NCBI GenBank assembly: GCA_018920255.1
Contig: JAHLMR010000002.1
Span: 1 to 63,498 of the forward strand
DNA length: 63,498 nt
Direction of reading: 5' to 3'
DNA from: Candidatus Aenigmatarchaeota archaeon
Lineage (GTDB): Archaea; Aenigmatarchaeota; Aenigmatarchaeia; Aenigmatarchaeales; JAHLMR01
Below, in pieces: positions 1 to 63,498 of this stretch; position 1 is the first letter of the stretch, and each line of letters opens with the position of its first letter. The position numbers and the translations under genes were made by a program. The notes below the pieces were generated by a model. It had not been told where the DNA came from, did not search any database, and was given only the letters and a program-made list of their open reading frames with translations.

Positions 1-1100
1 TGAAAAATTTGCTAATGAAATTAGTGAAACTTTTGGAGTTTATGCTGAAGCACCAGAAAATGGAGATGTAATAAAAATATGAAAGAAAAAATTTTATTAA
101 TAAGATCTAAAGTAAAAGATTCCAAAATTACATGTGGTCCGGATAGATTTGGGTTAGAATTAGAAAATGGATTAAGAAAAAAATATGATGTTGAAACTAT
201 ACAAATATCTAAATATCATGAATTATTTTGGTTAGTACCATATTTAATTATAAAATCAAAAGCAAAATTAATTATTTCAATACACTCAGATATTTGGTTT
301 ACACCTTTTTTGTCAAATAAGAAAGCAATACTTACAGTTCATGATCTCTTTCCATTTACTCTTTCAACACCTTTTTATAAAAACGTTTTATTGAAATATT
401 TAGTAAAGATTTTTTTGTTTATAATATGGAGGCTTTCTTTTTATAATAATTCATTTTTAGTTTCAAATTCATCTCAAACAGCAAAAGAATTAAAAATATT
501 TTTTGGAAAAGAATCAAAAATAATAAATCATGGTGTAGACATAAATAAATTTAAATCTTTTAAATTTAAAAAATTAAAACAACCAATAAAGCTAGGATTT
601 TTTTCTCATTTTATTTATAGAAAAGGAATAGATATAGCAATAAATATTTATGAAAAATTAAAGAATAAAATTAATTGTGAATTAATTCTTGCCGGTGGAA
701 AATTCAAAAAAACATCAACAAGAATTATTGATATAGAAAAATTAATAAAAAATGATAAGAATGTTAAAATTTTAGGTAGAATTCCAGATAAAGATGTACC
801 AAAATTATATAATTCATTTGATTTCTTTCTCTTTCCAAGTAGAGCTGAAGGTTTTGGACTTCCTATTCTTGAAGCAGCAGCTTGCGGAATACCTGTATTT
901 ACATTAAAATCAGCACATATACCGGAAGAAGTAAAAAAAGCAAGTATTGTTTGTAAAGATGAAGATGAGATAGTTGAAAAAATAATAGAATTATCAAAAA
1001 ATAAAAAATTGTATGATAAAATTAGATTTGAAAAAATGAAATATGCAAGAAAATTTACTTGGGATAAATGTGTTAATGAATATGATAAATTAATACAAAA
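1..1100 (+). repeat. Left copy of a 1.1-kb mosaic direct repeat
   Basis: Positions 1-1100 correspond to 9020-10119 at a near-constant offset of 9019. Positions 1-111, about 168-265 and about 930-1099 are identical or almost so, whereas 112-167 and about 266-470 have diverged strongly. The repeat covers the nuclease gene tail and nearly all of the GT4 gene. Alternating identical and diverged blocks suggest an older duplication partly homogenised by gene conversion. Confidence 0.85.
2..82 (+). CDS. C-terminal end of a second beta-CASP metallo-beta-lactamase nuclease (partial)
   Basis: Only the last 26 codons and the stop are present; the gene enters from the left edge. The encoded tail (EKFANEISETFGVYAEAPEN and on to DVIKI) is identical in protein and DNA to the tail of the full beta-CASP gene ending at 9101. 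Its TGA overlaps the ATG of the next glycosyltransferase in an ATGA junction, exactly as at 9098. It is therefore either a second copy of the nuclease gene or a duplicated 3' end carried along with the glycosyltransferase. Which one cannot be decided inside the window. Confidence 0.8.
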   Translation, partial: EKFANEISETFGVYAEAPENGDVIKI

Positions 1101-1119
1101 ATGTTTTTTACATAAATAA
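79..1119 (+). CDS. GT4-family glycosyltransferase, paralogue A
   Basis: A 346-residue GT-B fold glycosyltransferase, probably transferring a nucleotide-activated sugar to a surface or lipid-linked glycan on the cytoplasmic side. The C-terminal nucleotide-sugar half holds the GT4 EX7E motif (E257-GFGLPIL-E265) after DFFLFPSR; the N-terminal half has the acceptor-side HDLFPFTL segment. It closely resembles the 349-residue protein at 9098-10147; the central acceptor half differs most, which may mean different acceptors. The start overlaps the preceding stop by ATGA, so the two are co-translated. Sugar and acceptor cannot be read from sequence. Confidence 0.85.
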   Translation: MKEKILLIRSKVKDSKITCGPDRFGLELENGLRKKYDVETIQISKYHELFWLVPYLIIKSKAKLIISIHSDIWFTPFLSNKKAILTVHDLFPFTLSTPFYKNVLLKYLVKIFLFIIWRLSFYNNSFLVSNSSQTAKELKIFFGKESKIINHGVDINKFKSFKFKKLKQPIKLGFFSHFIYRKGIDIAINIYEKLKNKINCELILAGGKFKKTSTRIIDIEKLIKNDKNVKILGRIPDKDVPKLYNSFDFFLFPSRAEGFGLPILEAAACGIPVFTLKSAHIPEEVKKASIVCKDEDEIVEKIIELSKNKKLYDKIRFEKMKYARKFTWDKCVNEYDKLIQKCFLHK

Positions 1120-1134
1120 TTTAAAATTTCAAAT

Positions 1135-2298
1135 ATGGAGAAAGATAAAAATATGAAAAAAATGAAAATTTGTATGGTTTTAGATTATTATTATCCATAT
1201 GTTGGTGGAATAGAAAGAGATTTTTTTAATCTTGCAAAAAATTTAGTTAAATTAGGGCATGATGTTTATGTAATATCATTAAAGGTTCCAAATACAAATA
1301 GTTATGAAGAAATAGACGGTATAAAAATATATAGAGTATATTCACCAATTAAAAATAGATTTATTGCATGTTTTTTTATGATACCAAAAATATTAAAAAT
1401 AGCAAAGAATTGTCTTTTTATTCACACATCTACTTATGGTTCACTAATCCCTTCATGGATATGTAAAAATATTTTAAGAAAAAAGTGTATAATAACCATT
1501 CATGAAGTCTTTAATGATTTATGGTATTTTATTTATAAATCAAAAATAAAAGCATTTATCGCAAAATTATTTGAAAGATTTTTATTATTATTTAATTTTG
1601 ATTTATATATTGTTCATTCTAATTTTACTAAAAATAGGCTTGCTTTATTTAAACCAAAAGAAAAAATAAAATTAAGCTGTTCTGGAATAGATTATAATTA
1701 TTTTAATAGAAAAAAAACTAAACCTAAACTTGCAAGAAAAGAATTGGGATTAAAAAATGAAAAAATTTTTGCTTATTTTGGAAGGCCAGGACCAACAAAA
1801 GGCCTTGAATATTTTATAAATTCGTTTGAAGAAATAGCTTCAAAAATACCAAATGTAAGATTTTTGCTTGTTTTATCAACTGAGCCAAAAGAAGGCTATG
1901 AATATGTAAAAAAACTTATTTCTGAAAGTTCTGTAAAAGATAAAATAATTCTTCATAAAAGTATACCTTTATTTTCAGAAAAAGGAAAAGCATGCTTACG
2001 TGACTATATGGCAGCCGCGGATTGTATTGTTGTACCATCAATTTCAGAAGGCTTTGGTATAGTTGCTGCTGAAGCATGTGCTTTAGATGTTCCTGTTGTT
2101 GCAAGTAATACAGCATCATTACCAGAAGTTGTTTCTGGAAAATATTTATTAGTTAAACCAAGAGACCCTCATGCCATAGCAAAAGCATGTATAAAAGTTT
2201 GTAAAGGAAAATTTAAAAAGTCAAAGAAAAAACTTTTTACAATAGAAATGAGAGTTAAAAGTCATTTGAGCATATATAAAGATTTATTAAATTGTTAA
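1135..2298 (+). CDS. GT4-family glycosyltransferase
   Basis: A 387-residue GT-B glycosyltransferase. The N-terminus has the typical YYYPYVGGIERD glycine-rich loop following MKICMVLD, and the C-terminal domain has EX7E (E305-GFGIVAA-E313) and the phosphate-contacting FGRPGPTKGLEYFI stretch. ATG at 1153 is an alternative start: GGAG at 1137-1140 could serve as its ribosome site, and MKKMKICMVLDYYYP is the usual family N-terminus. The gene follows the GT4 paralogue by 15 bp and converges with the GT2 gene on the other strand, overlapping by 4 bp. It probably builds the glycan transferred by AglB. Confidence 0.85.
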   Translation: MEKDKNMKKMKICMVLDYYYPYVGGIERDFFNLAKNLVKLGHDVYVISLKVPNTNSYEEIDGIKIYRVYSPIKNRFIACFFMIPKILKIAKNCLFIHTSTYGSLIPSWICKNILRKKCIITIHEVFNDLWYFIYKSKIKAFIAKLFERFLLLFNFDLYIVHSNFTKNRLALFKPKEKIKLSCSGIDYNYFNRKKTKPKLARKELGLKNEKIFAYFGRPGPTKGLEYFINSFEEIASKIPNVRFLLVLSTEPKEGYEYVKKLISESSVKDKIILHKSIPLFSEKGKACLRDYMAAADCIVVPSISEGFGIVAAEACALDVPVVASNTASLPEVVSGKYLLVKPRDPHAIAKACIKVCKGKFKKSKKKLFTIEMRVKSHLSIYKDLLNC

Positions 2299-3296
2299 CT
2301 TTTAACCTTTTCTTTAAGTAATTTAATTAATAAATCTATCCCTCGAATCTTTTTACTTTTATATTTTTTATTTAATTTTTCTATTGTTTTTTCATTATCT
2401 AAATTTAACATTTTTATAATACCATCTTGATTTCTAATTTCATCAGATATTTTTAATTGAATTTTCCTTTCATCGTCTGAAAACATATCTAATTTTTTTA
2501 TAAATTCTGTATAATGTTTAATTCTATTTATAAAAACTACTAAAGAAAAATTTGTGATAAATGTAATAATACTATTTAGATAAAAAACTATAAAATATTC
2601 TAATTTAGAAAGCTCTGTATTTTCATTTTTTCTTAAAATTTTTAAATAAATATCTATAATCTTTTTTATTATTTTGTATAAAAATTTATTTCTAATTCTA
2701 TATTCTAATTCTTTTTTTAATCCATTAAAAGATAGTCTAAATTGATAGTATTCTATTTTTGGATATTCTCTAAATTTAGATGAAACATTATGATATAATA
2801 AATATTTTTTTTCTAAGTTAAACAGTTTACCAGTTATTTCAGGATGTTCATGGAGAATTCCTCTATAAATAACTTTATTTTTATTAAAAAATCTTATAAC
2901 GTGATCATAGGCTTCTGCATTTCCGCCAAAATCAATATTATTAATAAATTTATTTAATCTATAAATTCTATATGCATCATATTTTGGATTTTTTAAAATT
3001 TCTAATATTTTTTTCTTTAAATTGCTACTAATCAATTCATCTGCATCTAAAAGAAAAACCCAATCATTTTTACACTTTTTAAGACCATACATTCTTAATG
3101 TTTCAACACAGCCTAATGGAACAATATAAATTAATTTTATTTTTTTATATTTTTCTTTTAATTTTTTATTTTTTTCAAATATTTCTTTATCACTGGAATC
3201 TATTATTACTATTTCATCTGCTATATCATATACGTTTTTAATTAAAGGTAAAATATTTTCATTTCTTGTAAAATTAAGTATAGATAACTTTTCCAT
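2295..3296 (-). CDS. GT2-family glycosyltransferase (WaaE/KdtX-like)
   Basis: A 333-residue GT-A fold glycosyltransferase. The N-terminus MEKLSILNFTRNE begins the nucleotide-binding domain, IVIIDSSD is the second strand, and FLLDADEL (D84, D86) is the metal-binding DXD-like motif. The middle part (about 110-170, with VIRFFNKNKVIYRGILHEHP) matches the WaaE-like branch that adds sugars to surface polysaccharides. The C-terminal half is basic with one hydrophobic stretch (about 235-260), probably membrane-associated. It is the last gene of a minus-strand trio, 8 bp after the PMT-like gene. Donor and acceptor are unknown. Confidence 0.8.
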   Translation of the reverse strand: MEKLSILNFTRNENILPLIKNVYDIADEIVIIDSSDKEIFEKNKKLKEKYKKIKLIYIVPLGCVETLRMYGLKKCKNDWVFLLDADELISSNLKKKILEILKNPKYDAYRIYRLNKFINNIDFGGNAEAYDHVIRFFNKNKVIYRGILHEHPEITGKLFNLEKKYLLYHNVSSKFREYPKIEYYQFRLSFNGLKKELEYRIRNKFLYKIIKKIIDIYLKILRKNENTELSKLEYFIVFYLNSIITFITNFSLVVFINRIKHYTEFIKKLDMFSDDERKIQLKISDEIRNQDGIIKMLNLDNEKTIEKLNKKYKSKKIRGIDLLIKLLKEKVKS

Positions 3297-3304
3297 TTAA
3301 TCAC

Positions 3305-4801
3305 TTAAAGTAATTTAAATATAATAGTTTCTCTATTTTCAAAAACCTTTTCAAAATGTTTTGTATCTTGTAACATAGTATTAATAAAAGTAGGAGTAAA
3401 TGCACCAATAATATTTGATTCTGGAATTATATAATCTCTTCCTACAAATGCAGACCAAATTAAAATATAGGATACATTATATTTTTTTAATATTTCATAA
3501 TCATATGTTGAGTTTGTTCCACGCATCAATTCAGGAAATTCTTCTCCGATGCTTACCGAACTTCTTTCTCCATATATTTTAAGAGCCCCAGCATAAACGG
3601 TAAATATTTTATCATAAGTATTTGTATTTTCTTTTATCCATTTTAGTGCAGCAATATAATCTGGTGTATATCTTATTGATTTTGAAGTTAAGTCTATTGT
3701 ATTAAAAGTATTTAGTAGCGAAAATAAAAGTAAAATAAATATAATAATTACTATGAAATATTCTATTATTCTTTTTTTCTTTATAAGTTCATATAAAAAA
3801 TAAGCATTAATAATAGCTATTTGTGGAAAAATTATTGTTAAATATCTTGTTTCTAAAATTCTTTCACTAAAAATATAAGATTCTATAAATAATAAAATAA
3901 AAAGAATAATAAATATAAGCATTAAAATATATTCAATTTTTCTTTCTTGTAAAATTAAAATAAATGCAAAAATTAAAAGAATAAATTGAATAAAACCAAA
4001 CGTATTTATAAAAAATGGTATTGATGGAATAGCATAAGAAAGAGTTGAAGTAGCTTCTTTAATCCAAGAGATTTCTTTTATCGGATATTTAAAAAAATAA
4101 TTTAAAAATGGCATATTCGGATAGTTAAATTTTATTATATTCATAATAACATGTGGTAATAATATTGAAGATGTGATTAAAATAAAAATTAATAAAAATT
4201 TAATATTTTTGTTTTTTAAATATTCATAGATAAGATAACAAAATGTTAAAAATATTAATAAAACCCCAGAATTTTTAAAATAAAATGATATAGCAGAAAA
4301 TATACTTAAAAATATTAAATTTTCTATAGTTTTATTTTTATCAAATCTTATTATAGAATAAATAATTAAAGCTGAAAAAAATGCAATCTGAGCATCTACA
4401 TATGCTATAAGTGAAAGATGAAAAAGAAGTGGAAATGATAATAAAAATAAAGTACATACAATTGAAAAATATATATTTTCTATTTTTTTTCCAAGAAAAT
4501 ATATTATAAATAAAAGAAATACTGTAAACATTGCAGTAAAAATATGACTTATTGTTAAAATTTCAAGATAATTATTAAAAAATAATGATGGTATACCAGT
4601 AATTGCATAAAAAAATAATGTTTGGCCCGATTCACTTAAATTTTCAGGATATATTTCACCGTTAATAAATTTTTTTGAATATACAATTCTTTCTTCATCC
4701 TCACCGAGCATCGGTGTTATACTTGCAGAATAAATTAAATAAATACCAAATATTAAAATTAAAATTATTACAATTTTTTCCAAGGTTTTTTTATTTATCA
4801 T
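3305..4801 (-). CDS. Multi-pass membrane glycosyltransferase, PMT/ArnT-like (GT39/GT83 type)
   Basis: A 498-residue protein with about 11-12 hydrophobic segments. After the first membrane helix comes an acidic loop MLGEDEERIVYSKKF (E34-D35-E36), placed where PMT and ArnT-type transferases carry their catalytic acidic residues. The C-terminal soluble part (about 375-498) includes ALKWIKENTNTYDKIF and SYILIWSAF, typical of the extracytoplasmic domain of these proteins. It would use a polyprenyl-phosphate sugar outside the membrane. Its start overlaps the stop of the upstream dolichol-phosphate sugar transferase by 4 bp, so the donor-making and donor-using enzymes look translationally coupled. 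Confidence 0.75.
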   Translation of the reverse strand: MINKKTLEKIVIILILIFGIYLIYSASITPMLGEDEERIVYSKKFINGEIYPENLSESGQTLFFYAITGIPSLFFNNYLEILTISHIFTAMFTVFLLFIIYFLGKKIENIYFSIVCTLFLLSFPLLFHLSLIAYVDAQIAFFSALIIYSIIRFDKNKTIENLIFLSIFSAISFYFKNSGVLLIFLTFCYLIYEYLKNKNIKFLLIFILITSSILLPHVIMNIIKFNYPNMPFLNYFFKYPIKEISWIKEATSTLSYAIPSIPFFINTFGFIQFILLIFAFILILQERKIEYILMLIFIILFILLFIESYIFSERILETRYLTIIFPQIAIINAYFLYELIKKKRIIEYFIVIIIFILLLFSLLNTFNTIDLTSKSIRYTPDYIAALKWIKENTNTYDKIFTVYAGALKIYGERSSVSIGEEFPELMRGTNSTYDYEILKKYNVSYILIWSAFVGRDYIIPESNIIGAFTPTFINTMLQDTKHFEKVFENRETIIFKLL

Positions 4802-5703
4802 TTATTCTCACTTAAATTTTTTATTTGTCTAATTATATCTCTTTTTGTATTTATAATTATAGAACCTAAAAGTCCAGCTAAAAAGAACATTATACCAACT
4901 GTGATTATAATAGCATCTAATGTTACTAACAAAGAATGAGAAATTCCTAAAAACCAATCATAAACTATATAAATTCCAAGCAAGATTCCAATTAAAGTGA
5001 AAAATATACCAAATGCACCAAAAAATAATAAAGGATTTTGATATCTAGCTAATCTTATAATTAGCGTAATTATTCTAAAACCATCTGAAATTGGATTTAA
5101 TTTTGTTTTTCCTTCTCTTTTATAATAAGAAATATCTACAACAGCTATTTTTTGGTTATTTTTTACTGCTTCTACACTAATCTCAGTTTCAATACCAAAA
5201 CCAGATTCTTTTAAAAATAGTTCACGTAATGATTTTGTTTTAAAAGCTCTATATCCTGTACATATGTCCTTTAAACAAATTCCATAAACAAATGCAAAAA
5301 AATTATTAATGAGTTTATTCCCAAAAAAATTAAATCTTGTAAATGATTTTTTATTTTTTTCAAGCAATCTGTTTCCTATAACCTGATCATACCCTTTTTC
5401 TAATTCAGCTAATAATTTATCTGCTTCATTAGCATCATATGTTTTATCTGCATCAACTAATATACAATATTCTGTTTCAACTTTATCAATAGCTTCAATA
5501 ACAGCTTTTCCTTTTCCTTTTCCTGATTGTAAAATTACTTTAGCACCTCTTGAAGCAGCAATATCTCTTGTTTTATCTGTACTATGTCCATCTATTACAA
5601 GAATATTTTTAAATCCATTTTCTTTAAAAGAATCTATTACATCACCTATTCCTTTCTCTTCATTAAGAGTAGGAATTATAATTGTTACATTATCTTTATT
5701 CAT
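4798..5703 (-). CDS. Dolichyl-phosphate sugar transferase (DPM1/AglD-like GT2) with C-terminal membrane anchor
   Basis: A 301-residue GT2 enzyme. It starts with VTIIIPTLNEEKGIGDVI, has the second acidic motif VIDGHSTDKT and the DXD motif CILVDADKTYD (D84, D86), then DICTGYRAFK and the aromatic/acidic acceptor segment. Two hydrophobic helices (about 222-250 and 258-287) anchor the C-terminus. The family transfers a sugar from a nucleotide to dolichyl phosphate on the cytoplasmic face. It is first in the minus-strand trio and is transcribed divergently from aglB across an 84-bp spacer. Whether it makes Dol-P-mannose or Dol-P-glucose cannot be told. Confidence 0.85.
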   Translation of the reverse strand: MNKDNVTIIIPTLNEEKGIGDVIDSFKENGFKNILVIDGHSTDKTRDIAASRGAKVILQSGKGKGKAVIEAIDKVETEYCILVDADKTYDANEADKLLAELEKGYDQVIGNRLLEKNKKSFTRFNFFGNKLINNFFAFVYGICLKDICTGYRAFKTKSLRELFLKESGFGIETEISVEAVKNNQKIAVVDISYYKREGKTKLNPISDGFRIITLIIRLARYQNPLLFFGAFGIFFTLIGILLGIYIVYDWFLGISHSLLVTLDAIIITVGIMFFLAGLLGSIIINTKRDIIRQIKNLSENK

Positions 5704-5739
5704 TTGAACACACCAATATTTTTATTTATAAAACTTATA

Positions 5740-5759
5740 AATATTTAAATTTAAATATT
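5740..5759. promoter_or_regulatory. Symmetric TATA element between divergent glycosylation operons
   Basis: AATATTTAAATTTAAATATT is a perfect 20-bp palindrome about 37 bp from the minus-strand start at 5703 and 29 bp from the aglB start at 5788. Each half contains an archaeal TATA core, so one element could place TBP in either direction. The aglB ATG at 5788 is preceded by GAGGTAAG, a usable ribosome site. Confidence 0.55.
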
Positions 5760-5787
5760 CTTAAGATAATTTTGAGGTAAGATAAAA

Positions 5788-7830
5788 ATGAATATATCTA
5801 AATTTTTAGAAAAATCTTGGATTTTAATACTTTTAATAATTTTTATAATTTCATTTTGGGTTCGTGCAGTAGGCATTATACCAGATAAAATTTTATCATA
5901 TGATCCGGTTTTTGAATATAGATATCTTAGATATTTAGTAGATTTTGGTACAATTCCAGTATGGGATGAATTGGGTTATTATGTTGGAAGACCATCAGGG
6001 GTTTTTGGACCAGCATTACCTCAGGAAATTTTAACAATTTTTATTTATAATTTATTAAAATTTTTTATTTCAATTAGCTTAATAACTGCTGCAACTTATT
6101 CTGCAGCATTTTTTGGTGCATTAATACCAATAGCAGCATTTTTATTAGTTAGAGAAATTTCAAATAATAATTGGGGTGCATTATTATCTGCAGCATTAAT
6201 TGGTACTGCACCACAAATTTTAATAAGAACATTTGGTGCAAGTTATGATACAGACCAGCTAGTCTTATTTTTTATATTAGTTACACTTTGGTTAGGAATA
6301 AGAGTTATAAAATTTAAAACACCTTCATCTATATTTTTAGCAACAACAGGGTTCTTTTTATTTGCAACAATGTGGAATATGTTCACTTATACATTAATCC
6401 TTTCATTTGCTTTTTTTATTTTTTATTTTATTTTTTCATATATACATAAATTTGGAATAAAAACAATTAACTTTCAAAAAATTAAAGAAAATATATTTTA
6501 TTTTAAGAATGAAATAGTTTCATTATTGGTTTTATTTTTTTCATTATTTGTTTTTCTTATTTTAAACAGAACAAATTTAATTGAATTAATATTTAATATA
6601 TTAGGTTTTGCATTTGCTGCAGAAAAACTTATTGTTAATATTTCTATTGCAGAACTTCAAACAGTTTCTTTACTTGATGTTTCTACTTGGATACTTTCTA
6701 TGGGAAGAATAATGATAGGAAATGAACTTGTAGACATTATTATTTTCTCATTTTTCATATCTATGATTTTATTTTCTTTGTATTATTTATATAAAAATAA
6801 AAAAATATTTGAATTTAGTATTTTGTTTACTCTTATAGTTTTTGGTTCCTATACTGTTATAAGAGGAATAAGATTTACAGAATTTACTTCAGCTTTATTT
6901 TTATCGATTATAGGTATAGGTTTTAGTTATTTTCTTATATTTTTAAAAGATGAAAAAATTTATAAAAGTATTTTAATTGGCTTAGCTATTTTTACTGTAT
7001 TAATATCTTTTTCAATTGCAATAGAAATGGGTCCAAAACTTGGGCCAGATACAGATAAAAATTGGAATGATGCTTGGGAATTTTTAAAGAAAAATACAAA
7101 TGAATTATCTTTAGTTGGTACATGGTGGGATCCAGGACACATGATTGCAGGATTAGCTGAAAGAAGAAATTTAGCAGATGGTGCACACTGTGGAAATAAA
7201 GATTGTCTTTTTGGAATAAATGATAGAATAACAGATACCGGAAGAATATTTTCAATTGAAAATGAAACTGAAGCATTAAATTTAATAAGAAAATATAAAG
7301 GAACAAGTCCAGAAGTTTATTGGATAGCATCTTCAGATCTAATTGGAAAATTCCAATGGATACAATATTTTGGAACAGGATGCGATGCAAGAAAGGAGCA
7401 AAGATGTCCGCTTTATTTACAAATAGGATTGCAAAATATAAATAATTCTGAATATGGAAGTTTAATATTAAATTATGGAAATATTAAAATTTTATTAAAA
7501 GATAATAAACTAATACCAATTTATATAGAAAAAAGAAATGGAATGTTATTTTCGGAAATAATTTATTATGAAAATGAAAAAATAAAATCTATAAAAGATA
7601 TAGAAATAAATTCTACAGAAATAGGTAAAGAATTAAATATAAAACTTTTAAATCAAACTATTCCTTATTCTTTATATTTATCAAAAAAAGCAGAGTATAT
7701 AGTAATAATACCACCAAATTTAAGAAACAGTATATTTACAAAGATGTTTTTCTTTGATGGAGAAGGTTTAACAAATTTTGAAAAGGTATTTAGTAATGAA
7801 GATGTTAAAATTTTTAAAGTAAAACTATGA
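5788..7830 (+). CDS. aglB: Oligosaccharyltransferase AglB/STT3
   Basis: A 680-residue integral membrane enzyme that transfers a lipid-linked glycan to asparagine of secreted proteins. About 11-13 transmembrane segments fill residues 10-415. The first external loop has the acidic catalytic motif SYDPVFEYRYLRY (D39), the next loop has GASYDTDQ (D154/D156), and the soluble C-terminal domain has the signature WWDPGH (W446-W447-D448). The family norm is WWDYG, so proline replaces tyrosine here. Length is short compared with many archaeal AglB proteins (often 800 or more). It is surrounded by glycosyltransferases that presumably assemble its substrate. Confidence 0.92.
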   Translation: MNISKFLEKSWILILLIIFIISFWVRAVGIIPDKILSYDPVFEYRYLRYLVDFGTIPVWDELGYYVGRPSGVFGPALPQEILTIFIYNLLKFFISISLITAATYSAAFFGALIPIAAFLLVREISNNNWGALLSAALIGTAPQILIRTFGASYDTDQLVLFFILVTLWLGIRVIKFKTPSSIFLATTGFFLFATMWNMFTYTLILSFAFFIFYFIFSYIHKFGIKTINFQKIKENIFYFKNEIVSLLVLFFSLFVFLILNRTNLIELIFNILGFAFAAEKLIVNISIAELQTVSLLDVSTWILSMGRIMIGNELVDIIIFSFFISMILFSLYYLYKNKKIFEFSILFTLIVFGSYTVIRGIRFTEFTSALFLSIIGIGFSYFLIFLKDEKIYKSILIGLAIFTVLISFSIAIEMGPKLGPDTDKNWNDAWEFLKKNTNELSLVGTWWDPGHMIAGLAERRNLADGAHCGNKDCLFGINDRITDTGRIFSIENETEALNLIRKYKGTSPEVYWIASSDLIGKFQWIQYFGTGCDARKEQRCPLYLQIGLQNINNSEYGSLILNYGNIKILLKDNKLIPIYIEKRNGMLFSEIIYYENEKIKSIKDIEINSTEIGKELNIKLLNQTIPYSLYLSKKAEYIVIIPPNLRNSIFTKMFFFDGEGLTNFEKVFSNEDVKIFKVKL

Positions 7831-9101
7831 GAAAGATTTTTATGAAATTTTATTGTTTAGGAGGTTTTAGAGAAGTTGGAAGAAATGCTATATTATTAGA
7901 AACTTCTAAAGAAAATGTTCTTTTAGATTATGGAATAAAGGTAGAAACAAATGAATTGCCGTTATCCATAAATAAAAAAATAGATGCATTAATTCTTTGT
8001 CATCCACATTTAGATCATTGTGGTGCAATACCAACACTATATAAGAAAAAATTATATAAATTTCCATTATATTCAACAGCAGCATCTTTAGATCAATCGC
8101 ATTTATTATGGAAAGATAGCATGAAGGTAGCAAAATTGAAAGGAAAAAAACAAGTTTTTAATGATTCTGATATTCAAAGAACAAAACAAAATGAAAATAG
8201 AATAACTTTTGGTCAAAGATTTGAAATAGGAAATTTAAATATAGAAGTTCATTTTGCTGGTCACGTACCAGGCTCGCTTATGCCTGTAATTGAATATAAA
8301 GATAAAAGAATTTTATATACAAGTGATTTTAATACATTAGATACAAGATTACTAAAAGGTGCTAATATAAAAGAGTTTAAAGATATAGACATTTTAATAA
8401 CAGAAAGCACATATGCTGATCGTGAACATCCAAAAAGAGAAGAAGTTGAAAAAGAATTTATAAAATCTGTTGAAGAAACAATAGAAAACGGAGGAGTAGC
8501 ATTAATTCCTGTTTTTGCCGTAGGAAGAGCAGCTGAAATAATGTTAGTTTTAAATTCTTCTAATCCAGACTATCCGATTTATCTTGATGGTATGGCAAGA
8601 GAAGCAACTGAAATTGCATTAAGATATCCAGAACTATTAAAAGATCCAGAAGCACTTCGTAATGCTATGGATAAAATTATACCATTATATACAGATGACG
8701 AAAGAAAAGAAGCAATAAAGTCTCCATGTGCAATAATAACAACAGGAGGATGTTTGGAAGGTGGACCAATTATATTTTATCTTTCACAACTTCATGATAT
8801 TGAAAACTCATCATTACTTTTTACAGGTTATCAAATTCCAAATACAGCAGGAAGAAAAGTATTAGAAACAGGAAGATTTATAACAAATGAATTAAATTTT
8901 AAAATAAAAATGAAAATAAAAAGTTTTGATTTTTCAGCACACATAGGAAGAACACAACTTTTAAATTTCATAAAAACATTAAATCCAGAAAAAGTAATAT
9001 GTATGCATGGAGATAACTGTGAAAAATTTGCTAATGAAATTAGTGAAACTTTTGGAGTTTATGCTGAAGCACCAGAAAATGGAGATGTAATAAAAATATG
9101 A
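7827..9101 (+). CDS. Beta-CASP metallo-beta-lactamase ribonuclease (aCPSF2/RNase J-like, no KH domain)
   Basis: A 424-residue zinc-dependent nuclease. The metallo-beta-lactamase motif is HPHLDH (H59-H64), followed by FAGHVPGS, the metal ligand region YTSDFN, ESTYAD, and beta-CASP motifs in PVFAVGRAAE, FSAHIGR and CMHGD. All expected metal ligands appear present. It lacks the N-terminal KH region of aCPSF1, so it fits the shorter archaeal group involved in mRNA 3'-end processing or 5'-3' decay. The start overlaps the aglB stop (ATGA); ATG at 7842 is a second candidate and matches the family N-terminus MKFYCLGGFREVGRN. It also overlaps the next GT4 start. Confidence 0.88.
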   Translation: MRKIFMKFYCLGGFREVGRNAILLETSKENVLLDYGIKVETNELPLSINKKIDALILCHPHLDHCGAIPTLYKKKLYKFPLYSTAASLDQSHLLWKDSMKVAKLKGKKQVFNDSDIQRTKQNENRITFGQRFEIGNLNIEVHFAGHVPGSLMPVIEYKDKRILYTSDFNTLDTRLLKGANIKEFKDIDILITESTYADREHPKREEVEKEFIKSVEETIENGGVALIPVFAVGRAAEIMLVLNSSNPDYPIYLDGMAREATEIALRYPELLKDPEALRNAMDKIIPLYTDDERKEAIKSPCAIITTGGCLEGGPIIFYLSQLHDIENSSLLFTGYQIPNTAGRKVLETGRFITNELNFKIKMKIKSFDFSAHIGRTQLLNFIKTLNPEKVICMHGDNCEKFANEISETFGVYAEAPENGDVIKI

Positions 9102-10119
9102 AAGAAAAAATTTTATTAATAAGATCTAAAATAAAAAATTTAAAATTTATAACTGGTCCGAGTAGAGTAGGCTTAGAATTAGAAAAGGGATTAAGAAAAA
9201 AATATGATGTTGAAACTATACAAATATCTAAATATCATGAATTATTTTGGTTAGTACCATATTTAATTATAAAATCAAAAGCAAAAATAGTCATCTGTAT
9301 AGGAACAGATTATGGTTATTTTATACCATTTTTATCAAGTAAAAAAGCAATAGTTATATTTCATGATCTTTTTCCTTTTACTCTTCAAACCCAATTGTAT
9401 AAAAATTTTTTAGGAAAATATTTAATAAAAATCTTTTTATTTATTATGTGGAAATTAGCTTCTTTAAATTTTCTTTTGGTTTCAGATTCATCTCAAACAG
9501 CAAAAGAACTAAAAATATTTTTTGGAAAAGAATCAGAAGTTATAAATCTTGGTGTGGATATAAATAGATTTAAACCCCTTAAATTTAAAAAATTAAAAGA
9601 ACCAATAAAGCTAGGATTTTTTTCTCATTTTATTTATAGAAAAGGAGTAGATATAGCAATAAATATTTATGAAAAATTAAAGAATAAAATTAATTGTGAA
9701 TTAATTCTTGTTGGAGGAAAATTCACAAGAACAACAATAAAAGTTGTTGATATAGAAAAATTAATAAAAAATGATAAGAACGTTAAAATTTTAGGTAGAA
9801 TTCCAGATAAAGATGTACCAAAATTATATAATTCATTTGATTTCTTTCTCTTTCCAAGTAGATCTGAAGGTTTTGGACTTCCTATTCTTGAAGCAGCAGC
9901 TTGTGGAATACCTGTATTTACATTAGAATCAGCACATATACCGGAAGAAGTAAAAAAAGCAAGTATTGTTTGTAAAGATGAAGATGAGATAGTTGAAAAA
10001 ATAATAGAATTATCAAAAAATAAAAAATTGTATGATAAAATTAGATTTGAAAAAATGAAATATGCAAGAAAATTTACTTGGGATAAATGTGTTAATGAAT
10101 ATGATAAATTAATACAAAA
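9020..10119 (+). repeat. Right copy of the 1.1-kb mosaic direct repeat
   Basis: This is the counterpart of 1-1100 at offset 9019. It includes the last 82 bp of the beta-CASP gene and most of the GT4 paralogue B. Identity stops about 20 codons before the GT4 stop codons; copy A ends CFLHK, copy B SLKEINNN, and the flanking genes differ (a GT4 gene after A, rtcA after B). Confidence 0.85.
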
Positions 10120-10147
10120 ATCATTAAAAGAAATAAATAACAATTAA
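9098..10147 (+). CDS. GT4-family glycosyltransferase, paralogue B
   Basis: A 349-residue GT-B enzyme and close paralogue of the protein at 79-1119. EX7E is E257-GFGLPIL-E265 in SRSEGFGLPILEAAACG. Residues 1-11, about 30-65 and 195-340 match paralogue A almost exactly, while the acceptor-side region (about 66-130) differs, for example VICIGTDYGYFIPF in place of IISIHSDIWFTPF. That pattern suggests divergence in acceptor choice with a conserved donor site. ATGA overlap with the nuclease gene; rtcA follows after 5 bp, so these genes probably share a transcript with aglB. Confidence 0.87.
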   Translation: MKEKILLIRSKIKNLKFITGPSRVGLELEKGLRKKYDVETIQISKYHELFWLVPYLIIKSKAKIVICIGTDYGYFIPFLSSKKAIVIFHDLFPFTLQTQLYKNFLGKYLIKIFLFIMWKLASLNFLLVSDSSQTAKELKIFFGKESEVINLGVDINRFKPLKFKKLKEPIKLGFFSHFIYRKGVDIAINIYEKLKNKINCELILVGGKFTRTTIKVVDIEKLIKNDKNVKILGRIPDKDVPKLYNSFDFFLFPSRSEGFGLPILEAAACGIPVFTLESAHIPEEVKKASIVCKDEDEIVEKIIELSKNKKLYDKIRFEKMKYARKFTWDKCVNEYDKLIQKSLKEINNN

Positions 10148-10152
10148 AATAT

Positions 10153-11160
10153 ATGATTGTTTTAAACGGATCAGAAGCAGGAGGACAGTTTGTAAGAACA
10201 GCAATAGCTTTATCAGCAATTACAAAAACTCCAGTAAAAATAACAAACATTAGAGGTGCAAGAAAACCACCGGGCTTAAAAATTCAACATATAGAAGGAA
10301 TAGATGCTATAGGAAAATTATGTGATGCAAAAATAAATGGTCTAAAGTTAGGTTCTAAAGAGATTGAATTTATTCCAGGAAATTTAGTTTCAAAGGATTT
10401 AGAAATAAATATTTCTACTGCAGGTTCTATAGGATTAATTCTTCAAGCAATTCTTTTAGTTACAGCAAATCTTAATGAAAAAATTAAAATAAAAATAAAT
10501 GGTGGAGCAACATTTGGCAAATGGGCCCCTTCACCATATTATTTAGAAAAAGTCATTTTTCCACTTATAGGAGAAAAAACAAAAATAAATGTTATAAAAG
10601 ATGGTTTTTATCCAAAGGGCGGAGCAGAAGTTGAAGTCTTTACAGAGCCTTGGAAAAAAAGAAAAATTGTTTATGAAACTTCAGGAAATATAAAAGAAAT
10701 AAAAATTTTTTCTTATTCTTCAGAATTATTAAAAAGTAAAAATGTTGCAGAAAGACAAGCAAACTCAGCAGAAATTTTTTTAAAAGAAAAACTAAACACT
10801 GAAATTTCAAAAGAGATTTTTTATTCTAAATCTTTATGTGCTGGTTCAGGAATTTTAATAGTTTGTAAAACAGAAAATTCTATTTTTGGTGCTGATGCTA
10901 TAGGGGAAATAGGAAAAACATCTGAAAATGTTGGATTAGAAGCAGCAAAATATCTTTTAAATGATTTATTTAATGGTGCAGTTGATATTCATGCAGGAGA
11001 CATGCTTTTACCATACATCGCATTTAATGGATCTGGAAAAATATTAGTACCAAAAATTTCTCAACATATTATTAAAAATATAGAAGTATTAGAATCATTT
11101 TATAAAATTAAATTTAAGGTTGATGGTGAAAAAGGAAAACAAGGAAAAATTATTTTATAA
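10153..11160 (+). CDS. rtcA: RNA 3'-terminal phosphate cyclase
   Basis: A 335-residue enzyme that converts an RNA 3'-phosphate to a 2',3'-cyclic phosphate via an adenylylated histidine. It shows the family start LNGSEAGGQFVRTAIALSAI, the substrate-binding GARKPPGLKIQHIEGI, the SAGSIGLILQAILL segment, GGATFGKWAPSPYY, and the nucleotidyl-accepting histidine H280 in DIHAGDMLLPY. Length is typical. It follows the GT4 paralogue by 5 bp but has no evident connection to glycosylation; RNA repair and splicing enzymes are more likely partners. The end overlaps the convergent GTPase gene by 6 bp. Confidence 0.95.
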   Translation: MIVLNGSEAGGQFVRTAIALSAITKTPVKITNIRGARKPPGLKIQHIEGIDAIGKLCDAKINGLKLGSKEIEFIPGNLVSKDLEINISTAGSIGLILQAILLVTANLNEKIKIKINGGATFGKWAPSPYYLEKVIFPLIGEKTKINVIKDGFYPKGGAEVEVFTEPWKKRKIVYETSGNIKEIKIFSYSSELLKSKNVAERQANSAEIFLKEKLNTEISKEIFYSKSLCAGSGILIVCKTENSIFGADAIGEIGKTSENVGLEAAKYLLNDLFNGAVDIHAGDMLLPYIAFNGSGKILVPKISQHIIKNIEVLESFYKIKFKVDGEKGKQGKIIL

Positions 11161-12123
11161 CAATTTTTTAATTTCATTTTTAAGATCTTCTATTCCTTCT
11201 TCAGTTTCACATGAAACCTTTAAAATATTATCTATTTTTAATTTGTTTATATTTTTTTCAGAAATATCTATTTTGTTTGCTACCAATATTACTGGGATGT
11301 TAAATAGATTTTTAATTTCATTATACAAAGAAATTTGTTTTTCTAATTCCCAACCACAAGTTTCACTTAAATCAAATACATAAATTATATAATTTGCTAT
11401 ATTTTTTAATGCAATAATTGTTTGCATTTCTATTTTATTTCTTTTTGAAATAGGTCTATCGAGAAGTCCTGGAGTATCTATAATTTGAATTTTTTTAAAA
11501 TTATGTTCAAAATATCCTATCATTAAACCCTTTGTTGTAAATGGATATGGCTGAATTTCTGGCTTAGAACCTGTTAATTTCCATAACAAAGAACTTTTTC
11601 CAACATTTGGGAATCCAGCAATTATTATAGTTTTCATATCTTTAATTTCTGGAAGTTTTCTAAGAACTTTTCCAGCTTCTACTAGAGTATTTAAATAAGA
11701 TTTTTTCTTTTTTAAAAGTCTAGAAACACGTCCATAAAATTCTTTTCTTATATTTCTAAATTCGTTTGTATGCTTTGCATTTTCAAGTTTCTTTAAAAAT
11801 ATAATTTGTAAACTTCTAATTTTATTTATTAAAAATTTTATTGTTTTTAATGATTTTTGAATTTTCTCATAACCAATTAAAACATCCGTAATCTCATAAT
11901 AAAATTTATTAACGTTTTTTGGAAAACTATTATATGAATTTTTCAATAGTTCTATAAGTTTGTTTGCAGATACTTTTATTCTTATCCCTTCTTTTTGTCT
12001 TGCATTTTCTATAATAGAATCTTTAAATTTCTCTTTTTTAACAATCTTTGATGCAGCACTAAAAGAAATTTCAATTAATTCTTTATCAGTATAACATATA
12101 GTTTTTTTAAATGGATTTGTCAT
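11155..12123 (-). CDS. Nog1-like GTPase (ribosome biogenesis)
   Basis: A 322-residue TRAFAC GTPase with an N-terminal helical NOG1-type domain (about 1-160), then a G domain: G1 GFPNVGKSS (170-178), G2 region YPFTTKG, G3 DTPGLLD (216 onward) and G4 NKID (283-286). The helical domain precedes an Obg-like G domain, the archaeal Nog1 arrangement; eukaryotic Nog1 acts in 60S maturation. The protein stops just after the G domain, shorter than eukaryotic Nog1 but usual for archaea. It is transcribed against rtcA, with TATA-like TTAAATATTT just upstream (about 12144-12153). Confidence 0.85.
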   Translation of the reverse strand: MTNPFKKTICYTDKELIEISFSAASKIVKKEKFKDSIIENARQKEGIRIKVSANKLIELLKNSYNSFPKNVNKFYYEITDVLIGYEKIQKSLKTIKFLINKIRSLQIIFLKKLENAKHTNEFRNIRKEFYGRVSRLLKKKKSYLNTLVEAGKVLRKLPEIKDMKTIIIAGFPNVGKSSLLWKLTGSKPEIQPYPFTTKGLMIGYFEHNFKKIQIIDTPGLLDRPISKRNKIEMQTIIALKNIANYIIYVFDLSETCGWELEKQISLYNEIKNLFNIPVILVANKIDISEKNINKLKIDNILKVSCETEEGIEDLKNEIKKLL

Positions 12124-12308
12124 AAATTGAATATTAATAGCTTAAATATTTAAAAAACAAGCTTAGAAAATTATTTCTATGAAGCTTCGAGTTGCGAAAG
12201 GTTATGTATTTTTTCAAAAAATTTCTTGATTTATATTTTCTATTTCTACAAGGCCGCTGATAAATTTTATCTTAAAAACACATTAAATTTTTTCATAAAA
12301 CAGTAATC
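12124..12308. other. Intergenic region with no recognisable gene
   Basis: About 185 bp between the Nog1-like gene and the promoter of the acidic small protein. It holds a TATA-like run for the minus-strand gene near 12144 and a slightly GC-richer patch (about 12178-12260) with a short TTCG/CGAA hairpin and a CTGA element. No tRNA fold and no convincing C/D or H/ACA guide structure could be built by eye. Confidence 0.4.
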
Positions 12309-12316
12309 TTTAAATA
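12309..12316 (+). promoter_or_regulatory. TATA box for the acidic 48-aa protein
   Basis: TTTAAATA lies within AATCTTTAAATATATATC, the same core found before S12, EF-1A, S10 and L21e in this window. The start codon is 55 bp downstream with GGAGG in between, so the transcript has a short leader. Confidence 0.6.
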
Positions 12317-12370
12317 TATATCATTTTTCTTTATTTTTGAGAAAAAATATTTAAAATGGAGGATGGTTTT

Positions 12371-12517
12371 ATGGCAAAAAAGAGTAAAAAGGAGGAAAAA
12401 AATATGGTTAAAAAGAAACCTCTTGAAGAAATAGAGGAAGAAACAGAGGAAGAATTCGAGGAAGACGATACTTTTGCAGCAGATGATGAAAGCTTTGAAG
12501 AAGAGGAAGAATTTTAA
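12371..12517 (+). CDS. Small highly acidic protein, 48 aa
   Basis: MAKKSKKEEKNMVKKKPLEE is followed by a C-terminal half that is almost all Glu/Asp (IEEETEEEFEEDDTFAADDE then SFEEEEEF). The strong Shine-Dalgarno GGAGG sits 9 bases before the ATG and a consensus TATA box lies 55 bp upstream, so this is a genuine and probably highly expressed gene despite its size. The basic head and acidic tail suggest a nucleic-acid or histone-binding role, but no family is recognised. Similar short charged tails occur on archaeal RNA polymerase and ribosomal factors. Confidence 0.7.
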   Translation: MAKKSKKEEKNMVKKKPLEEIEEETEEEFEEDDTFAADDESFEEEEEF

Positions 12518-12614
12518 ATAGTTTAATTTATTTTTTAAATATTTTTTTAATTATATATTCTAAAGAAAAGAAATTAATTTAAAAGATAAAGTTTAGTTTT
12601 AATTTGTGATTTAA

Positions 12615-12725
12615 ATGAAAATAAAAAAATGTCCAGAATGCGGTTCAAAAAAATTAATAACAAAAATAAAAGAAGTTTATTGTGGGGAATGTGGTTTTAT
12701 AGTTAAAGAAGATATTATGCTATAA
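12615..12725 (+). CDS. Small zinc-ribbon protein, 36 aa (TFIIB-ribbon-like)
   Basis: A 36-codon reading frame whose product, MKIKKCPECGSKKLITKIKE and on, contains C-x2-C (CPEC) and C-x2-C (CGEC) separated by 14 residues, with GFIVKED after the second knuckle. This is the layout of the N-terminal zinc ribbon of transcription factor B, here as a stand-alone protein without cyclin folds. It lies 97 bp after the acidic protein and before a pilin-like gene. Coding is supported by the intact zinc knuckles; function is unknown. Confidence 0.65.
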   Translation: MKIKKCPECGSKKLITKIKEVYCGECGFIVKEDIML

Positions 12726-12762
12726 AATAATATTTAAATAAACAAAAAATATTTTATATTTT

Positions 12763-13353
12763 ATGTTAAAAGGTCAATCAATTACAATAGTATTTATGAT
12801 ATTTTTCTTTATTATTATAATTTTAAGTATAACATTTTTACCAGATATACAAAAAAATATAAAAGCAGCACAAATAACAAATGAAATTCAAAATGTTAAA
12901 ACACAAATTTCAAATTGCAATTCTAAACTTTTAGAAACAGCAAGAACAGGAATCAAAAATACATGCTATATTCCAGCTGAAATAGGAAAAGTTACTGCAA
13001 AAACAGAAGGTATTTATTATACCATTCAAGCAGATGAAAAAATATGTGATCCGCATGATTGGATTGAGATTGATTCAGAAAAGCATATTTGGTCAAAATG
13101 TTTAAATAATGGATATACACTCCAATATATGTGGAATTTTCCAAACCCATTGTATGTTAATGGAACTATAACTGGAAATATATACATATATCCAGCAAGC
13201 GGAGGTCAGGGATTTGAAAAAAATGTTAAATTCAGAACAATTACAGTTGTTGTTGCATTTAACTATGTTCCAGGACAAGAAGGAAAAAATATTGAATTTG
13301 TAAGAGAATCTGTAACAGATGAAAATGTTACATTATCGGTGATCATTTCATGA
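12763..13353 (+). CDS. Membrane-anchored protein with pilin-like N-terminus
   Basis: A 196-residue protein of no recognised family. It begins MLKGQSITIVFMIFFFIIII: a short basic head with KGQS, then one long hydrophobic helix (7-26) and a soluble extracellular domain rich in beta-strand residues and four cysteines (about 52, 67, 93, 113). The KG-QS junction resembles class III prepilin cleavage sites seen in archaeal pilins, but the helix lacks the usual glutamate at position 5, so the assignment is tentative. It overlaps the next secreted gene by 4 bp (ATGA), making a two-gene unit. Confidence 0.65.
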   Translation: MLKGQSITIVFMIFFFIIIILSITFLPDIQKNIKAAQITNEIQNVKTQISNCNSKLLETARTGIKNTCYIPAEIGKVTAKTEGIYYTIQADEKICDPHDWIEIDSEKHIWSKCLNNGYTLQYMWNFPNPLYVNGTITGNIYIYPASGGQGFEKNVKFRTITVVVAFNYVPGQEGKNIEFVRESVTDENVTLSVIIS

Positions 13354-13841
13354 AAAAATATATAATTATTTTAATTTCAATTATTATTTTATCTTCAATT
13401 TCATTTGCAGAAACTCTTGAAACTGATAGCTATACTTTTAATTTGTTAGTGCCAATAGATTTTAATAGTTTAAATAGTGATAGCTATACTTTTAAATTTG
13501 CATTAAGTCAACCAACTATAGGTATTTCTTCAAGTGAACAAAATTCACTTTGTATAGGTATATTTTGTACTTCACAAATATTACCATTATATGCAATTAA
13601 AATATCAGGTACTCTTAATTATTCAGATAATACAAGCGTTTCTAATGCTAAAATAATTGTAACTACTCCAACAAGTAAAAAGTCTACAATAACAGATAAA
13701 AATGGAAATTTTGAAATAACCATTTATCCGGTTTTAGAATATTATATTAAAAAACCATTTGAAATTGAAATTTATGTTATAGGAAAAATTGAAGCAATAT
13801 ACACTTGTACTTATGATTGGTATTCAAATACATGTAATTAA
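13350..13841 (+). CDS. Secreted protein with a carboxypeptidase-regulatory-like beta domain
   Basis: 163 residues with a signal peptide MKKYIIILISIIILSSISFA and probable cleavage before ETLE. A short internal duplication follows (DSYTFNLLVPIDFNSLNSDS, the DSYTF element twice). Residues about 85-130 (LNYSDNTSVSNAKIIVTTPT, TDKNGNFEITI) match the transthyretin/carboxypeptidase-regulatory type fold that displays surface loops. The C-terminal CTYDWYSNTCN could form a disulfide. Its start overlaps the pilin-like gene, and it converges on hisS with a 2-bp gap. Probably an extracellular partner of the upstream protein. Confidence 0.7.
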   Translation: MKKYIIILISIIILSSISFAETLETDSYTFNLLVPIDFNSLNSDSYTFKFALSQPTIGISSSEQNSLCIGIFCTSQILPLYAIKISGTLNYSDNTSVSNAKIIVTTPTSKKSTITDKNGNFEITIYPVLEYYIKKPFEIEIYVIGKIEAIYTCTYDWYSNTCN

Positions 13842-13843
13842 AT

Positions 13844-15127
13844 TTAATTTTGTCTTGCCCATGCTATAAATGACCCCAATGGCATTAAAATTTCTTCTCC
13901 ACTTTGCATATTTCTTACTTTAATTGAAGAAAGTTTTAATTCATTTTCACCTATTATTGCAACATATGGAATCCCCAATGTACTTGCATATTCTATTTGT
14001 TTTGAAAGCTTTCTTTCAGATATATCCCAGTCTGTTCTTATTCCAGCAGCTCTTAATTGATTTATAATTTTTATAGCCTGGCTTTTAATATTTTCATTTA
14101 CTATTGCAACAAAAATTTTTGCAGGTGCTGATTTTTTAATTAAACCTCTTTCTAAAAGTAAAGAGAATAGTCTAGATAATCCTATACTTATTCCAGTAGC
14201 TGGATAATCTGGACCACCAATATTTTTAATAAGATTATCATATCTTCCGCCACCACCAATACTAACATTTTTATCGCTAACAGAAATTTCATAAACAAGA
14301 CTTGTATAATAGTCAAGACCTCTTACAATAGAAAAATCTAATTCTAATCTATCTAATATTGAGAAATCTTTTGCTAATAAAAATAATTCTTTTATTTCTT
14401 CTAAACCATCGACATTTTGAAATTCGTTTTCAATATATTTTATTTTTTCATAAAAACTACTTTTCATTGTTAAGATTTCTATAATTTTATTTATATTAAT
14501 TTTTTCAGAAATATTTTCTATTTCTTTTTTAAAAGCATCTATACCAATTTTATCTTTTTTATCTATAATTTTTAAAACTTTATCAAGATTTTCTTCCTCT
14601 ACACCTAAATTTTTAAGTATATTTTGAATAACTTTTCTATTGTTTACTTTTATTTTAAAATCATCAATCTGAAAAGTTTCAAAAACTTCTATTACTGCAC
14701 ATAAACATTCTATATCCGCATTCAAACTTTTACATCCTATAATATCAATATCAGCTTGCCAAAATTCACGATATCTCATAGCTTGTGGATTGTCATATCT
14801 CCAAGCTCTATCGATTGCATATCTTTTAAACGGCATTGGTAAATTTAGATTATTACTTATTATTCTTGCAAGCGGCATAGTTAAATCAAACCTTAAACCA
14901 ACTTCTCTTTCAGATTTATCTTTAAAATAATATATTTCATCTTTTACAGCTTCTCCGAGCCCACCTTTTGCAGAAAGCAATTCAAAACTCTCTAATGCTG
15001 GTGTAATTAAAGGCACAAATCCATATTTTTCAAAAATTTTTCTTATTGTTTCAATCATAGATAAAAGAATATTTGCTTCATCTTGTAAAAAATCTTTCAT
15101 ACCTTTTACTGGTAAAAATTGCTTCAT
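13844..15127 (-). CDS. hisS: Histidyl-tRNA synthetase
   Basis: A 427-residue class II aminoacyl-tRNA synthetase. Motif 1 lies near the N-terminus (FEKYGFVPLITPALESFELL), motif 2 is RAWRYDNPQAMRYREFWQAD, the histidine-specific motifs are RGLDYYTSLVYE and GGGGRYDNLI, and motif 3 is GISIGLSRLFSLL. The last 90 residues form the anticodon-binding domain. Length and motif order are typical. ATG at 15127 directly follows family-like MKQFLPVKGMKDFL. It is divergently placed from the EF-Tu-like barrel gene over a 65-bp spacer. Confidence 0.96.
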   Translation of the reverse strand: MKQFLPVKGMKDFLQDEANILLSMIETIRKIFEKYGFVPLITPALESFELLSAKGGLGEAVKDEIYYFKDKSEREVGLRFDLTMPLARIISNNLNLPMPFKRYAIDRAWRYDNPQAMRYREFWQADIDIIGCKSLNADIECLCAVIEVFETFQIDDFKIKVNNRKVIQNILKNLGVEEENLDKVLKIIDKKDKIGIDAFKKEIENISEKININKIIEILTMKSSFYEKIKYIENEFQNVDGLEEIKELFLLAKDFSILDRLELDFSIVRGLDYYTSLVYEISVSDKNVSIGGGGRYDNLIKNIGGPDYPATGISIGLSRLFSLLLERGLIKKSAPAKIFVAIVNENIKSQAIKIINQLRAAGIRTDWDISERKLSKQIEYASTLGIPYVAIIGENELKLSSIKVRNMQSGEEILMPLGSFIAWARQN

Positions 15128-15192
15128 AATATCACTTCTTTATTTTAATAATAAAAATTAATATTTAAATAATTGCAATTCTAAATAAAAAT

Positions 15193-15447
15193 ATGGCAGA
15201 TATAAAAATAGGTAAAGTAACGCATTATTTTTCAAAAATTGGTGTAGCAGTTTTAGAGCTTCAAGATTCAATAAAAATTGGTGACAGAATAGCTTTATTA
15301 TCAAAAAAAGGAGAAAGATTTGAACAAATTGTTGAAAGTATGCAAATAGAAAAAACTCAAATTAATGAAGCAAAAGCAGGACAATCAGTTGGAATAAAAG
15401 TAATACAAGAACCAAAGAAAAATTCTGATGTATTTAAAGTTTCTTAA
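15193..15447 (+). CDS. Small EF-Tu domain-2-like beta-barrel protein
   Basis: 84 residues: IGKVTHYFSKIGVAVLELQD, SIKIGDRIALL, ESMQIEKTQINEAKAGQSVG and IKVIQEPKK. This is the fold of domain 2 of translational GTPases (a barrel with the K-G-D and A-G-x-x-V-G turns) with no GTPase domain. Stand-alone proteins of this type are widespread in archaea and called translation elongation factor-like; their function is not established. The gene is probably leaderless or nearly so, with TTAAATAATT about 25 bp before the ATG. Confidence 0.8.
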   Translation: MADIKIGKVTHYFSKIGVAVLELQDSIKIGDRIALLSKKGERFEQIVESMQIEKTQINEAKAGQSVGIKVIQEPKKNSDVFKVS

Positions 15448-15491
15448 ATGAATGCAAATCTTTAATAAAATACTTTTCCTTATTTTAATTT

Positions 15492-16178
15492 ATGAATATT
15501 ATAGAACTTGTAAATGTTTCAAAAATATATAAATTAGATAATGTAGAAGTTAAAGCAATTTCTAATATTAATTTAAAAATAAAAAATGGGGAGACAGTTG
15601 CTATTATGGGACCATCAGGTTCAGGAAAATCTACTTTATTACATATTATTGGTTGTTTAGATAAACCTTCTTCTGGAAAAGTTATTATTGATTCTAAAGA
15701 TGTTTCAAAATTAAATGAAAATCAATTAGCAGAAATAAGAAGACAAAAAATAGGTTTCGTCTTTCAATTTTTTTACTTAATTCCATCTTTAAATGCATTA
15801 AGAAATGTAATGTTTCCTATGTTATTTACAAATAACTTAAATAAAGAGGAGAAGGAAAAAAAGGCAATTGAACTTTTAGAATTAGTTGGATTAAAAAATA
15901 GAATTTATCACAGACCTGCAGAAATGTCAGGAGGGGAAAGGCAAAGAATTGCTATTGCTAGAGCTCTTGCTAATGACCCACAAATTATTTTAGCTGATGA
16001 ACCAACTGGAAATTTAGATACAGAAAAGGGAAAAGCAATAATTGATCTTTTACTTAATCTTAATAAAGAAAAAAACATAACACTTATTATAGTTACTCAT
16101 GATTCATATATAGCTTCGCATGCAAAAAGAATAATAAAACTAAAAGATGGAAAAATAATATCTGATAGTAAAAAATAG
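15492..16178 (+). CDS. ABC transporter ATP-binding protein, MacB/LolD type
   Basis: A 228-residue ATPase: Walker A GPSGSGKST (40-48), Q-loop FVFQF, signature MSGGERQR (about 143-150), Walker B ILADEPTGNLD and the H-loop VTHD. The sequence class (YKLDNVEVKAISNINLKIKN) is the MacB/LolD group, whose members power mechanotransmission and lipoprotein, peptide or drug extrusion instead of classic import. It is first in a three-gene unit with a CARDB-like protein and an FtsX-type permease, separated by 13 and 4 bp. Confidence 0.92.
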   Translation: MNIIELVNVSKIYKLDNVEVKAISNINLKIKNGETVAIMGPSGSGKSTLLHIIGCLDKPSSGKVIIDSKDVSKLNENQLAEIRRQKIGFVFQFFYLIPSLNALRNVMFPMLFTNNLNKEEKEKKAIELLELVGLKNRIYHRPAEMSGGERQRIAIARALANDPQIILADEPTGNLDTEKGKAIIDLLLNLNKEKNITLIIVTHDSYIASHAKRIIKLKDGKIISDSKK

Positions 16179-16191
16179 GGAGGTAATAAAA

Positions 16192-17358
16192 ATGAAAAGT
16201 ATCAATATATTAATTTGTATGCTTTTATTTTCCTTTTCTACATTTGCTGCTGATACTATTAGTACAACAGCCTCTATTTACCCATCTGTATTATCTCCTG
16301 GAACAGAAGGATATATACAATTTACAATAACAAACACAGGAATAAATACAATAACAGATATGAGAATTTTATCAGTAATTGCAGATGCACCGATATTAAT
16401 TCAATCTCCAGGTGTTCAGACTTTAGGAAGTTTAAACCCAGGAAGTTCTTACTCAACTAATATTAAATTTACAGTACCATCATATACAAGTTCTGGATAT
16501 TATGTTGTAAGAATAACAACTGAAGTATGTTATGGTGTTTCTTGTAAAAATTATTTACAAAATGCAATAATAGCAGTTCAAGCACCAAGTTTAGTTGAGA
16601 TTAAGTCAATTACTCCTTATGAAATGAAAATAGGTAAAACTGAAAAATTTACTTTTACAATAAAAAATAATGGAGATTCTGATATAACAAATGTTATATT
16701 AACTTGGTATGATCCATCAAACGTTTTATTTCCTTTAGGAGAATCTAATAAAATATATATCCCAAAAATTAATGCATATGAAACCTATAATGTTTCAACA
16801 AATTTAGGAGTAAGTTCAAATGCTTTATCAGGATATCACAATATTTTTATAATAGTTCAATATACTGATAAAAAAGGAGTTATTCAATTTGTTAATAATA
16901 CTTTAGGTATTAAAATTTTAGGAAATTATAATTTTATTTTTTCAAAAGAATCTCAAGATATAATACAGCAAGGAAAATCTGGTTTAGTTTCTATTAAAAT
17001 TGCAAATGCTGGTACACAAGATGCAAAATTTTTAACACAAAAATTAATAACAGATGATAAAGAAATATCAGTTTCTCCTTCTATAATTTATGTTGGAAAT
17101 CTTAAAACCGATGATTTTGACACAGAAAAATATACAATCACTACTTATCCTTGGACAAAAATAGGATATCATAATTTAACTATGATAATAGAATATCAAG
17201 ATGAGTTTGGAAACACATATTCTGAAAATCATACATTTACTATATATGTCTCAGAATCGAATGTGTCATTTGATAATTTAAAAAATTTAATTATTTTAAT
17301 TGTTATAGGAATAATTATTTATTATTTTTATAATAAAAGAGTTAAGAAAAAACGATGA
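16192..17358 (+). CDS. Surface protein with tandem CARDB/COG1361-like beta domains and C-terminal anchor
   Basis: 388 residues. GGAGGT ribosome site, signal peptide (MKSINILICMLLFSFSTFAA), then about three immunoglobulin-like repeats with the pattern PGTEGYIQFTITNTG, IGKTEKFTFTIKNNGDSDI and QGKSGLVSIKIANAGTQDAK, as in COG1361/CARDB S-layer-type domains. One C-terminal transmembrane helix (about 363-380) ends in a basic tail, so the body faces outside. Lying between an ABC ATPase and its permease, it replaces the membrane-fusion or substrate-binding component expected in bacterial MacAB systems. Confidence 0.85.
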   Translation: MKSINILICMLLFSFSTFAADTISTTASIYPSVLSPGTEGYIQFTITNTGINTITDMRILSVIADAPILIQSPGVQTLGSLNPGSSYSTNIKFTVPSYTSSGYYVVRITTEVCYGVSCKNYLQNAIIAVQAPSLVEIKSITPYEMKIGKTEKFTFTIKNNGDSDITNVILTWYDPSNVLFPLGESNKIYIPKINAYETYNVSTNLGVSSNALSGYHNIFIIVQYTDKKGVIQFVNNTLGIKILGNYNFIFSKESQDIIQQGKSGLVSIKIANAGTQDAKFLTQKLITDDKEISVSPSIIYVGNLKTDDFDTEKYTITTYPWTKIGYHNLTMIIEYQDEFGNTYSENHTFTIYVSESNVSFDNLKNLIILIVIGIIIYYFYNKRVKKKR

Positions 17359-17362
17359 TAAA

Positions 17363-18607
17363 ATGTTTAATGAGCTTCTTTCAATTGCATTTTATAATTT
17401 ACTACATAGAAAATTAAGAAGTTTTTTAACTCTTTTAGGAATTGTTATAGGTGTTTCTGCTGTTGTTGGAATAATAACGCTTGGAATAAGTTTACAAGAA
17501 AATGTAACAAAACAACTTATGAAATTTGGAAGTGATCAAATAGCTGTAGTAGGAGGATCATTTAAATTTTCACAGCTTAGAACATCTATGCTAACAACTC
17601 TTACATTTAAATTTTCTGAAAATGATTTAAATGCAATAAAAAACGCTCCTGGTGTTGAAGAAGTATATGGTGCAATAACAAATTCTGAAATAATTAGTTA
17701 TTATAATGAAAATATTACAAATGTTGTTTATGGAATAAATATAAAAAGCTGGATGGATATAGAAGGAAATAAAATTGGACTATATAAAGGAAGAGTTCCT
17801 GAAACCGATGAAAAATATGTTGCAATTATAGGTTATTCTATAGCAAAAGATTCTTTTTCAAAAGAAATTGATATTAATAAAAAAATAAAAATAAAAAATA
17901 AAGAATTTAAAGTTGTTGGGATATTGAATCAAGCTGGTGGTGTTCTTTCTTCATCAATTGATAATGTTATTTTAATACCATATGATACCTTAATTGAAAT
18001 TAATCCAAATAAGTTTAAAAAGGGAGAATATACTGTATTTGAACTTAAAATTTCCAAAGGTTTTACTTCAGATGAGGTTGTAGAAAATGTTAATAAAGCA
18101 CTATTAAAATCTAGACATGAAACAGAAGAAACAAAAACATTTTCAGTTTTAGGAGCTAAATTTTATCAAGAAACAATAAATTCTATATTTGGTATTATTA
18201 CTGTATTTTTAGGAGCAATTGCTGCTATTTCATTAGTAGTTGGCGGAATTGGAATTTCGAATACAATGTATGTATCAGTTATGGAAAGAACAAGAGAAAT
18301 AGGTTTAATGAAAGCAGTAGGTGCAACAAATAAAACAATATTATTGTTATTTTTAATAGAATCTGGACTTTTAGGTTTACTTGGAGGTATAATAGGAACA
18401 ATACTTGGTATTTTCTTTTCTTATATTTTTTCATTTATTTTATCATCAGAACATTTTTTAATGATAAAAGGCTTTTCAATTTTTATTGATCCACTTATAA
18501 TATTATTAGGATTTTTCTTTGGTTTTTTTACAGGAATTTTAGCAGGATTTTTCCCAGCAAAAACAGCTGCTAACTTACAGCCAGTAGAAGCATTAAGATA
18601 TGAATAA
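17363..18607 (+). CDS. ABC transporter permease, MacB/FtsX type
   Basis: 414 residues. The N-terminus NLLHRKLRSFLTLLGIVIGV is the classic MacB start with the first transmembrane helix; a large extracytoplasmic MacB_PCD domain follows (about 50-260); the FtsX domain has three helices with the signature MERTREIGLMKAVGATNKTI and ends FFPAKTAANLQPVEALRYE. All hallmarks of the family are intact. It would form a homodimer with the ATPase encoded at 15492 and work with the CARDB-like protein between them. The cargo is unknown; surface protein or lipid export are both possible. Confidence 0.92.
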   Translation: MFNELLSIAFYNLLHRKLRSFLTLLGIVIGVSAVVGIITLGISLQENVTKQLMKFGSDQIAVVGGSFKFSQLRTSMLTTLTFKFSENDLNAIKNAPGVEEVYGAITNSEIISYYNENITNVVYGINIKSWMDIEGNKIGLYKGRVPETDEKYVAIIGYSIAKDSFSKEIDINKKIKIKNKEFKVVGILNQAGGVLSSSIDNVILIPYDTLIEINPNKFKKGEYTVFELKISKGFTSDEVVENVNKALLKSRHETEETKTFSVLGAKFYQETINSIFGIITVFLGAIAAISLVVGGIGISNTMYVSVMERTREIGLMKAVGATNKTILLLFLIESGLLGLLGGIIGTILGIFFSYIFSFILSSEHFLMIKGFSIFIDPLIILLGFFFGFFTGILAGFFPAKTAANLQPVEALRYE

Positions 18608-18643
18608 AAAAGTTTTAAATATAAGTTAATAAATATATATTTC

Positions 18644-19999
18644 ATGTCAGAATTAGATAAATTTTTCAATCCAAAATCAGTTGCTATTATAGGTGCAAGT
18701 CATACTCCAGGAAAGATAGGTTATGCCATATTAGAAAGCATGAAAATGTCTTTTAATGGAAAAATATATCCTATAAATCCTAATATTTCAGAAATAATGG
18801 GTTTAAAGACTTATTCTTCTGTTTTAGACATAGAAGATCAGATTGATTTAGCTATAATAGTTGTTAAATCAGAAATAGTAGCATCTGTTTTAGAAGAATG
18901 TGGAAAAAAGAAAATTAGAAACGTAATTATAATTTCAAGCGGTTTTAGTGAAATAGGAAATAAAAAAGGAGAAGATGAGCTTTTAAACATAGCAAAAAGA
19001 TATAAAATAAGAATTATTGGTCCAAATTGTATAGGAATATATAAAAGAAATTTAGATATGCTTTTTATGCCAAGAGAAAAGCTTAAAAGGCCTTTAGATG
19101 GATATTTGTCGCTTATAACCCAATCTGGCGCATTTGGCTCAGCTATATTAGATTTTTGTGCTTATAATGGCATAGGAGTATCAAAGTTTATTTCTATAGG
19201 TAATAGAATAGATGTTAATGAAATAGAACTATTAGAATATTTAAATAAAGACGTACAAACACGTGCTATTGGTATTTATTTAGAATCTACTGTTGATGGA
19301 AAAAAATTTATAGAAACAGCAAAAACAGTTGTTAAAAATAAACCAATTGTAATTTTTAAAGCAGGAAAAACAAAAAAAGGAACAGAAGCAGTAGCATCTC
19401 ATACAGGTGCTCTTGCAGGAGAATACTCATTATATCAAGCAGCATTTAAACAAGCTGGAATTATTGAAGCAAAAAACGTAGAGCAATTAATAGATTTTAC
19501 TAATATTCTTGCAAAACAACCCCCTTTACAAGATAATAAAATAGCAATAATTACTGATGGAGGAGGTTTTGGAATAGCTGCAGCTGATGCAGCAATAAAT
19601 GCCGGACTTTCTCTTCCAGAACCCTCGCCTATACTTTCAAATAAACTTAAAAATATTCTTCCACCATATGCAAGTATTAAAAATCCGATTGATTTAACAG
19701 GAGATGCAACAAGTGAAAGATATGCTAATACTTTAGATGTTATTCTTTCTAGTAAAGAATATTCTGGAGTTTTAATAATAGCCCTTTTACAAATATCAAC
19801 TCTAGATGAGTCTATTATTACTGTAATAGAAGAAGCTAAAAAATATGGTAAACCAATTTCTGTTTGTATGGCTGGGGGAGCATGGACGCATGAAAGAGCA
19901 GTAAAATTAGAATTATCTGGAATACCTGTATATCCTACACCAGAAAGAGCAGCTGAAGCTCTTGCTATTCTTATAAAAAATAAACTACCATTGTTGTAA
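18644..19999 (+). CDS. acdA: ADP-forming acetyl/acyl-CoA synthetase, alpha subunit
   Basis: 451 residues: a CoA-binding Rossmann domain (FFNPKSVAIIGASHTPGKIG), then succinyl-CoA-ligase-like domains with ITQSGAFGSAILDF and the phosphorylated histidine in VASHTGALAGE (H253). In archaea this enzyme makes ATP from acetyl-CoA or other acyl-CoA while releasing the acid. The length matches a separate alpha subunit; the ATP-grasp beta subunit is not encoded here. It suggests a fermentative metabolism. Start ATG at 18644 is preceded by TTTAAATATAAG about 30 bp upstream, so the mRNA is probably leaderless. Confidence 0.9.
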   Translation: MSELDKFFNPKSVAIIGASHTPGKIGYAILESMKMSFNGKIYPINPNISEIMGLKTYSSVLDIEDQIDLAIIVVKSEIVASVLEECGKKKIRNVIIISSGFSEIGNKKGEDELLNIAKRYKIRIIGPNCIGIYKRNLDMLFMPREKLKRPLDGYLSLITQSGAFGSAILDFCAYNGIGVSKFISIGNRIDVNEIELLEYLNKDVQTRAIGIYLESTVDGKKFIETAKTVVKNKPIVIFKAGKTKKGTEAVASHTGALAGEYSLYQAAFKQAGIIEAKNVEQLIDFTNILAKQPPLQDNKIAIITDGGGFGIAAADAAINAGLSLPEPSPILSNKLKNILPPYASIKNPIDLTGDATSERYANTLDVILSSKEYSGVLIIALLQISTLDESIITVIEEAKKYGKPISVCMAGGAWTHERAVKLELSGIPVYPTPERAAEALAILIKNKLPLL

Positions 20000-20036
20000 A
20001 TTAAAATAAAGTAATTTTATTTTAAAGTTATATTTT

Positions 20037-20576
20037 ATGAAAAGGAAAAATATTAAAATTAATACTGCAGATAAATTTTTTATTGAAGATATAAAAAATG
20101 AAACAAAAACAGATTTTAAAGAAAACTTAAAAGATAGTTTCAAAAAACAAAAATTTTTAATTTCTTTAATAATCTGTATTTTATGTATAGTTGCTACAGG
20201 TTTTGCAGTAAGCTTTGCTAGTGTAACAGGTTATGCAACTGTTAATAAAGCAATAAAATTAGATATAATAGGAAGTAGTAATGATTTTTCATATTCTTTA
20301 GGAAATGTTTATCAAGGTGAAGAAGTTTGGTCACCAAAAATTAAGTTAATAAATTCTGCAAATACAAATTATAAAATAAATTTTTCAGTATCTGTTGTTT
20401 CAGGAAATCCCAGTGATGTTTCTTTTGAAATTTGGGATGAAAACAAAACTTCAATTCTTACAAATCCTTATGAACTAAAAAATGGATATATTTATTTTTA
20501 TATTAAACATAAATTTTCTCAAACAGCAGAATTAGGAAATTATACATTTATTTTAGATATTGTTCCGGTGCAATGA
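20037..20576 (+). CDS. Single-pass membrane protein of unknown function
   Basis: 179 residues. A cytoplasmic, charged N-terminal part (1-38) leads to one transmembrane helix (about 39-60, FLISLIICILCIVATGFAVS), then an extracellular beta-rich domain (YSLGNVYQGEEVWSPKIKLI and FIKHKFSQTAELGNYTFILD-like strands) with several N-x-S/T sequons that AglB could modify. No family is recognised; the outer part resembles small beta-sandwich domains of archaeal surface proteins. It stands alone between acdA and the Lhr helicase. Confidence 0.6.
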   Translation: MKRKNIKINTADKFFIEDIKNETKTDFKENLKDSFKKQKFLISLIICILCIVATGFAVSFASVTGYATVNKAIKLDIIGSSNDFSYSLGNVYQGEEVWSPKIKLINSANTNYKINFSVSVVSGNPSDVSFEIWDENKTSILTNPYELKNGYIYFYIKHKFSQTAELGNYTFILDIVPVQ

Positions 20577-20606
20577 TTAAATATTTTAAGTTTATTATAA
20601 CTTTTA

Positions 20607-23426
20607 ATGTCAAATTCATTTAATTTATTAAATAAAAAAATTAGTGAATTAGCAATATCTAGGTTTAAAGAACCAACATCAATACAAGAAAAAACTATTC
20701 CAAAAATTCTTCAAGGTAAAAATGTTTTAGTAATAGCTGGCACAGGCTTTGGAAAAACAGAAAGTGCAATGCTTCCAATTTTTAGCATTCAAATTGAAAA
20801 AAAATATAAACCAATTTCTATTCTTTATATAACTCCATTAAAAGCATTAAACAGAGATATGTTAGATAGGCTTTTATGGTGGTGTGAAAAGTTAGAATTA
20901 GATGCTTCTGTTAGACATGGAGATACAACAGCAAATGAAAGAAAACTTCAAACAGAATACCCGCCACATCTTTTAATATCTACTCCAGAACAACTTCAAG
21001 CCATGCTTTTAGGAAGTAAAATTAGAAATTTGATTAAAAATTTAAGATTTGTTATTATAGATGAGGTTCATGAGCTTGTAAATAATAAAAGAGGAGTTCA
21101 GTTAGCTGTTGCTTTGGAGAGATTAAAACTTATTACAGAAAATAAACCACAATTAATAGCATTATCTGCAACAATAGGAGACAAAGAAACAACTGCAAAA
21201 TTTATTTTTGGTTCTTCAAATGATTATGAAATAGTTGAGTGTTTGGATGAAAAACAAATTAAATTAACTATAGATATTATAAAAGAAAAAAAAGAAGATG
21301 CTAATTTATCAGAAAAGCTTTTTATAGGAAAATCTGTTGCTGCTAAACTAAGAGCTATACATGATTTAATAAAAAATAAACAAACATTAATTTTTACAAA
21401 TACAAGAGAGACAGCAGAAGTTCTTGCAAGTAGATTAAAAACTTTTAATGATATAAAAGTTGAAGTGCATCACAGTAGTTTAAGTAAAGAAACAAGATTA
21501 AAAACTGAAAAAGATTTTAAAGAAAGGAAATTAAATGCTGTAATCGCAACAAGTTCGCTTGAATTAGGAATAGATATAGGATCTATAGAGCAAATAATTC
21601 AATATAATTCACCCAGACAAGTAATAAAAATTTTACAAAGAATTGGAAGAGCGGGTCATTCAAAGGAAAAAATATCAGAAGGAATTATATTATCGAATGA
21701 ATCAGATGATGCTTTTGAATCCGCAGCAATAGCAAAACTTGCATTTAAAAGAAATTTAGAAAAAATAAAACCACATTTTAATTGTTTAGATATATTATGT
21801 AATCAAATAATTGGAATTATTTCAGAATATCCTGAAATAGAAAAAGAAAAAGTTTTTAATATTATAAAATCTTCTTTCCCATACTCACAAATTTCAAAAG
21901 AAACATTTGATGATTTAATAAATTTTATGAATTCTTTAGGTTATCTATTTATAAATGGAGAAAAACTTAAAAGAAAAAGAAAGGCTCTTCTTCATTATTA
22001 TTCTTCTATTTCAACAATTCCTGAATCAAAAAATTATAAGGTTATAGATACAGTTACAAATTCATTTATAGGAAATTTAGATGAAGAGTTTGTTATATCT
22101 CATTGTGAACAGGGACAAACATTTGTTCTTAAAGGTCAAACATGGAAAGTAGTTTCTGTTGAGGATGAAAAGATATTTGTTGAATACATTGAAGATATAG
22201 AATCACAAATTCCAGCATGGGAAGGAGAATTAATACCAGTTCCTCTAGAAGTTGTTTTAGAGGTTAAAAAATTACAAAAGAAAATAGAAGAAATGATAAA
22301 TCTCAAAAAATCAAAGGATGAGACAATAGATTATTTAAAAAATGAATATTTTCTATCTGAAAATGCAGCAGAATTTATTTTTAAAATAATTTCTAAAAAT
22401 TTAGAAAATGGTTTTAAATGTTCAAATAAATTTGAAATAGAGACTTTTGAAAATTTTGTTGTTTTAAATTCTCCATATGGAAATAAAATAAATGAAACTA
22501 TTTCTAAATATTTATCTGCGCTTTTATCCTCAGATTTTGGTTATACAATATTATCAAGATCAGACCCATACAGAATAATTTTTTCACACGGAATAATAAA
22601 TCAGGAAACATTTATAAATAAACTTTTATTTTATTTAAAAAACTATAGAAAAAATGATTTAGAAAATATTCTGAAGATTTCACTTCCAAGGTCAAATATG
22701 TTTAAAATGAAATTTTTACATAATTTAAAAAGATTTGGAATTGTAAAACAAGATGCACAAAACACAATAAAGTTTATTGAAAAACTTATTTCAATTTATG
22801 AAAATACTCCAGTCTACTTAGAAACTTTAAGAGAAATTTTTCATGAAAAATTTGATATTGAAAACGCAGAAAATATACTCATGGAAAATTCTAAGGAAAA
22901 AATAATTATAGTTAATAAAATAAGTGAGATAACAAAGCTTGGAATGAAAAGAGAATTAAATGAAGTAATAAAACCAGAAAGAGCAACAATGCAAATTTTA
23001 GAATTATTGAAAAAAAGATTAAACAATACAAAAGTAAAATTAGTTTGTATGAATTGTGGAAATTGGGTGGTTACAAGAAAAGTTGAAGAAATAGAAAAAG
23101 AACCAAGATGTCAAAAGTGTATATCAAGATTACTAGCAATAACAAACTATTATGATGAAAACGCACAAAAAATTATTAAAAAATGGCTTAGTGGAAAAGA
23201 GCTAAATGTTCATGAGAAAAAATTAATTGAAAAATATAGAATCTCATCAGATTTAACTATTGTTTATGGAAAATTAGCAGCATTTGTTATTGCTGCACGC
23301 GGAGTAGGTCCTGAAACAGCAAAAAGAATACTTCAAAAACCAAATTTGTCTGAAGAAGAGCTTCTTAAAAATATTCTTGCAGAGGAAAGAAACTTTGTTA
23401 AAAATAGAAGATTTTGGTCTGAATAA
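20607..23426 (+). CDS. lhr: Lhr-type superfamily 2 DNA/RNA helicase
   Basis: 939 residues. RecA domain 1 has the Q-motif-like EPTSIQEKTIPKIL, Walker A GTGFGKT (45-51), PLKALNRD, TPEQL, DEVH (about 152) and SATIGD; RecA domain 2 has TNTRETAEVL, ATSSLELGIDIG and QRIGRAGHS. The Lhr-core winged-helix and beta-rich parts follow. Near residues 813-839 a zinc knuckle CMNCGNW and CQKC appears, then a helix-hairpin-like end (RGVGPETAKRILQ). Archaeal Lhr proteins remodel forked DNA or RNA-DNA hybrids in repair. PolB starts 35 bp downstream, so the two may be co-expressed. Confidence 0.92.
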   Translation: MSNSFNLLNKKISELAISRFKEPTSIQEKTIPKILQGKNVLVIAGTGFGKTESAMLPIFSIQIEKKYKPISILYITPLKALNRDMLDRLLWWCEKLELDASVRHGDTTANERKLQTEYPPHLLISTPEQLQAMLLGSKIRNLIKNLRFVIIDEVHELVNNKRGVQLAVALERLKLITENKPQLIALSATIGDKETTAKFIFGSSNDYEIVECLDEKQIKLTIDIIKEKKEDANLSEKLFIGKSVAAKLRAIHDLIKNKQTLIFTNTRETAEVLASRLKTFNDIKVEVHHSSLSKETRLKTEKDFKERKLNAVIATSSLELGIDIGSIEQIIQYNSPRQVIKILQRIGRAGHSKEKISEGIILSNESDDAFESAAIAKLAFKRNLEKIKPHFNCLDILCNQIIGIISEYPEIEKEKVFNIIKSSFPYSQISKETFDDLINFMNSLGYLFINGEKLKRKRKALLHYYSSISTIPESKNYKVIDTVTNSFIGNLDEEFVISHCEQGQTFVLKGQTWKVVSVEDEKIFVEYIEDIESQIPAWEGELIPVPLEVVLEVKKLQKKIEEMINLKKSKDETIDYLKNEYFLSENAAEFIFKIISKNLENGFKCSNKFEIETFENFVVLNSPYGNKINETISKYLSALLSSDFGYTILSRSDPYRIIFSHGIINQETFINKLLFYLKNYRKNDLENILKISLPRSNMFKMKFLHNLKRFGIVKQDAQNTIKFIEKLISIYENTPVYLETLREIFHEKFDIENAENILMENSKEKIIIVNKISEITKLGMKRELNEVIKPERATMQILELLKKRLNNTKVKLVCMNCGNWVVTRKVEEIEKEPRCQKCISRLLAITNYYDENAQKIIKKWLSGKELNVHEKKLIEKYRISSDLTIVYGKLAAFVIAARGVGPETAKRILQKPNLSEEELLKNILAEERNFVKNRRFWSE

Positions 23427-23461
23427 TTTATTTTTAAATTATTTGATATTTAATTAAGAAT

Positions 23462-25906
23462 ATGGAAAAACACAATAATATTGAGAAAATAAAAGTTTTT
23501 ATATTAGATGCAGATAGCTATGAAGATAATGAAAAATCAATAGTAAGAATTTATTGTAAAGATGAAAATGGAAATAAAATAGTTTTTTTAGACGAATCAT
23601 ACATTCCTTATTTTTATATCTTACCAGAAAAAGGAAAAGAAGAACTTATTAAAAAAAGAGTTTTAGCTCTTAAAAAACTTGGAGTTATAAATTGTGAAAT
23701 AGAAGAAAAAAATTTTAATTTAGAAAAAAGAAAATTTATAAAAGTTTTCTGTAAAAAGCATTCTGATATTATAAAGATAAGATCAATTGTTAAAATGTGG
23801 GAAAGAAGTCGTGGTGGCTCAGGAGTAATAGATGAATATGAATATACAATACCTTTACATAAAAAATATTTATTAGATAAAAATCTTTCTAGTTTTAAAT
23901 TTGCAGAAGTAGAGTATTATAAAATTTTAAATAAAGACTATAGAGTTGATTTTGTTGGTATTGTTAAATCAATAAAACCAATTGATTGTTTTGATATTCC
24001 AAAAATTGATATGTTGGCTTTTGATATTGAGAATGTTGAAGAAAATGGAAAACAAAAAATAATAGCATTATCTCTTTATAGTCCTAATTTTAAAAAAGTT
24101 TTAATTTATAAAAAGGATAATTATCCTAAAAATCTTTGTGTTGAAGTTGTAAAAGATGAAAAAGAGCTTTTAGAAAAATTTGTAGATTATTTGAAAAAAA
24201 TTAATCCAGATATTCTTTTAGGTTTTATGACAGATGAGCATGATTTTAAAATAATTCAAAAAAGAGCAAGCGAGTTAAAAGTTAATTTAGATATAGCAAA
24301 GGATAAAAACAAATTAAAATTTATTAGAAGGAAAAGAGTAAGTAGTGCAAAAATTTTTGGATTAGTTCATGTTGATATCTTTTCTCATATTTTAAATATA
24401 CTTGCATCAAAGCTTCAAACAGAAGTTTTAAATTTAGAAAGCATTTCTTCAGAAATTTTAGGAGACAGTAAAATTGAAATGGAATTTGAAGAGATAGTAT
24501 CTTCATGGAGAAAAGAAAAAAATTTATCAAAGCTTGCAGAATATTGTTTAAAAGACTCTGAATTAGTATATAGATTATCTGAATTTTTATTACCACAAAT
24601 CTTTGAGTTATGTAGATTAACAAATCAGCTTTTGTTTGATGTTTCAAGAATGACGTATGGACAATTAGCAGAAGCATATTTAATGAAATATGTAAATGAA
24701 AAAAATACAATAATTTTAAATCAACCAAAATTCGATGAAATTTTAGAAAGACAAAAAAGACCTGTTTATGTTGGAGGTTATGTAAAGGAGCCAATTTCAG
24801 GAATTCATGAAAATTTAGCTGTTTTAGATTTTAGATCTTTATATCCATCAATAATTGCAACATTTAACATAAGTCCAGAAACGCTTAATCATTGTAGTGA
24901 AAAAGAAAGTTTTATTGTACCAGAATTAAATTATAAATTTTGTAAAAATCATAAAGGTTTTATTTCTAGTGCAATTGAAAATCTTATTTTTAAAAGAATA
25001 GAAATAAAAAAGAAACTATTAAATACAAAATCAGAAATAGAAAAAAATATTTTAGATAATATGCAACAGGCAATTAAAACTGTAACAAATGCAATGTATG
25101 GAATGATGGCATTTTCTGGGGCAAGATGGTATTGTGCTGATTGTGCTGCTTCTGCTGCTGCATATGGAAGATATTACATAAAAGAAATGATTAAAATTGC
25201 TGAAAAAAATGGTTTTACTGTTTTATATGCTGATACTGATTCTATGTTTATAGAGACAAAGGGAAATATAAAAAAAGAAACAAATAAACTAATTAAACTA
25301 TGTAATTCTACCCTTCCAGGTTTATTGAAAATTGAACTTCAAGAATTTTATAAGCGAGGAATTTTCATGCCCCGTGAAACAGGAATTGGTGTAGCAAAGA
25401 AAAGATATGCTCTTTTAGATGAAAAAGGAAATCTTGTAATTCGTGGTTTAGAACGGGTGAGGGCCGATTGGTGTAGATTAGCGAGAAATACTCAAGAACG
25501 TGTTATAGAAGCTATTCTTAAAAAGAAAAGTTTAGATTTAGCTATAAATGAAATAAAAAAAGCAATAGAATCGTTGAAAAATAAAAAAGTTAATATTAAA
25601 GATCTTGCAATTTTTGAGCAATTATCAAAACCATTATCTGAATATAAAGTTAAAAGTCCGCATATATCTGCTGCAAGAAAAATAATAGAACGTGGAAGAC
25701 AAGTTGGTGAAGGAAGTGTAATAATTTATGTAATTACGAAAAAAGGAGAAAGTATAGCAGATAAAGCAGAACCAATAGAAGATGTTACAATAAATGATAT
25801 TGATATAGATTATTATATTAAAAAACAAATTATACCACCATCTTTAAGAGTTTTAATAGCACTAGGAATTTCAGAAGAAAAATTATATAAAATTCTTGGT
25901 GTTTAG
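23462..25906 (+). CDS. polB: Family B DNA polymerase
   Basis: 814 residues with an N-terminal domain, a 3'-5' exonuclease and a polymerase. Exo I is AFDIENVE, Exo II lies in DILLGFMTDEHDF (somewhat divergent from the usual YNGDNFD form), and Exo III is YCLKD. Polymerase motif A is DFRSLYPSI (from D456), motif B KTVTNAMYGMM and motif C YADTDS (589-594; D591 and D593 bind metal), then KKRYALLDEKG and the thumb. All catalytic aspartates are present, so replicative polymerisation with proofreading is likely. The stop at 25904-25906 overlaps or abuts the start of the MetAP gene. Confidence 0.96.
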   Translation: MEKHNNIEKIKVFILDADSYEDNEKSIVRIYCKDENGNKIVFLDESYIPYFYILPEKGKEELIKKRVLALKKLGVINCEIEEKNFNLEKRKFIKVFCKKHSDIIKIRSIVKMWERSRGGSGVIDEYEYTIPLHKKYLLDKNLSSFKFAEVEYYKILNKDYRVDFVGIVKSIKPIDCFDIPKIDMLAFDIENVEENGKQKIIALSLYSPNFKKVLIYKKDNYPKNLCVEVVKDEKELLEKFVDYLKKINPDILLGFMTDEHDFKIIQKRASELKVNLDIAKDKNKLKFIRRKRVSSAKIFGLVHVDIFSHILNILASKLQTEVLNLESISSEILGDSKIEMEFEEIVSSWRKEKNLSKLAEYCLKDSELVYRLSEFLLPQIFELCRLTNQLLFDVSRMTYGQLAEAYLMKYVNEKNTIILNQPKFDEILERQKRPVYVGGYVKEPISGIHENLAVLDFRSLYPSIIATFNISPETLNHCSEKESFIVPELNYKFCKNHKGFISSAIENLIFKRIEIKKKLLNTKSEIEKNILDNMQQAIKTVTNAMYGMMAFSGARWYCADCAASAAAYGRYYIKEMIKIAEKNGFTVLYADTDSMFIETKGNIKKETNKLIKLCNSTLPGLLKIELQEFYKRGIFMPRETGIGVAKKRYALLDEKGNLVIRGLERVRADWCRLARNTQERVIEAILKKKSLDLAINEIKKAIESLKNKKVNIKDLAIFEQLSKPLSEYKVKSPHISAARKIIERGRQVGEGSVIIYVITKKGESIADKAEPIEDVTINDIDIDYYIKKQIIPPSLRVLIALGISEEKLYKILGV

Positions 25907-25907
25907 T

Positions 25908-26804
25908 TTGGAAATAGATGAAATAAAAGAAAAATATATAGAGTCTGGAAAGATTGCAGCAAAAGTAAGAAATTTTGGTTTAAAATTAATTAAACCAGGT
26001 GTTAAATTAGTTGAAATAGCAGAAGCAATTGAAAGTGAAATAATTAATAATGGTGCACTTCCAGCATTTCCTGTAAATATTTCTCTAAATTCGATTGCAG
26101 CACACTACACTCCAAGTTTGGATGATAAAACAATTATTTCTGAAAATGATTATGTAAAATTAGATATAGGAGTTCATGTTGATGGATATATTGCAGATAC
26201 AGCAGTTACAATTAAACCAAGTGGAAAAGATAAGTTAATAGAGTGTGTTGAAAAAATTCTTGAAGAAAGTATTAAAATAATTAAACCTGGTGTTTTAATT
26301 TCAGAAATTGGAAATATAGCGGAATCAATTGCAGAAAAATATGGATATAATATTGTAAGAAATTTAACTGGACACTGCTTAGAAAGATATAATTTACATA
26401 CAGGATTTACTATTCCAAATATAAGAAATAATTCTACCCATGTTTTTGAAACTGGAAAAGCATATGCTATTGAACCATTTTGCACTTCTGGTAAAGGATA
26501 TATAAAAGATAGCTCTGAACTTTTAATATTTTGTTGGAAAAAAAATACAGCAACAAGACTTTATGAAGCTAGAAAAATTTTAGAGTTATCAAAGGAAAAA
26601 TATAAAGGACTTCCATTCGCAAAAAGATGGTTAGAAAAAGATTTAAAAATAAACAAATTTTTAATTGAAACATCTTTAAGACAATTAATTTCTTCTGGTG
26701 CACTTCATCCATATTATGTTTTAAAAGAAATTTCAAATTCTTCTGTTGTTCAAGCAGAACACACTGTTTTTGTTGAAGAAAAACCAATAATAATAACTTT
26801 ATAA
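25908..26804 (+). CDS. map: Methionine aminopeptidase, type II
   Basis: About 298 residues of the pita-bread fold. Metal and active-site residues lie in NSIAAHYTPS (substrate His), LDIGVHVDGYIADTAVT (two Asp), TGHCLERYNLH (His), YAIEPF (Glu) and QAEHTVFV (Glu). The insertion after TGH and the overall length mark the type II archaeal enzyme. No ATG begins the frame: candidates are TTG 25896, GTG 25899 and TTG 25908. I chose 25908 because it lies just past the polB stop and gives an N-terminus (EIDEIKEKYIESGKIAAKVR) close to the family. Tight coupling to polB is likely. Confidence 0.9.
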   Translation: MEIDEIKEKYIESGKIAAKVRNFGLKLIKPGVKLVEIAEAIESEIINNGALPAFPVNISLNSIAAHYTPSLDDKTIISENDYVKLDIGVHVDGYIADTAVTIKPSGKDKLIECVEKILEESIKIIKPGVLISEIGNIAESIAEKYGYNIVRNLTGHCLERYNLHTGFTIPNIRNNSTHVFETGKAYAIEPFCTSGKGYIKDSSELLIFCWKKNTATRLYEARKILELSKEKYKGLPFAKRWLEKDLKINKFLIETSLRQLISSGALHPYYVLKEISNSSVVQAEHTVFVEEKPIIITL

Positions 26805-26827
26805 ATATATTTTAATAAAATATTTTT

Positions 26828-27046
26828 ATGCCAAGAAAAAGATCAATTATAGCAGCAGCCGCTATAGCAGAATTAATAAAACAAGCTGGTGCAGAAAGAG
26901 TAAGCGATGATGCAGCAAAAGCATTATCAGAAATTTTAACTGAAATTGGTATTAAAATTTCTAAAGATGCAATAAAATTTGCAAATCATGCTAAAAGAAA
27001 AACAATTCGTAGAGAGGATATTGAACTTGCAAGAAGAGGTATATAA
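26828..27046 (+). CDS. Archaeal histone
   Basis: 72 residues with the complete histone fold and no tails: helix 1 SIIAAAAIAELIKQAG, AERVSDDAAKALSEILTEIG, the long central helix ISKDAIKFANHAKRKTIRRE and DIELARRGI. The RKTI loop and DIELA helix are hallmark DNA and dimer contacts. The product binds DNA as dimers and larger stacks. TTTTAATAAAATATTTTT precedes the ATG by few bases, so the transcript is probably leaderless. A membrane-protein gene starts immediately after its stop codon. Confidence 0.96.
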   Translation: MPRKRSIIAAAAIAELIKQAGAERVSDDAAKALSEILTEIGIKISKDAIKFANHAKRKTIRREDIELARRGI

Positions 27047-27313
27047 ATGACAGAAGAAAAATCATATAAAAAATTAAAAATTATAACAATTATTTTATCG
27101 GTTTTTTTACTTATATCTATAAGTTATATAATTTTAGATAAATATTTTCAAGTCCAGCAAAGAGAGCAATTTATTGCTTATCAACAAGGATATAATGAAG
27201 GATATGCACAAGCAATAATACAAATAGTACAACAAGCATCAACTTGTCAGCAAGTGCCATTAATTGTTGGAAATAGTACTATGAATATAATTGCTGTTAA
27301 TTGTTTAAAATAA
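27047..27313 (+). CDS. Small single-pass membrane protein, 88 aa
   Basis: The ATG immediately follows the histone stop (TAA at 27044-27046), so both share a transcript. A basic N-terminus (TEEKSYKKLK) leads into one hydrophobic helix (11-30) and then an external glutamine- and tyrosine-rich segment, YQQGYNEGYAQAIIQIVQQA, ending in a short cysteine-containing hairpin, STCQQVPLIVGNSTMNIIAV then NCLK. The two Cys (near 66 and 86) could pair. No named family is recognised. Confidence 0.65.
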   Translation: MTEEKSYKKLKIITIILSVFLLISISYIILDKYFQVQQREQFIAYQQGYNEGYAQAIIQIVQQASTCQQVPLIVGNSTMNIIAVNCLK

Positions 27314-27325
27314 GGAGGTCTTATT

Positions 27326-27529
27326 ATGAAGCATATTTTACTATTAATTTTATTGATAATAGTATTTGTAAGTGCTTGTATACAACAAGGACAAAATACA
27401 AATCAAACAACAATGCAAGGTATTTCTGAAAATGAATTAAATGAAATAAATAATGAATTAAATGAGAATGAAGAGTTTTTAAATGAAGCAATGAATACAG
27501 AATTTGATATGGAGGTGAATTTAACATGA
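27326..27529 (+). CDS. Small putative lipoprotein, 67 aa
   Basis: AGGAGG at about 27312-27317 precedes the ATG. MKHILLLILLIIVFVSACIQ is a lipoprotein-type signal with a lipobox-like VSAC (C18). The mature part is a short Asn/Glu-rich segment (ENELNEINNELNENEEFLNE), low in complexity and probably helical. It overlaps the next gene by 4 bp (ATGA). A lipid-anchored acidic peptide is plausible; no family is known. Confidence 0.65.
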   Translation: MKHILLLILLIIVFVSACIQQGQNTNQTTMQGISENELNEINNELNENEEFLNEAMNTEFDMEVNLT

Positions 27530-28320
27530 AAATATTAATGCTATGTATTAGCATTTTAATAATATTATCATTTATTTCATTTACAACTTATGCTTTATCT
27601 TATATAGAAGCAAAAACAAAATTTATTGATGCAAAAAATACATATGAACAAGCAAAAAATCAATATATTTTAGCAAAGCAAAATTATACACAACTAAGAA
27701 GTATTGAAAGAAAAAATATTGCATTACAAAAAGGAAAACAATTTATTATAAATTCTCTTGAAAGAATGATTGCTCATTTAGAGCTTATAAAATCAAAGGT
27801 AGAATCAAACAATGCATTATCAGATTCTGAAAAACAAGAAATTATATCATATATAGAAGATGACTTAAATTTTTTTAAAGAAAAAATTAAAGAAGTAAAT
27901 TCAACATTAACAATCCAAGAGCTAAATAGATATTCATATGAAATTAAAAATAGATGGACTGAAGCAAGAAGAGGAATTAGTAGAGCAGTTGGAAAATTTG
28001 AATTATTATCTATTGAAGGAATTATAAAAAAAGAAAATACAATTTCAGAAAAAATAGAAAAAATAATTGAAAATTTAAAAGCAAACGGAACAGATACATC
28101 TCAAATAGAGACCCTTTTTTCAGAATTTAAAGGAAATATTTCAGCAGTAGTAGATTATCTTAATTTAGCAAAAGAGCAACATAATCTTCTTATAAATGCA
28201 AGCAAAGAAGATAAAGAACAAATAATCAATAACTATCTATCTTATCTACATTCAGCACACGATGCACTAAAAAATGCAAACCAAGCTTTAAAAGAAATTT
28301 TTAAATTTTTAAATAAATAA
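27526..28320 (+). CDS. Secreted coiled-coil protein, 264 aa
   Basis: A signal peptide (MKILMLCISILIILSFISFT, likely cleaved after TTYA) precedes a nearly all-helical protein with heptad-like stretches (EAKTKFIDAKNTYEQAKNQY, then helices at about 65-130, 160-200 and 205-262). It has no cysteines in the mature part and no recognised domain. The GGAGGTGA ribosome site lies inside the preceding gene, coupling the two. With the lipoprotein and the small membrane protein upstream it forms an envelope cluster downstream of the histone. Confidence 0.7.
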   Translation: MKILMLCISILIILSFISFTTYALSYIEAKTKFIDAKNTYEQAKNQYILAKQNYTQLRSIERKNIALQKGKQFIINSLERMIAHLELIKSKVESNNALSDSEKQEIISYIEDDLNFFKEKIKEVNSTLTIQELNRYSYEIKNRWTEARRGISRAVGKFELLSIEGIIKKENTISEKIEKIIENLKANGTDTSQIETLFSEFKGNISAVVDYLNLAKEQHNLLINASKEDKEQIINNYLSYLHSAHDALKNANQALKEIFKFLNK

Positions 28321-28341
28321 TTTTCTTTTTCTCCTTTTCTT
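28321..28341 (+). terminator. T-rich terminator after the envelope cluster
   Basis: TTTTCTTTTTCTCCTTTTCT immediately follows the stop at 28320 with no hairpin, as expected for oligo-T termination by archaeal RNA polymerase. A new promoter begins 11 bp later. Confidence 0.5.
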
Positions 28342-28351
28342 AAAAGTAAGC

Positions 28352-28380
28352 TTTAAATAGTTTACTACATATGTAGTAAA
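28352..28380 (+). promoter_or_regulatory. TATA box followed by a perfect 20-bp palindromic operator
   Basis: TTTAAATA at 28352-28359 is followed directly by TTTACTACATATGTAGTAAA (28361-28380), a perfect palindrome. The ATG of the first gene is at 28383, so the palindrome covers the expected transcription start of a leaderless mRNA, the classic place for a blocking repressor. It controls the 120-aa protein and Cdc48. Confidence 0.65.
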
Positions 28381-28382
28381 AT

Positions 28383-28745
28383 ATGAGCTATATAAAAATA
28401 AAGAAATCAAGGCAAGGAACAGCGATTATAATAAGTTTCGATATTAAAACTGAAAAATTTTCATCTCCATCAGAAAAAAGTAAATTTTTTGAGGAACTTT
28501 ACGGAAGAAGACAAATAATTAAAAAAGAAAATAAAGTTTATGAATATTATAGAAAAGGACTTTTAGATGAGATTAATCATTTACGTGTTACAAATTCAGT
28601 ATTTATAACATTAGAAGAACATATGAAAAAAATAGAAGAGTTTTTTAAAGAATGGGAAAATAAAGTTATAGTAAAGTCATTCCCAGTATTACTATCAGAT
28701 AAAGAATTTAAATTACTTGAACCAAAGAAAAAACATTATGATTAA
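28383..28745 (+). CDS. Unknown 120-aa protein upstream of cdc48, candidate autoregulator
   Basis: A soluble basic-acidic protein without membrane segments: MSYIKIKKSRQGTAIIISFD, then a helix (EKSKFFEELYGRRQIIKKEN), KVYEYYRKGLLDEINHLRVT, SVFITLEEHMKKIEEFFKEW and a beta-type C-terminus VIVKSFPVLLSDKEFKLL. No family is named with confidence and no clear helix-turn-helix is visible. Its position (12 bp before cdc48, first in the operon, with a palindrome at its promoter) suggests a regulator or cofactor of Cdc48. Leaderless start. Confidence 0.65.
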   Translation: MSYIKIKKSRQGTAIIISFDIKTEKFSSPSEKSKFFEELYGRRQIIKKENKVYEYYRKGLLDEINHLRVTNSVFITLEEHMKKIEEFFKEWENKVIVKSFPVLLSDKEFKLLEPKKKHYD

Positions 28746-28757
28746 AGAGGTGATTTT

Positions 28758-31022
28758 ATGACAGAAGAAATAAAATTAAAAGTAGGAGAATTAACAGGAA
28801 GAGAAGATTATGGAAGAGGAATAGCTAGAATAGATACAAAAACAATGAAAGCACTAAAAATAAAGGAAGGAGATATAATAGAAATTGAGGGAAAAAGAAA
28901 AACAGCAGTTGTTGCTGTTAGAGCTTATCCCGCTGATGTTGGTTTAAATATTATAAGAATAGATGGTCTTGTAAGAAAAAATGCTGGTACATCAATAGGA
29001 GAATATGTAAAAATTTCTGTGCCTGAAATTAAAGAAGCAAAAAAAGTCGTTTTAGCTCCAGCTGAAAAGGGAGTTATGCTTCATATTTCACCTAATTTAT
29101 TAAAACAAAATATTTTTTATAGACCTGTAACAAAAGGAGATATAATTTTAGCATTACCTGTTTTTAAAAAAAGTAGAAGAGAATCATCAGAATTTCTTGA
29201 AGAATTTTTTGGAATATCTATAGATGAAGTTTTTCTTCCAATGGCTCCAGAAACAAAACTTGTTGTTGTAAATACAAACCCAGCAGGCCCAGTCCAAATT
29301 ACAGAACAAACAGAAATAGAACTTTTACCAGAAGCAACAGAAGTTATAGAACAAACAAAACTACCAACTGTAACTTATGAAGATATAGGTGGATTAGGAG
29401 ATGCTATTCTTAAAATAAGAGAAATGATAGAACTTCCATTAAAACATCCAGAAATTTTTGAAAGACTTGGAATAGATCCACCAAAGGGAGTTTTATTACA
29501 TGGACCACCAGGTACTGGAAAAACTTTACTTGCAAAGGCAGTAGCAAACGAAGCAGGTGCAAATTTCATAAGTTTAGCTGGTCCAGAAATTATGTCAAAG
29601 TGGTATGGACAATCTGAAGAAAATTTAAGGAAAATTTTTGATGAAGCAGAAAAAAATGCACCCTCAATAATATTTATAGATGAAATAGATGCAATAGCAC
29701 CAAAGCGTGAAGAAGTTACAGGAGAAGTAGAAAGAAGAGTTGTAGCACAACTTTTAACACTTATGGATGGGTTGAAGTCAAGAGGAAAAGTTATTGTAAT
29801 TGCTGCAACTAATAGACCAAATGCTTTAGATCCAGCATTAAGAAGACCTGGAAGATTTGATAGAGAAATTGAAATTCCTGTACCAGATAAACAAGGAAGA
29901 AAGGAAATTTTACTTATTCATACAAGACACATGCCGCTTGATAAAGATATAGATATTGATAAACTTGCAGAGATAACATATGGGTTTGTTGGAGCAGATT
30001 TAGCAGCATTAGCAAAAGAAGCAGCTATGCACGCATTAAGAAGGGTTCTTCCTGATATATCAGCACTTAAAGAAAATGAACCATTACCAAAATCTATATT
30101 GGAAAAGTTAAAAATTACAAAAGAGGATTTTGAATATGCATTAAGAGTAGTTCAGCCTTCTGCTATGAGAGAAGTATTAATCGAAATACCTAAAATTACT
30201 TGGAATGATGTCGGAGGTTTAGAAGAAGTTAAAAATGCACTAAAAGAAGCAGTAGAATGGCCATTAAAACATCCTGAAAGTTTTAAAAGAATGGGAATAA
30301 AGCCACCAAAAGGAATACTTCTTTTTGGTCCACCGGGTTGTGGAAAAACTTATATTGTTAAAGCTCTAGCAAACGAAGCAGGTGCTAATTTTATTGCTAT
30401 AAAGGGACCAGAAGTATTTTCAAAATGGGTTGGTGAATCTGAAAAATATATTAGAGATGTTTTTAGAAGAGCAAAGCAAGTTGCACCAACAATAATATTT
30501 TTTGATGAAATAGATTCTATTGCACCAAAAAGAGGAACAGAAATAGGTTCGCATGTAACAGAACAAGTCGTATCACAACTATTAACTGAAATGTCTGGAA
30601 TAGAAGATATTGAAGGAGTTGTTGTAATTGCTGCAACAAATAGACCAGATATAATAGATCCAGCATTACTCAGACCTGGAAGATTTGATAGATTAATATA
30701 TGTACCATCTCCAGATGAAAAAACAAGATTAGAAATCTTAAAGATACATACAAAAAACATGCCTCTTAAAGGAGTATCGCTAGAAAAGCTTGCAAAATTA
30801 ACAAACGGTTTTAGTGGAGCAGATTTAGAAGCACTATGTAGAGAAGCAGCAATAAATGCTTTAAGAAAAAATATTGATGCAAAGGAAGTAACATGGAACG
30901 ACTTTGAAGAAGTTTTAAAGAAAATAAAGCCATCTATTTCAGAGGATTTGCAAACAAAATATAAAAATATAGTTGAATCTATGAAGAAAACAAAATTAGA
31001 AGAAACAAGATATATAGGTTAG
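28758..31022 (+). CDS. cdc48: Cdc48/p97-type AAA ATPase (VAT)
   Basis: 754 residues: N-domain with double-psi barrel ([18 protein letters not shown]) and four-stranded part, then D1 with Walker A GPPGTGKT (249-256), Walker B FIDEIDA and arginine fingers in [11 protein letters not shown], and D2 with GPPGCGKT (524-531), FFDEIDS and LRPGRFDRL. The family unfolds substrates and can feed the archaeal 20S proteasome. The protein ends LEETRYIG; the Tyr-Ile-Gly tail recurs in two other proteins of the window. GAGGTGA precedes the ATG. The DUF3467 gene follows after 8 bp. Confidence 0.95.
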
Positions 31023-31030
31023 GTGATTAA

Positions 31031-31375
31031 ATGGGAGAAACAATAAATATATCCTCAGATCATTCAGAGCAAGCATTTTTTGCAGATAGAATAGTAATAT
31101 CTCATGGAATAAATAAATTTGTATTAGATTTTACACAATCTATTCCAAGATTTGATCAAGTGGGAAGTGAATTAAAACAAACAATTGTAATAAAACATAA
31201 AACTATTATAATGGATCCAGCTGTAGCAAAAAATCTTTTGTTTGTTTTAGAAGAAAATATAAAGAAATATGAAAAAAATTTTGGAAAAATAGAAATTATA
31301 AATAAAAATAAGAAAAAAGAAAATAAGAAAGTTTTAAAAAATATTCAAAGCTCTACCCAAAAGTATATAGGATAA
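31031..31375 (+). CDS. DUF3467-family protein with C-terminal Tyr-Ile-Gly
   Basis: 114 residues. The body (INISSDHSEQAFFADRIVIS, FVLDFTQSIPRF, TIVIKHKTIIMDPAVAKNLL, FVLEENIKKYEKNFGKI) matches DUF3467, small proteins of unknown function. A lysine-rich linker (about 91-105) leads to STQKYIG. AGGTGATTAAATG gives a good ribosome site, and the gene lies 8 bp behind cdc48, so the two are translated from one mRNA. The shared C-terminal YIG with Cdc48 and the PAC2 protein suggests a common docking surface, perhaps the proteasome. Confidence 0.8.
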   Translation: MGETINISSDHSEQAFFADRIVISHGINKFVLDFTQSIPRFDQVGSELKQTIVIKHKTIIMDPAVAKNLLFVLEENIKKYEKNFGKIEIINKNKKKENKKVLKNIQSSTQKYIG

Positions 31376-31377
31376 AA

Positions 31378-31680
31378 TTATATTGTTGTTATAAATGAAT
31401 ATATCCCCTTAAGAATTGGAAACATCCAAAAAAATGTTATAATACCTTGAATAGCAGATGAATATCCTATTAATATTGTAAAAATAATAATACCAGAAAT
31501 TAAATCTATTATTCCCATCCAATCGAAAAAATAATTAGAAGAAATAGAGCATATTATTGAATAAACACCTTTTAAAAATATAAAAATTCCAATATAAATT
31601 ATTGCATTTTTAAAAATTTCTGGATTAAAAATACAAACACCAACAAGAATATCTATTAAAGATAAAATTTTTACTATCAT
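31378..31680 (-). CDS. Small membrane protein, four helices, 100 aa
   Basis: Four hydrophobic stretches (about 3-20, 24-45, 52-72, 74-95) with few charges: KILSLIDILVGVCIF, IGIFIFLKGVYSII, WMGIIDLISGIIIFTILIGY and TFFWMFPILKGIYSF. The first and third pairs look internally related (LIDILVG/DLISGIII), as in small duplicated membrane proteins. No function is assigned. Its ATG overlaps the stop of radB (31677-31680), so it is co-translated with RadB despite no obvious link. Confidence 0.6.
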   Translation of the reverse strand: MIVKILSLIDILVGVCIFNPEIFKNAIIYIGIFIFLKGVYSIICSISSNYFFDWMGIIDLISGIIIFTILIGYSSAIQGIITFFWMFPILKGIYSFITTI

Positions 31681-32390
31681 TTATCCCACCAAAACTTTCT
31701 TAAAACTTTAAAGCCATTTTCTTTTATTTCAAATTCAACGGCTTTATTTTCAGGTAATGATCTTGCTCTTTCTATTCTTGCTATTCTTTTATTTCTTCCA
31801 GATTTTAAAATCTCTATAAGATTTTTTGACCACCATTTTACAATATTTTTACTACTTAACTCTGTTTTTCCAGTTTCAAAATCAGAATACACTTGATTTG
31901 TAATGATAACGGGAATATTTTTTTCCCTAGATATTCTCGAAAGATATGCAAGTTGAGAAGCAAGTTCTGTATTAATTTTCATTTGAGAAGAAATATTTTC
32001 ATGTGATTTTATGTTTTCATTTCCAATTTCTATTCTCCAAAGTGCTACAATACTATCTACTATTATTATACCAACATCATATTTTTTGCATATCTTTTCA
32101 AGGTTATTTATTATATAACACTGTTCTTTCCATGTTTTTGGTTCAAATAAAATTATTTTTCTTGAAATTTCTTTAGCATTTTCTGTAAGCTGCTTTAATC
32201 TTTCAGAAGAAAAACCACCTTCAGTATCTATAAAAATAGCATATTTATCAGACTTTGCACATGAAATAGCAGCACATAATGAAATATTTGTTTTTCCTGA
32301 TGCTGGTTCACCAAAAAAATTTGTTATTGTTCCTGTTTCAACGCCCCCATCTAAAAGTTCATCTATGGGTTCGCATATTTTTAATTTCAT
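31677..32390 (-). CDS. radB: RadB, RecA-family recombinase paralogue
   Basis: 237 residues. It starts MKLKICEPIDELLDGGVETG, has Walker A GEPASGKTN, the second strand FIDTEGGFSSERL, Walker B GIIIVDSIVALWR, then ITNQVYSDF. It has the RecA core without the N-terminal DNA-binding domain of RadA, which defines RadB, a modulator of homologous recombination. The frame remains open a further 33 codons upstream, but those residues are hydrophobic, lie over the SBDS promoter and are not in the family, so ATG at 32388-32390 is the start. Divergent from the SBDS operon. Confidence 0.9.
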   Translation of the reverse strand: MKLKICEPIDELLDGGVETGTITNFFGEPASGKTNISLCAAISCAKSDKYAIFIDTEGGFSSERLKQLTENAKEISRKIILFEPKTWKEQCYIINNLEKICKKYDVGIIIVDSIVALWRIEIGNENIKSHENISSQMKINTELASQLAYLSRISREKNIPVIITNQVYSDFETGKTELSSKNIVKWWSKNLIEILKSGRNKRIARIERARSLPENKAVEFEIKENGFKVLRKFWWDK

Positions 32391-32482
32391 ATAAATAATA
32401 AATCTAATAACTTTATAAACATTTATAACTAAAATAAAAGTTAGTAATATAAAAAATTTTATATTATGCCGGAGATGATTAT

Positions 32483-33181
32483 ATGTCAATTTCTGTGGAC
32501 AAGGCGGTTATAGCTAAATATATTCATAGTGGTGAAAAATTTGAAATATTAGTAGATCCAGAAAAGGCAATTGAATTAAAATCAGGAAAAGAATTAAACA
32601 TAGAAGATATTGTTGCAGTAGAGGAAGTTTTTGAAGATGCAAAAAAAGGGCTTAGAGCATCTGAACAAAAAATAAATAAAGTTTTTGGTACAAATGATTT
32701 TAAAAAAATAGCAAGAAAAATAATTTTAAACGGAGAAATTCAATTAACAACTGAACAGCGCACAAAACTACAGGCCGAAAAAGAAAAAGCAATAGCAGCA
32801 TTAATTTCAAGACAAGGAATAAATCCGCAAACAGGAGCACCACACCCAATAGAAAGAATTTTAAAGGCAATGAAAGAAGCAAAAGTAAGAGTTTTATATG
32901 ATAGACCTGTTGAGGAACAAGTTTCAGATGTTTTAAAATCTATACAAAAAATTATTCCTATAAAAATTGAAAAAGTTAAATTAGCAATAAAAATTCCTTC
33001 TACTTATGCTTCAAAATCTATTGGAATTGTTAGAGGTTTAGGAAATGTATTAAAAGAAGAATGGGGATCTGACGGATCTTATATTTGTTTAATGGAAATA
33101 TCAGCAGGAATACAATCTGAAGTTTATGATAAACTAAATTTAATAACTCATGGAGATGTACAAATAAAGGTTATGAAATAG
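32483..33181 (+). CDS. sbds: Ribosome maturation factor SBDS (Sdo1)
   Basis: 232 residues: domain I KAVIAKYIHSGEKFEILVDP through the ALISRQGINPQTGAPHPIER segment, a helical middle domain, and a ferredoxin-like C-terminal domain. SBDS helps release the anti-association factor aIF6 from the large subunit in archaea and eukaryotes. It is the first gene of the exosome superoperon, a widespread archaeal arrangement. The start is preceded by GGAGATGATTATATG. The next gene, rrp4, starts 12 bp after it. Confidence 0.95.
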   Translation: MSISVDKAVIAKYIHSGEKFEILVDPEKAIELKSGKELNIEDIVAVEEVFEDAKKGLRASEQKINKVFGTNDFKKIARKIILNGEIQLTTEQRTKLQAEKEKAIAALISRQGINPQTGAPHPIERILKAMKEAKVRVLYDRPVEEQVSDVLKSIQKIIPIKIEKVKLAIKIPSTYASKSIGIVRGLGNVLKEEWGSDGSYICLMEISAGIQSEVYDKLNLITHGDVQIKVMK

Positions 33182-33193
33182 AGGTGAAAAATA

Positions 33194-33901
33194 ATGGAAG
33201 AATCAAAATTACTAATTGAAGATAAAAATATTGTTACACCAGGAGATATTTTAGCAGAAGGTTTAGATTATCTTCCAAGTTCAGGATGTTATAGAACAGG
33301 AAATATAATTAAATCAAAATATTTTGGAGTTGTTAGAATAAAAAATAGATACTTATCTGTTATACCTCTTGCAGGAGCATATATGCCTAAATCTGGTGAT
33401 GGAGTCATAGCAAAAATTTCAGATATACAAACAACATTTTGGATTTGTGATATTAATAGTCCATATGATGCAATACTTCAAATTGGAGAAGTTGCAGAAG
33501 AATATATTGATTTAACAAGAACAGATATATCATCATTCTTTGATATAGGCGACATAATTTATGCAAAAATATTAAATGTCACAAAATCAAAAAATATATT
33601 ATTAACAATGAAAGATTACAGAGCAAGAAAACTAATAGGCGGAAGATTAATTAAAGTAACTCCCTCTAAAGTACCTAGAATTATAGGTAAAGAAGGTTCT
33701 ATGATAGAATTAATTAAAAATAAGACAGGTTGTCAAATTATAGTTGGACAAAATGGAATTGTTTGGTTTAAAGGTCAAAATGAAGCATTAGCAGCAAAAG
33801 TAATTCTTATGATTGAAAAAGAAGCTCATATTCCAGGACTTACTGATAGAGTAAATGCATTTTTAGATAAATTTTCAAATATAAAAGGTGAAAAATTATG
33901 A
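33194..33901 (+). CDS. rrp4: Exosome subunit Rrp4
   Basis: 235 residues with an N-terminal strand domain (IVTPGDILAEGLDYLPSSGC), an S1 RNA-binding domain (YFGVVRIKNRYLSVIPLAGA to about 145) and a KH domain with the G-x-x-G-like loop in RIIGKEGSMIELIKNKTGCQ. Rrp4 forms the cap that guides RNA into the Rrp41/Rrp42 ring. GAGGTGAAAAATAATG is the ribosome site. The stop overlaps the rrp41 start in an ATGA junction, so subunits of one complex are translationally coupled. Confidence 0.95.
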   Translation: MEESKLLIEDKNIVTPGDILAEGLDYLPSSGCYRTGNIIKSKYFGVVRIKNRYLSVIPLAGAYMPKSGDGVIAKISDIQTTFWICDINSPYDAILQIGEVAEEYIDLTRTDISSFFDIGDIIYAKILNVTKSKNILLTMKDYRARKLIGGRLIKVTPSKVPRIIGKEGSMIELIKNKTGCQIIVGQNGIVWFKGQNEALAAKVILMIEKEAHIPGLTDRVNAFLDKFSNIKGEKL

Positions 33902-34623
33902 AAGAAAAAGAAAAACTTATAATAAATAGAAAAAGATTAGATGGAAGAGATTTATATGAAATGAGAAAAATAGAAATACAAATAAATCCAATAAAAAATT
34001 CTATGGGTTCAGCTATGTTTAAATTTGGAAAAACATGGGCTATTGCTGCCACACATGGACCAAGAGCAGCATATCCAAAATGGCAGCAAAATCCAGAGTT
34101 TTCTATATTGAAAACAAGATATATGATGCTTCCATTTTCTACATGGGAAAGATCAAAACCAGGAATAAGTAGAAGAAGTATAGAAATTTCAAAAGTTGTT
34201 AATGATGCACTTTCTAATGTGATATTTTTAGAAGATTATCCAAAAACAATGATTGATGTTTTTATTGATATTATTGAAGCTGATGCATCAACAAGATGTG
34301 CTGCATTAAATGCAGCATCAATAGCGTTAGCTCTTGCTGGAGTACCTCTTAAAGATATTGTAAGTTCTTGTTCTGTTGGAAAAATTGATGGAGAAATTGT
34401 TTTAGATATAGCAGGATTTGAAGATAATTATGGTGAAGTGGATTGTGCTGTTGCAATGATTCCACATGAAGAAAAAGTTCTTTTACTTCAAATGGATGGA
34501 ATAGTTACAAAAGAAGAGTTTAAAAAAATGATTATGTTAGCAAAAGAAGGATGTTTAAAAGTATATGAATCTCAAAAAACTGCTATAAAACAAGCATTTA
34601 CAAATATAATTGATATAGAATAG
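33898..34623 (+). CDS. rrp41: Exosome catalytic subunit Rrp41
   Basis: 241 residues of the RNase PH fold. RKRLDGRDLYEMRKIEIQIN is the N-terminal signature; RSKPGISRRSIEIS supplies RNA-binding arginines; IDIIEADASTRCAALNAASI contains the conserved Asp/Arg region, and SCSVGKIDGEIVLDIAGFED the catalytic acidic residues. Rrp41 is the active partner in the hexameric phosphorolytic ring. The next gene, rrp42, begins 9 bp past its stop codon. Confidence 0.95.
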   Translation: MKEKEKLIINRKRLDGRDLYEMRKIEIQINPIKNSMGSAMFKFGKTWAIAATHGPRAAYPKWQQNPEFSILKTRYMMLPFSTWERSKPGISRRSIEISKVVNDALSNVIFLEDYPKTMIDVFIDIIEADASTRCAALNAASIALALAGVPLKDIVSSCSVGKIDGEIVLDIAGFEDNYGEVDCAVAMIPHEEKVLLLQMDGIVTKEEFKKMIMLAKEGCLKVYESQKTAIKQAFTNIIDIE

Positions 34624-34632
34624 GTGATAAAA

Positions 34633-35400
34633 ATGTCAAATAATAATTATGTAAAAAATCTTATAGAATCTGGAATGAGAATTGATAATAGAAAATTTGA
34701 TGAATTTAGAGAAATAGAAATAAAAACAAATATTATAGATAGAGCTGAAGGTTCATCAATTATTAAGATTGGTAATACACAAATAATTGTTGGAGTAAAA
34801 CTATCTGTTGGCGAACCTTTTCCTGATACTCCAGATGAAGGAATTCTTATTGTAAATGCAGAATTTTCACCAGCCGCATCTCCTTCATTTGAAGCAGGAC
34901 CTCCAGACGAAAACGCAATAGAACTTGCAAGAGTTGTAGATAGAGCAATAAGAGAAAGTCATTGTATTGATTTAAAAAAATTATGTATAGTCCCTAAAGA
35001 AAAAGTATGGAATATTAATATTGATATTCAAGTTATAGATTTTGATGGTAATCTTATAGATGCTGCATGCATGGGTACTGTTGCAGCATTAAAAACAACA
35101 AAAATACCAAAATATGAAAACGATGAAGTTGATTATGAACACAGAGAAGGAGAACTTCCTTTAGTAGATTTACCGATTTATGTAACAATTTATAAAATTG
35201 GAGATAAACTTTTTGTTGACCCTACAAAAGAGGAGGAAGAAGCGGCGGATGCAAGAATAAGCATTGCTACTATTCAAGATGGAAAAATTTGTGCAATTCA
35301 AAAAGGAGGAACAGGTTATTTTACAATTTCGGAAATAGAAAGAGCTATTGAAATGTCAATTATAATAGGAGAAAATTTGAGAAATCTTTTTAAACATTAA
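34633..35400 (+). CDS. rrp42: Exosome subunit Rrp42
   Basis: 255 residues, RNase PH fold: GMRIDNRKFDEFREIEIKTN, FSPAASPSFEAGPPDENAIE, ELARVVDRAIRESHCIDLKK and the C-terminal DPTKEEEEAADARISIATIQ. Rrp42 is structurally needed but lacks its own catalytic residues. A GTG at 34624 is in frame, but AGGTGA at 34622-34627 is clearly the Shine-Dalgarno for ATG 34633, so I use the ATG. It is followed 24 bp later by L37Ae. Confidence 0.94.
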   Translation: MSNNNYVKNLIESGMRIDNRKFDEFREIEIKTNIIDRAEGSSIIKIGNTQIIVGVKLSVGEPFPDTPDEGILIVNAEFSPAASPSFEAGPPDENAIELARVVDRAIRESHCIDLKKLCIVPKEKVWNINIDIQVIDFDGNLIDAACMGTVAALKTTKIPKYENDEVDYEHREGELPLVDLPIYVTIYKIGDKLFVDPTKEEEEAADARISIATIQDGKICAIQKGGTGYFTISEIERAIEMSIIIGENLRNLFKH

Positions 35401-35424
35401 GATTAATATAAAGGAAAGATTGGT

Positions 35425-35673
35425 ATGACAAAAAAAGTAGGTACAACAGGAAGATATGGAGCAAGGTATGGAACAAGAACAAAGAAAATTGTTAATGCAA
35501 TTGAAAAAATTTCAAAACAATCACATGAATGTCCGTATTGTGAAAGAAAAGCATTAAAAAGGATTGCTGTTGGAATATGGAAATGTAAAAAATGTGGAGT
35601 TAAGTTTGCTGGAGGAGCATATACACCAAAATCAAGTATAGAATTAGTAAAAGGAGAAGAGAAAAATGTATAA
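35425..35673 (+). CDS. rpl37ae: Ribosomal protein L37Ae (eL43)
   Basis: 82 residues: MTKKVGTTGRYGARYGTRTK, then a zinc ribbon CPYC and CKKC (C-x2-C, 14 residues apart) followed by FAGGAYTP. It is the usual large-subunit zinc protein and the expected gene after rrp42 in archaea. Its stop at 35671-35673 overlaps the start of rpoP by 8 bp, a tight coupling of ribosomal protein and RNA polymerase subunit. Confidence 0.95.
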   Translation: MTKKVGTTGRYGARYGTRTKKIVNAIEKISKQSHECPYCERKALKRIAVGIWKCKKCGVKFAGGAYTPKSSIELVKGEEKNV

Positions 35674-35800
35674 ATGTATATCATGCGGTAAAGAAATTTC
35701 TGAAGAGCAGCTTAGAGGAAGAATAAGATGTATGTATTGTGGTTTTAGAATTCTTATGAAAAAAAGACCAAACGTAATTAAAAAAGTTGAAGCAAAATAA
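35666..35800 (+). CDS. rpoP: RNA polymerase subunit P (Rpo12)
   Basis: 44 residues: MYKCISCGKEISEEQLRGRI then RCMYCGFRILMKKRP and a basic tail. The C-x2-C...C-x2-C ribbon with GFRIL is the signature of Rpb12/RpoP, which helps assemble Rpo3/Rpo10 in the archaeal polymerase. Its start lies within the end of the L37Ae gene with GGAGAAGAG before it, and the location after L37Ae is standard for archaea. Confidence 0.93.
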   Translation: MYKCISCGKEISEEQLRGRIRCMYCGFRILMKKRPNVIKKVEAK

Positions 35801-35810
35801 GGAGAAATTC

Positions 35811-36038
35811 ATGCATAAATGTAATTTAGAAATAGAATGTGAAAATCCAAAAATAGTTATTGAATCTTTAAAACCAGAAATTAATGAAACAGAAAAATTT
35901 AAAATAAAAATTAAAGAAAATGATAAAAAAATTTTTTTAGAAGTTTATGCAAACACTTTATCTAACTTAATGGCAGGAATAAATTCTTATTTAAAATTAA
36001 TAAAACTTATATCTGAAGGAGATGATAAAAATGTCTGA
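35811..36038 (+). CDS. pcc1: KEOPS subunit Pcc1
   Basis: 75 residues: CNLEIECENPKIVIESLKPE, INETEKFKIKIKENDKKIFL and YANTLSNLMAGINSYLKLIK. The strand-strand-helix pattern with the final N-S-Y-L-x-x-I helix is the Pcc1/CTAG fold, the dimerisation subunit of KEOPS, which helps make t6A on tRNA. The ATG at 35811 follows GGAGAAATTC; an upstream in-frame ATG at 35787 lies inside rpoP and is less likely. The position between rpoP and prefoldin beta supports the call. Other KEOPS genes are not here. Confidence 0.85.
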   Translation: MHKCNLEIECENPKIVIESLKPEINETEKFKIKIKENDKKIFLEVYANTLSNLMAGINSYLKLIKLISEGDDKNV

Positions 36039-36390
36039 AAGAGAAGAAAAGAAAATCTCAAGCGATACTCAACAATTGTTTATTCAATTTCAAAATTTTC
36101 AACAAATGCTACAATCTGTTTTAATTCAAAAAGAAAATTTCTCTATTCAAAAAGCAGAAATAGAAAATGCTTTATCTGAACTTGAAAAATCAAAAGAAGG
36201 AGAAGATATTTTTAAAATAGCTGGTCCAATTTTAATAAAAGTTAATAAAGATGAAATTACAAAAGAACTTTTAGAACAAAAAGAATCAATTGAATTAAAA
36301 CTTAAATCTTTAAACTCACAAGAAGAAAAATTAAATACAAAAATAAAAGAATTACAAGAAAAACTTCAAACAGCTTTAATGAAAAAATAA
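36031..36390 (+). CDS. pfdB: Prefoldin beta subunit
   Basis: 119 residues: an N-terminal coiled coil (SSDTQQLFIQFQNFQQMLQS), the central beta hairpin (EGEDIFKIAGPILIKVNKDE) and a C-terminal coiled coil (LLEQKESIELKLKSLNSQEE). The hairpin motif identifies the beta subunit of the hexameric chaperone that holds unfolded proteins. ATG 36031 is chosen because GGAGATGA lies directly before it; the alternative ATG at 36022 is part of that site. The end of pcc1 overlaps it by 8 bp. It closes the exosome superoperon. Confidence 0.9.
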   Translation: MSEREEKKISSDTQQLFIQFQNFQQMLQSVLIQKENFSIQKAEIENALSELEKSKEGEDIFKIAGPILIKVNKDEITKELLEQKESIELKLKSLNSQEEKLNTKIKELQEKLQTALMKK

Positions 36391-36394
36391 AAAA

Positions 36395-36721
36395 TTATTT
36401 ATAAACAAAATGTGTCGGAATATCTATAACTTCACCTGTATCTTCCCAATAAAATCTTCCATCATTATTTCTTTTAATATTTTTTGAAATTATTTTTTTA
36501 AATTCTTCTACTGCATAGTTTGTAAACTCACCATCATATTTTCCTTGCCAATTACTACAGATTTTTTCAAAATTATTATCATAAATTTTTCTTTTAAATA
36601 TTTTTTTATCTTCTTGACTTAATTTAGTATTAAAATGCCTTTCTAATATACGTACAATACAGTTTTCAAAAATTCCACTATAAAACTTACTCCATTGATT
36701 TTCATTCTCTCCATTCTCCAT
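36395..36721 (-). CDS. Orphan soluble protein, 108 aa
   Basis: A hydrophilic protein with aromatic residues and no recognised domain: ENQWSKFYSGIFENCIVRIL, ERHFNTKLSQEDKKIFKRKI, NWQGKYDGEFTNYAVEEFKK, DGRFYWEDTGEVIDIPTHFV. The last part could form a small beta hairpin, the rest is helical. GGGTGAGAAAATG is its ribosome site. It is second in a minus-strand pair with the 49-aa protein upstream (11-bp gap), and converges on prefoldin beta. Confidence 0.6.
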   Translation of the reverse strand: MENGENENQWSKFYSGIFENCIVRILERHFNTKLSQEDKKIFKRKIYDNNFEKICSNWQGKYDGEFTNYAVEEFKKIISKNIKRNNDGRFYWEDTGEVIDIPTHFVYK

Positions 36722-36732
36722 TTTCTCACCCT

Positions 36733-36882
36733 TTAATTTTCATTATATTTTTCTAAATCCACCAATCCAGATTCATTTTGAAGGTATATTTTCTTTCCTT
36801 CATATGCACTTTTATTTCTTAAATCATTTCTTTTTCCTATTCCACGCATAACATATTTAATATTATCATATTTGAATTTCAT
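36733..36882 (-). CDS. Orphan small basic protein, 49 aa
   Basis: The product MKFKYDNIKYVMRGIGKRND, LRNKSAYEGKKIYLQNESGL, VDLEKYNEN is basic at the N-terminus and short. GGAGGG lies about 7 bases before the ATG and a TATA-like ATTTAAATATATTTT lies farther upstream on the same strand (about 36935), so expression is likely. It has no cysteines, no membrane segment and no known family. Paired with the 108-aa gene downstream. Confidence 0.6.
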   Translation of the reverse strand: MKFKYDNIKYVMRGIGKRNDLRNKSAYEGKKIYLQNESGLVDLEKYNEN

Positions 36883-37015
36883 TCTTTTTCCCTCCTTTAA
36901 TGCGAGTAATAAAAATTTAATTTTAAAATATATTTAAATCTTATTTTTTTACCATTTTTAACGAGTAAAAAGTTAAATTATTAATTTTAATATTTAATAC
37001 ATATTAATTAAAATT

Positions 37016-37981
37016 ATGCAAAAAATAATAAAATATTTAAAAGAACTAAAAGGAAAAACTCTTCTTCTTACACATCATAATGCTGATTTAGATGCAGTTG
37101 CAAGTTGTTTAGTTTTAAAAAATTGTTTAGAAAAATATGGAAAAGAAGTTTATATTGGAACGTCGGAAAGTATTTCAAAGTTAGCATCAAATTTACAAGT
37201 AGCAGATATAATAATAGACCCAGATTGTAATAATTATGATAATATAATTTTAATTGAAACTTCTGTATTAGAACAATTAAAAACAATAAAAAATTTAAGG
37301 GTAGATGCAATAATAGATCATCATCCTCCAGGAAATTTGGCGTCTCAAGCTAAAATAAAGTTTATTGATGAAAATAAAAAATCATGTGCACAAATAATTT
37401 TTGAAATTTGCAAAAATATGAAATATGAAATTAATAGTGAAGATGGAAAAGTACTTTTAGCAGGAATTATTTTTGATACAGCACATTTTTCTCATGCAGA
37501 TAAAGAAGTTTTTAAAAACGTTTTAGAAATTATTGAAAAAACAAATATAAACATTCAAGATGCATTTAAATTTCTAGAAGTAGAAACAGATATTTCAGAA
37601 AAAATTGCTTGTATAAAAGCATTATCAAGATTAAATGCTTATAGAATAAACGACATTTTAATTGTTTTTTCTGTTGCAGGAAGCTTTGAAGGACCTATTG
37701 CAAGAACTATTACAAAATTAGGTGCTGATATAGCAGTTATTGCAAATATAAAGGAGGATGAAATAAGAATTAGTAGTAGAGGAAAAGAAAAAATAAAAAA
37801 TTATGGAATTGATCTCTCTGAAATTTTTAAAGAAGTTGGAAAAATTATAGATGGTTCTGGGGGTGGGCATGATTTAGCCGGAAGTGCAAACGGAAAAAAT
37901 AAAAAAGCATTAAATAAAGCATTTAATTTTATTCTTAATACTATTTCTAAAAGAATAGGAAAACCATATAAAAAAATTTAA
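37016..37981 (+). CDS. DHH-family phosphoesterase (NrnA/RecJ-like)
   Basis: 321 residues. Motif I THHNADLDAVAS (H20-S30), motif III DHHPPG (D101-H103), and the DHHA1 substrate-binding GGGHDLAGSANG near the C-terminus. The family hydrolyses short oligonucleotides, pAp or cyclic dinucleotides with Mn2+; which one applies here is not clear. First-motif H-N-A-D-L-D is a common variant of the D-x-D-A-x-G form. It is followed 40 bp later by srp54. Confidence 0.88.
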   Translation: MQKIIKYLKELKGKTLLLTHHNADLDAVASCLVLKNCLEKYGKEVYIGTSESISKLASNLQVADIIIDPDCNNYDNIILIETSVLEQLKTIKNLRVDAIIDHHPPGNLASQAKIKFIDENKKSCAQIIFEICKNMKYEINSEDGKVLLAGIIFDTAHFSHADKEVFKNVLEIIEKTNINIQDAFKFLEVETDISEKIACIKALSRLNAYRINDILIVFSVAGSFEGPIARTITKLGADIAVIANIKEDEIRISSRGKEKIKNYGIDLSEIFKEVGKIIDGSGGGHDLAGSANGKNKKALNKAFNFILNTISKRIGKPYKKI

Positions 37982-38021
37982 AACCATAAACATTTTAAAC
38001 TATTTACATTAATTCTTTATT

Positions 38022-39359
38022 ATGGTATTAGAAAAAATAGGAGAAGGTTTAAGAGAAGCATTAAGAAAAATAGCAAGAGTAGGTTACATAGATAAAAATG
38101 TAATAGATGAGCTTGTTAAAGATATACAAAGATCACTTCTTTTAGGAGATGTTGATGTAAAGCTTGTTTTTGAATTAACTAAAAGAATAAAAGAAAGAGC
38201 ACTAAATGAAAAACCACAACCAGGAATAACACCAAAAGAACATATTGTAAATATTGTTTATCAAGAACTTGTAAATTTTGTTGGAAAAAAACCAGAAATA
38301 GAATTAAAACCAAGAAAAATAATGTTAATAGGACTTTTTGGAAGTGGTAAAACAACGACAATAGGAAAATTAGCAAAATTTTATCAAAAAAGAGGACTAA
38401 GATGTGCTTTAATTGGTTGCGATGTACATAGACCAGCAGCAATGGATCAACTACAGCAAATTTCAAATTTAATTAATGTACCTTGTTATGCACCAAAAGA
38501 TATAAAAGATCCAATTGAAATAGCTAAAAAGGGAATAGAATTATTTGAAAAAAACTATGATCTTCTCATCTTTGATACTTCAGGAAGGAATGCTTTAGAT
38601 AAAGAATTGGCTAATGAATTGAAAAAATTGGGAGAATTTATAAAACCAAATGAAGTTTTATTAACAATTCCAGCGGATATAGGTCAGGCTGCAAGAATAC
38701 AAGCAGAAGAATTTAAAAAATTAGTTGGAATAACAGGAATTATAATTACAAAAATGGATGGAACAGCAAAAGGTGGAGGAGCATTAACAGCCTGTGCTGT
38801 AACAGGAGTTCAAGTAAAATGGATTGGAGTTGGAGAAAAATTAGATGCATTAGAACAATTTGATCCTGAAAGATTTATTTCAAGATTAATAGGATTTGGA
38901 GATTTACAATCTCTTTTAGAAAAAGCAAGAGATGTAATTTCTGAAGAAAAAGCAAAAGAAATAACTGAAAACATTTCTAAGGGAAAATTAACAATGGATG
39001 ATTTTCTTTTTCAATTAGAAAGCTTTCAAAAAATGGGCTCTATTAAATCAATAACAGAAATGCTACCAGGATTTTCTTTACCTAAAAATATAGATCTTTC
39101 AAAACAAGAGGAAAAAATGAAAAAATGGAAATATGCAATTCAAAGCATGACAAAAAAAGAAAGAGAAAACCCAGAAATAATTGATTCTTCAAGAATTTCT
39201 AGAATATCAAGAGGAAGCGGCGTACCAGAATCTGAAATAAGGGATTTATTAAAAACATATGAACAAATGAAAAAAATGATAAAATTGACTTCTGGTAAAA
39301 AAAGAGGTTTAATTGGAAATTTGATGAAAAAATTTAAAATGTTCAAAGGTTTATTATAA
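38022..39359 (+). CDS. srp54: Signal recognition particle protein SRP54
   Basis: 445 residues: N domain (1-95), G domain with G1 GLFGSGKTTT (104-113), GCDVHRPAAMDQLQQ, the DTSGRN motif, TKMDGTAKGGGA and GVGEKLDALEQFDPERFISR, then the methionine-rich M domain with MTKKERENPEIIDSSRISRI and GSGVPESEIRDLLK that binds SRP RNA and signal sequences. The G3 motif reads FDTSGRNALD, normal for the family. TTTACATTAATTC lies before the start; likely leaderless. TrmY starts 7 bp after its stop. Confidence 0.96.
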   Translation: MVLEKIGEGLREALRKIARVGYIDKNVIDELVKDIQRSLLLGDVDVKLVFELTKRIKERALNEKPQPGITPKEHIVNIVYQELVNFVGKKPEIELKPRKIMLIGLFGSGKTTTIGKLAKFYQKRGLRCALIGCDVHRPAAMDQLQQISNLINVPCYAPKDIKDPIEIAKKGIELFEKNYDLLIFDTSGRNALDKELANELKKLGEFIKPNEVLLTIPADIGQAARIQAEEFKKLVGITGIIITKMDGTAKGGGALTACAVTGVQVKWIGVGEKLDALEQFDPERFISRLIGFGDLQSLLEKARDVISEEKAKEITENISKGKLTMDDFLFQLESFQKMGSIKSITEMLPGFSLPKNIDLSKQEEKMKKWKYAIQSMTKKERENPEIIDSSRISRISRGSGVPESEIRDLLKTYEQMKKMIKLTSGKKRGLIGNLMKKFKMFKGLL

Positions 39360-39366
39360 GATTTTT

Positions 39367-39942
39367 ATGAGAACATTTATTTTATATTTAAATAAAGCAA
39401 GAACAGATGAAAAATTTAATATTGATGATTTACCAAGTTCTGGTGGAAGAATGGATGTATTATGTAGAGCAGTAACATCTTCATTATGGCTTTCTCATTC
39501 TCTAAGAGAAGAAACAAAATTAATTGGAGTATTGAATGGCCCACCAAACCCACCGGTTTCTGTATATTTTAATTCAAATACAATGAAATTTGTAAGTCCA
39601 GATGAACGTTCTATTTCATTTTGGATTAAAAAGGCATTAGCACAAATAGGAAAAACTACAAGAAGTGGAATATATGCTGAAAGAAAAAGTTTTCAAGAAA
39701 TTATAAAAGAATTAAAAGATATGCCTATTTATATTCTTCATGAATCTGGTAAAAATATTTTTGAAGTAAAAATATTAGATAATCCTGTTTTTATTTTGGG
39801 TGATCATATAGGAATTCCTAAAAAAGATGAAAATTTTGCTATGAGATATGCAAAGGAAAAAATTTCACTTGGAAAAAAATCTTATTTAGCATCTTCGTGT
39901 ATTTCTATTATAAATTGGATTTTAGATGTAAATTTAAAATAA
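39367..39942 (+). CDS. trmY: TrmY, tRNA pseudouridine-54 N1-methyltransferase
   Basis: 191 residues of the SPOUT fold: MRTFILYLNKARTDEKFNID, LPSSGGRMDVLCRAVTSSLW, LIGVLNGPPNPPVSVYF, and the SAM-binding knot with VFILGDHIGIPKKDE and SCISIINWILD. TrmY methylates pseudouridine 54 to m1-pseudouridine, which replaces ribothymidine in archaeal T-loops. It lies one gene from Pus10, the enzyme that makes pseudouridine 54. It converges with the presenilin gene, overlapping by 9 bp. Confidence 0.93.
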   Translation: MRTFILYLNKARTDEKFNIDDLPSSGGRMDVLCRAVTSSLWLSHSLREETKLIGVLNGPPNPPVSVYFNSNTMKFVSPDERSISFWIKKALAQIGKTTRSGIYAERKSFQEIIKELKDMPIYILHESGKNIFEVKILDNPVFILGDHIGIPKKDENFAMRYAKEKISLGKKSYLASSCISIINWILDVNLK

Positions 39943-40758
39943 TAAATTAGCAATTACAATTCCAGATAAACTTCCAACTGAAACAAATGGAAGTGCTGGT
40001 AATGGTGAAGGATTATTTTTCATATAATAAAATAATAAAATTAATGATATCCAGCAACCAAAAATACAAAACAATCCATGTATAAATCCATGTTTCACAA
40101 TTGAAGATACAGCAAGAGCTAAAGGAAGGACAACATCGCCTAATCCTAAATGAAATACATGCACTTTTTTAACTTTTCCATAAATTTTTCTTGGAGTTTT
40201 ATATTCATGGGCGCTTGAAAACATAAAAGAAGTTGGTCTTTTTATTAATAACTTTGCTAAACTTATCATGTGTTTTGTTATAAAAACTGCAACAATATCA
40301 TATGTTGATAATAGCAAAAGAAAAACTATACACGGAACCAAATCAAAGGATAAACCTATTATAGCTCCAGCACCTGCTCCAGAAATAGTACTTGAAATAT
40401 TTTGGCTTAGAAAAGAAGGTTTTATCGTTTTCCATAAAGTTAATCCTGCAGCCAAAATTAATGAAATAATTGAGACTTGAATTACAATATCAAAAAATAA
40501 AAATGATGCAAGAAAAATTAGAAATGGTTCAAAGGAAAAAATAAAGCCTTTCCAAAATTTTGATACTATAAGTATTACTATTGTCATAAAAATAATCCAG
40601 AAAAATAAATAAAAACTATTTTCTATTGAGTATGGATTTTCAACTGGCGGAATTGCAGCCCCACTTTTAATTAAATTATAATAAGTATATCCTGCATAAA
40701 TTCCTAAAATTTGAGTTATTACAACAAATATTAATATAATGAAAATATTTTTTTGCAT
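39934..40758 (-). CDS. Presenilin/signal-peptide-peptidase-type intramembrane aspartyl protease
   Basis: 274 residues with about nine hydrophobic segments. The catalytic aspartates sit in STYDIVAVF (D154) and HLGLGDVVLP (D208), and the C-terminal PAL motif is PALPF (254-258). All three hallmarks of the A22 family are intact. In archaea such proteases are thought to clear signal peptides or other membrane segments. It is encoded between trmY and pus10 but on the other strand. Upstream, TTTTTAAACTC and TATTTTTAAAC suggest TATA sites shared with the divergent pus10. Confidence 0.9.
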   Translation of the reverse strand: MQKNIFIILIFVVITQILGIYAGYTYYNLIKSGAAIPPVENPYSIENSFYLFFWIIFMTIVILIVSKFWKGFIFSFEPFLIFLASFLFFDIVIQVSIISLILAAGLTLWKTIKPSFLSQNISSTISGAGAGAIIGLSFDLVPCIVFLLLLSTYDIVAVFITKHMISLAKLLIKRPTSFMFSSAHEYKTPRKIYGKVKKVHVFHLGLGDVVLPLALAVSSIVKHGFIHGLFCIFGCWISLILLFYYMKNNPSPLPALPFVSVGSLSGIVIANLLF

Positions 40759-40809
40759 AATATTTAATGATCTTTTATATTTTTAAACTCTTAAAAATAA
40801 TTTTTATTT

Positions 40810-42066
40810 ATGAATATAGAAAAATTATCTGAAATATTCCAAGAACCAATATGTGATAACTGTTTAGGAAGACAATACGCTCAACTTTTATCAGGATTTT
40901 CTAATAAAGAAAGAGGAAATTGTTTAAGATTATTTTTTTCATTTTTAATTGATGGAAATTTAATTAATCAAGAAGTATTAAATAAATTAGAACCATCAAA
41001 TTTTAAAAACTTTACTTTTAGACAAAATAAAAATTTTTATGAGTTAGTTAAAAAATCAGAAATAAAAAAATGTAAAATATGTAATGATTTCTTTAAAGAA
41101 GATATAGAAAAATATGTAGAAAAAATTATTAAAAAACTAAAAGAATATGAATTTTCTACTTTTTTAGTTGGAACAAAACCATCAAAAGAAATGCTTAATT
41201 CTGAAGAAAAACTTTGGGAAAAAATAGGCATATCTTTTTGTGAACCAATAAAAGCAGAAATTAATAGAGAGATTGGAAAAAGATTAGAAAAAAATACTAA
41301 AAAGAAAGCTGAATTAAAAAATCCAGATATCTCAATTATTTTAGATTTAAATGAAAATAAAATAAATTTTCAAGTTAAATCATTATTTATTTTTGGATAT
41401 TATAAAAAATTAAAAAGAGGTTTTCCGCAATGTAAATGGGGAACACCTGGAAAATATAAAACTTCTGTTGAAGAAGAAATAGGAAGACCTTTATTAAAAA
41501 TTACTAAAGGAAAAACTCATAAGTTTCATGGATATGGAAGAGAGGACATTGATGCATTATGTTTAGGAGACAGAGCATTTGTAATTGAAATAAAAGAACC
41601 AAGAAAAAGAAATATTGATTTAAAAGATGCTATGAAAAAAATAAACAAAAGTAATAAAATAAAAGTTAAGGGATTAAAAATTGTAGATATGAATGTTGTT
41701 AGAAAAATTAAAGAAGAACATGGAGATAAAGAATACAGAGCTGAAGTTGTTTTAGATAAGCCAATAAAGAAGGAAGATTTAAAGAAATTAAAAAATTTAA
41801 TTGGTGTTATAGAACAAAGAACACCGCTTAGAGTTTCTCATAGAAGATCTGATTTAATTAGAAAAAAATATGTTAAAAAAATTTCTTGGAAGTTTATAAA
41901 CTCAAAAAAATTTGAAATAAAAATAAAAACAAATGCAGGACTTTATATTAAAGAGCTTATTTCTGGAGATAATGGAAGAACAAAGCCAAGTATTTCAGAA
42001 ATATTACAAAGAAATGCAAAATGCAAAAAGTTAGATGTTATTTGGTTAGAAAAGCCAAAAATTTAA
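40810..42066 (+). CDS. pus10: tRNA pseudouridine synthase Pus10
   Basis: 418 residues. Two zinc pairs, CDNC (15-18) and CKIC (88-91), flank a THUMP-like N-terminal half; the catalytic domain has FHGYGREDIDALCLGDRAF with the G-R-E-D-I-D block at 243-248 that carries the catalytic aspartate, then LRVSHRRSDLIRKK and SGDNGRTKPSISEIL. Pus10 forms pseudouridine 54 and 55 in archaeal tRNA. Paired functionally with TrmY at 39367. Confidence 0.94.
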   Translation: MNIEKLSEIFQEPICDNCLGRQYAQLLSGFSNKERGNCLRLFFSFLIDGNLINQEVLNKLEPSNFKNFTFRQNKNFYELVKKSEIKKCKICNDFFKEDIEKYVEKIIKKLKEYEFSTFLVGTKPSKEMLNSEEKLWEKIGISFCEPIKAEINREIGKRLEKNTKKKAELKNPDISIILDLNENKINFQVKSLFIFGYYKKLKRGFPQCKWGTPGKYKTSVEEEIGRPLLKITKGKTHKFHGYGREDIDALCLGDRAFVIEIKEPRKRNIDLKDAMKKINKSNKIKVKGLKIVDMNVVRKIKEEHGDKEYRAEVVLDKPIKKEDLKKLKNLIGVIEQRTPLRVSHRRSDLIRKKYVKKISWKFINSKKFEIKIKTNAGLYIKELISGDNGRTKPSISEILQRNAKCKKLDVIWLEKPKI

Positions 42067-42086
42067 ACTGCATAAAAGTTTTAATC

Positions 42087-42094
42087 TTTAAATA
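42087..42094 (+). promoter_or_regulatory. TATA box of the L21e/tRNA-Leu unit
   Basis: TTTAAATA within TTAATCTTTAAATATTTTAA, about 30 bp before the L21e ATG (42124). It matches the core shared with S12, EF-1A and S10. Confidence 0.6.
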
Positions 42095-42123
42095 TTTTAA
42101 AATTCTTAAAAAATTTGATAAAA

Positions 42124-42402
42124 ATGGTAGTAAAGTCACATGGTCCTAGGAGAAGAACAAGAGAAAAATTTAGAAATCCTGAAAAATTTAAGCCAAATTT
42201 ATTTTTACAAGAATTTGCAGAAGGAACAAATGTTGTTATAAAAACTCTTTCTAGCAGTCACTCTGGAATGCCATTTAGAAGATTTCATGGAAAATCTGGA
42301 AAAGTTATAGGAAAGCGTGGGAATGCTTATATTGTAGAAATAAAAGATGGAAACAAAATTAAAAAATTAATTGTAAATCCAGAACATCTGAAAAAATTAT
42401 AA
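42124..42402 (+). CDS. rpl21e: Ribosomal protein L21e
   Basis: 92 residues: MVVKSHGPRRRTREKFRNPE, the SH3-like barrel GTNVVIKTLSSSHSGMPFRR, FHGKSGKVIGKRGNAYIVEI and DGNKIKKLIVNPEHLKKL. Length and motif GxHGKSG fit L21e. An in-frame TTG at 42115 exists but ATG 42124 is the natural start, following a TTGATAAAA spacer. The tRNA-Leu gene begins 26 bp later and may be co-transcribed. Confidence 0.95.
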   Translation: MVVKSHGPRRRTREKFRNPEKFKPNLFLQEFAEGTNVVIKTLSSSHSGMPFRRFHGKSGKVIGKRGNAYIVEIKDGNKIKKLIVNPEHLKKL

Positions 42403-42428
42403 AGTATTAAATCCTATTTTCTTTATAT

Positions 42429-42547
42429 GCGGGGGTCGCCAAGCCAGGTCAAAGGTGCAGGACTGAGGCTCCTGTGGGTTAGTCCCTTCGTGAGAAACTT
42501 TCTTATTAAGAGAAAGTTCACGAATTCAAATCTCACCCCCCGCACCA
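42429..42547 (+). tRNA. tRNA-Leu (GAG) with a T-arm intron
   Basis: Acceptor GCGGGGG pairs perfectly with CCCCCGC (42537-42543), discriminator A at 42544 and encoded CCA at 42545-42547. The anticodon stem-loop is CAGGA-CTGAGGC-TCCTG with anticodon GAG. A GGG/CCC variable arm marks a class II tRNA. The T-stem 5' half GTGAG ends at 42494, but its loop and 3' half, TTCAAAT-CTCAC, begin at 42525: a 30-nt insert interrupts the arm between positions 53 and 54. Without it the tRNA is 86 nt, normal for leucine. Removing any other segment gives a worse T-arm. Confidence 0.93.
42495..42524 (+). other. 30-nt non-canonical intron at tRNA position 53/54
   Basis: The insert fits a bulge-helix-bulge: central helix CGTG (42489-42492)/CACG (42519-42522), 5' bulge AG^A, 3' bulge AA^T, and an 8-bp inner stem AACTTTCT/AGAAAGTT. 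Cutting after the second bulge base on each side joins GTGAG to TTCAAAT-CTCAC exactly. The outer helix is weak, so it is a relaxed motif, which needs a broad-specificity splicing endonuclease. Confidence 0.8.
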
Positions 42548-42587
42548 AAACACTTCTTTATAAACTTTAAATTTAATTTTATTTTTT

Positions 42588-44432
42588 ATGAAAAGAAAAA
42601 TAAAAACACGTCCAAGTGAAATTAAAGAAAAGATAGAAAAAGTAGTGCCAGACACATCTATAATAATTGACGGTAAGCTTTCAAATTTAATTTCAAGCGG
42701 AGAATTAGATAATATAACAATATTAATTCCAGAAGCAGTTATAGCAGAACTTCAAGCGCAAGCTTCAAGAGGTCAGGAAATAGGTTTTATAGGTTTAGAA
42801 GAAATTAAAAAGATAAGAGAAATCTCAGAAAAACATAATATAATTTTAAAATTTGTTGGAGAAAGACCAAGTTATGAAGATATTCTAATGGCAAAATCAG
42901 GAAGAATTGATGCATTAATTCAAGATATTGCAAAAATTAATAAAGCAGTGCTTTTTACTGCAGATCTTCCACAAGCTTTAGTTGCAGAGGCAGAAGGAAT
43001 AAAAGTAAAATATTTTGAAGCATATGAAAAAGCCAAAAAAATTAAAATAGAAGATTTTTTAACTCCTGATACAATGTCAATACATTTAAAAGAAGGTTGT
43101 ATTCCTCTTGCAAAGAGAGGTAAACCAGGAGAATTTAAATTAGTAAAAATAAGAGAAGAACCAATATCTACTTCTGAACTAGAGGAAATTTCAAAAGAAA
43201 TTTTTGAAATAGCAAAATATGAAGAAAATGCTTTTGTCGAATTTAATGAATATGGAGTTTCTGTTCTTCAAATAAAAGATTTAAGAATAGCAATTGTAAG
43301 ACCACCGTTAAGCGATGGAATTGAAATAACAGTTGTAAGACCTGTTGTTAAATTAAAATTAGATGATTATAAACTTTCTGATAAACTTAAAGCAAGATTA
43401 GAATCAAAAGCAGAGGGAATACTTATAGCAGGACCCCCGGGTTCAGGAAAATCTACATTTGCTGCTTCAATTGCAGAATTTTATTTAAATAAAGGAAAAA
43501 TTGTTAAAACAATGGAAAATCCGAGAGATTTACAAGTTCCACCTGAAATTACTCAATATGCACCATTTGATAATTCTTTTGCAAAAACAGCAGATATTCT
43601 TCTATTAGTAAGACCAGATTATGTTATTTTTGATGAAATAAGAAAATCAAAAGATTTTGAAATTTTCTCTGATATGAGATTAGCTGGAATAGGTTTAGTT
43701 GGGGTAGTTCATGCAACAGATCCAATTGATGCTATACAAAGATTTATAGGAAAAATAGAATTAGGAATAATTCCTCATATTATTGATACTATAATTTATA
43801 TTAAAAACGGAAAAATAGAAAACGTATTTTCAACAAATATAACTGTTAAGGTACCTTCTGGTATGATAGAAGCTGATTTATCAAGACCTGTTGTAGAGGT
43901 AAGAGATTTTGAAACAGGAAAATTAATTTATGAAATATATACATATGGCGAGCAAACAGTTGTTTTACCTGTTATAGAAAAAGAAGCAAAAGGTGCTATG
44001 CAAAAGCTTGCTGAAGAAAAAATATTAGAAGAAATGAGAAAATATGATAAAAATACAAAAATAGAATGGGTAGGAGAAAATAAAGTTATTTTAACTGTAA
44101 GAAATGAGATTATACCAAGAATTATAGGAAAGGAAGGAAAAAATATAAAGCAATTGGAAGAAAAACTAGGACTTTCAATTGATATTTCACCAGCAGTTGC
44201 ATCTTTGGGGAGTGAAATAAAAACAGATATTTCTGAAATAGGAAATAATATAGTTTTAATATATGATAAAAAATATGCAGGAAAACATGCAAACATATAT
44301 ATAGATTCAGAATATTTATTTACAGCAACTATAGGAAGAAAAGCTGAAATTAAAATTAATAAGGATTCTGAATTAGGAAAAAAGCTCTTAATTGCTTTAA
44401 CTTCAAAAAAGAAAATAAAAAGTTTTATATAA
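42588..44432 (+). CDS. PIN-domain/PilT-type ATPase/KH protein
   Basis: 614 residues in three parts: a PIN nuclease domain (VVPDTSIIIDGKL, with acidic D22 and others such as DALIQD and FTADLP), a PilT/VirB11-like ATPase with Walker A AGPPGSGKST (about 281-290) and the DEIRKSKDFEIF Walker B region, and a C-terminal KH domain (IIPRIIGKEGKNIKQLEEKL). This three-part architecture is a conserved archaeal family thought to couple ATP use to RNA processing; its target is unknown. It starts 40 bp after tRNA-Leu. Confidence 0.88.
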   Translation: MKRKIKTRPSEIKEKIEKVVPDTSIIIDGKLSNLISSGELDNITILIPEAVIAELQAQASRGQEIGFIGLEEIKKIREISEKHNIILKFVGERPSYEDILMAKSGRIDALIQDIAKINKAVLFTADLPQALVAEAEGIKVKYFEAYEKAKKIKIEDFLTPDTMSIHLKEGCIPLAKRGKPGEFKLVKIREEPISTSELEEISKEIFEIAKYEENAFVEFNEYGVSVLQIKDLRIAIVRPPLSDGIEITVVRPVVKLKLDDYKLSDKLKARLESKAEGILIAGPPGSGKSTFAASIAEFYLNKGKIVKTMENPRDLQVPPEITQYAPFDNSFAKTADILLLVRPDYVIFDEIRKSKDFEIFSDMRLAGIGLVGVVHATDPIDAIQRFIGKIELGIIPHIIDTIIYIKNGKIENVFSTNITVKVPSGMIEADLSRPVVEVRDFETGKLIYEIYTYGEQTVVLPVIEKEAKGAMQKLAEEKILEEMRKYDKNTKIEWVGENKVILTVRNEIIPRIIGKEGKNIKQLEEKLGLSIDISPAVASLGSEIKTDISEIGNNIVLIYDKKYAGKHANIYIDSEYLFTATIGRKAEIKINKDSELGKKLLIALTSKKKIKSFI

Positions 44433-44478
44433 AAAAGATTTATAAATAAAGAATTTTTATAAGATATAAGGTGATTTT

Positions 44479-45123
44479 ATGGCTATATTTGAAGAAATAT
44501 ATTTAATGTTATTAAATAGTATTATAACTTTCCTTCCAAAACTTTTAGCATGTATTATTGTATTAATAATTGGTTTAATATTAGGAAAAATTACAGAAAA
44601 AATTGTAAAAGAAATTATTACAAGATCTACAATAGAAAAATATATTTCAAGGTCAGAAAATTTAAATATAAGCTTATCTTCAATTTTATCTTTGATTTTT
44701 AAATGGATTGTTTATTTAGTATTTATACAACAAGCAGCAATCTATTTAGGAGTAACTGCAATAATAGATTTTATTAATAGAGTAATTTTATTTATTCCTG
44801 GATTAGTTGAAGCAATTATTATAATAATAGTTGGATATGTAATCGCATCATATATTAAACAAAATATAATTGGAAGTAGAAATATATATTCAAATATTAC
44901 AGGACAAATAATATTTCTTTTAATAGTTTACTTATCTGTTGCAACAGGTATAAAATCAATAAGTGGGATTAATACAATGTTACTTGATTATGTTTTACTT
45001 GTGATATTGTTTTCCTTTGGTTTAGGAATTGCAATAGCAGTTGGTCTAGGGCTTAAGGATGTAGTTTCAGAAATCTCAAAAGAAATTTTAGAAAAAGAAT
45101 TAAAGAAAAAGAAATTTAAATAA
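44479..45123 (+). CDS. Mechanosensitive-channel-like membrane protein (MscS-type TM-helix repeats)
   Basis: 214 residues with five hydrophobic helices. Two repeats have the form [20 protein letters not shown] and [20 protein letters not shown], typical of the conserved TM-helix repeat of mechanosensitive ion-channel relatives. The C-terminal pore-like helix [20 protein letters not shown] is glycine and alanine rich. The cytoplasmic beta domain of MscS is absent, so gating may differ. AAGGTGATTTTATG gives the ribosome site. Convergent with thrS, overlapping by 8 bp. Confidence 0.8.
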
Positions 45124-46978
45124 ATTTTGGTCTTTTTGATAATTTTTTAGGAAGACATAAAGGTTTAAACGGATAGTTTTTTGTTTTTTCTTTTATTTCT
45201 TTTATTAATTCTGAAACTTCCATGTTTTCAATTTTTTCTGTTTCTCTTTTTCTTATAGCTAGTTTACCAGTTTTCTTTTCTTTTTCTCCTATAACAATAA
45301 TATATGGAATTAATTCTACCTCAGCATCTCTTATCTTCTTTTGTATGCTTTCTGATCTATCATCTATATCAACTCTAATATTTTCTTTTTCAATATCTTC
45401 TCCAATTTTTTCTGCTAATTCAATAAAACTATCATTAACAGGACATATTCTTACTTGAATGGGTGATAACCAAATTGGGAATCCTCTATATTTTTTAGGA
45501 TTCATTCCTATTGCTTCTAACATAGCACATATACATCTTTCTATTGCACCACTTGGAGAACAGTGTAATATTAAAGGATATTTTCTTTTATTATCAAAGT
45601 CAGTAAATTGAATATCAAAATTTTTAGAGTTTTCATGATCTATTTGTACTGTTGAAAGAGCAAACGCCTTATCTATACTATCAATAAAATTAAATTCAAA
45701 TTTTGGATCAAAATATGCATATCTAAAATTCCATCTTTCTATTAATACTGGTTTGCCAATTATTTTTGGTAATTCTATTATAAAATCTTTATTTTCTTTC
45801 CAAAATTCTTCTGTAAACCTAATTCCAGCTTCATATGCTTCTGGTTCAAATCCTAATTCTTTTAAACATTCTATACAAAATTTAAATTGACTTTTAAATT
45901 CTTCTTTAGCTTGTTCAATATTTGAACATAAAGTATGCATATCTGGCATTGTAAATGCTCTTAATCTTTTTAATGCAACCAATTCTCCTGCTTTTTCTAA
46001 TCTAAAAGAATATCTTGTAAGTTCATAAGTTTTTAATGGAAGATCTTTATAGGAAATAGTAGATTTATTACACATTAAAAATTGTCCAAAACATGCACTA
46101 AATCTTAAAAACAATTCTTTTTTAGCAGATTGTACAATATATTGTCTTGCAGGAAATCTATGAAGATATTTTTTAAGTGCAGGATGCTCATAATCATACA
46201 TAACTGGAGTTTCAACTTCTATCCCACCATATTTTATTACTTTATTTGTAATCCAAGTTTCAAGTAAACTTTTTATTAATCTTCCTTTGGGATACCATTT
46301 TATATTTCCAGGATCACTTCCAGGTTCATAATCTGCTAATTCCAAAGCTCGCATAAGTTTTATATGTACTGGTTCTTTTTCTGAAACTCTTATTTTTGAA
46401 GATTCGTATTTATAAAATTTTTTAAGATTCTCATATTTTGAGAAATCAAATTTTTCAGCAGGAATTAATTCTCCTTCTTGAGTTAAAATAAACCATTCAG
46501 ATTTAACTTTTTCTTCTTGTTTTAGAGCACCGCTAATTTCTTCTTCTTTTCCCTTTGGAATAATTGTTATTTGTCTACTTAATTCACTTAATGGATGTCC
46601 TTTAACAGAAATTTTAAATGCTTTATACCATCCAAAAGGAACATGATTTACTTGATATTCTTTTTCTTTAATATTTTTTTCAATTTCTAAAAGAATATCC
46701 ATTGCAATAGATGGCTTTGCAGGTTCGCTCGTTAAATGCACATATGGATATAATACTATATTTTTACATTTTACCTGTTCTGCAACTTTTATTATTTCTT
46801 CTGCTGTATTTTTTGAAACTTCAACAATAGAATTTTCATCTATTTTTTCTGCTGCAACAAATGTAACAAGTACTTCTTTAAATTCAAATTTTTTCTCTTT
46901 TATTTCTTCTGCTTGCTTTATTGCTTTTGTTTTTGGTTCAACTTCAAGATTATCTGAATGTAAAGTTAAAATTTTCAT
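45116..46978 (-). CDS. thrS: Threonyl-tRNA synthetase, archaeal type
   Basis: 620 residues. The N-terminal domain ([51 protein letters not shown]) is the archaeal D-aminoacyl-deacylase-like editing domain. The class II core has motif 2 near [20 protein letters not shown], zinc ligands in [16 protein letters not shown] and [10 protein letters not shown], and the C-terminal anticodon domain [20 protein letters not shown]. It joins Thr to tRNA-Thr and removes mischarged Ser. Length and domain order are usual for archaea. Confidence 0.95.
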
Positions 46979-47030
46979 AAAATTAAATAATAAATAGAAA
47001 ATTTATAAAGCATTATGAAATTATATTTTT

Positions 47031-47627
47031 ATGTTAGAACAATTAGTAACAGCAATTGTAGATTTTATTTCAAATTCTGGCTATTTAGGAATATTTGTTT
47101 TAATGACATTAGAAAGTGCTCTAATTCCTATACCAAGTGAAATTATAATGCCCTTTTCAGGATATCTTGTATATACTGGAAAATTTGGATTTTTAGAAAC
47201 AGTTCTTGCTGGCACTTTAGGAAATCTCTTTGGTTCATTAATTGCATATGATTTAGGAAATAGATTAGGAAGAAAATGGTTAGAAAAATATCTTAAATTT
47301 ATGCATAAAGAAAAATTGATGAATAAGGTTGATAATTGGATTTTAAAATATGGATGTTATACTGCATTTTTTTCAAGAATGATGCCAGCAATAAGGACAT
47401 TTGTTTCATTTCCATTAGGTATTTCAAAAATGAATTTAAAAAAATTTTGTATTTTAACTTTTTTAGGCTCATTTATTTGGTGCATACCATTAACATATTC
47501 AGGAATTATTTTAGGTCCTTATTGGCAAAAAATTTTAGATATCTTTCATACATTTGAAATTTTATTTTTTATAATATTTATATTTGTTATTTTTATATAC
47601 TTTGAAAAAAGAAAAATATTTCAATAG
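47031..47627 (+). CDS. DedA-family membrane protein
   Basis: 198 residues with about five hydrophobic segments. Signature parts are GYLGIFVLMTLESALIPIPS, the re-entrant-like PSEIIMPFSGYLVY, GSLIAYDLGNRLGRKWLEKY and FFSRMMPAIRTFVSFPLGIS with conserved arginines (R-x-M-P-x-x-R). DedA/VTT proteins are implicated in polyprenyl-phosphate or phospholipid flipping, which would fit a cell using dolichyl phosphate. Its stop TAG at 47625-47627 overlaps the first two bases of tRNA-Gln. Confidence 0.9.
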   Translation: MLEQLVTAIVDFISNSGYLGIFVLMTLESALIPIPSEIIMPFSGYLVYTGKFGFLETVLAGTLGNLFGSLIAYDLGNRLGRKWLEKYLKFMHKEKLMNKVDNWILKYGCYTAFFSRMMPAIRTFVSFPLGISKMNLKKFCILTFLGSFIWCIPLTYSGIILGPYWQKILDIFHTFEILFFIIFIFVIFIYFEKRKIFQ

Positions 47628-47743
47628 CCCCGTCGTCTAGCGGCCAAGGATGGGGGGCTTTGGTTTTACCAAAGCTTTGAGAAGCAAAGCTTCAGTGAAA
47701 AAGAAACCCCCTGACGTAGGTTCGAATCCTACCGGGGCTACCA
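47626..47743 (+). tRNA. tRNA-Gln (TTG) with a canonical 37/38 intron
   Basis: Acceptor AGCCCCG pairs with CGGGGCT (47733-47739), discriminator A (47740), encoded CCA (47741-47743). D-stem GTCT/GGAT; anticodon stem GGGGG (47653-47657)/CCCCC (47707-47711); loop CTTTGG...A gives anticodon TTG; T-arm GTAGG-TTCGAAT-CCTAC. After removing 42 nt the tRNA is 73 nt. Its first bases overlap the DedA stop codon, so the tRNA 5' end must be cut from an mRNA or transcribed from inside that gene. Confidence 0.95.
47664..47705 (+). other. 42-nt canonical intron in tRNA-Gln
   Basis: A full bulge-helix-bulge can be drawn: outer helix GGGGG/CCCCC, central helix CTTT (47658-47661)/AAAG, 5' bulge GG^T, 3' bulge AA^A, inner helix TTTAC/GTGAA. 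Inside is a perfect hairpin AAGCTTTG/CAAAGCTT. The intron start can also form GCTTTGG/CCAAAGC with the anticodon region, a competing fold. Confidence 0.85.
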
Positions 47744-47750
47744 TTTTTGA

Positions 47751-48035
47751 TTAATAAATAAGTTTATCTTTATATTCTTTTGGAATAATTTGTCCGCCAA
47801 AATCATTAGAAAAATGGTCCTTAAATTTTGAACAACATTCTTTACCACAATTAATTTTTTCACAATAATATACATTTATTCCTGTTGGTAAAACAGCATG
47901 TAAAATTATTCCGCATATTTGTCCGTTTTCATTACAAATTATTTCTGATACAGGAATACTGTTATGATAAGTTAAATATTCTTTTGGAACGATGCCATTG
48001 TATATTTCATTAAGTTTTTTCAAATCTAACCACAT
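47751..48035 (-). CDS. Orphan cysteine-containing protein, 94 aa
   Basis: No family is recognised. MWLDLKKLNEIYNGIVPKEY is followed by a beta-rich middle (IPVSEIICNENGQICGIILH, AVLPTGINVYYCEKINC) with six cysteines (C-x5-C, then C-x4-C-x3-C-C), and a C-terminal FKDHFSNDFGGQIIPKEYKD. The cysteine spacing could bind zinc or form disulfides. No signal peptide. It faces tRNA-Gln convergently and diverges from S12, where TTTAAATATTTAAACTT (about 48053-48067) can serve as promoter. Confidence 0.55.
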   Translation of the reverse strand: MWLDLKKLNEIYNGIVPKEYLTYHNSIPVSEIICNENGQICGIILHAVLPTGINVYYCEKINCGKECCSKFKDHFSNDFGGQIIPKEYKDKLIY

Positions 48036-48082
48036 GTTTAAAAATTAAAAACTTTAAATATTTAAACTTATTTTTTTAATTC

Positions 48083-48102
48083 AAAATCTTTAAATACATT
48101 AA
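48083..48102 (+). promoter_or_regulatory. Promoter of the str operon (S12-S7-EF-2)
   Basis: AAAATCTTTAAATACATTAA with the TATA core at 48089-48096. The 21-bp sequence from 48082 is identical to the one before EF-1A (from 52982). The S12 ATG is 36 bp after the element. Confidence 0.7.
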
Positions 48103-48137
48103 TTTTAATTATTTTAAAAAAAGAAAAGCGTGATAAA

Positions 48138-48551
48138 ATGGGAGAATTTGGAGCAAGAATAATGAAAAAGCAAAGAAAAAAATACAAATGGCATAAAACA
48201 AAATATGTAGTTAGAATGCTTAATCTTAAAAAGAAAAAAGATCCATTAGAAGGTGCACCACAAGCAAGAGGAATAGTTTTAGAAAAAAGAGGAATAGAAC
48301 AAAAACAGCCCCATTCAGGAATTATTAAAGCAGTTAGAGTTAGATTAATAAAAAATGGAAAAGAAGTTACAGCATTTCTTCCAGGAACAGGAGCAACAGA
48401 TAAAGTAAATGAACATGATGAAGTTTTGATCGAGGGACTTGGTGGAAGTCAGGGTGGACCAATAGGAAGCATGTGGGGAGTTAGGTGGAAAGTTATTAAA
48501 GTAAACAATAAACCTCTTTCAGAACTTTTAAAAGGAAAAGAGAAAAAGTGA
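48138..48551 (+). CDS. rps12: Ribosomal protein S12 (uS12)
   Basis: 137 residues of the archaeal S12/S23 family: [80 protein letters not shown]. It forms the decoding site; the conserved QPxSGIIKxVRV and the GxxGGP loop are present. GCGTGATAAAATG precedes ATG 48138; ATG 48162 is an alternative start. First of the str operon, 6 bp before S7. Confidence 0.96.
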
Positions 48552-48557
48552 TAAATT

Positions 48558-49151
48558 ATGATAAAAATATTTAATAAATGGGATACAAATTTTGAAGTTA
48601 ATGATCCAGGATTAAAACCTTACATTTCTCTTAAACCAAAAATTATTCCAAGAAATTCTGGCAAACATGCAGGAAAACCATTTTATAAATCTCAAATTAA
48701 TATTGTTGAAAGATTAATTAATCATTTATATGTTCCAGGTCATAGAGGTAAAAAACATTTTCTTACTTCTGATCAATGTACTGGAAAATCTTTAACAAAT
48801 TATAAAATAGTTAAAGAAGCATTTGAAATAATTGAAAAAAAATTAGGAAAAAATCCTGTTGAGGTTTTTGTTAGAGCTATAGAAAATACTGCTTTAAGAG
48901 AAGAAATTACTTCTTTTCAGGTTGGAGGAATAATAGTTAGAAAAGCTGTTGTAAGTAGTCCACAAAGAAGAGTTGATTTAGCATTAAGACTAATAGTTCA
49001 AGGAGCATATCAAAAAGCATTTAATAATCCTAAATCAATGGCTCAAGCGCTTGCAGATGAAATAATAGCAACATATAATTATGACACATCAGGAAGTCTT
49101 GCAATAAGAGAAAAAGAAAGAATTGAACGTGAGGCTGCTAGTGCAAGATAA
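48558..49151 (+). CDS. rps7: Ribosomal protein S7 (uS7)
   Basis: 197 residues: IFNKWDTNFEVNDPGLKPYI, RNSGKHAGKPFYKSQINIVE, RLINHLYVPGHRGKKHFLTS, KNPVEVFVRAIENTALREEI, VVSSPQRRVDLALRLIVQGA and SLAIREKERIEREAASAR. The archaeal N-terminal extension and terminal AR sequence are typical. S7 nucleates the 30S head. EF-2 begins just 2 bp after its stop. Confidence 0.96.
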   Translation: MIKIFNKWDTNFEVNDPGLKPYISLKPKIIPRNSGKHAGKPFYKSQINIVERLINHLYVPGHRGKKHFLTSDQCTGKSLTNYKIVKEAFEIIEKKLGKNPVEVFVRAIENTALREEITSFQVGGIIVRKAVVSSPQRRVDLALRLIVQGAYQKAFNNPKSMAQALADEIIATYNYDTSGSLAIREKERIEREAASAR

Positions 49152-49153
49152 AG

Positions 49154-51346
49154 GTGAGTTCTTTGGCTGGAAAAGAAGAATATAGTGAAAAAGTACAATC
49201 CCTAATGGCAAATCAAAAAAATATAAGAAATATAGGAATAATTGCTCATATTCATCATGGAAAAACAGCTTTAACAGATAATTTAGCTGCTGCTGCAGGA
49301 ATGATGGCAAGAGATTTAGTTGGAGAAAGAATGCTTACATGGATAGATGAACAAGAAAGAGAAAGATTAATGACTATTTATGGTGCTACAGTTACTATGG
49401 TCCATGAATATGAAAAAGAAAAATATCTTATAAATCTTTTAGATACTCCAGGACATGTTGATTTTGGTTCTGATGTCACTCAAGCTATGCGTGCTGTTGA
49501 TGGTGGGGTTGTTGTTGTTTGTGCAGTTGAAGGTATAATGCCACAAACAGAAACAGTATTAAAACAAGCATTAGCAGAAAGAGTTAAACCAATTTTATTT
49601 ATAAATAAAGTTGATCGTGCTATAAAAGAACTAAAATTAACACCAGAAGCACTTCAAAAAAGATTAGCAAATATTGTAATTGAAGTAAATAAATTTGTAC
49701 AAAAGTATTGTGAACCACAGTTTGCTGATAAGTGGATAATGAGAGTTGAAGATGGTTCTGTTGCTTTTGGTTCAGCTTTAAGAAAATGGGCTATTTCAGT
49801 TCCAGCAATGAAAAAATTTGGAATAACATTTAAAGATATTATAGAATTATGTTCACAAAATAGAGACGAAGAACTTGCACAACGTGCACCACTTCATACT
49901 GTTGTTTTAGATATGGTTATTAGGCATTTACCTTCTCCACTAGAAGCACAAAAATATAGAATAGAAAAAATTTGGAAAGGAAATATAAATAGTGAAGTAG
50001 GAAAACAACTTTTAAATGCTGATCCAAACGGAAAGCTTGCGGGTGTTATAACAAAAGTTGTTTATGATCAGCATGCAGGAATGATATCCACAGTAAGAAT
50101 ATTTTCAGGAAAAATAAATAAAGGTCAAGATGTGTATCTTTTGAATTCTGGTAAAGTAGCAAAAGTTCAACAAGTTTCAACATTTATTGCAGATAAAAGA
50201 TTTTCTGTAGATTCTGTGCCTGCTGGTAATGTTGTTGGTGTTGTAGGACTTTCTGATGCTAGCGTGGGTGAAACTATTTGTGATGTAAATGATAGAATAG
50301 AACAATTTGAAGCAATAAAACATATATTTGAACCTGTTGTTACAAAAGCAATAGAACCAAAAAACCCACAAGATTTACCTAAGTTAATTGATATATTAAA
50401 AATTTTAAGTAAAGAAGATCCAACTCTTAATGTAAAAATAAATCAAGAAACAGGAGAAACTTTAGTTTCTGGTTTAGGAGAACTTCATTTAGATGCTAAA
50501 GTTGAAAGAAAAATAAAGGAAAAGGGAATAGAAATTGATGTTTCACCACCAATAGTTGTATATAGGGAATCTGTAATGAAAAAATCCCCTATAATTGAAG
50601 GAAAAAGTCCTAATAAACATAACAAATTTTATATTTCAGTTGAACCCGTTTCAAAAGAAATATATTCTGCAATGATGGAAGGAAAAATTAAAGATGTAGA
50701 AATAAAAGGTAAAAATATAATATATCAAAAAGAACTTGAAAAATATCTTCCAAAGGAAGATGCAAAAGCAGCATTGCTTATACATAATCACTGTATATTT
50801 TTAGATTGTACAAAAGGAATTCAATATTTAAATGAAGCAATAGAATTAATTAAAGACGGTTTTAGGGAGGCAGTCGAGTCAGGACCTCTTGCAAAAGAAC
50901 CCTGTACTGGTTTAATTGTAAGACTTGTTGATGTAGAACTTCATGAAGATGCTGTGCATAGAGGTCCTGCACAAGTAATACCTGCAGTTAGATCTGCAAT
51001 TCATGAAGCAATGTTAAAATCAGAAGCAACCTTTTTTGAACCAAAACAGATTTTAAGAATAGATACTCCTCAAGAATATATAGGAAATGTTACTGGAGAA
51101 GTTAATAATAGAAGAGGAGAAATTCTTGATATTCAACAAGAAGAACATAGTGCTATTTTAACTGTTAAGATACCTGTTTCTGAACTTTTTGGTTTTGAAG
51201 GTGCATTGAAAAGTGCAACTGCAGGAAAAGGATTTCAATCTCTTATTGATGTTGTATTTGAAAGGCTTCCAAGAGAATTATTAGAAGAAGTTATTTCTAA
51301 AATAAGAGAAAGAAAAGGATTACCAAAAGAGATTCCAAAAATTTAA
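49154..51346 (+). CDS. fusA: Elongation factor 2
   Basis: 730 residues. It catalyses GTP-driven translocation. G3 DTPGHVDF (97-104), G4 NKVD and the diphthamide histidine H602 in DAVHRGPAQ are normal. The P-loop reads AHIHHGKTA (31-39), where nearly all EF-2 proteins have AHIDHGKTT; so Asp34 is replaced by His and the following Thr by Ala. Switch I is ERLMTI (T74 kept) in place of RGITI. The start is GTG at 49154, two bases after the S7 stop. Confidence 0.95.
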   Translation: MSSLAGKEEYSEKVQSLMANQKNIRNIGIIAHIHHGKTALTDNLAAAAGMMARDLVGERMLTWIDEQERERLMTIYGATVTMVHEYEKEKYLINLLDTPGHVDFGSDVTQAMRAVDGGVVVVCAVEGIMPQTETVLKQALAERVKPILFINKVDRAIKELKLTPEALQKRLANIVIEVNKFVQKYCEPQFADKWIMRVEDGSVAFGSALRKWAISVPAMKKFGITFKDIIELCSQNRDEELAQRAPLHTVVLDMVIRHLPSPLEAQKYRIEKIWKGNINSEVGKQLLNADPNGKLAGVITKVVYDQHAGMISTVRIFSGKINKGQDVYLLNSGKVAKVQQVSTFIADKRFSVDSVPAGNVVGVVGLSDASVGETICDVNDRIEQFEAIKHIFEPVVTKAIEPKNPQDLPKLIDILKILSKEDPTLNVKINQETGETLVSGLGELHLDAKVERKIKEKGIEIDVSPPIVVYRESVMKKSPIIEGKSPNKHNKFYISVEPVSKEIYSAMMEGKIKDVEIKGKNIIYQKELEKYLPKEDAKAALLIHNHCIFLDCTKGIQYLNEAIELIKDGFREAVESGPLAKEPCTGLIVRLVDVELHEDAVHRGPAQVIPAVRSAIHEAMLKSEATFFEPKQILRIDTPQEYIGNVTGEVNNRRGEILDIQQEEHSAILTVKIPVSELFGFEGALKSATAGKGFQSLIDVVFERLPRELLEEVISKIRERKGLPKEIPKI

Positions 51347-51371
51347 ATATTTAAAAACATATATTAAAATC

Positions 51372-51545
51372 ATGAAAAAATTTTATTTATTTTATATTCT
51401 ATCTGCTTTTCTTCTTTTTTCTTTAAGTGTTTTTGCAACGTCTTTTTCACCAAGTAACGGAACATTAACTTATGAAAACGAATCATTTTCTTTTGTTTCT
51501 AGAAATGTATCAAAAATAAAAAATTCAATAATTCGATTTAGGTAA
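51372..51545 (+). CDS. Short secreted peptide, 57 aa, possible gene remnant
   Basis: MKKFYLFYILSAFLLFSLSV with FATSFSPSNGTLTYENESFS is a good signal peptide followed by the start of a beta-rich secreted domain. It ends abruptly (SRNVSKIKNSIIRFR), so it may be the front of a truncated surface protein. The TTTAAATATTTAAAAAC promoter-like run lies 25 bp upstream. The unrelated 263-aa gene starts 5 bp downstream. Confidence 0.5.
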   Translation: MKKFYLFYILSAFLLFSLSVFATSFSPSNGTLTYENESFSFVSRNVSKIKNSIIRFR

Positions 51546-51550
51546 TAAAA

Positions 51551-52342
51551 ATGGGAATTTTTGATTTTCTTTTCAAAAAGAAAAAAATTGACCCAGAATC
51601 AATAAATTTCATAAAATATTTCATTTATGATGATTATTTAATTTTTGACTTATCATTTCTTAATGAAAGAATTTTAAAATGCTATATAGATTTAATTAAA
51701 AAATATGTAAAATTAAATATTTCAAAGGAAAAAATTAAAAATCTTTTCTCAGAACATTCTCAACTAGTTTTTCTTAAAAATGGAAAAATCTCTTTTGTTA
51801 AATTTAACACTATTTATTTTTCTTCTCTTAAATTTTATCGTCAATATTTTATAATTCTGTTACCAAACGATATAAAATCATTATTTGAATTTATTAAAAG
51901 TTATAATCTTACTCCAATAAACGTTAATTTTACAGATATTAATTTTATAGATTTTTTTCATGGACAATCAATTGAAGAAGGACCAGAAGAGGGTCCTAAT
52001 AAATTTTTATTTGTTCCTTTATCAAAAATGAATAAAATATGCACCGGGGATTTTGATATTGCTAACAATGTTAATAAAATTTTTGATTGCTTTGTTGAAC
52101 TTATAATAAACTCAATAAATCTTAAAGATAAGAAGCAAAAAGAAAATATAAGAAATTTAATTAATTTAACCGGATTTGTGACAACTTTTTACTCAAATTC
52201 AGGAGAATTATTAGCAAAATGCTATTATGATGGTCATGAGAAAGGTCTTGTTTTATATACAAAGTTAAATAAAGAAAAAATTAATGAAATTTTAAATAAA
52301 TATAACTTTTCTTTAACAACAAATAAGATATATTTTAAATAA
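51551..52342 (+). CDS. Orphan soluble protein, 263 aa
   Basis: Starts MGIFDFLFKKKKIDPESINF after TAATAAAA. It has no signal peptide or membrane helix; a mixed alpha/beta pattern; a central loop HGQSIEEGPEEGPNKFLFVP with a small internal repeat (EEGPEEGPN) and CTGDFDIANNVNKIFDCFVE. Phenylalanine and asparagine are common. No domain is recognised. It is followed 12 bp later by the phosphoribosyltransferase, which may share its transcript. Confidence 0.6.
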   Translation: MGIFDFLFKKKKIDPESINFIKYFIYDDYLIFDLSFLNERILKCYIDLIKKYVKLNISKEKIKNLFSEHSQLVFLKNGKISFVKFNTIYFSSLKFYRQYFIILLPNDIKSLFEFIKSYNLTPINVNFTDINFIDFFHGQSIEEGPEEGPNKFLFVPLSKMNKICTGDFDIANNVNKIFDCFVELIINSINLKDKKQKENIRNLINLTGFVTTFYSNSGELLAKCYYDGHEKGLVLYTKLNKEKINEILNKYNFSLTTNKIYFK

Positions 52343-52354
52343 AGGTTTGGTAGA

Positions 52355-52978
52355 ATGTTTAAAGATAGAAGCGATGCTGGAAAAAAACTTGCTTTAAAAC
52401 TTTTAAAATATAAAGGAAAAAACACTGTGATTCTTTCAATTCCAAGAGGTGGAGTTATTGTTGGTTATGAAATAGCAAAAGAACTAAATGCAAAGCTTAG
52501 TTTGATTTTTTCTAGAAAGATTTCTGCTCCATTACAACCCGAACTTGCAATAGGCGCTATTGCAGAAGACGGTACTTTATGGTTAAATGAAAAAATTATT
52601 AAAACGCTTAATATAAGTGAAGAATATATTAAAATGGCCATGAAAGAAGAAATGAAAAAGATAGAAAAAATGAAGAAAAAATATTATAGAAAGGATTTAA
52701 ATTTGAGCGGAAAAATTGTAATAATTACAGATGATGGGGTTGCAACAGGAGCAACAATAAAAGCAGCAGCAGTTTTTGTTAAAAAACAAAAGCCAAAAAA
52801 GATTATTTTAGCTTTTCCCGTTATACCTAAAGATATGATTTCGGACTTAAAGGTTTTTTCAGACGAAATTATATATTTAGAAGCTCCCTTAATTTTTCAT
52901 GCTGTTGGAGAATTTTATGAAAATTTTGAACAAGTTGAAGATAGAAAAGTTTTAGAAATTTTAAATAAAAGTATTTAA
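52355..52978 (+). CDS. Phosphoribosyltransferase-fold protein
   Basis: 207 residues. [60 protein letters not shown] and the PRPP loop [18 protein letters not shown] (about 125-142). This is the stand-alone type I PRTase family with the S-R-K-I[13 protein letters not shown] motif often seen beside stress or dienelactone-hydrolase proteins; its substrate is not known. Catalytic acidic pair DD is present. It lies directly upstream of the EF-1A promoter. Confidence 0.88.
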
Positions 52979-52982
52979 AAAC

Positions 52983-53002
52983 AAAATCTTTAAATACATT
53001 AA
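52983..53002 (+). promoter_or_regulatory. Promoter of EF-1A
   Basis: AAAATCTTTAAATACATTAA, identical over 21 bp (from 52982) to the S12 promoter. TATA core at 52989-52996. The ATG is about 50 bp downstream with GAGGTGA before it, so the mRNA has a short leader. Confidence 0.7.
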
Positions 53003-53048
53003 CTATTTTATATTTTTTAACATAAAGAAATACGAGGTGAATATGAAT

Positions 53049-54317
53049 ATGGCAATAAATAAACCACACTTAAACCTTGTTACAGTTGGACATGTAGATC
53101 ATGGAAAATCAACATTAGTTGGAAGATTACTATATGATTCAAAAAATATTCCAGAAGAAGAAATGAGAAAATTAAGAGAAAAAGCAAAAGAATTAAAAAA
53201 AGAAACATTTGAGTTTGCTTTTGTTATGGATAGATTAAAGGAAGAACAACAAAGAGGAGTTACTATTGATATTGCTCATCAAAAATTTACAACACAAAAA
53301 TATTATTTTACTATAATTGATGCACCAGGACACAGAGATTTTGTTAAAAATATGATTACTGGTGCAAGTCAGGCAGATGCTGCAATTGTTGTTTGTTCTG
53401 CAAAAGAAGGAGTTCAAGAACAAACAAGAGAACACGTTTTCTTAATTAAAGTTTTAGGAGTTAAACAACTTATTGTTGCAATAAATAAAATGGATGCTGT
53501 AGGTTATGAAAAATCAAAATTTGAATCAACAAAATCAGATATGGAAAAACTTTTGAAATCTGTAGGTTATGACACAAGTAAAATATTATTCATACCAGTA
53601 TCAGCATATCAAGGAGATAATGTTTATAATAAAAGTACTAATATGCCATGGTATAATGGACCAACAATATATGAAGCACTTGATTTACTTTCTGTTCCTG
53701 AACTTCCAATAAATAAGCCATTAAGAATTCCAATTCAAGATGTTTACTCAATAAAAGGAATTGGAACAGTACCAGTAGGAAGAGTTGAAACAGGAGTAAT
53801 GAAAGTAAACGATACTGTAGTTATAATGCCAGGAAATCTTAAGGGAGAAGTAAAATCAATAGAAATGCATCATGAGGCAATACAAGAAGCAAAACCAGGA
53901 GATAATATAGGTTTTTGTATAAGAGGAATTGATAAGGAGAGTATAAAACGTGGTTATGTTGTTGGAAAACCAGATGATCCACCAACAGTTGCAAAAGAAT
54001 TTATAGCACAAATTATAGTATTACAACATCCAAATGTTATAGCTAAAGGTTATACTCCAATATTCCACTGTCACACTGCTCAAGTTGCATGTAAAATAGT
54101 AGAAATTCAAAAGAAAATAGACCCAAAAACTGGAGTAACACTTCAAGAAAATCCAGATTTTATAAAAACTGGAGATGCAGCAATTGTAAAATGTGTGCCA
54201 CAACAACCACTTGTAATTGAATCTGTTAAAAAAATACCAGAATTAGCAAGATTTGCTGTGCGTGATATGGGTCAAACAGTTGCAGCAGGAGTTTGTTTAG
54301 AAGTTACTCCTGCTTAA
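53049..54317 (+). CDS. tuf: Elongation factor 1-alpha
   Basis: 422 residues from [12 protein letters not shown]1 [29 protein letters not shown] (switch I), G3 DAPGHRDF, G4 NKMDAV and G5 VSAYQG; domains 2 and 3 follow with [11 protein letters not shown] and [20 protein letters not shown]. It delivers aminoacyl-tRNA to the ribosome. In-frame alternatives are GTG 53037 and ATG 53043; 53049 gives the family N-terminus and the best spacing from GAGGTGA. Unlike EF-2, all GTPase motifs match the family. Confidence 0.96.
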
Positions 54318-54337
54318 TTTTTTAATTTTTTAGTAGT
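54318..54337 (+). terminator. T-rich terminator after EF-1A
   Basis: Two T6 runs (TTTTTTAATTTTTTAG) directly follow the stop codon. No hairpin. Consistent with archaeal oligo-T termination. Confidence 0.5.
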
Positions 54338-54371
54338 TAATTATTTAAAGTTTTCTAACCAAATTTAAATT

Positions 54372-55412
54372 ATGACATCTTTTTTGGAAAGAATTTTAAA
54401 AAGAAAAAAGAAGGAAGAAGATTTAGTTGATATACCTCCTTATAAAAAATCAGAAAAACTCAAAATTTGGATGCCACCTCTAGACTCTTCAAAAGAAGAT
54501 TTAGTTGATATACCTCCTTATAAAAAATCAGAAAAACTCATAATTTGGATGCCACCTCTAGACTCTTCAAAAGAAGATTTAGTTGATATACCTCCTTATG
54601 AGAATCAAAAAAAGACTCTTCAGAAAAACTCATAATTTGGATGCCACCTCTTTCAGAGAGAAAACATATTTCTTTTAATTTAAAAGACGCGGTTCTTGAA
54701 CTTCATTTTCCATCTTCTAAAAAAGAAATAAATGAATCTCATTATAAGACTTTTCAAGTTAACCCCATTAATTATTTTTGTTTGGGTGAGACTGATGAAT
54801 TTGGAAAACCCATATCACAATATGAAATAATATTACATTTACCTAGTTATCCTTTAGAAACAGCACATAGAAGAATAGTAGATATAAGAAAAAATAATGA
54901 TAATAATGAAAAGTATTTTTATTTTATTGGTAATAAACAAATTTTTTTAAAAAAAATATGACAATTTTTTAAAAGGAGAAGTTCACTCGTTTGTTAAAGA
55001 TGTAGTTTTTATAGATGATATTATAAAATATTTTGAGGAAAACGAAGGGAAATCTATTAAAGAATATATTAATGATTCTCCATATTTATATGAGGTACAC
55101 CCAGGATTTGATGCCTTTCTATTGAAGTATTTGAAAAAAGAAAAAGATAATCAATCAACTTTGAGTGTTTGTCATACACATCCACAGAGTTTTGGAACCC
55201 GTTTAAGTAATTTAGACATTGGTGCATTTGAGAGTGAATTAAGATATGATAAAATTTTGGGTGTGTGTGATTTCTATGGTAAAAACTATGCTTTTTATCC
55301 AATACCATCTACTTTGAGAGGAGAAATCTCACTACAAAGAGAAACAGTATATTTGGATAATTTTCATAATCCAATAACAGTATATGATAAAATTATAGAA
55401 ATTCAACTTTAA
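54372..55412 (+). pseudogene. Frameshifted JAMM/MPN-like gene with 78-bp tandem repeats
   Basis: One gene of about 345 codons read in three pieces. Piece 1 (54372-54635) encodes a basic start and repeats of EDLVDIPPYKKSEKLIIWMP; a 14-bp insertion in the third repeat shifts the frame. Piece 2 (to 54961) continues SEKLIIWMPPLSERKHISFN. A T7-A8 run (54942-54956) shifts the frame back. Piece 3, from about 54957 to 55412, has YDNFLKGEVHSFVKDVVFID and a metal motif CHTHPQSFGTRLSNLD (H at 55173 and 55179, D at 55215), as in JAMM deubiquitinase-like proteases but with one extra spacer residue. Homopolymer shift could also be a sequencing error or phase variation. Confidence 0.7.
54417..54651 (+). repeat. 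Three 78-bp tandem repeats, the third disrupted
   Basis: Units start at 54417, 54495 and 54573. The first two differ by one base (CTCAAAATT against CTCATAATT), so the duplication is recent. The third matches until CCTCCTTAT, then has a 14-bp length gain with GACTCTTCA taken from the unit end, and rejoins at CAGAAAAACTCATAATTTGG. Each unit encodes 26 residues with the motif VDIPPYKK and IWMPPLDSS. Confidence 0.9.
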
Positions 55413-55417
55413 AAATC

Positions 55418-55425
55418 TTTAAATA
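55418..55425 (+). promoter_or_regulatory. TATA box of S10
   Basis: TTTAAATA within AAATCTTTAAATATTTTAAT, overlapping the end of the broken gene and about 25 bp before the S10 ATG; transcript probably leaderless. Confidence 0.6.
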
Positions 55426-55448
55426 TTTTAATTTTCTTTTAATTTTTT

Positions 55449-55769
55449 ATGCAAAAAGCAAGAATTAAATTAATGAGTACAGATATTAAAAAAATAGAAC
55501 AGGTTTGCAATGAATTAAAAGCTATCTCTGAAAAATTTGGAGTCGTTATGCGTGGTCCTATTCCTCTTCCAACTAAAAAATTAAAAGTAGTTACAATGAA
55601 AACTCCTTGTGGAGATGGAACAGGTCATGGAAATGCTACATGGGATAAGTGGGAAATGAGAATTCATAAAAGAATTATTGATATTGCTGCTGATGAAAGA
55701 ACTTTAAGACAAGTAATGAGAGTGCCAATACCAGATGATGTTACTATAGAAATTTCTTTAAAAGACTAA
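55449..55769 (+). CDS. rps10: Ribosomal protein S10 (uS10)
   Basis: 106 residues: [60 protein letters not shown] and [18 protein letters not shown]. This is archaeal S10/S20e, in the 30S head. In many archaea it follows EF-1A directly; here the repeat-bearing broken gene has been inserted between them, so S10 has its own promoter. Confidence 0.96.
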
Positions 55770-55774
55770 TTTTT

Positions 55775-56022
55775 ATTATATTAAAATTATTAATAATTTC
55801 TGGTAACCCTCGAATAATATTTATAATTACGACTATCCATGCAAACCAATAACAACAAACATATAGGATTTCTATTAACTAAATAATCCAGGTAAGAAAA
55901 AACAAAAAGTAATGATTAAATAATTGATCTTCAATTATATCAAACATTGCACCAAAATTTTGTTATACAATGATTTTCTTGCAATATAGCCATCGAGCCA
56001 ATCAAAGAAAAATTGCAAAGTT
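55775..56022 (-). pseudogene. Decayed CDP-alcohol phosphatidyltransferase
   Basis: Read on the minus strand from about 56022, the remnant gives FFFDWLDGYIARKSLYNKIL and then, one frame over, GAMFDIIEDQ, which together satisfy D-G-x2-A-R-x8-G-x3-D-x3-D, the active-site signature of CDP-alcohol phosphatidyltransferases (phospholipid head-group transfer). The frameshift falls in the AAAATTTT run near 55960. A stop follows TWII, then a hydrophobic stretch EILYVCCYWFAWIVVIINII as expected for the last helices. The N-terminal helices are missing. About 250 bp of a family normally near 190 residues or more remains, so the gene is dead. Confidence 0.75.
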
Positions 56023-56072
56023 TAAATTTTTCATAATTTTTAAATAAATTATTAAAATATTATAAAATTTAT

Positions 56073-56088
56073 GCCGAGGTGGCATAGC
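56073..56088 (+). other. 5' end of tRNA-Ser: acceptor and D-arm start
   Basis: GCCGAGG (56073-56079) pairs with CCTCGGC at 56078+200, that is 56078 in the 3' exon numbering 56278-56284. It is listed only to mark where the 5' exon begins; the full gene is the next entry. Confidence 0.6.
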
Positions 56089-56142
56089 CAGGTAGTGCGC
56101 AGGTCTGGAGAACCTGTGCTCGAAAGAGCGCGTGAGTTCAAA

Positions 56143-56271
56143 GAACCTTCTTTGCAACTTCTTTAAAAAAGAAGTTGCATCAAGAAAGATAGTTTTTCCT
56201 GCTGAAGCTTCTTTTTTTGAAAAAGAAGCTTCGAAGAAGGTTCATCAAGAAAACTTAAAAAACTGGGAAAT
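56143..56271 (+). other. About 129-nt structured intron in the T-loop of tRNA-Ser
   Basis: The insert folds into an outer stem GAACCTTCTT/AAGAAGGTTC enclosing two perfect hairpins, GCAACTTCTT/AAGAAGTTGC and GAAGCTTCTTTTT/AAAAAGAAGCTTC, an almost tRNA-sized three-way fold. The junction, near position 59/60, is uncertain by 1-2 nt because only a short TTC/GAA central helix with bulges AAA and ATT can be drawn. A 63-codon open frame across it is not a gene. Confidence 0.75.
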
Positions 56272-56340
56272 TCTCACCCTCGGCGCCAATTTAAAGTTTT
56301 TAAATAATTATCTTCTTATTTAATTATTGAGGTGAATACT

Positions 56341-56625
56341 ATGCCTGTTTCAGAGGCACCCTATACAAGAAAATATGAGCATACAAAAACAAGAGGAAGA
56401 GAATCTATAGTTACATGCGGTTATTGTGGAAGACAAGTTCCAAGATATAAAACATTTATAAAATATAGTGGTATGAGAATATCAGATCCACTAATATTAC
56501 AGCAAGTTGATAAAAGTATGATACATTTAATGAAACATAAAATGTATGTATGTCCTTCTTGTGCAAGGTTTCATAGAATTGTACAGAGAGGAAAAACAGT
56601 TAGAAAAAAGCATTTATTTAAATAA
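56341..56625 (+). CDS. rps26e: Ribosomal protein S26e
   Basis: 94 residues: an N-terminal MPVSEAPYTRKYEHTKTRGR, zinc knuckles CGYCGR and CPSCARFH, and the basic end GKTVRKKHLFK. S26e sits at the mRNA exit. The spacing of the two C-x2-C pairs (about 50 residues) is as in the family. GTG at 56332 is in frame but belongs to the ribosome site GAGGTGA, so ATG 56341 is used. It begins 52 bp after tRNA-Ser. Confidence 0.85.
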   Translation: MPVSEAPYTRKYEHTKTRGRESIVTCGYCGRQVPRYKTFIKYSGMRISDPLILQQVDKSMIHLMKHKMYVCPSCARFHRIVQRGKTVRKKHLFK

Positions 56626-56643
56626 CTACTTAAGTAGTTTTTT
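56624..56643 (+). terminator. Hairpin plus T6 terminator after S26e
   Basis: AACTACTTAAGTAGTT (56624-56639) is a perfect palindrome able to form a 6-bp stem with a TTAA loop, followed by six T (56638-56643). It overlaps the stop codon of S26e. A bacterial-style intrinsic terminator shape, unusual here where plain T-runs prevail. Confidence 0.6.
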
Positions 56644-56714
56644 CGACATTTGTTAAATACGTCAAAAATCGAGGAAATGCTTAAAAATTATTTTCTAATT
56701 TTTCTAATTTAATT

Positions 56715-57464
56715 ATGTTAAATGATGAATTTATAATAAATATTAGAAAACTATTAAATTTAGGAGAATATGAAGCAAAAGCATATTCTATCTTATTAAC
56801 TTCTGGACCATTAACTGCAATAGAAATTTGTAAAAAAGGAGAAATACCACAACCAAAAATTTATGAAACATTAAGAAATCTTCAAACAAAGACTTTAATT
56901 GAAACTCTTAATATAAAACCACAAATATGGAGAGTTTCAGACCCAATTAATAATTTAAAAAGTATAATAAAGGAAAAAATAAAAGAATTAAAAGATATAG
57001 AAAAATTTTTCAAATTATATTTTAATAAAAATAAAAATTTAACTGATAACTTTGGACTTTGGACAGGATATGGAAGAGAAAATTTTCTTAAAAAAGCTGC
57101 AGAAATTATAAATAGAGCAGAGAATTATGGATATGCAACAACAAAATCTTTTAGCAGACTAGAATTATTAGATTCCTCTGTTCTTTCAGCAATAAAAAGA
57201 GGAGTAAAAATAAAGCTTTTAGGTTTATGTAAACCATCCGGCCTTTCTCTTGCAAGAGCTAAGTGGTATCAAAACAATGGAATAGAAATAAGATATGTTT
57301 CAAAGGAAGATCAGCCTGTTTTTGGCATTATTGATGATAAAGAAACATGTTTTAGAGTTGATAATTTTTCTGATTCAAGTTGGATTTGGACAAATAATTC
57401 TTCAATAATTTCTGTCATGAAAAATCAATTTAACATACTATGGGATCAAGCTAAAAAAATTTAA
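56715..57464 (+). CDS. TrmB-family transcription regulator
   Basis: 249 residues. The N-terminal winged helix (NIRKLLNLGEYEAKAYSILL, TSGPLTAIEICKKGEIPQPK, IYETLRNLQTKTLIETLNIK) is the TrmB DNA-binding domain; a linker coiled coil (about 75-105) leads to a C-terminal phospholipase-D-like sensor domain (GRENFLKKAAEIINRAENYG, SVLSAIKRGVKIKLLGLCKP). TrmB proteins sense sugars and control carbohydrate genes; the next gene is enolase, so control of glycolysis or gluconeogenesis is plausible. Confidence 0.85.
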   Translation: MLNDEFIINIRKLLNLGEYEAKAYSILLTSGPLTAIEICKKGEIPQPKIYETLRNLQTKTLIETLNIKPQIWRVSDPINNLKSIIKEKIKELKDIEKFFKLYFNKNKNLTDNFGLWTGYGRENFLKKAAEIINRAENYGYATTKSFSRLELLDSSVLSAIKRGVKIKLLGLCKPSGLSLARAKWYQNNGIEIRYVSKEDQPVFGIIDDKETCFRVDNFSDSSWIWTNNSSIISVMKNQFNILWDQAKKI

Positions 57465-57497
57465 TCTTTATTAATATTAAAATTAAAACAAAAATAT

Positions 57498-58658
57498 ATG
57501 ATTAAGGACATTAATTTATTTTATTTTTATAATAGTAGAGGAGAGCCAAGCATTAAAACTGAAATTTTAACAGAGAACGGAATATTTTCTGCTATGTGTG
57601 GTACTGGAAAAAGTAGAGGAAAATGGGAGAAGAAAACTTTTAATGTTAAAAATTCTATTGAAAATTTTTTAAAAATAAAAAAACAATTTTTAGGTATTTC
57701 TGAAAAAGATTGGAAATATTTTGATTCATTGCTTGAAAAACAAAAAAATATAGGTGCAGAGCTAACCACCCCATTATCAATATCTTGTTTAAGAGCTGCA
57801 ACAAAAAATCAAATATATAATTTGTTTGAAAAAAAATCATTTAATTTTCCCTATCCTTTATCTAATGTACTTGGTGGTGGAGCACATGGAGGAAGTACTT
57901 CTATACAAGAATTTCTAATAATTCCATCTAAAGCAAAAAGTTTTCCTGAAGCAGTTTCTTTGGTTATAAATGTATGGAAATCAGTACAAAAAGAATTTAA
58001 GAAAAAAGGATTTATAGCAGGAAGGAATGATGAAGGGGCATGGCTTACCCGTGAAAATGAATTAAAAACTCTAGATATGCTTTCAAAAATAACAGAAGAT
58101 TTTGGTTGTGATATAGGATTAGATTTTGCTGCAACACAATTTTATAAACACGGATTTTATTACTATCCGTTTCTTGGAAAAAAATTTAATTCTGAGCAAC
58201 AATTTGATTTTGTTTTAAATTTAATAAAAACATATAAATTAAAATACGTTGAAGATCCTTTTCATGAGAATGCATTTTCTAGTTTTTCTGATTTAAGAAA
58301 AAGAGTTGGAATTTGTATTTCAGGAGATGATTTATACTGCACTCAACCAGATAGAATTAAATTAGGTGTTGCAAAATCTTCAACATCTGGAATAATAATA
58401 AAGCCAGACCAAGCAGGTACAATATCAAAAACATTAGAAGCTATAAATATTGCAAAAGAAAATAATATGGATATAATAGTATCTCATAGATCTGGGGAAA
58501 CCTGTGATTATTTTATTTCAGATTTTTCATTAGCTGTTGATGCAAAATTTATAAAATGTGGAGTTGGTGGTGGGGAAAGAATTGTAAAATTAAATAGATT
58601 AATTGAATTATGGTATAAACTTGAAAGGCCTAAAATGGTAAAAATAAATTATTTATGA
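57498..58658 (+). CDS. eno: Enolase, divergent short form
   Basis: 386 residues, some 30-40 shorter than usual enolase. YNSRGEPSIKTEI, GGGAHGGSTSIQEFLIIPSK, DEGAWLTR, GLDFAATQFY, YVEDPFHE, ISGDDLYCTQPDRI, IIIKPDQAGTISKTLEAI, VSHRSGETCDYFISDFSLAV, KCGVGGGERIVKLNRL carry the metal ligands and the catalytic lysines in the expected order. The usual K-T-G...R-S-E-R block is changed to K-C-G...G-G-E-R, losing one conserved arginine. It should convert 2-phosphoglycerate to phosphoenolpyruvate, but the changes leave some doubt. Downstream of the TrmB regulator. Confidence 0.82.
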   Translation: MIKDINLFYFYNSRGEPSIKTEILTENGIFSAMCGTGKSRGKWEKKTFNVKNSIENFLKIKKQFLGISEKDWKYFDSLLEKQKNIGAELTTPLSISCLRAATKNQIYNLFEKKSFNFPYPLSNVLGGGAHGGSTSIQEFLIIPSKAKSFPEAVSLVINVWKSVQKEFKKKGFIAGRNDEGAWLTRENELKTLDMLSKITEDFGCDIGLDFAATQFYKHGFYYYPFLGKKFNSEQQFDFVLNLIKTYKLKYVEDPFHENAFSSFSDLRKRVGICISGDDLYCTQPDRIKLGVAKSSTSGIIIKPDQAGTISKTLEAINIAKENNMDIIVSHRSGETCDYFISDFSLAVDAKFIKCGVGGGERIVKLNRLIELWYKLERPKMVKINYL

Positions 58659-58668
58659 GGTGAATTAA

Positions 58669-59445
58669 ATGAAGGAAACTGAAATAAAAATATTAAAAGA
58701 AGTTAAATTAAATAATCCTATTTTATTAGTAGGTCTTCCAGGAATAGGAAATGTTGGAAGAGTTGCAATAGGATATATGGTTCATAAATTAAATGCTGAA
58801 AAGTTTGCTGAATTATATTCTCCATCATTTTATCCTTCTGTACTTATTCATAACAATGCAGTTCATTTATTAAGAAACGAGTTTTATTATTGGAAAAATC
58901 CAAAGGGAAGAGATTTAATACTTTTAATTGGAGATATGCAAACATATGACCCTAAAGCTCATTATGAAATTGCTGGAAAGATTGTTGATTTTGCAATTTC
59001 ACTTGGTGTAAAAGAAATTATAACAATAGGTGGTTTTGGTACAGGTACAATAATTAAAAAACCAAAAGTTTATGGTGTTTTAGGAAATCAAAAACTAATT
59101 CAAAAATATAAAGATTATGGGATAAACTTTAATGTATCAGATAAAATTGGTATGATAATAGGAGCTGCAGGTCTAATAGTTGGTTTAGGAAATTTAAAAA
59201 ATATTGATGGTATTGTGTTATTGGGAGAAACATCTGGTATACCAATTTTAACAGATCCATCAGCTGCTGAATCTGTGTTAGAGGTTTTACAAAAAATTAT
59301 AAATATAAATATAGATTTAACTGAATTAGAGGAAAAAGCAAAAGCTATGAATGAATTTATTAAAAAATTAGATGAAATTCAAAGACGTGCTTCAGAAGAA
59401 ATACAAAAAGGTAAAAAAACAGAAGAAGTTACATACATAGGGTAA
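58669..59445 (+). CDS. PAC2-family proteasome assembly chaperone with C-terminal Tyr-Ile-Gly
   Basis: 258 residues. VGLPGIGNVGRVAIGYMVHK, LYSPSFYPSVLIHNNAVHLL, GDMQTYDPKAHYEIAGKIVD, TIGGFGTGTI and GAAGLIVGLGNLKNIDGIVL match the PAC2/PbaB family, whose archaeal members bind the proteasome alpha ring through their C-terminal tails. The protein ends EVTYIG. GAGGTGAATTAAATG gives a strong ribosome site 10 bp after enolase, so it can be co-expressed with it. The tail is shared with Cdc48 and the DUF3467 protein. Confidence 0.9.
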   Translation: MKETEIKILKEVKLNNPILLVGLPGIGNVGRVAIGYMVHKLNAEKFAELYSPSFYPSVLIHNNAVHLLRNEFYYWKNPKGRDLILLIGDMQTYDPKAHYEIAGKIVDFAISLGVKEIITIGGFGTGTIIKKPKVYGVLGNQKLIQKYKDYGINFNVSDKIGMIIGAAGLIVGLGNLKNIDGIVLLGETSGIPILTDPSAAESVLEVLQKIININIDLTELEEKAKAMNEFIKKLDEIQRRASEEIQKGKKTEEVTYIG

Positions 59446-59450
59446 ATTTT

Positions 59451-59879
59451 ATGACAGAAAAATATATTGAACTTAAAAAAACATATAAAGAATTACCAGA
59501 TATAGAATGGATAGAAACTCAATTTGGAATATCAGTACAAGAAAAAAATATTGTTGAAATAAATTTAGAAATTGCTACAAAAATAGAAGAAATAATAGAG
59601 ACCTTAGAAAATCTTTTGGTTGTTAAAGAAAGCTATAAGTATTTTTTAGAGCATAACTTTTTAGATAAATCAGATAAAGAAAAAATATATAATTGTTTTA
59701 AATCTTTTAATTCGCATATTTGGAAATTTTATTCAAATTATATAAATGGTAATATTAAAATGCATGTTAACTGGATTTTAGAAACAAAAAATTTATTTGA
59801 AAAATATAAAAAGAATTTAAGTGAAGTATTTGAAAAATTAGGTTTAAAGTGGGCTGAAACAAAAGAAAAAATTGAATAG
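59451..59879 (+). CDS. Orphan helical protein, 142 aa
   Basis: MTEKYIELKKTYKELPDIEW, IETQFGISVQEKNIVEINLE, ATKIEEIIETLENLLVVKES, YKYFLEHNFLDKSDKEKIYN and KNLSEVFEKLGLKWAETKEK: an almost wholly helical, acidic cytoplasmic protein, 5 bp after the PAC2 gene. No family is recognised. Its position suggests a PAC2 partner, but nothing in its sequence (no YIG tail, no HEAT or TPR signature) demonstrates it. Confidence 0.6.
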   Translation: MTEKYIELKKTYKELPDIEWIETQFGISVQEKNIVEINLEIATKIEEIIETLENLLVVKESYKYFLEHNFLDKSDKEKIYNCFKSFNSHIWKFYSNYINGNIKMHVNWILETKNLFEKYKKNLSEVFEKLGLKWAETKEKIE

Positions 59880-59944
59880 AAAGTTTTAAATAATAGTTCG
59901 TTAAAAATATTTTTAAGAAAAATAAAAAGGAGAAAAAATTAAAA

Positions 59945-60367
59945 ATGTTTGGCCCGCACTTAATGCTTGAACTTTATAATTGTAATGAAAATATTTCTAA
60001 AAAAGAAGTAATTGAAAAGTTTCTTTTAGAGCTTCCAGAAATTATAGATATGCATAAAATTTCAGAGCCAATTATTATCGAATATTCTGGACGTGATGGA
60101 AGTTTTGATAAGGGAGGTTTTTCTGGAATTATTTTAATTGCAGAAAGTCATATAACAATTCATACTTTTAATGCGCAAAAATATGCAACAATTGATATTT
60201 TTTCATGTAAAGATTTTGATACTTCTAAAGCTGAAAATTATGTTAAAGATTTGTTTAAGCCTGAAAAAATTGAAAGAAATTTTATTATGCGCGGTAAAGA
60301 GTTTCCAAAAGAAATTTCTCATGCAATAAAAATAATAAAAAGACAAAGAAATAAAAAATCTTTATGA
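59945..60367 (+). CDS. speD: S-adenosylmethionine decarboxylase (SpeD, class 1b type)
   Basis: 140 residues. The self-cleavage site is AESHITIHTF (cut before S68, which becomes the pyruvoyl group); H73 and C88 in DIFSCKDF are the helper and proton-donor residues; N-terminus MFGPHLMLELYNC is usual. The enzyme makes the aminopropyl donor for spermidine. Pyruvoyl arginine decarboxylases derived from SpeD also exist in archaea and cannot be excluded. It starts after AAGGAG and overlaps the methyltransferase gene by 4 bp. Confidence 0.9.
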   Translation: MFGPHLMLELYNCNENISKKEVIEKFLLELPEIIDMHKISEPIIIEYSGRDGSFDKGGFSGIILIAESHITIHTFNAQKYATIDIFSCKDFDTSKAENYVKDLFKPEKIERNFIMRGKEFPKEISHAIKIIKRQRNKKSL

Positions 60368-60837
60368 AAATTTGTGAAAAAATCTATAAGAATTGGATGG
60401 AAAAAGAACAAGAAAGAAAATTTTCTGAAATATTAAAAGTATTAAAAATTTCTAAGAAAAGTAAAATTTTAGATGCTGGTTCTGGACCAGGAATTTTAAA
60501 TAAGTTTATTAACTGTTTTTCTGTTGATATAGATTTAAAATCATTGAAAAAATTTGATGGGAAAAAAGTTTTAGGAAATATAGATTATTTACCGTTTAAA
60601 GAATGTTTTGATTATGTTTTTTGTATTGATGTAATTCATTTAATTAAAAATATTAATGAATTAGAAAGGGTTTTAAGGAAAAACGGAAAATTAATAATAG
60701 GACATTTTTGTAATAAATATAATAATAAAGAAATTTTTGAAAAAATTAAAAAAATATTTAATTTAAAAATTGAAAGAGAATTTCTAATTTTAGGAGAAAA
60801 AGAATTAGAGGCTGTTATAATTTATAGAAAATCTTAA
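60364..60837 (+). CDS. Small class I SAM-dependent methyltransferase
   Basis: 157 residues. Motif I KILDAGSGPGILNKF (35-49), motif II VDIDLKSLKKFD, a post-I LGNIDYLPFKECFDYVFCID and VIHLIKNINELERVLRKNGK form the Rossmann core of methyltransferase type 11. It is short, without a substrate cap, and its target is unknown. ATGA overlap with speD couples production of enzymes that both use S-adenosylmethionine. It converges with pelota with a 33-bp overlap. Confidence 0.82.
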   Translation: MKICEKIYKNWMEKEQERKFSEILKVLKISKKSKILDAGSGPGILNKFINCFSVDIDLKSLKKFDGKKVLGNIDYLPFKECFDYVFCIDVIHLIKNINELERVLRKNGKLIIGHFCNKYNNKEIFEKIKKIFNLKIEREFLILGEKELEAVIIYRKS

Positions 60838-61818
60838 AAATGCAGCTATACCACCTAAATTTAAAAGTTTCTCCCCGCTTTCATGCTCTGAACTAACTAT
60901 AATAACTTTTGCACCAAATTTTTCTGCTTTTTCTATTAAATTTTCATATTCTTTTACTTTATCTTCTACTATTAAAAGAGTTTTAACTGCATTATTTTCT
61001 ATTGCATTTTCAACATTTTTTAGTCCATATTCTACTAATCCTGTATTTTTTGCTAATTCTGTAAAAAAATTTTCAATAATTTCTGTTTCTAAGCTTATTC
61101 TACTTTCTTTAACAATTTTTTTAAGAAAACCAGATTTTAAAATTTCTTGTAAGCCAGGCTTTCCTGTGTGGGGTGTTGAAGTATAATATATTTTTTCTTG
61201 AAACCCTTTATTTTCTATCCATTTCTTAAAATTTTCTTTTGCAAAACCAGGGCCAGCAATAACAAAATATTTTGCTTTTTGTTCTTTTAAAACAGAAAAA
61301 ACTTTTCCAAAAAATTCATTTTCTCTTGATTCACTTAAACCCTTTCCTGTACCTGGGGATTTTATTCCAGCAATATATTTTGATTTGTTTGTTATTAACC
61401 AAATATCTGCTTCTATTTCATCTAAAATACAAACTATAATTGGTTCTTGAATTATTTCTGCTGATTTTATTTTATCTATTTGCCAAGATTTCCATTTTTG
61501 TTTTATTTTAAATTCTTCTAAAGGTTTAATTTCTATAGTATGCCAGCCTTTTTCTATATCTTCTGGCCCCTCAATTATTTTTCCACCTAATCTTAATCTA
61601 TTTCCTTCAAATTCTATTTTTTCTAAAGAAATAGAAAGGGTTATAGTTCTTTTTCCTACTTTTTCTTTTTCTTCTCCTCTTTGAACTATTATACTCCTTT
61701 CAGTTTTTGCTGTTATTATAGCATTTTTTTCTAATATTTTTGTTAATATCCATAAATCATCCTGATTTTCTGGTAATATATATGCTATATCATGTTTTAA
61801 ATCAAACTTTGATTTCAT
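60805..61818 (-). CDS. pelA: Pelota, mRNA surveillance factor
   Basis: 337 residues in three domains: N-terminal Sm-like (DIAYILPENQDDLWILTKIL, RTITLSISLEKIEFEGNRLR, GGKIIEGPEDIEKGWHTIEI), a central eRF1-like domain (PIIVCILDEIEADIWLITNK, VIAGPGFAKENFKKWIENKG) and C-terminal eRF1-like (VEYGLKNVENAIENNAVKTL, EHESGEKLLNLGGIAAFLRF). It lacks the GGQ loop, as pelota should. It rescues stalled ribosomes with aEF-1A/ABCE1 in archaea. Only the last 11 codons overlap the methyltransferase. Confidence 0.95.
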   Translation of the reverse strand: MKSKFDLKHDIAYILPENQDDLWILTKILEKNAIITAKTERSIIVQRGEEKEKVGKRTITLSISLEKIEFEGNRLRLGGKIIEGPEDIEKGWHTIEIKPLEEFKIKQKWKSWQIDKIKSAEIIQEPIIVCILDEIEADIWLITNKSKYIAGIKSPGTGKGLSESRENEFFGKVFSVLKEQKAKYFVIAGPGFAKENFKKWIENKGFQEKIYYTSTPHTGKPGLQEILKSGFLKKIVKESRISLETEIIENFFTELAKNTGLVEYGLKNVENAIENNAVKTLLIVEDKVKEYENLIEKAEKFGAKVIIVSSEHESGEKLLNLGGIAAFLRFSINYNSL

Positions 61819-61868
61819 ATGAATAGTAAAGATTTTTATTTATTAAAAACTTATTATTTTTGATAAAA

Positions 61869-62660
61869 ATGCCAGAATTTGCAAGAGTTTTAACTGTAGC
61901 AGTATTATCTTTAATAATGTTATTTATAATTTTCAGTGGTAATATTTATTTTCAAAAACCACAAGAATATTATGTAAGTGGTGAAGAGTTAAGACCTCAA
62001 TATTCTAAAACAATAGATTTAGGAAGTTTTAATGTATATTTTAAAGAAAATAAAATAGTTCCTGTTAATTTTTATGGTGAAATAAGAAAAGGCTTAATAG
62101 AAGATGTTAGTAAATGTTTTGAATTTAGTTTATCTAATTTAGAATCTATTAGTTCAGGAAGAATTGAATTTTTTGTTAAAAACACAAATTCTTATGGAAA
62201 TCTTATTTTTGTTTTAAACAATAAAATAATTTATAATAAATTAAAATATATAGGCCCAGGAAGTTTTGATATAAATGTTAATGATTTGAAAAAAGATAAT
62301 TTGTTTTGTATTAAAACAGAAAGTCCTGGATTTAGATTTTGGGTATCTACTGTTTATTGGCTTGATTTACAATTAATTTTAATAGAGCAAAATTCAAGTT
62401 ATAGTAAAATATTTGAATTATCAGAAAATGAGCTTTCTAATATTAAAAATGCTGTATTAACTGCAGAAGCTATACCGCGTTCTGAAGAAATTAAAGATTT
62501 TATAATAAAATTTAATAACGAAACAATTTATTCTGGCAAAGATTCAAATTTATCAATCCAAATTCCTTTAAATTTATTAAAAACAACAAATAAAATTGAA
62601 TTTATAGCAACAGAAACCCCCTGGTCAATCCTTGACGCAAAAATCGAACTAAGTGGATAA
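61869..62660 (+). CDS. Membrane-anchored extracellular protein, 263 aa, unknown
   Basis: MPEFARVLTVAVLSLIMLFI has one transmembrane segment near residues 7-27; the rest is extracellular and beta-rich (RIEFFVKNTNSYGNLIFVLN, NKIIYNKLKYIGPGSFDINV, NDLKKDNLFCIKTESPGFRF, WVSTVYWLDLQLILIEQ, DFIIKFNNETIYSGKDSNLS). An in-frame TTG at 61860 is unlikely; ATG 61869 follows the GATAAAA run. Two jelly-roll-like halves can be imagined. Co-linear with the next gene. Confidence 0.6.
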   Translation: MPEFARVLTVAVLSLIMLFIIFSGNIYFQKPQEYYVSGEELRPQYSKTIDLGSFNVYFKENKIVPVNFYGEIRKGLIEDVSKCFEFSLSNLESISSGRIEFFVKNTNSYGNLIFVLNNKIIYNKLKYIGPGSFDINVNDLKKDNLFCIKTESPGFRFWVSTVYWLDLQLILIEQNSSYSKIFELSENELSNIKNAVLTAEAIPRSEEIKDFIIKFNNETIYSGKDSNLSIQIPLNLLKTTNKIEFIATETPWSILDAKIELSG

Positions 62661-62661
62661 T

Positions 62662-63318
62662 ATGGTATTAGGTAAAATTATAGGAAAACAAGCAAAAACA
62701 AAAGTGATAATTTATTTTATTATTTTAATTGTAGCTCTTATTTTAGGCGTTGTTTTTTCATTATGGTACCTTACTGGTGCATTAATATTTTACATATTTT
62801 ATGACCTCCTTCCAAGCGAGAGGTCTATAATTCATAGATTAAAAACAGAAAAGATGATGGAACAAATACAACAAGCACCACAAAAAACATCTACATATGA
62901 AACTCGTCATGAATTACCTTCATACCCCATAACATCACCTCCATCACAATTACAAGCACAAGCACCATTAGAAGAAATGGAACCCTCAGAACAACAAAAA
63001 TCATATACAATTAGTTATGGAACACCCTCAGAACAACCACAAGAAATAAAGGACTTACTAATAAAGTTTAATCAGATTATATCTGCAATGAATCACGCAG
63101 AAAGTATAGAAAAATTAGATAAACAGTATAATGCAGGAACGTTTGTACTTGAGGAATTAAAGAATAAAAATTATAATGAGGATGAATTACAAAACCTTAA
63201 AAGGAAATTACAATTAACATATAATATTATAAAAAATAAAATATCTTTTAAAAAAGTATCAGAAGAAATTAAAAAGGAAGAAGAAGAAGAACAAAAAAAT
63301 AAGCCGTGGCAGGTATAA
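62662..63318 (+). CDS. Two-helix membrane protein with proline/glutamine linker, 218 aa
   Basis: MVLGKIIGKQAKTKVIIYFI begins a pair of hydrophobic segments (about 13-45), then a Gln/Pro-rich linker (QAPQKTSTYETRHELPSYPI and QPQEIKD) and a helical end (EELKNKNYNEDELQNLKRKL). The start is ATG 62662, one base past the upstream stop; GTG 62653 would overlap it. No family is recognised, but an N-terminal membrane pair and C-terminal helical tail hint at a scaffold. Confidence 0.55.
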   Translation: MVLGKIIGKQAKTKVIIYFIILIVALILGVVFSLWYLTGALIFYIFYDLLPSERSIIHRLKTEKMMEQIQQAPQKTSTYETRHELPSYPITSPPSQLQAQAPLEEMEPSEQQKSYTISYGTPSEQPQEIKDLLIKFNQIISAMNHAESIEKLDKQYNAGTFVLEELKNKNYNEDELQNLKRKLQLTYNIIKNKISFKKVSEEIKKEEEEEQKNKPWQV

Positions 63319-63382
63319 ATTTTTCATGAAAATCAAGAAGAATAAATTTCAAAAATTAAACCCCAACCCCGTGTGAGTATGT

Positions 63383-63498
63383 ATGGTAGAAACCGATATA
63401 GAAGAAATTGAAGAAGAATTAAGAAAACATTCTGGAATTATATTAATAAAATTCATTATCAAATTTATTATTATAATTTTAGTTGCATGGCAATTTTG
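63383..63498 (+). CDS. Partial membrane protein running off the right edge
   Basis: The visible start MVETDIEEIEEELRKHSGII is followed by LIKFIIKFIIIILVAWQF, one hydrophobic helix, and no stop before the window end. A TATGTATGG context supplies no clear ribosome site. It may be the third gene of the 61869-63498 membrane group. Confidence 0.5.
   Translation, partial: MVETDIEEIEEELRKHSGIILIKFIIKFIIIILVAWQF

Follow-up and report, generated by a model that had tools for sequence, protein, structure and literature searches.

How does a tRNA gene come to be split in its T loop by a 129-nt insert, and is that insert a lone accident or one member of a family? The question is raised by the tRNA-Ser(GGA) gene at positions 56073-56288 of the window (by which we mean the whole stretch of DNA analysed, 63,498 nucleotides with a GC content of 25.7%), where it lies downstream of the S10 gene. 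Because the S10 protein is closest (82%) to that of the metagenome-assembled genome (MAG) Ca. Aenigmatarchaeota Meg22_1618_Bin_66, we assign the host to the DPANN archaea; its genome (Aenigmatarchaeota) comprises 552 kb in 25 contigs and is ~95% complete. We consider it probable that the insert is a protein-spliced archaeal tRNA intron at position 59/60 of the only Ser(GGA) gene found, and that it belongs to a family spread by DNA recombination.

A tRNA-Ser(GGA) gene interrupted in the T loop

A first-pass annotation of the window had placed a 129-nt T-loop intron near position 59/60 of this gene, and the exon boundaries bear this out (Table 1). Removal of the intron restores a complete cloverleaf in which the acceptor stem and the T-stem (GTGAG/CTCAC) are both perfect, and the predicted spliced product is an 87-nt class II tRNA with the T-loop TTCAAAT and an encoded CCA. 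Intronless Ser(GGA) orthologues in three genomes of the same order (G006, G009 and G012; loci L142, L147 and L148) have the same 87 nt and agree with this structure. No second Ser(GGA) gene was found in the ~95% complete host genome.

The outer stem and two perfect hairpins proposed for the intron were also upheld by folding. The stem GAACCTTCTT/AAGAAGGTTC surrounds hairpins of 12 and 14 bp, and the minimum free energy of the intron is -48.1 kcal/mol, compared to -29.5 kcal/mol for shuffled sequences (z = -5.15; 0 of 200 shuffles were as low). We rejected a group I or group II intron, since the Rfam covariance models gave no such match and 129 nt is too short.

Table 1. Features of the split tRNA-Ser(GGA) gene, and the second class II tRNA gene with a T-arm intron, in window coordinates
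Feature	Position	Strand	Content and evidence
tRNA-Ser(GGA) exon 1	56073..56142	+	Acceptor, D-arm, anticodon GGA, variable arm, T-stem 5′ strand GTGAG, T-loop TTCAAA; 100% of query 1-70; orthologues in same-order genomes
5′ bulge AA^G of predicted splice motif	56141-56143	+	
Ser(GGA) intron, T-loop 59/60, one of a 16-copy family	56143..56271 (129 nt)	+	Boundaries from acceptor/T-stem complementarity and BHB-like motif; 15 further genome copies
Outer stem, 5′ strand GAACCTTCTT	56143..56152	+	Fold, decomposition
Perfect hairpin TGCAACTTCTTT(aaa)AAAGAAGTTGCA, unit type GCAAC/GTTGC	56153..56179	+	Fold, decomposition, arm covariation
Conserved tail CATCAAGAAA after first hairpin	56178..56187	+	Pattern match 56169-56187
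Perfect hairpin TGAAGCTTCTTTTT(ttg)AAAAAGAAGCTTCG, unit type GAAGC/GCTTC	56203..56233	+	Fold, decomposition
Outer stem, 3′ strand AAGAAGGTTC, and second ATCAAGAAA tail	56234..56252	+	Fold, pattern, decomposition
Intron 3′ tail, mosaic junction	56234..56271	+	Identity to tails of other introns (see text)
Predicted 3′ splice-site motif	56266..56272	+	Central-helix strand GGAA (56266-56269) pairs with T-loop TTCA (56137-56140); 3′ bulge AT^T (56270-56272)
tRNA-Ser(GGA) exon 2	56272..56288	+	T60, T-stem CTCAC, acceptor CCTCGGC, GCCA
tRNA-Leu(GAG)	42429..42547	+	30-nt intron 42495-42524 at 53/54, unrelated to the 16-copy family; motif CGTG AG^A ... CACG AA^T read from sequence

Homologous introns split sixteen tRNA genes at one position

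Using the Ser(GGA) intron and a second query, we searched the host genome, covering it by these searches and by the stretches around tRNA and hairpin matches. This yielded 16 homologous introns in 16 tRNA genes on nine contigs. Judged by sequence similarity, the Ser(GGA) insert is one of these 16, all of which lie at position 59/60 of different tRNA genes. The hosts, whose anticodons were assigned by reading the sequences, are tRNAs for Ser (GGA, CGA, TGA), Leu (TAA, TAG, CAA), Gly (TCC, CCC), Arg (TCT, CCT), Lys (CTT), Met (CAT), Thr (GGT), Trp (CCA), Asn (GTT) and Phe (GAA). Among them are single-copy, essential isoacceptors for Met, Lys, Trp, Asn, Phe and Gly. Every intron follows TTC[AG]AA in the T loop, and its removal leaves a 7-nt loop between complementary T-stems; acceptor complementarity was established by script for 15 copies and by eye for Ser(CGA). 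The shortest intron has 53 nt and the longest 129 nt. Identity between pairs is as high as 99%, seen for the introns of Lys and Met, tRNAs for different amino acids, and BLAST E-values between introns of different tRNAs go down to 4.9e-44.

A survey of intron positions revealed a split T loop in 18 of the 37 tRNAs that we located, a set that lacks tRNAs such as Asp, initiator Met, Lys(TTT), Ser(GCT) and Gly(GCC), which were not located. Sixteen of the 18 carry a family member; the other two, Thr(CGT) and Cys(GCA), carry short T-loop introns unrelated to the family.

Many tRNAs of the host genome additionally have introns in the D-loop or anticodon loop. The tRNA-Met(CAT) gene (C23:659) is interrupted in the D-loop, anticodon loop and T loop, Ser(TGA) (C25:21735) has an anticodon-loop intron of >100 nt besides its T-loop intron, and Leu(TAG) (C19:4620) seems to contain three introns. 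The D-loop introns of Thr(GGT), Thr(CGT), Met and Asn occupy a common position, have a similar, ACAAATGCAAAAAAGAGC-like sequence and may perhaps constitute a second small intron family. In the window, tRNA-Gln(TTG) (47626-47743) has a long, hairpin-containing intron in its anticodon loop. A tRNA with the anticodon loop CTTATAA, apparently Ile(UAU), occurs at two contig ends (C13:3-105 and C25:7-109).

A relaxed, predicted splice motif and a two-subunit EndA

We infer splicing of the T-loop introns, and the exact cut sites, from a pairing between exon and intron. In all 16 copies, the T-loop TTC[AG] forms three or four of four possible pairs with the intron 3′ end, and the TTCA/TGAA helix is perfect in the introns of Ser(TGA), Ser(CGA), Leu(TAG) and Leu(CAA). 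In Ser(GGA), the central helix strand GGAA makes three of four pairs, with an A.G mismatch, and there is no inner helix beside the bulge. Because the fourth central pair is mismatched (A.G, A.A or A.C) in 9 of the 16 copies, we regard the motif as a relaxed form.

The same pairing was found outside the family. For this comparison we used 29 T-loop-interrupted tRNAs from other genomes, mostly Aenigmatarchaeota, which were chosen by stem complementarity and not by the motif (public examples are CP070804.1, WVZE01000015.1 and JAFCEM010000016.1). At the predicted register, at least three of four pairs formed in 26 of the 29 and all four in 20, compared to at least three pairs in 0-12 of 29 when the register was shifted by 1-3. 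Reversed sequences, searched as a control, gave no candidates for T-loop-interrupted tRNAs. Introns of unrelated sequence at T-loop position 59/60 are widespread in Aenigmatarchaeota (17 loci, for example in CP070804.1), and their 3′ ends often read TGAAAAT or TGAAATT, followed by the T-stem.

The host genome encodes RtcB and an EndA that consists of two overlapping ORFs (749-1261 and 1258-1809 of locus L248, contig 11). The alpha-like subunit keeps the Tyr and His and has an extended KPIKRGPK loop, a site at which chains of 3iey and 4fz2 also have extra residues. An Ala (NIRAHML) aligns to the catalytic Lys (xxRKxx) of solved archaeal EndAs; the beta-like subunit likewise has Ala (NIRATA). 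Heteromeric EndA of broad specificity is the type of lineages rich in non-canonical introns (PMC4033280), and the two-subunit enzyme encoded here, whose nuclease activity is putative, fits that type. The EndA operon lies ~40 bp from a tRNA-Phe gene with a T-loop intron.

The introns are built from palindromic hairpin units

The introns have a modular build, in which a palindrome, NAANCTTCTT(loop)AAGAAGNTTN, is followed by ATCAAGAAA; units are chained, and two often stand head to head. The pattern AAGAAGN{3,7}ATCAAGAAA has 17 matches in the host genome, all 17 within T-loop introns and none between genes, and the reversed pattern, used as a control, has none in that genome. The hairpin arms covary: in a set collected with a search pattern from which the 5′ arm was absent, the two arms match completely in 15 of 20 distinct pairs, compared to a mean of 2.4 and a maximum of 8 in shuffles.

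In other genera, including members of another Aenigmatarchaeota family, the hairpin with ATCAAGAAA occurs in tRNA introns at other positions (His in G003, Ile in G040 and several tRNAs in G094), in intergenic DNA right after stop codons in G094, and in intergenic DNA of G024, G057 and G085, with compensatory arms. In G024, different hairpins also form long arrays, both close to tRNA genes and downstream of them, and in G057 (C2:75100) one unit lies just downstream of an apparent SRP RNA gene.

One reading of this distribution is that the mobile entity is not the intron but the palindromic unit, a REP/MITE-like DNA element that enters tRNA introns already in place, as well as gaps between genes, and finds a safe harbour in the introns. 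We regard this as possible, though not probable. It would account for the units at other intron positions and between genes, for the BIME-like head-to-head pairs and for the T-loop introns without the unit, which are common in the phylum and are represented in the host genome by Thr(CGT) and Cys. However, the host's own matches are confined to T-loop introns. Moreover, no IS200/Y1 transposase was found in the host genome, and the ends of the G094 element are unlike the hairpin unit; on these grounds we rejected mobilisation by an IS200-like element. A tentative idea, which we consider rather unlikely, takes NAANCTTCTT..AAGAAGNTTN-ATCAAGAAA to be a mobile hairpin of Aenigmatarchaeota that has not been described before, is non-autonomous and depends for its movement on an unknown enzyme; tRNA T-loop introns would serve as its safe harbour and, in this genome, as its carriers.

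Probable spread within the lineage and mosaic introns

The reading that we prefer, spread of the introns by DNA recombination, draws on comparisons with relatives and between copies. For 10 of the 16 host isoacceptors, the T loop is uninterrupted in G006, G009, G011 or G012, genomes of the same order that belong to families other than that of the host. Since gain is therefore the simpler reading, the family most likely spread in this lineage.

Across the family, a Mantel test showed no correlation between the similarity of the introns and that of the T-stems (r = 0.01, p = 0.43), which implies that the introns move without the T-stem and that gene-conversion tracts, if any, must be short. Lacking an overall correlation, we rejected long-tract gene conversion that carries T-stems along. 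The Arg(CCT) and Phe(GAA) introns, which are 97% identical in tRNAs that have GCGCG in common, may be one exception in which the T-stem was dragged along.

These results also bear on the first-pass annotation, which had proposed that introns spread between T-arms because the two class II tRNAs of the window, Ser(GGA) and Leu(GAG), both have T-arm introns with the stem GTGAG/CTCAC. Both introns exist, and spread between T loops is borne out by the 16 homologous copies at 59/60, but the stem is not linked to the introns: it is the tRNAs' own T-stem, present in the intronless Ser(GGA) orthologues. Being ancestral, and given the missing correlation between introns and T-stems, it is not evidence of spread; nor does the Leu(GAG) intron, at 53/54 and of unrelated sequence, count as such.

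The 5′ part of the Ser(GGA) intron is 95% identical to that of Thr(GGT), 92% to that of Lys and 69% to that of Ser(TGA). Towards the 3′ end the picture is reversed: the tail shares 89% identity with Ser(TGA) but 37-39% with Lys and Thr (39% with Thr(GGT)). This mosaic points to recombination between introns at the DNA level, and the Gly(TCC) intron is a second mosaic. In addition, closely related copies differ at their ends (GAACC, GAAGAACC or GATGAACC at one end, with the tails GTTGCAGAGAA and GCTTTAGAAAA). Together, the mosaics and the differing ends favour DNA recombination over exact reverse splicing of RNA.

Such RNA-level spread, in which an excised and perhaps circular intron would reverse-splice through its TGAA end into the TTCA of another T loop and then be copied into DNA, appears improbable to us. 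It would explain why the exact splice position is used in 16 of 16 copies without T-stem drag, and the helix strand by which a target would be selected is indeed part of the intron end. Nonetheless, copying through RNA should keep the ends exact, and mosaic copies require recombination in any case.

Outside ORFs of at least 80 aa, the window contains eight TTCAAA sites, so intergenic targets would not be rare for a plain transposon with 6-bp specificity; yet the copies found are all in T loops. We rejected the seemingly inverted intron bodies of Arg(TCT) and Gly(CCC) as proof of movement through DNA, since their best BLAST matches are in reverse orientation while the linker centre is forward, which makes them ambiguous.

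Attachment sites, viral sequences and artefacts

Archaeal tRNA genes are common integration targets (PMC3293823), and Randau and Soll, cited in the same paper, put forward the idea that introns protect such genes in archaea. Introns that were kept or selected for breaking T-arm attachment sites of integrating viruses and plasmids, as the first-pass annotation also suggested, would fit the high fraction of split T loops. As an account of the family we hold this to be very improbable: it is not required by the anatomy, and it explains retention but not spread. A search of 2.9 million viral contigs for the uninterrupted Ser(GGA) T-arm plus acceptor gave no match; the test is weak, since very few viruses of this lineage have been sampled. 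Protection as an intron role is thus unsupported but not refuted.

A viral origin was rejected, as were viral attachment sites. Wherever a viral contig matches TTCAAAGAACCTTCTTT or AAGAAGNNNNATCAAGAAAG, the hairpin is absent, and for that reason we take these matches to be due to chance; the 3′ junction and hairpin D had no match in the viral contigs.

Finally, a broken gene or an assembly artefact, which might be suspected because ARAGORN called no tRNAs in the window and the Rfam match to the Ser(GGA) gene fell below the cut-off (it was missed at the gathering threshold), is very unlikely, as the same insert lies in single-copy essential isoacceptors that are spread over nine contigs, each with its own flanking sequence and with stems that pair perfectly, and the S10-tRNA-Ser synteny is conserved in relatives.

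A model for splicing and spread

In our model, the T-loop TTCA (positions 54-57) would pair with the intron 3′ end, GGAA in Ser(GGA) and TGAA in the best copies, and the T-stem would serve as the outer helix of a relaxed bulge-helix-bulge. The two-subunit EndA would then cut at AA^G and AT^T, and RtcB would join the exons. The T loop may be a permissive site because nearly every tRNA offers TTC[AG] there for the splice helix. Spread would occur through recombination of T-loop introns with one another and with T loops, helped by the palindromic hairpins, and the same recombination would shuffle intron ends, hairpin arms and tails to produce mosaics such as the Ser(GGA) copy.

How protein-spliced archaeal introns move has been an open question since their transposition was noticed in Thermoproteales. 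With 16 copies at one position, intact relatives, mosaics and a modular hairpin, this family permits a direct reading of donor, acceptor, tract length and strand. T-loop introns are common in Aenigmatarchaeota and are overlooked by standard tRNA finders, so the tRNA sets listed for DPANN genomes are probably too small and their completeness estimates too low.

Comparison with known systems

In bacteria, REP/BIME palindromes and the ends of IS200-type elements are short palindromic sequences that have a conserved flank and often form head-to-head pairs. The hairpin units described here resemble REP/BIME in all three respects. They differ in that the copies in this genome lie only in T-loop introns, and we found no link to a Y1 or other known transposase.

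Positions 53/54, 56/57 and 59/60 are among the non-canonical intron positions reviewed for archaeal tRNAs (PMC4090602). The introns of this family match those in position and in their kind of relaxed splice motif, but are 53-129 nt long with built-in hairpins, in a genome with nearly half of its located tRNAs split in the T loop. In Asgard archaea, Atabeyarchaeia and Freyarchaeia have introns in 92-95% of tRNA genes (PMC11291895); these lineages and ours both have non-canonical tRNA introns genome-wide outside Thermoproteales. A dispersed family of homologous T-loop introns, as found here, goes without mention in the portion of that account available to us.

The closest parallel is in Thermoproteales, where homologous introns occur in different tRNAs and were inferred to have spread after speciation by an unknown mechanism (Fujishima 2010, as described in PMC4090602 and PMC4033280). 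As in that description, homologous introns reside in non-homologous tRNAs, and for 10 of the 16 isoacceptors the orthologues in relatives have intact T loops. Unlike those introns as described there, the present ones are found in a DPANN lineage, form one family confined to 59/60 with visible mosaics, and are long, with covarying palindromic units and a conserved tail that in other genera also occurs outside introns. We found no earlier account of such intron spread in Aenigmatarchaeota in the open-access literature, the scope of our search. Set beside these systems, the process is of a known kind; what is new is the lineage and the modular form confined to a single site.
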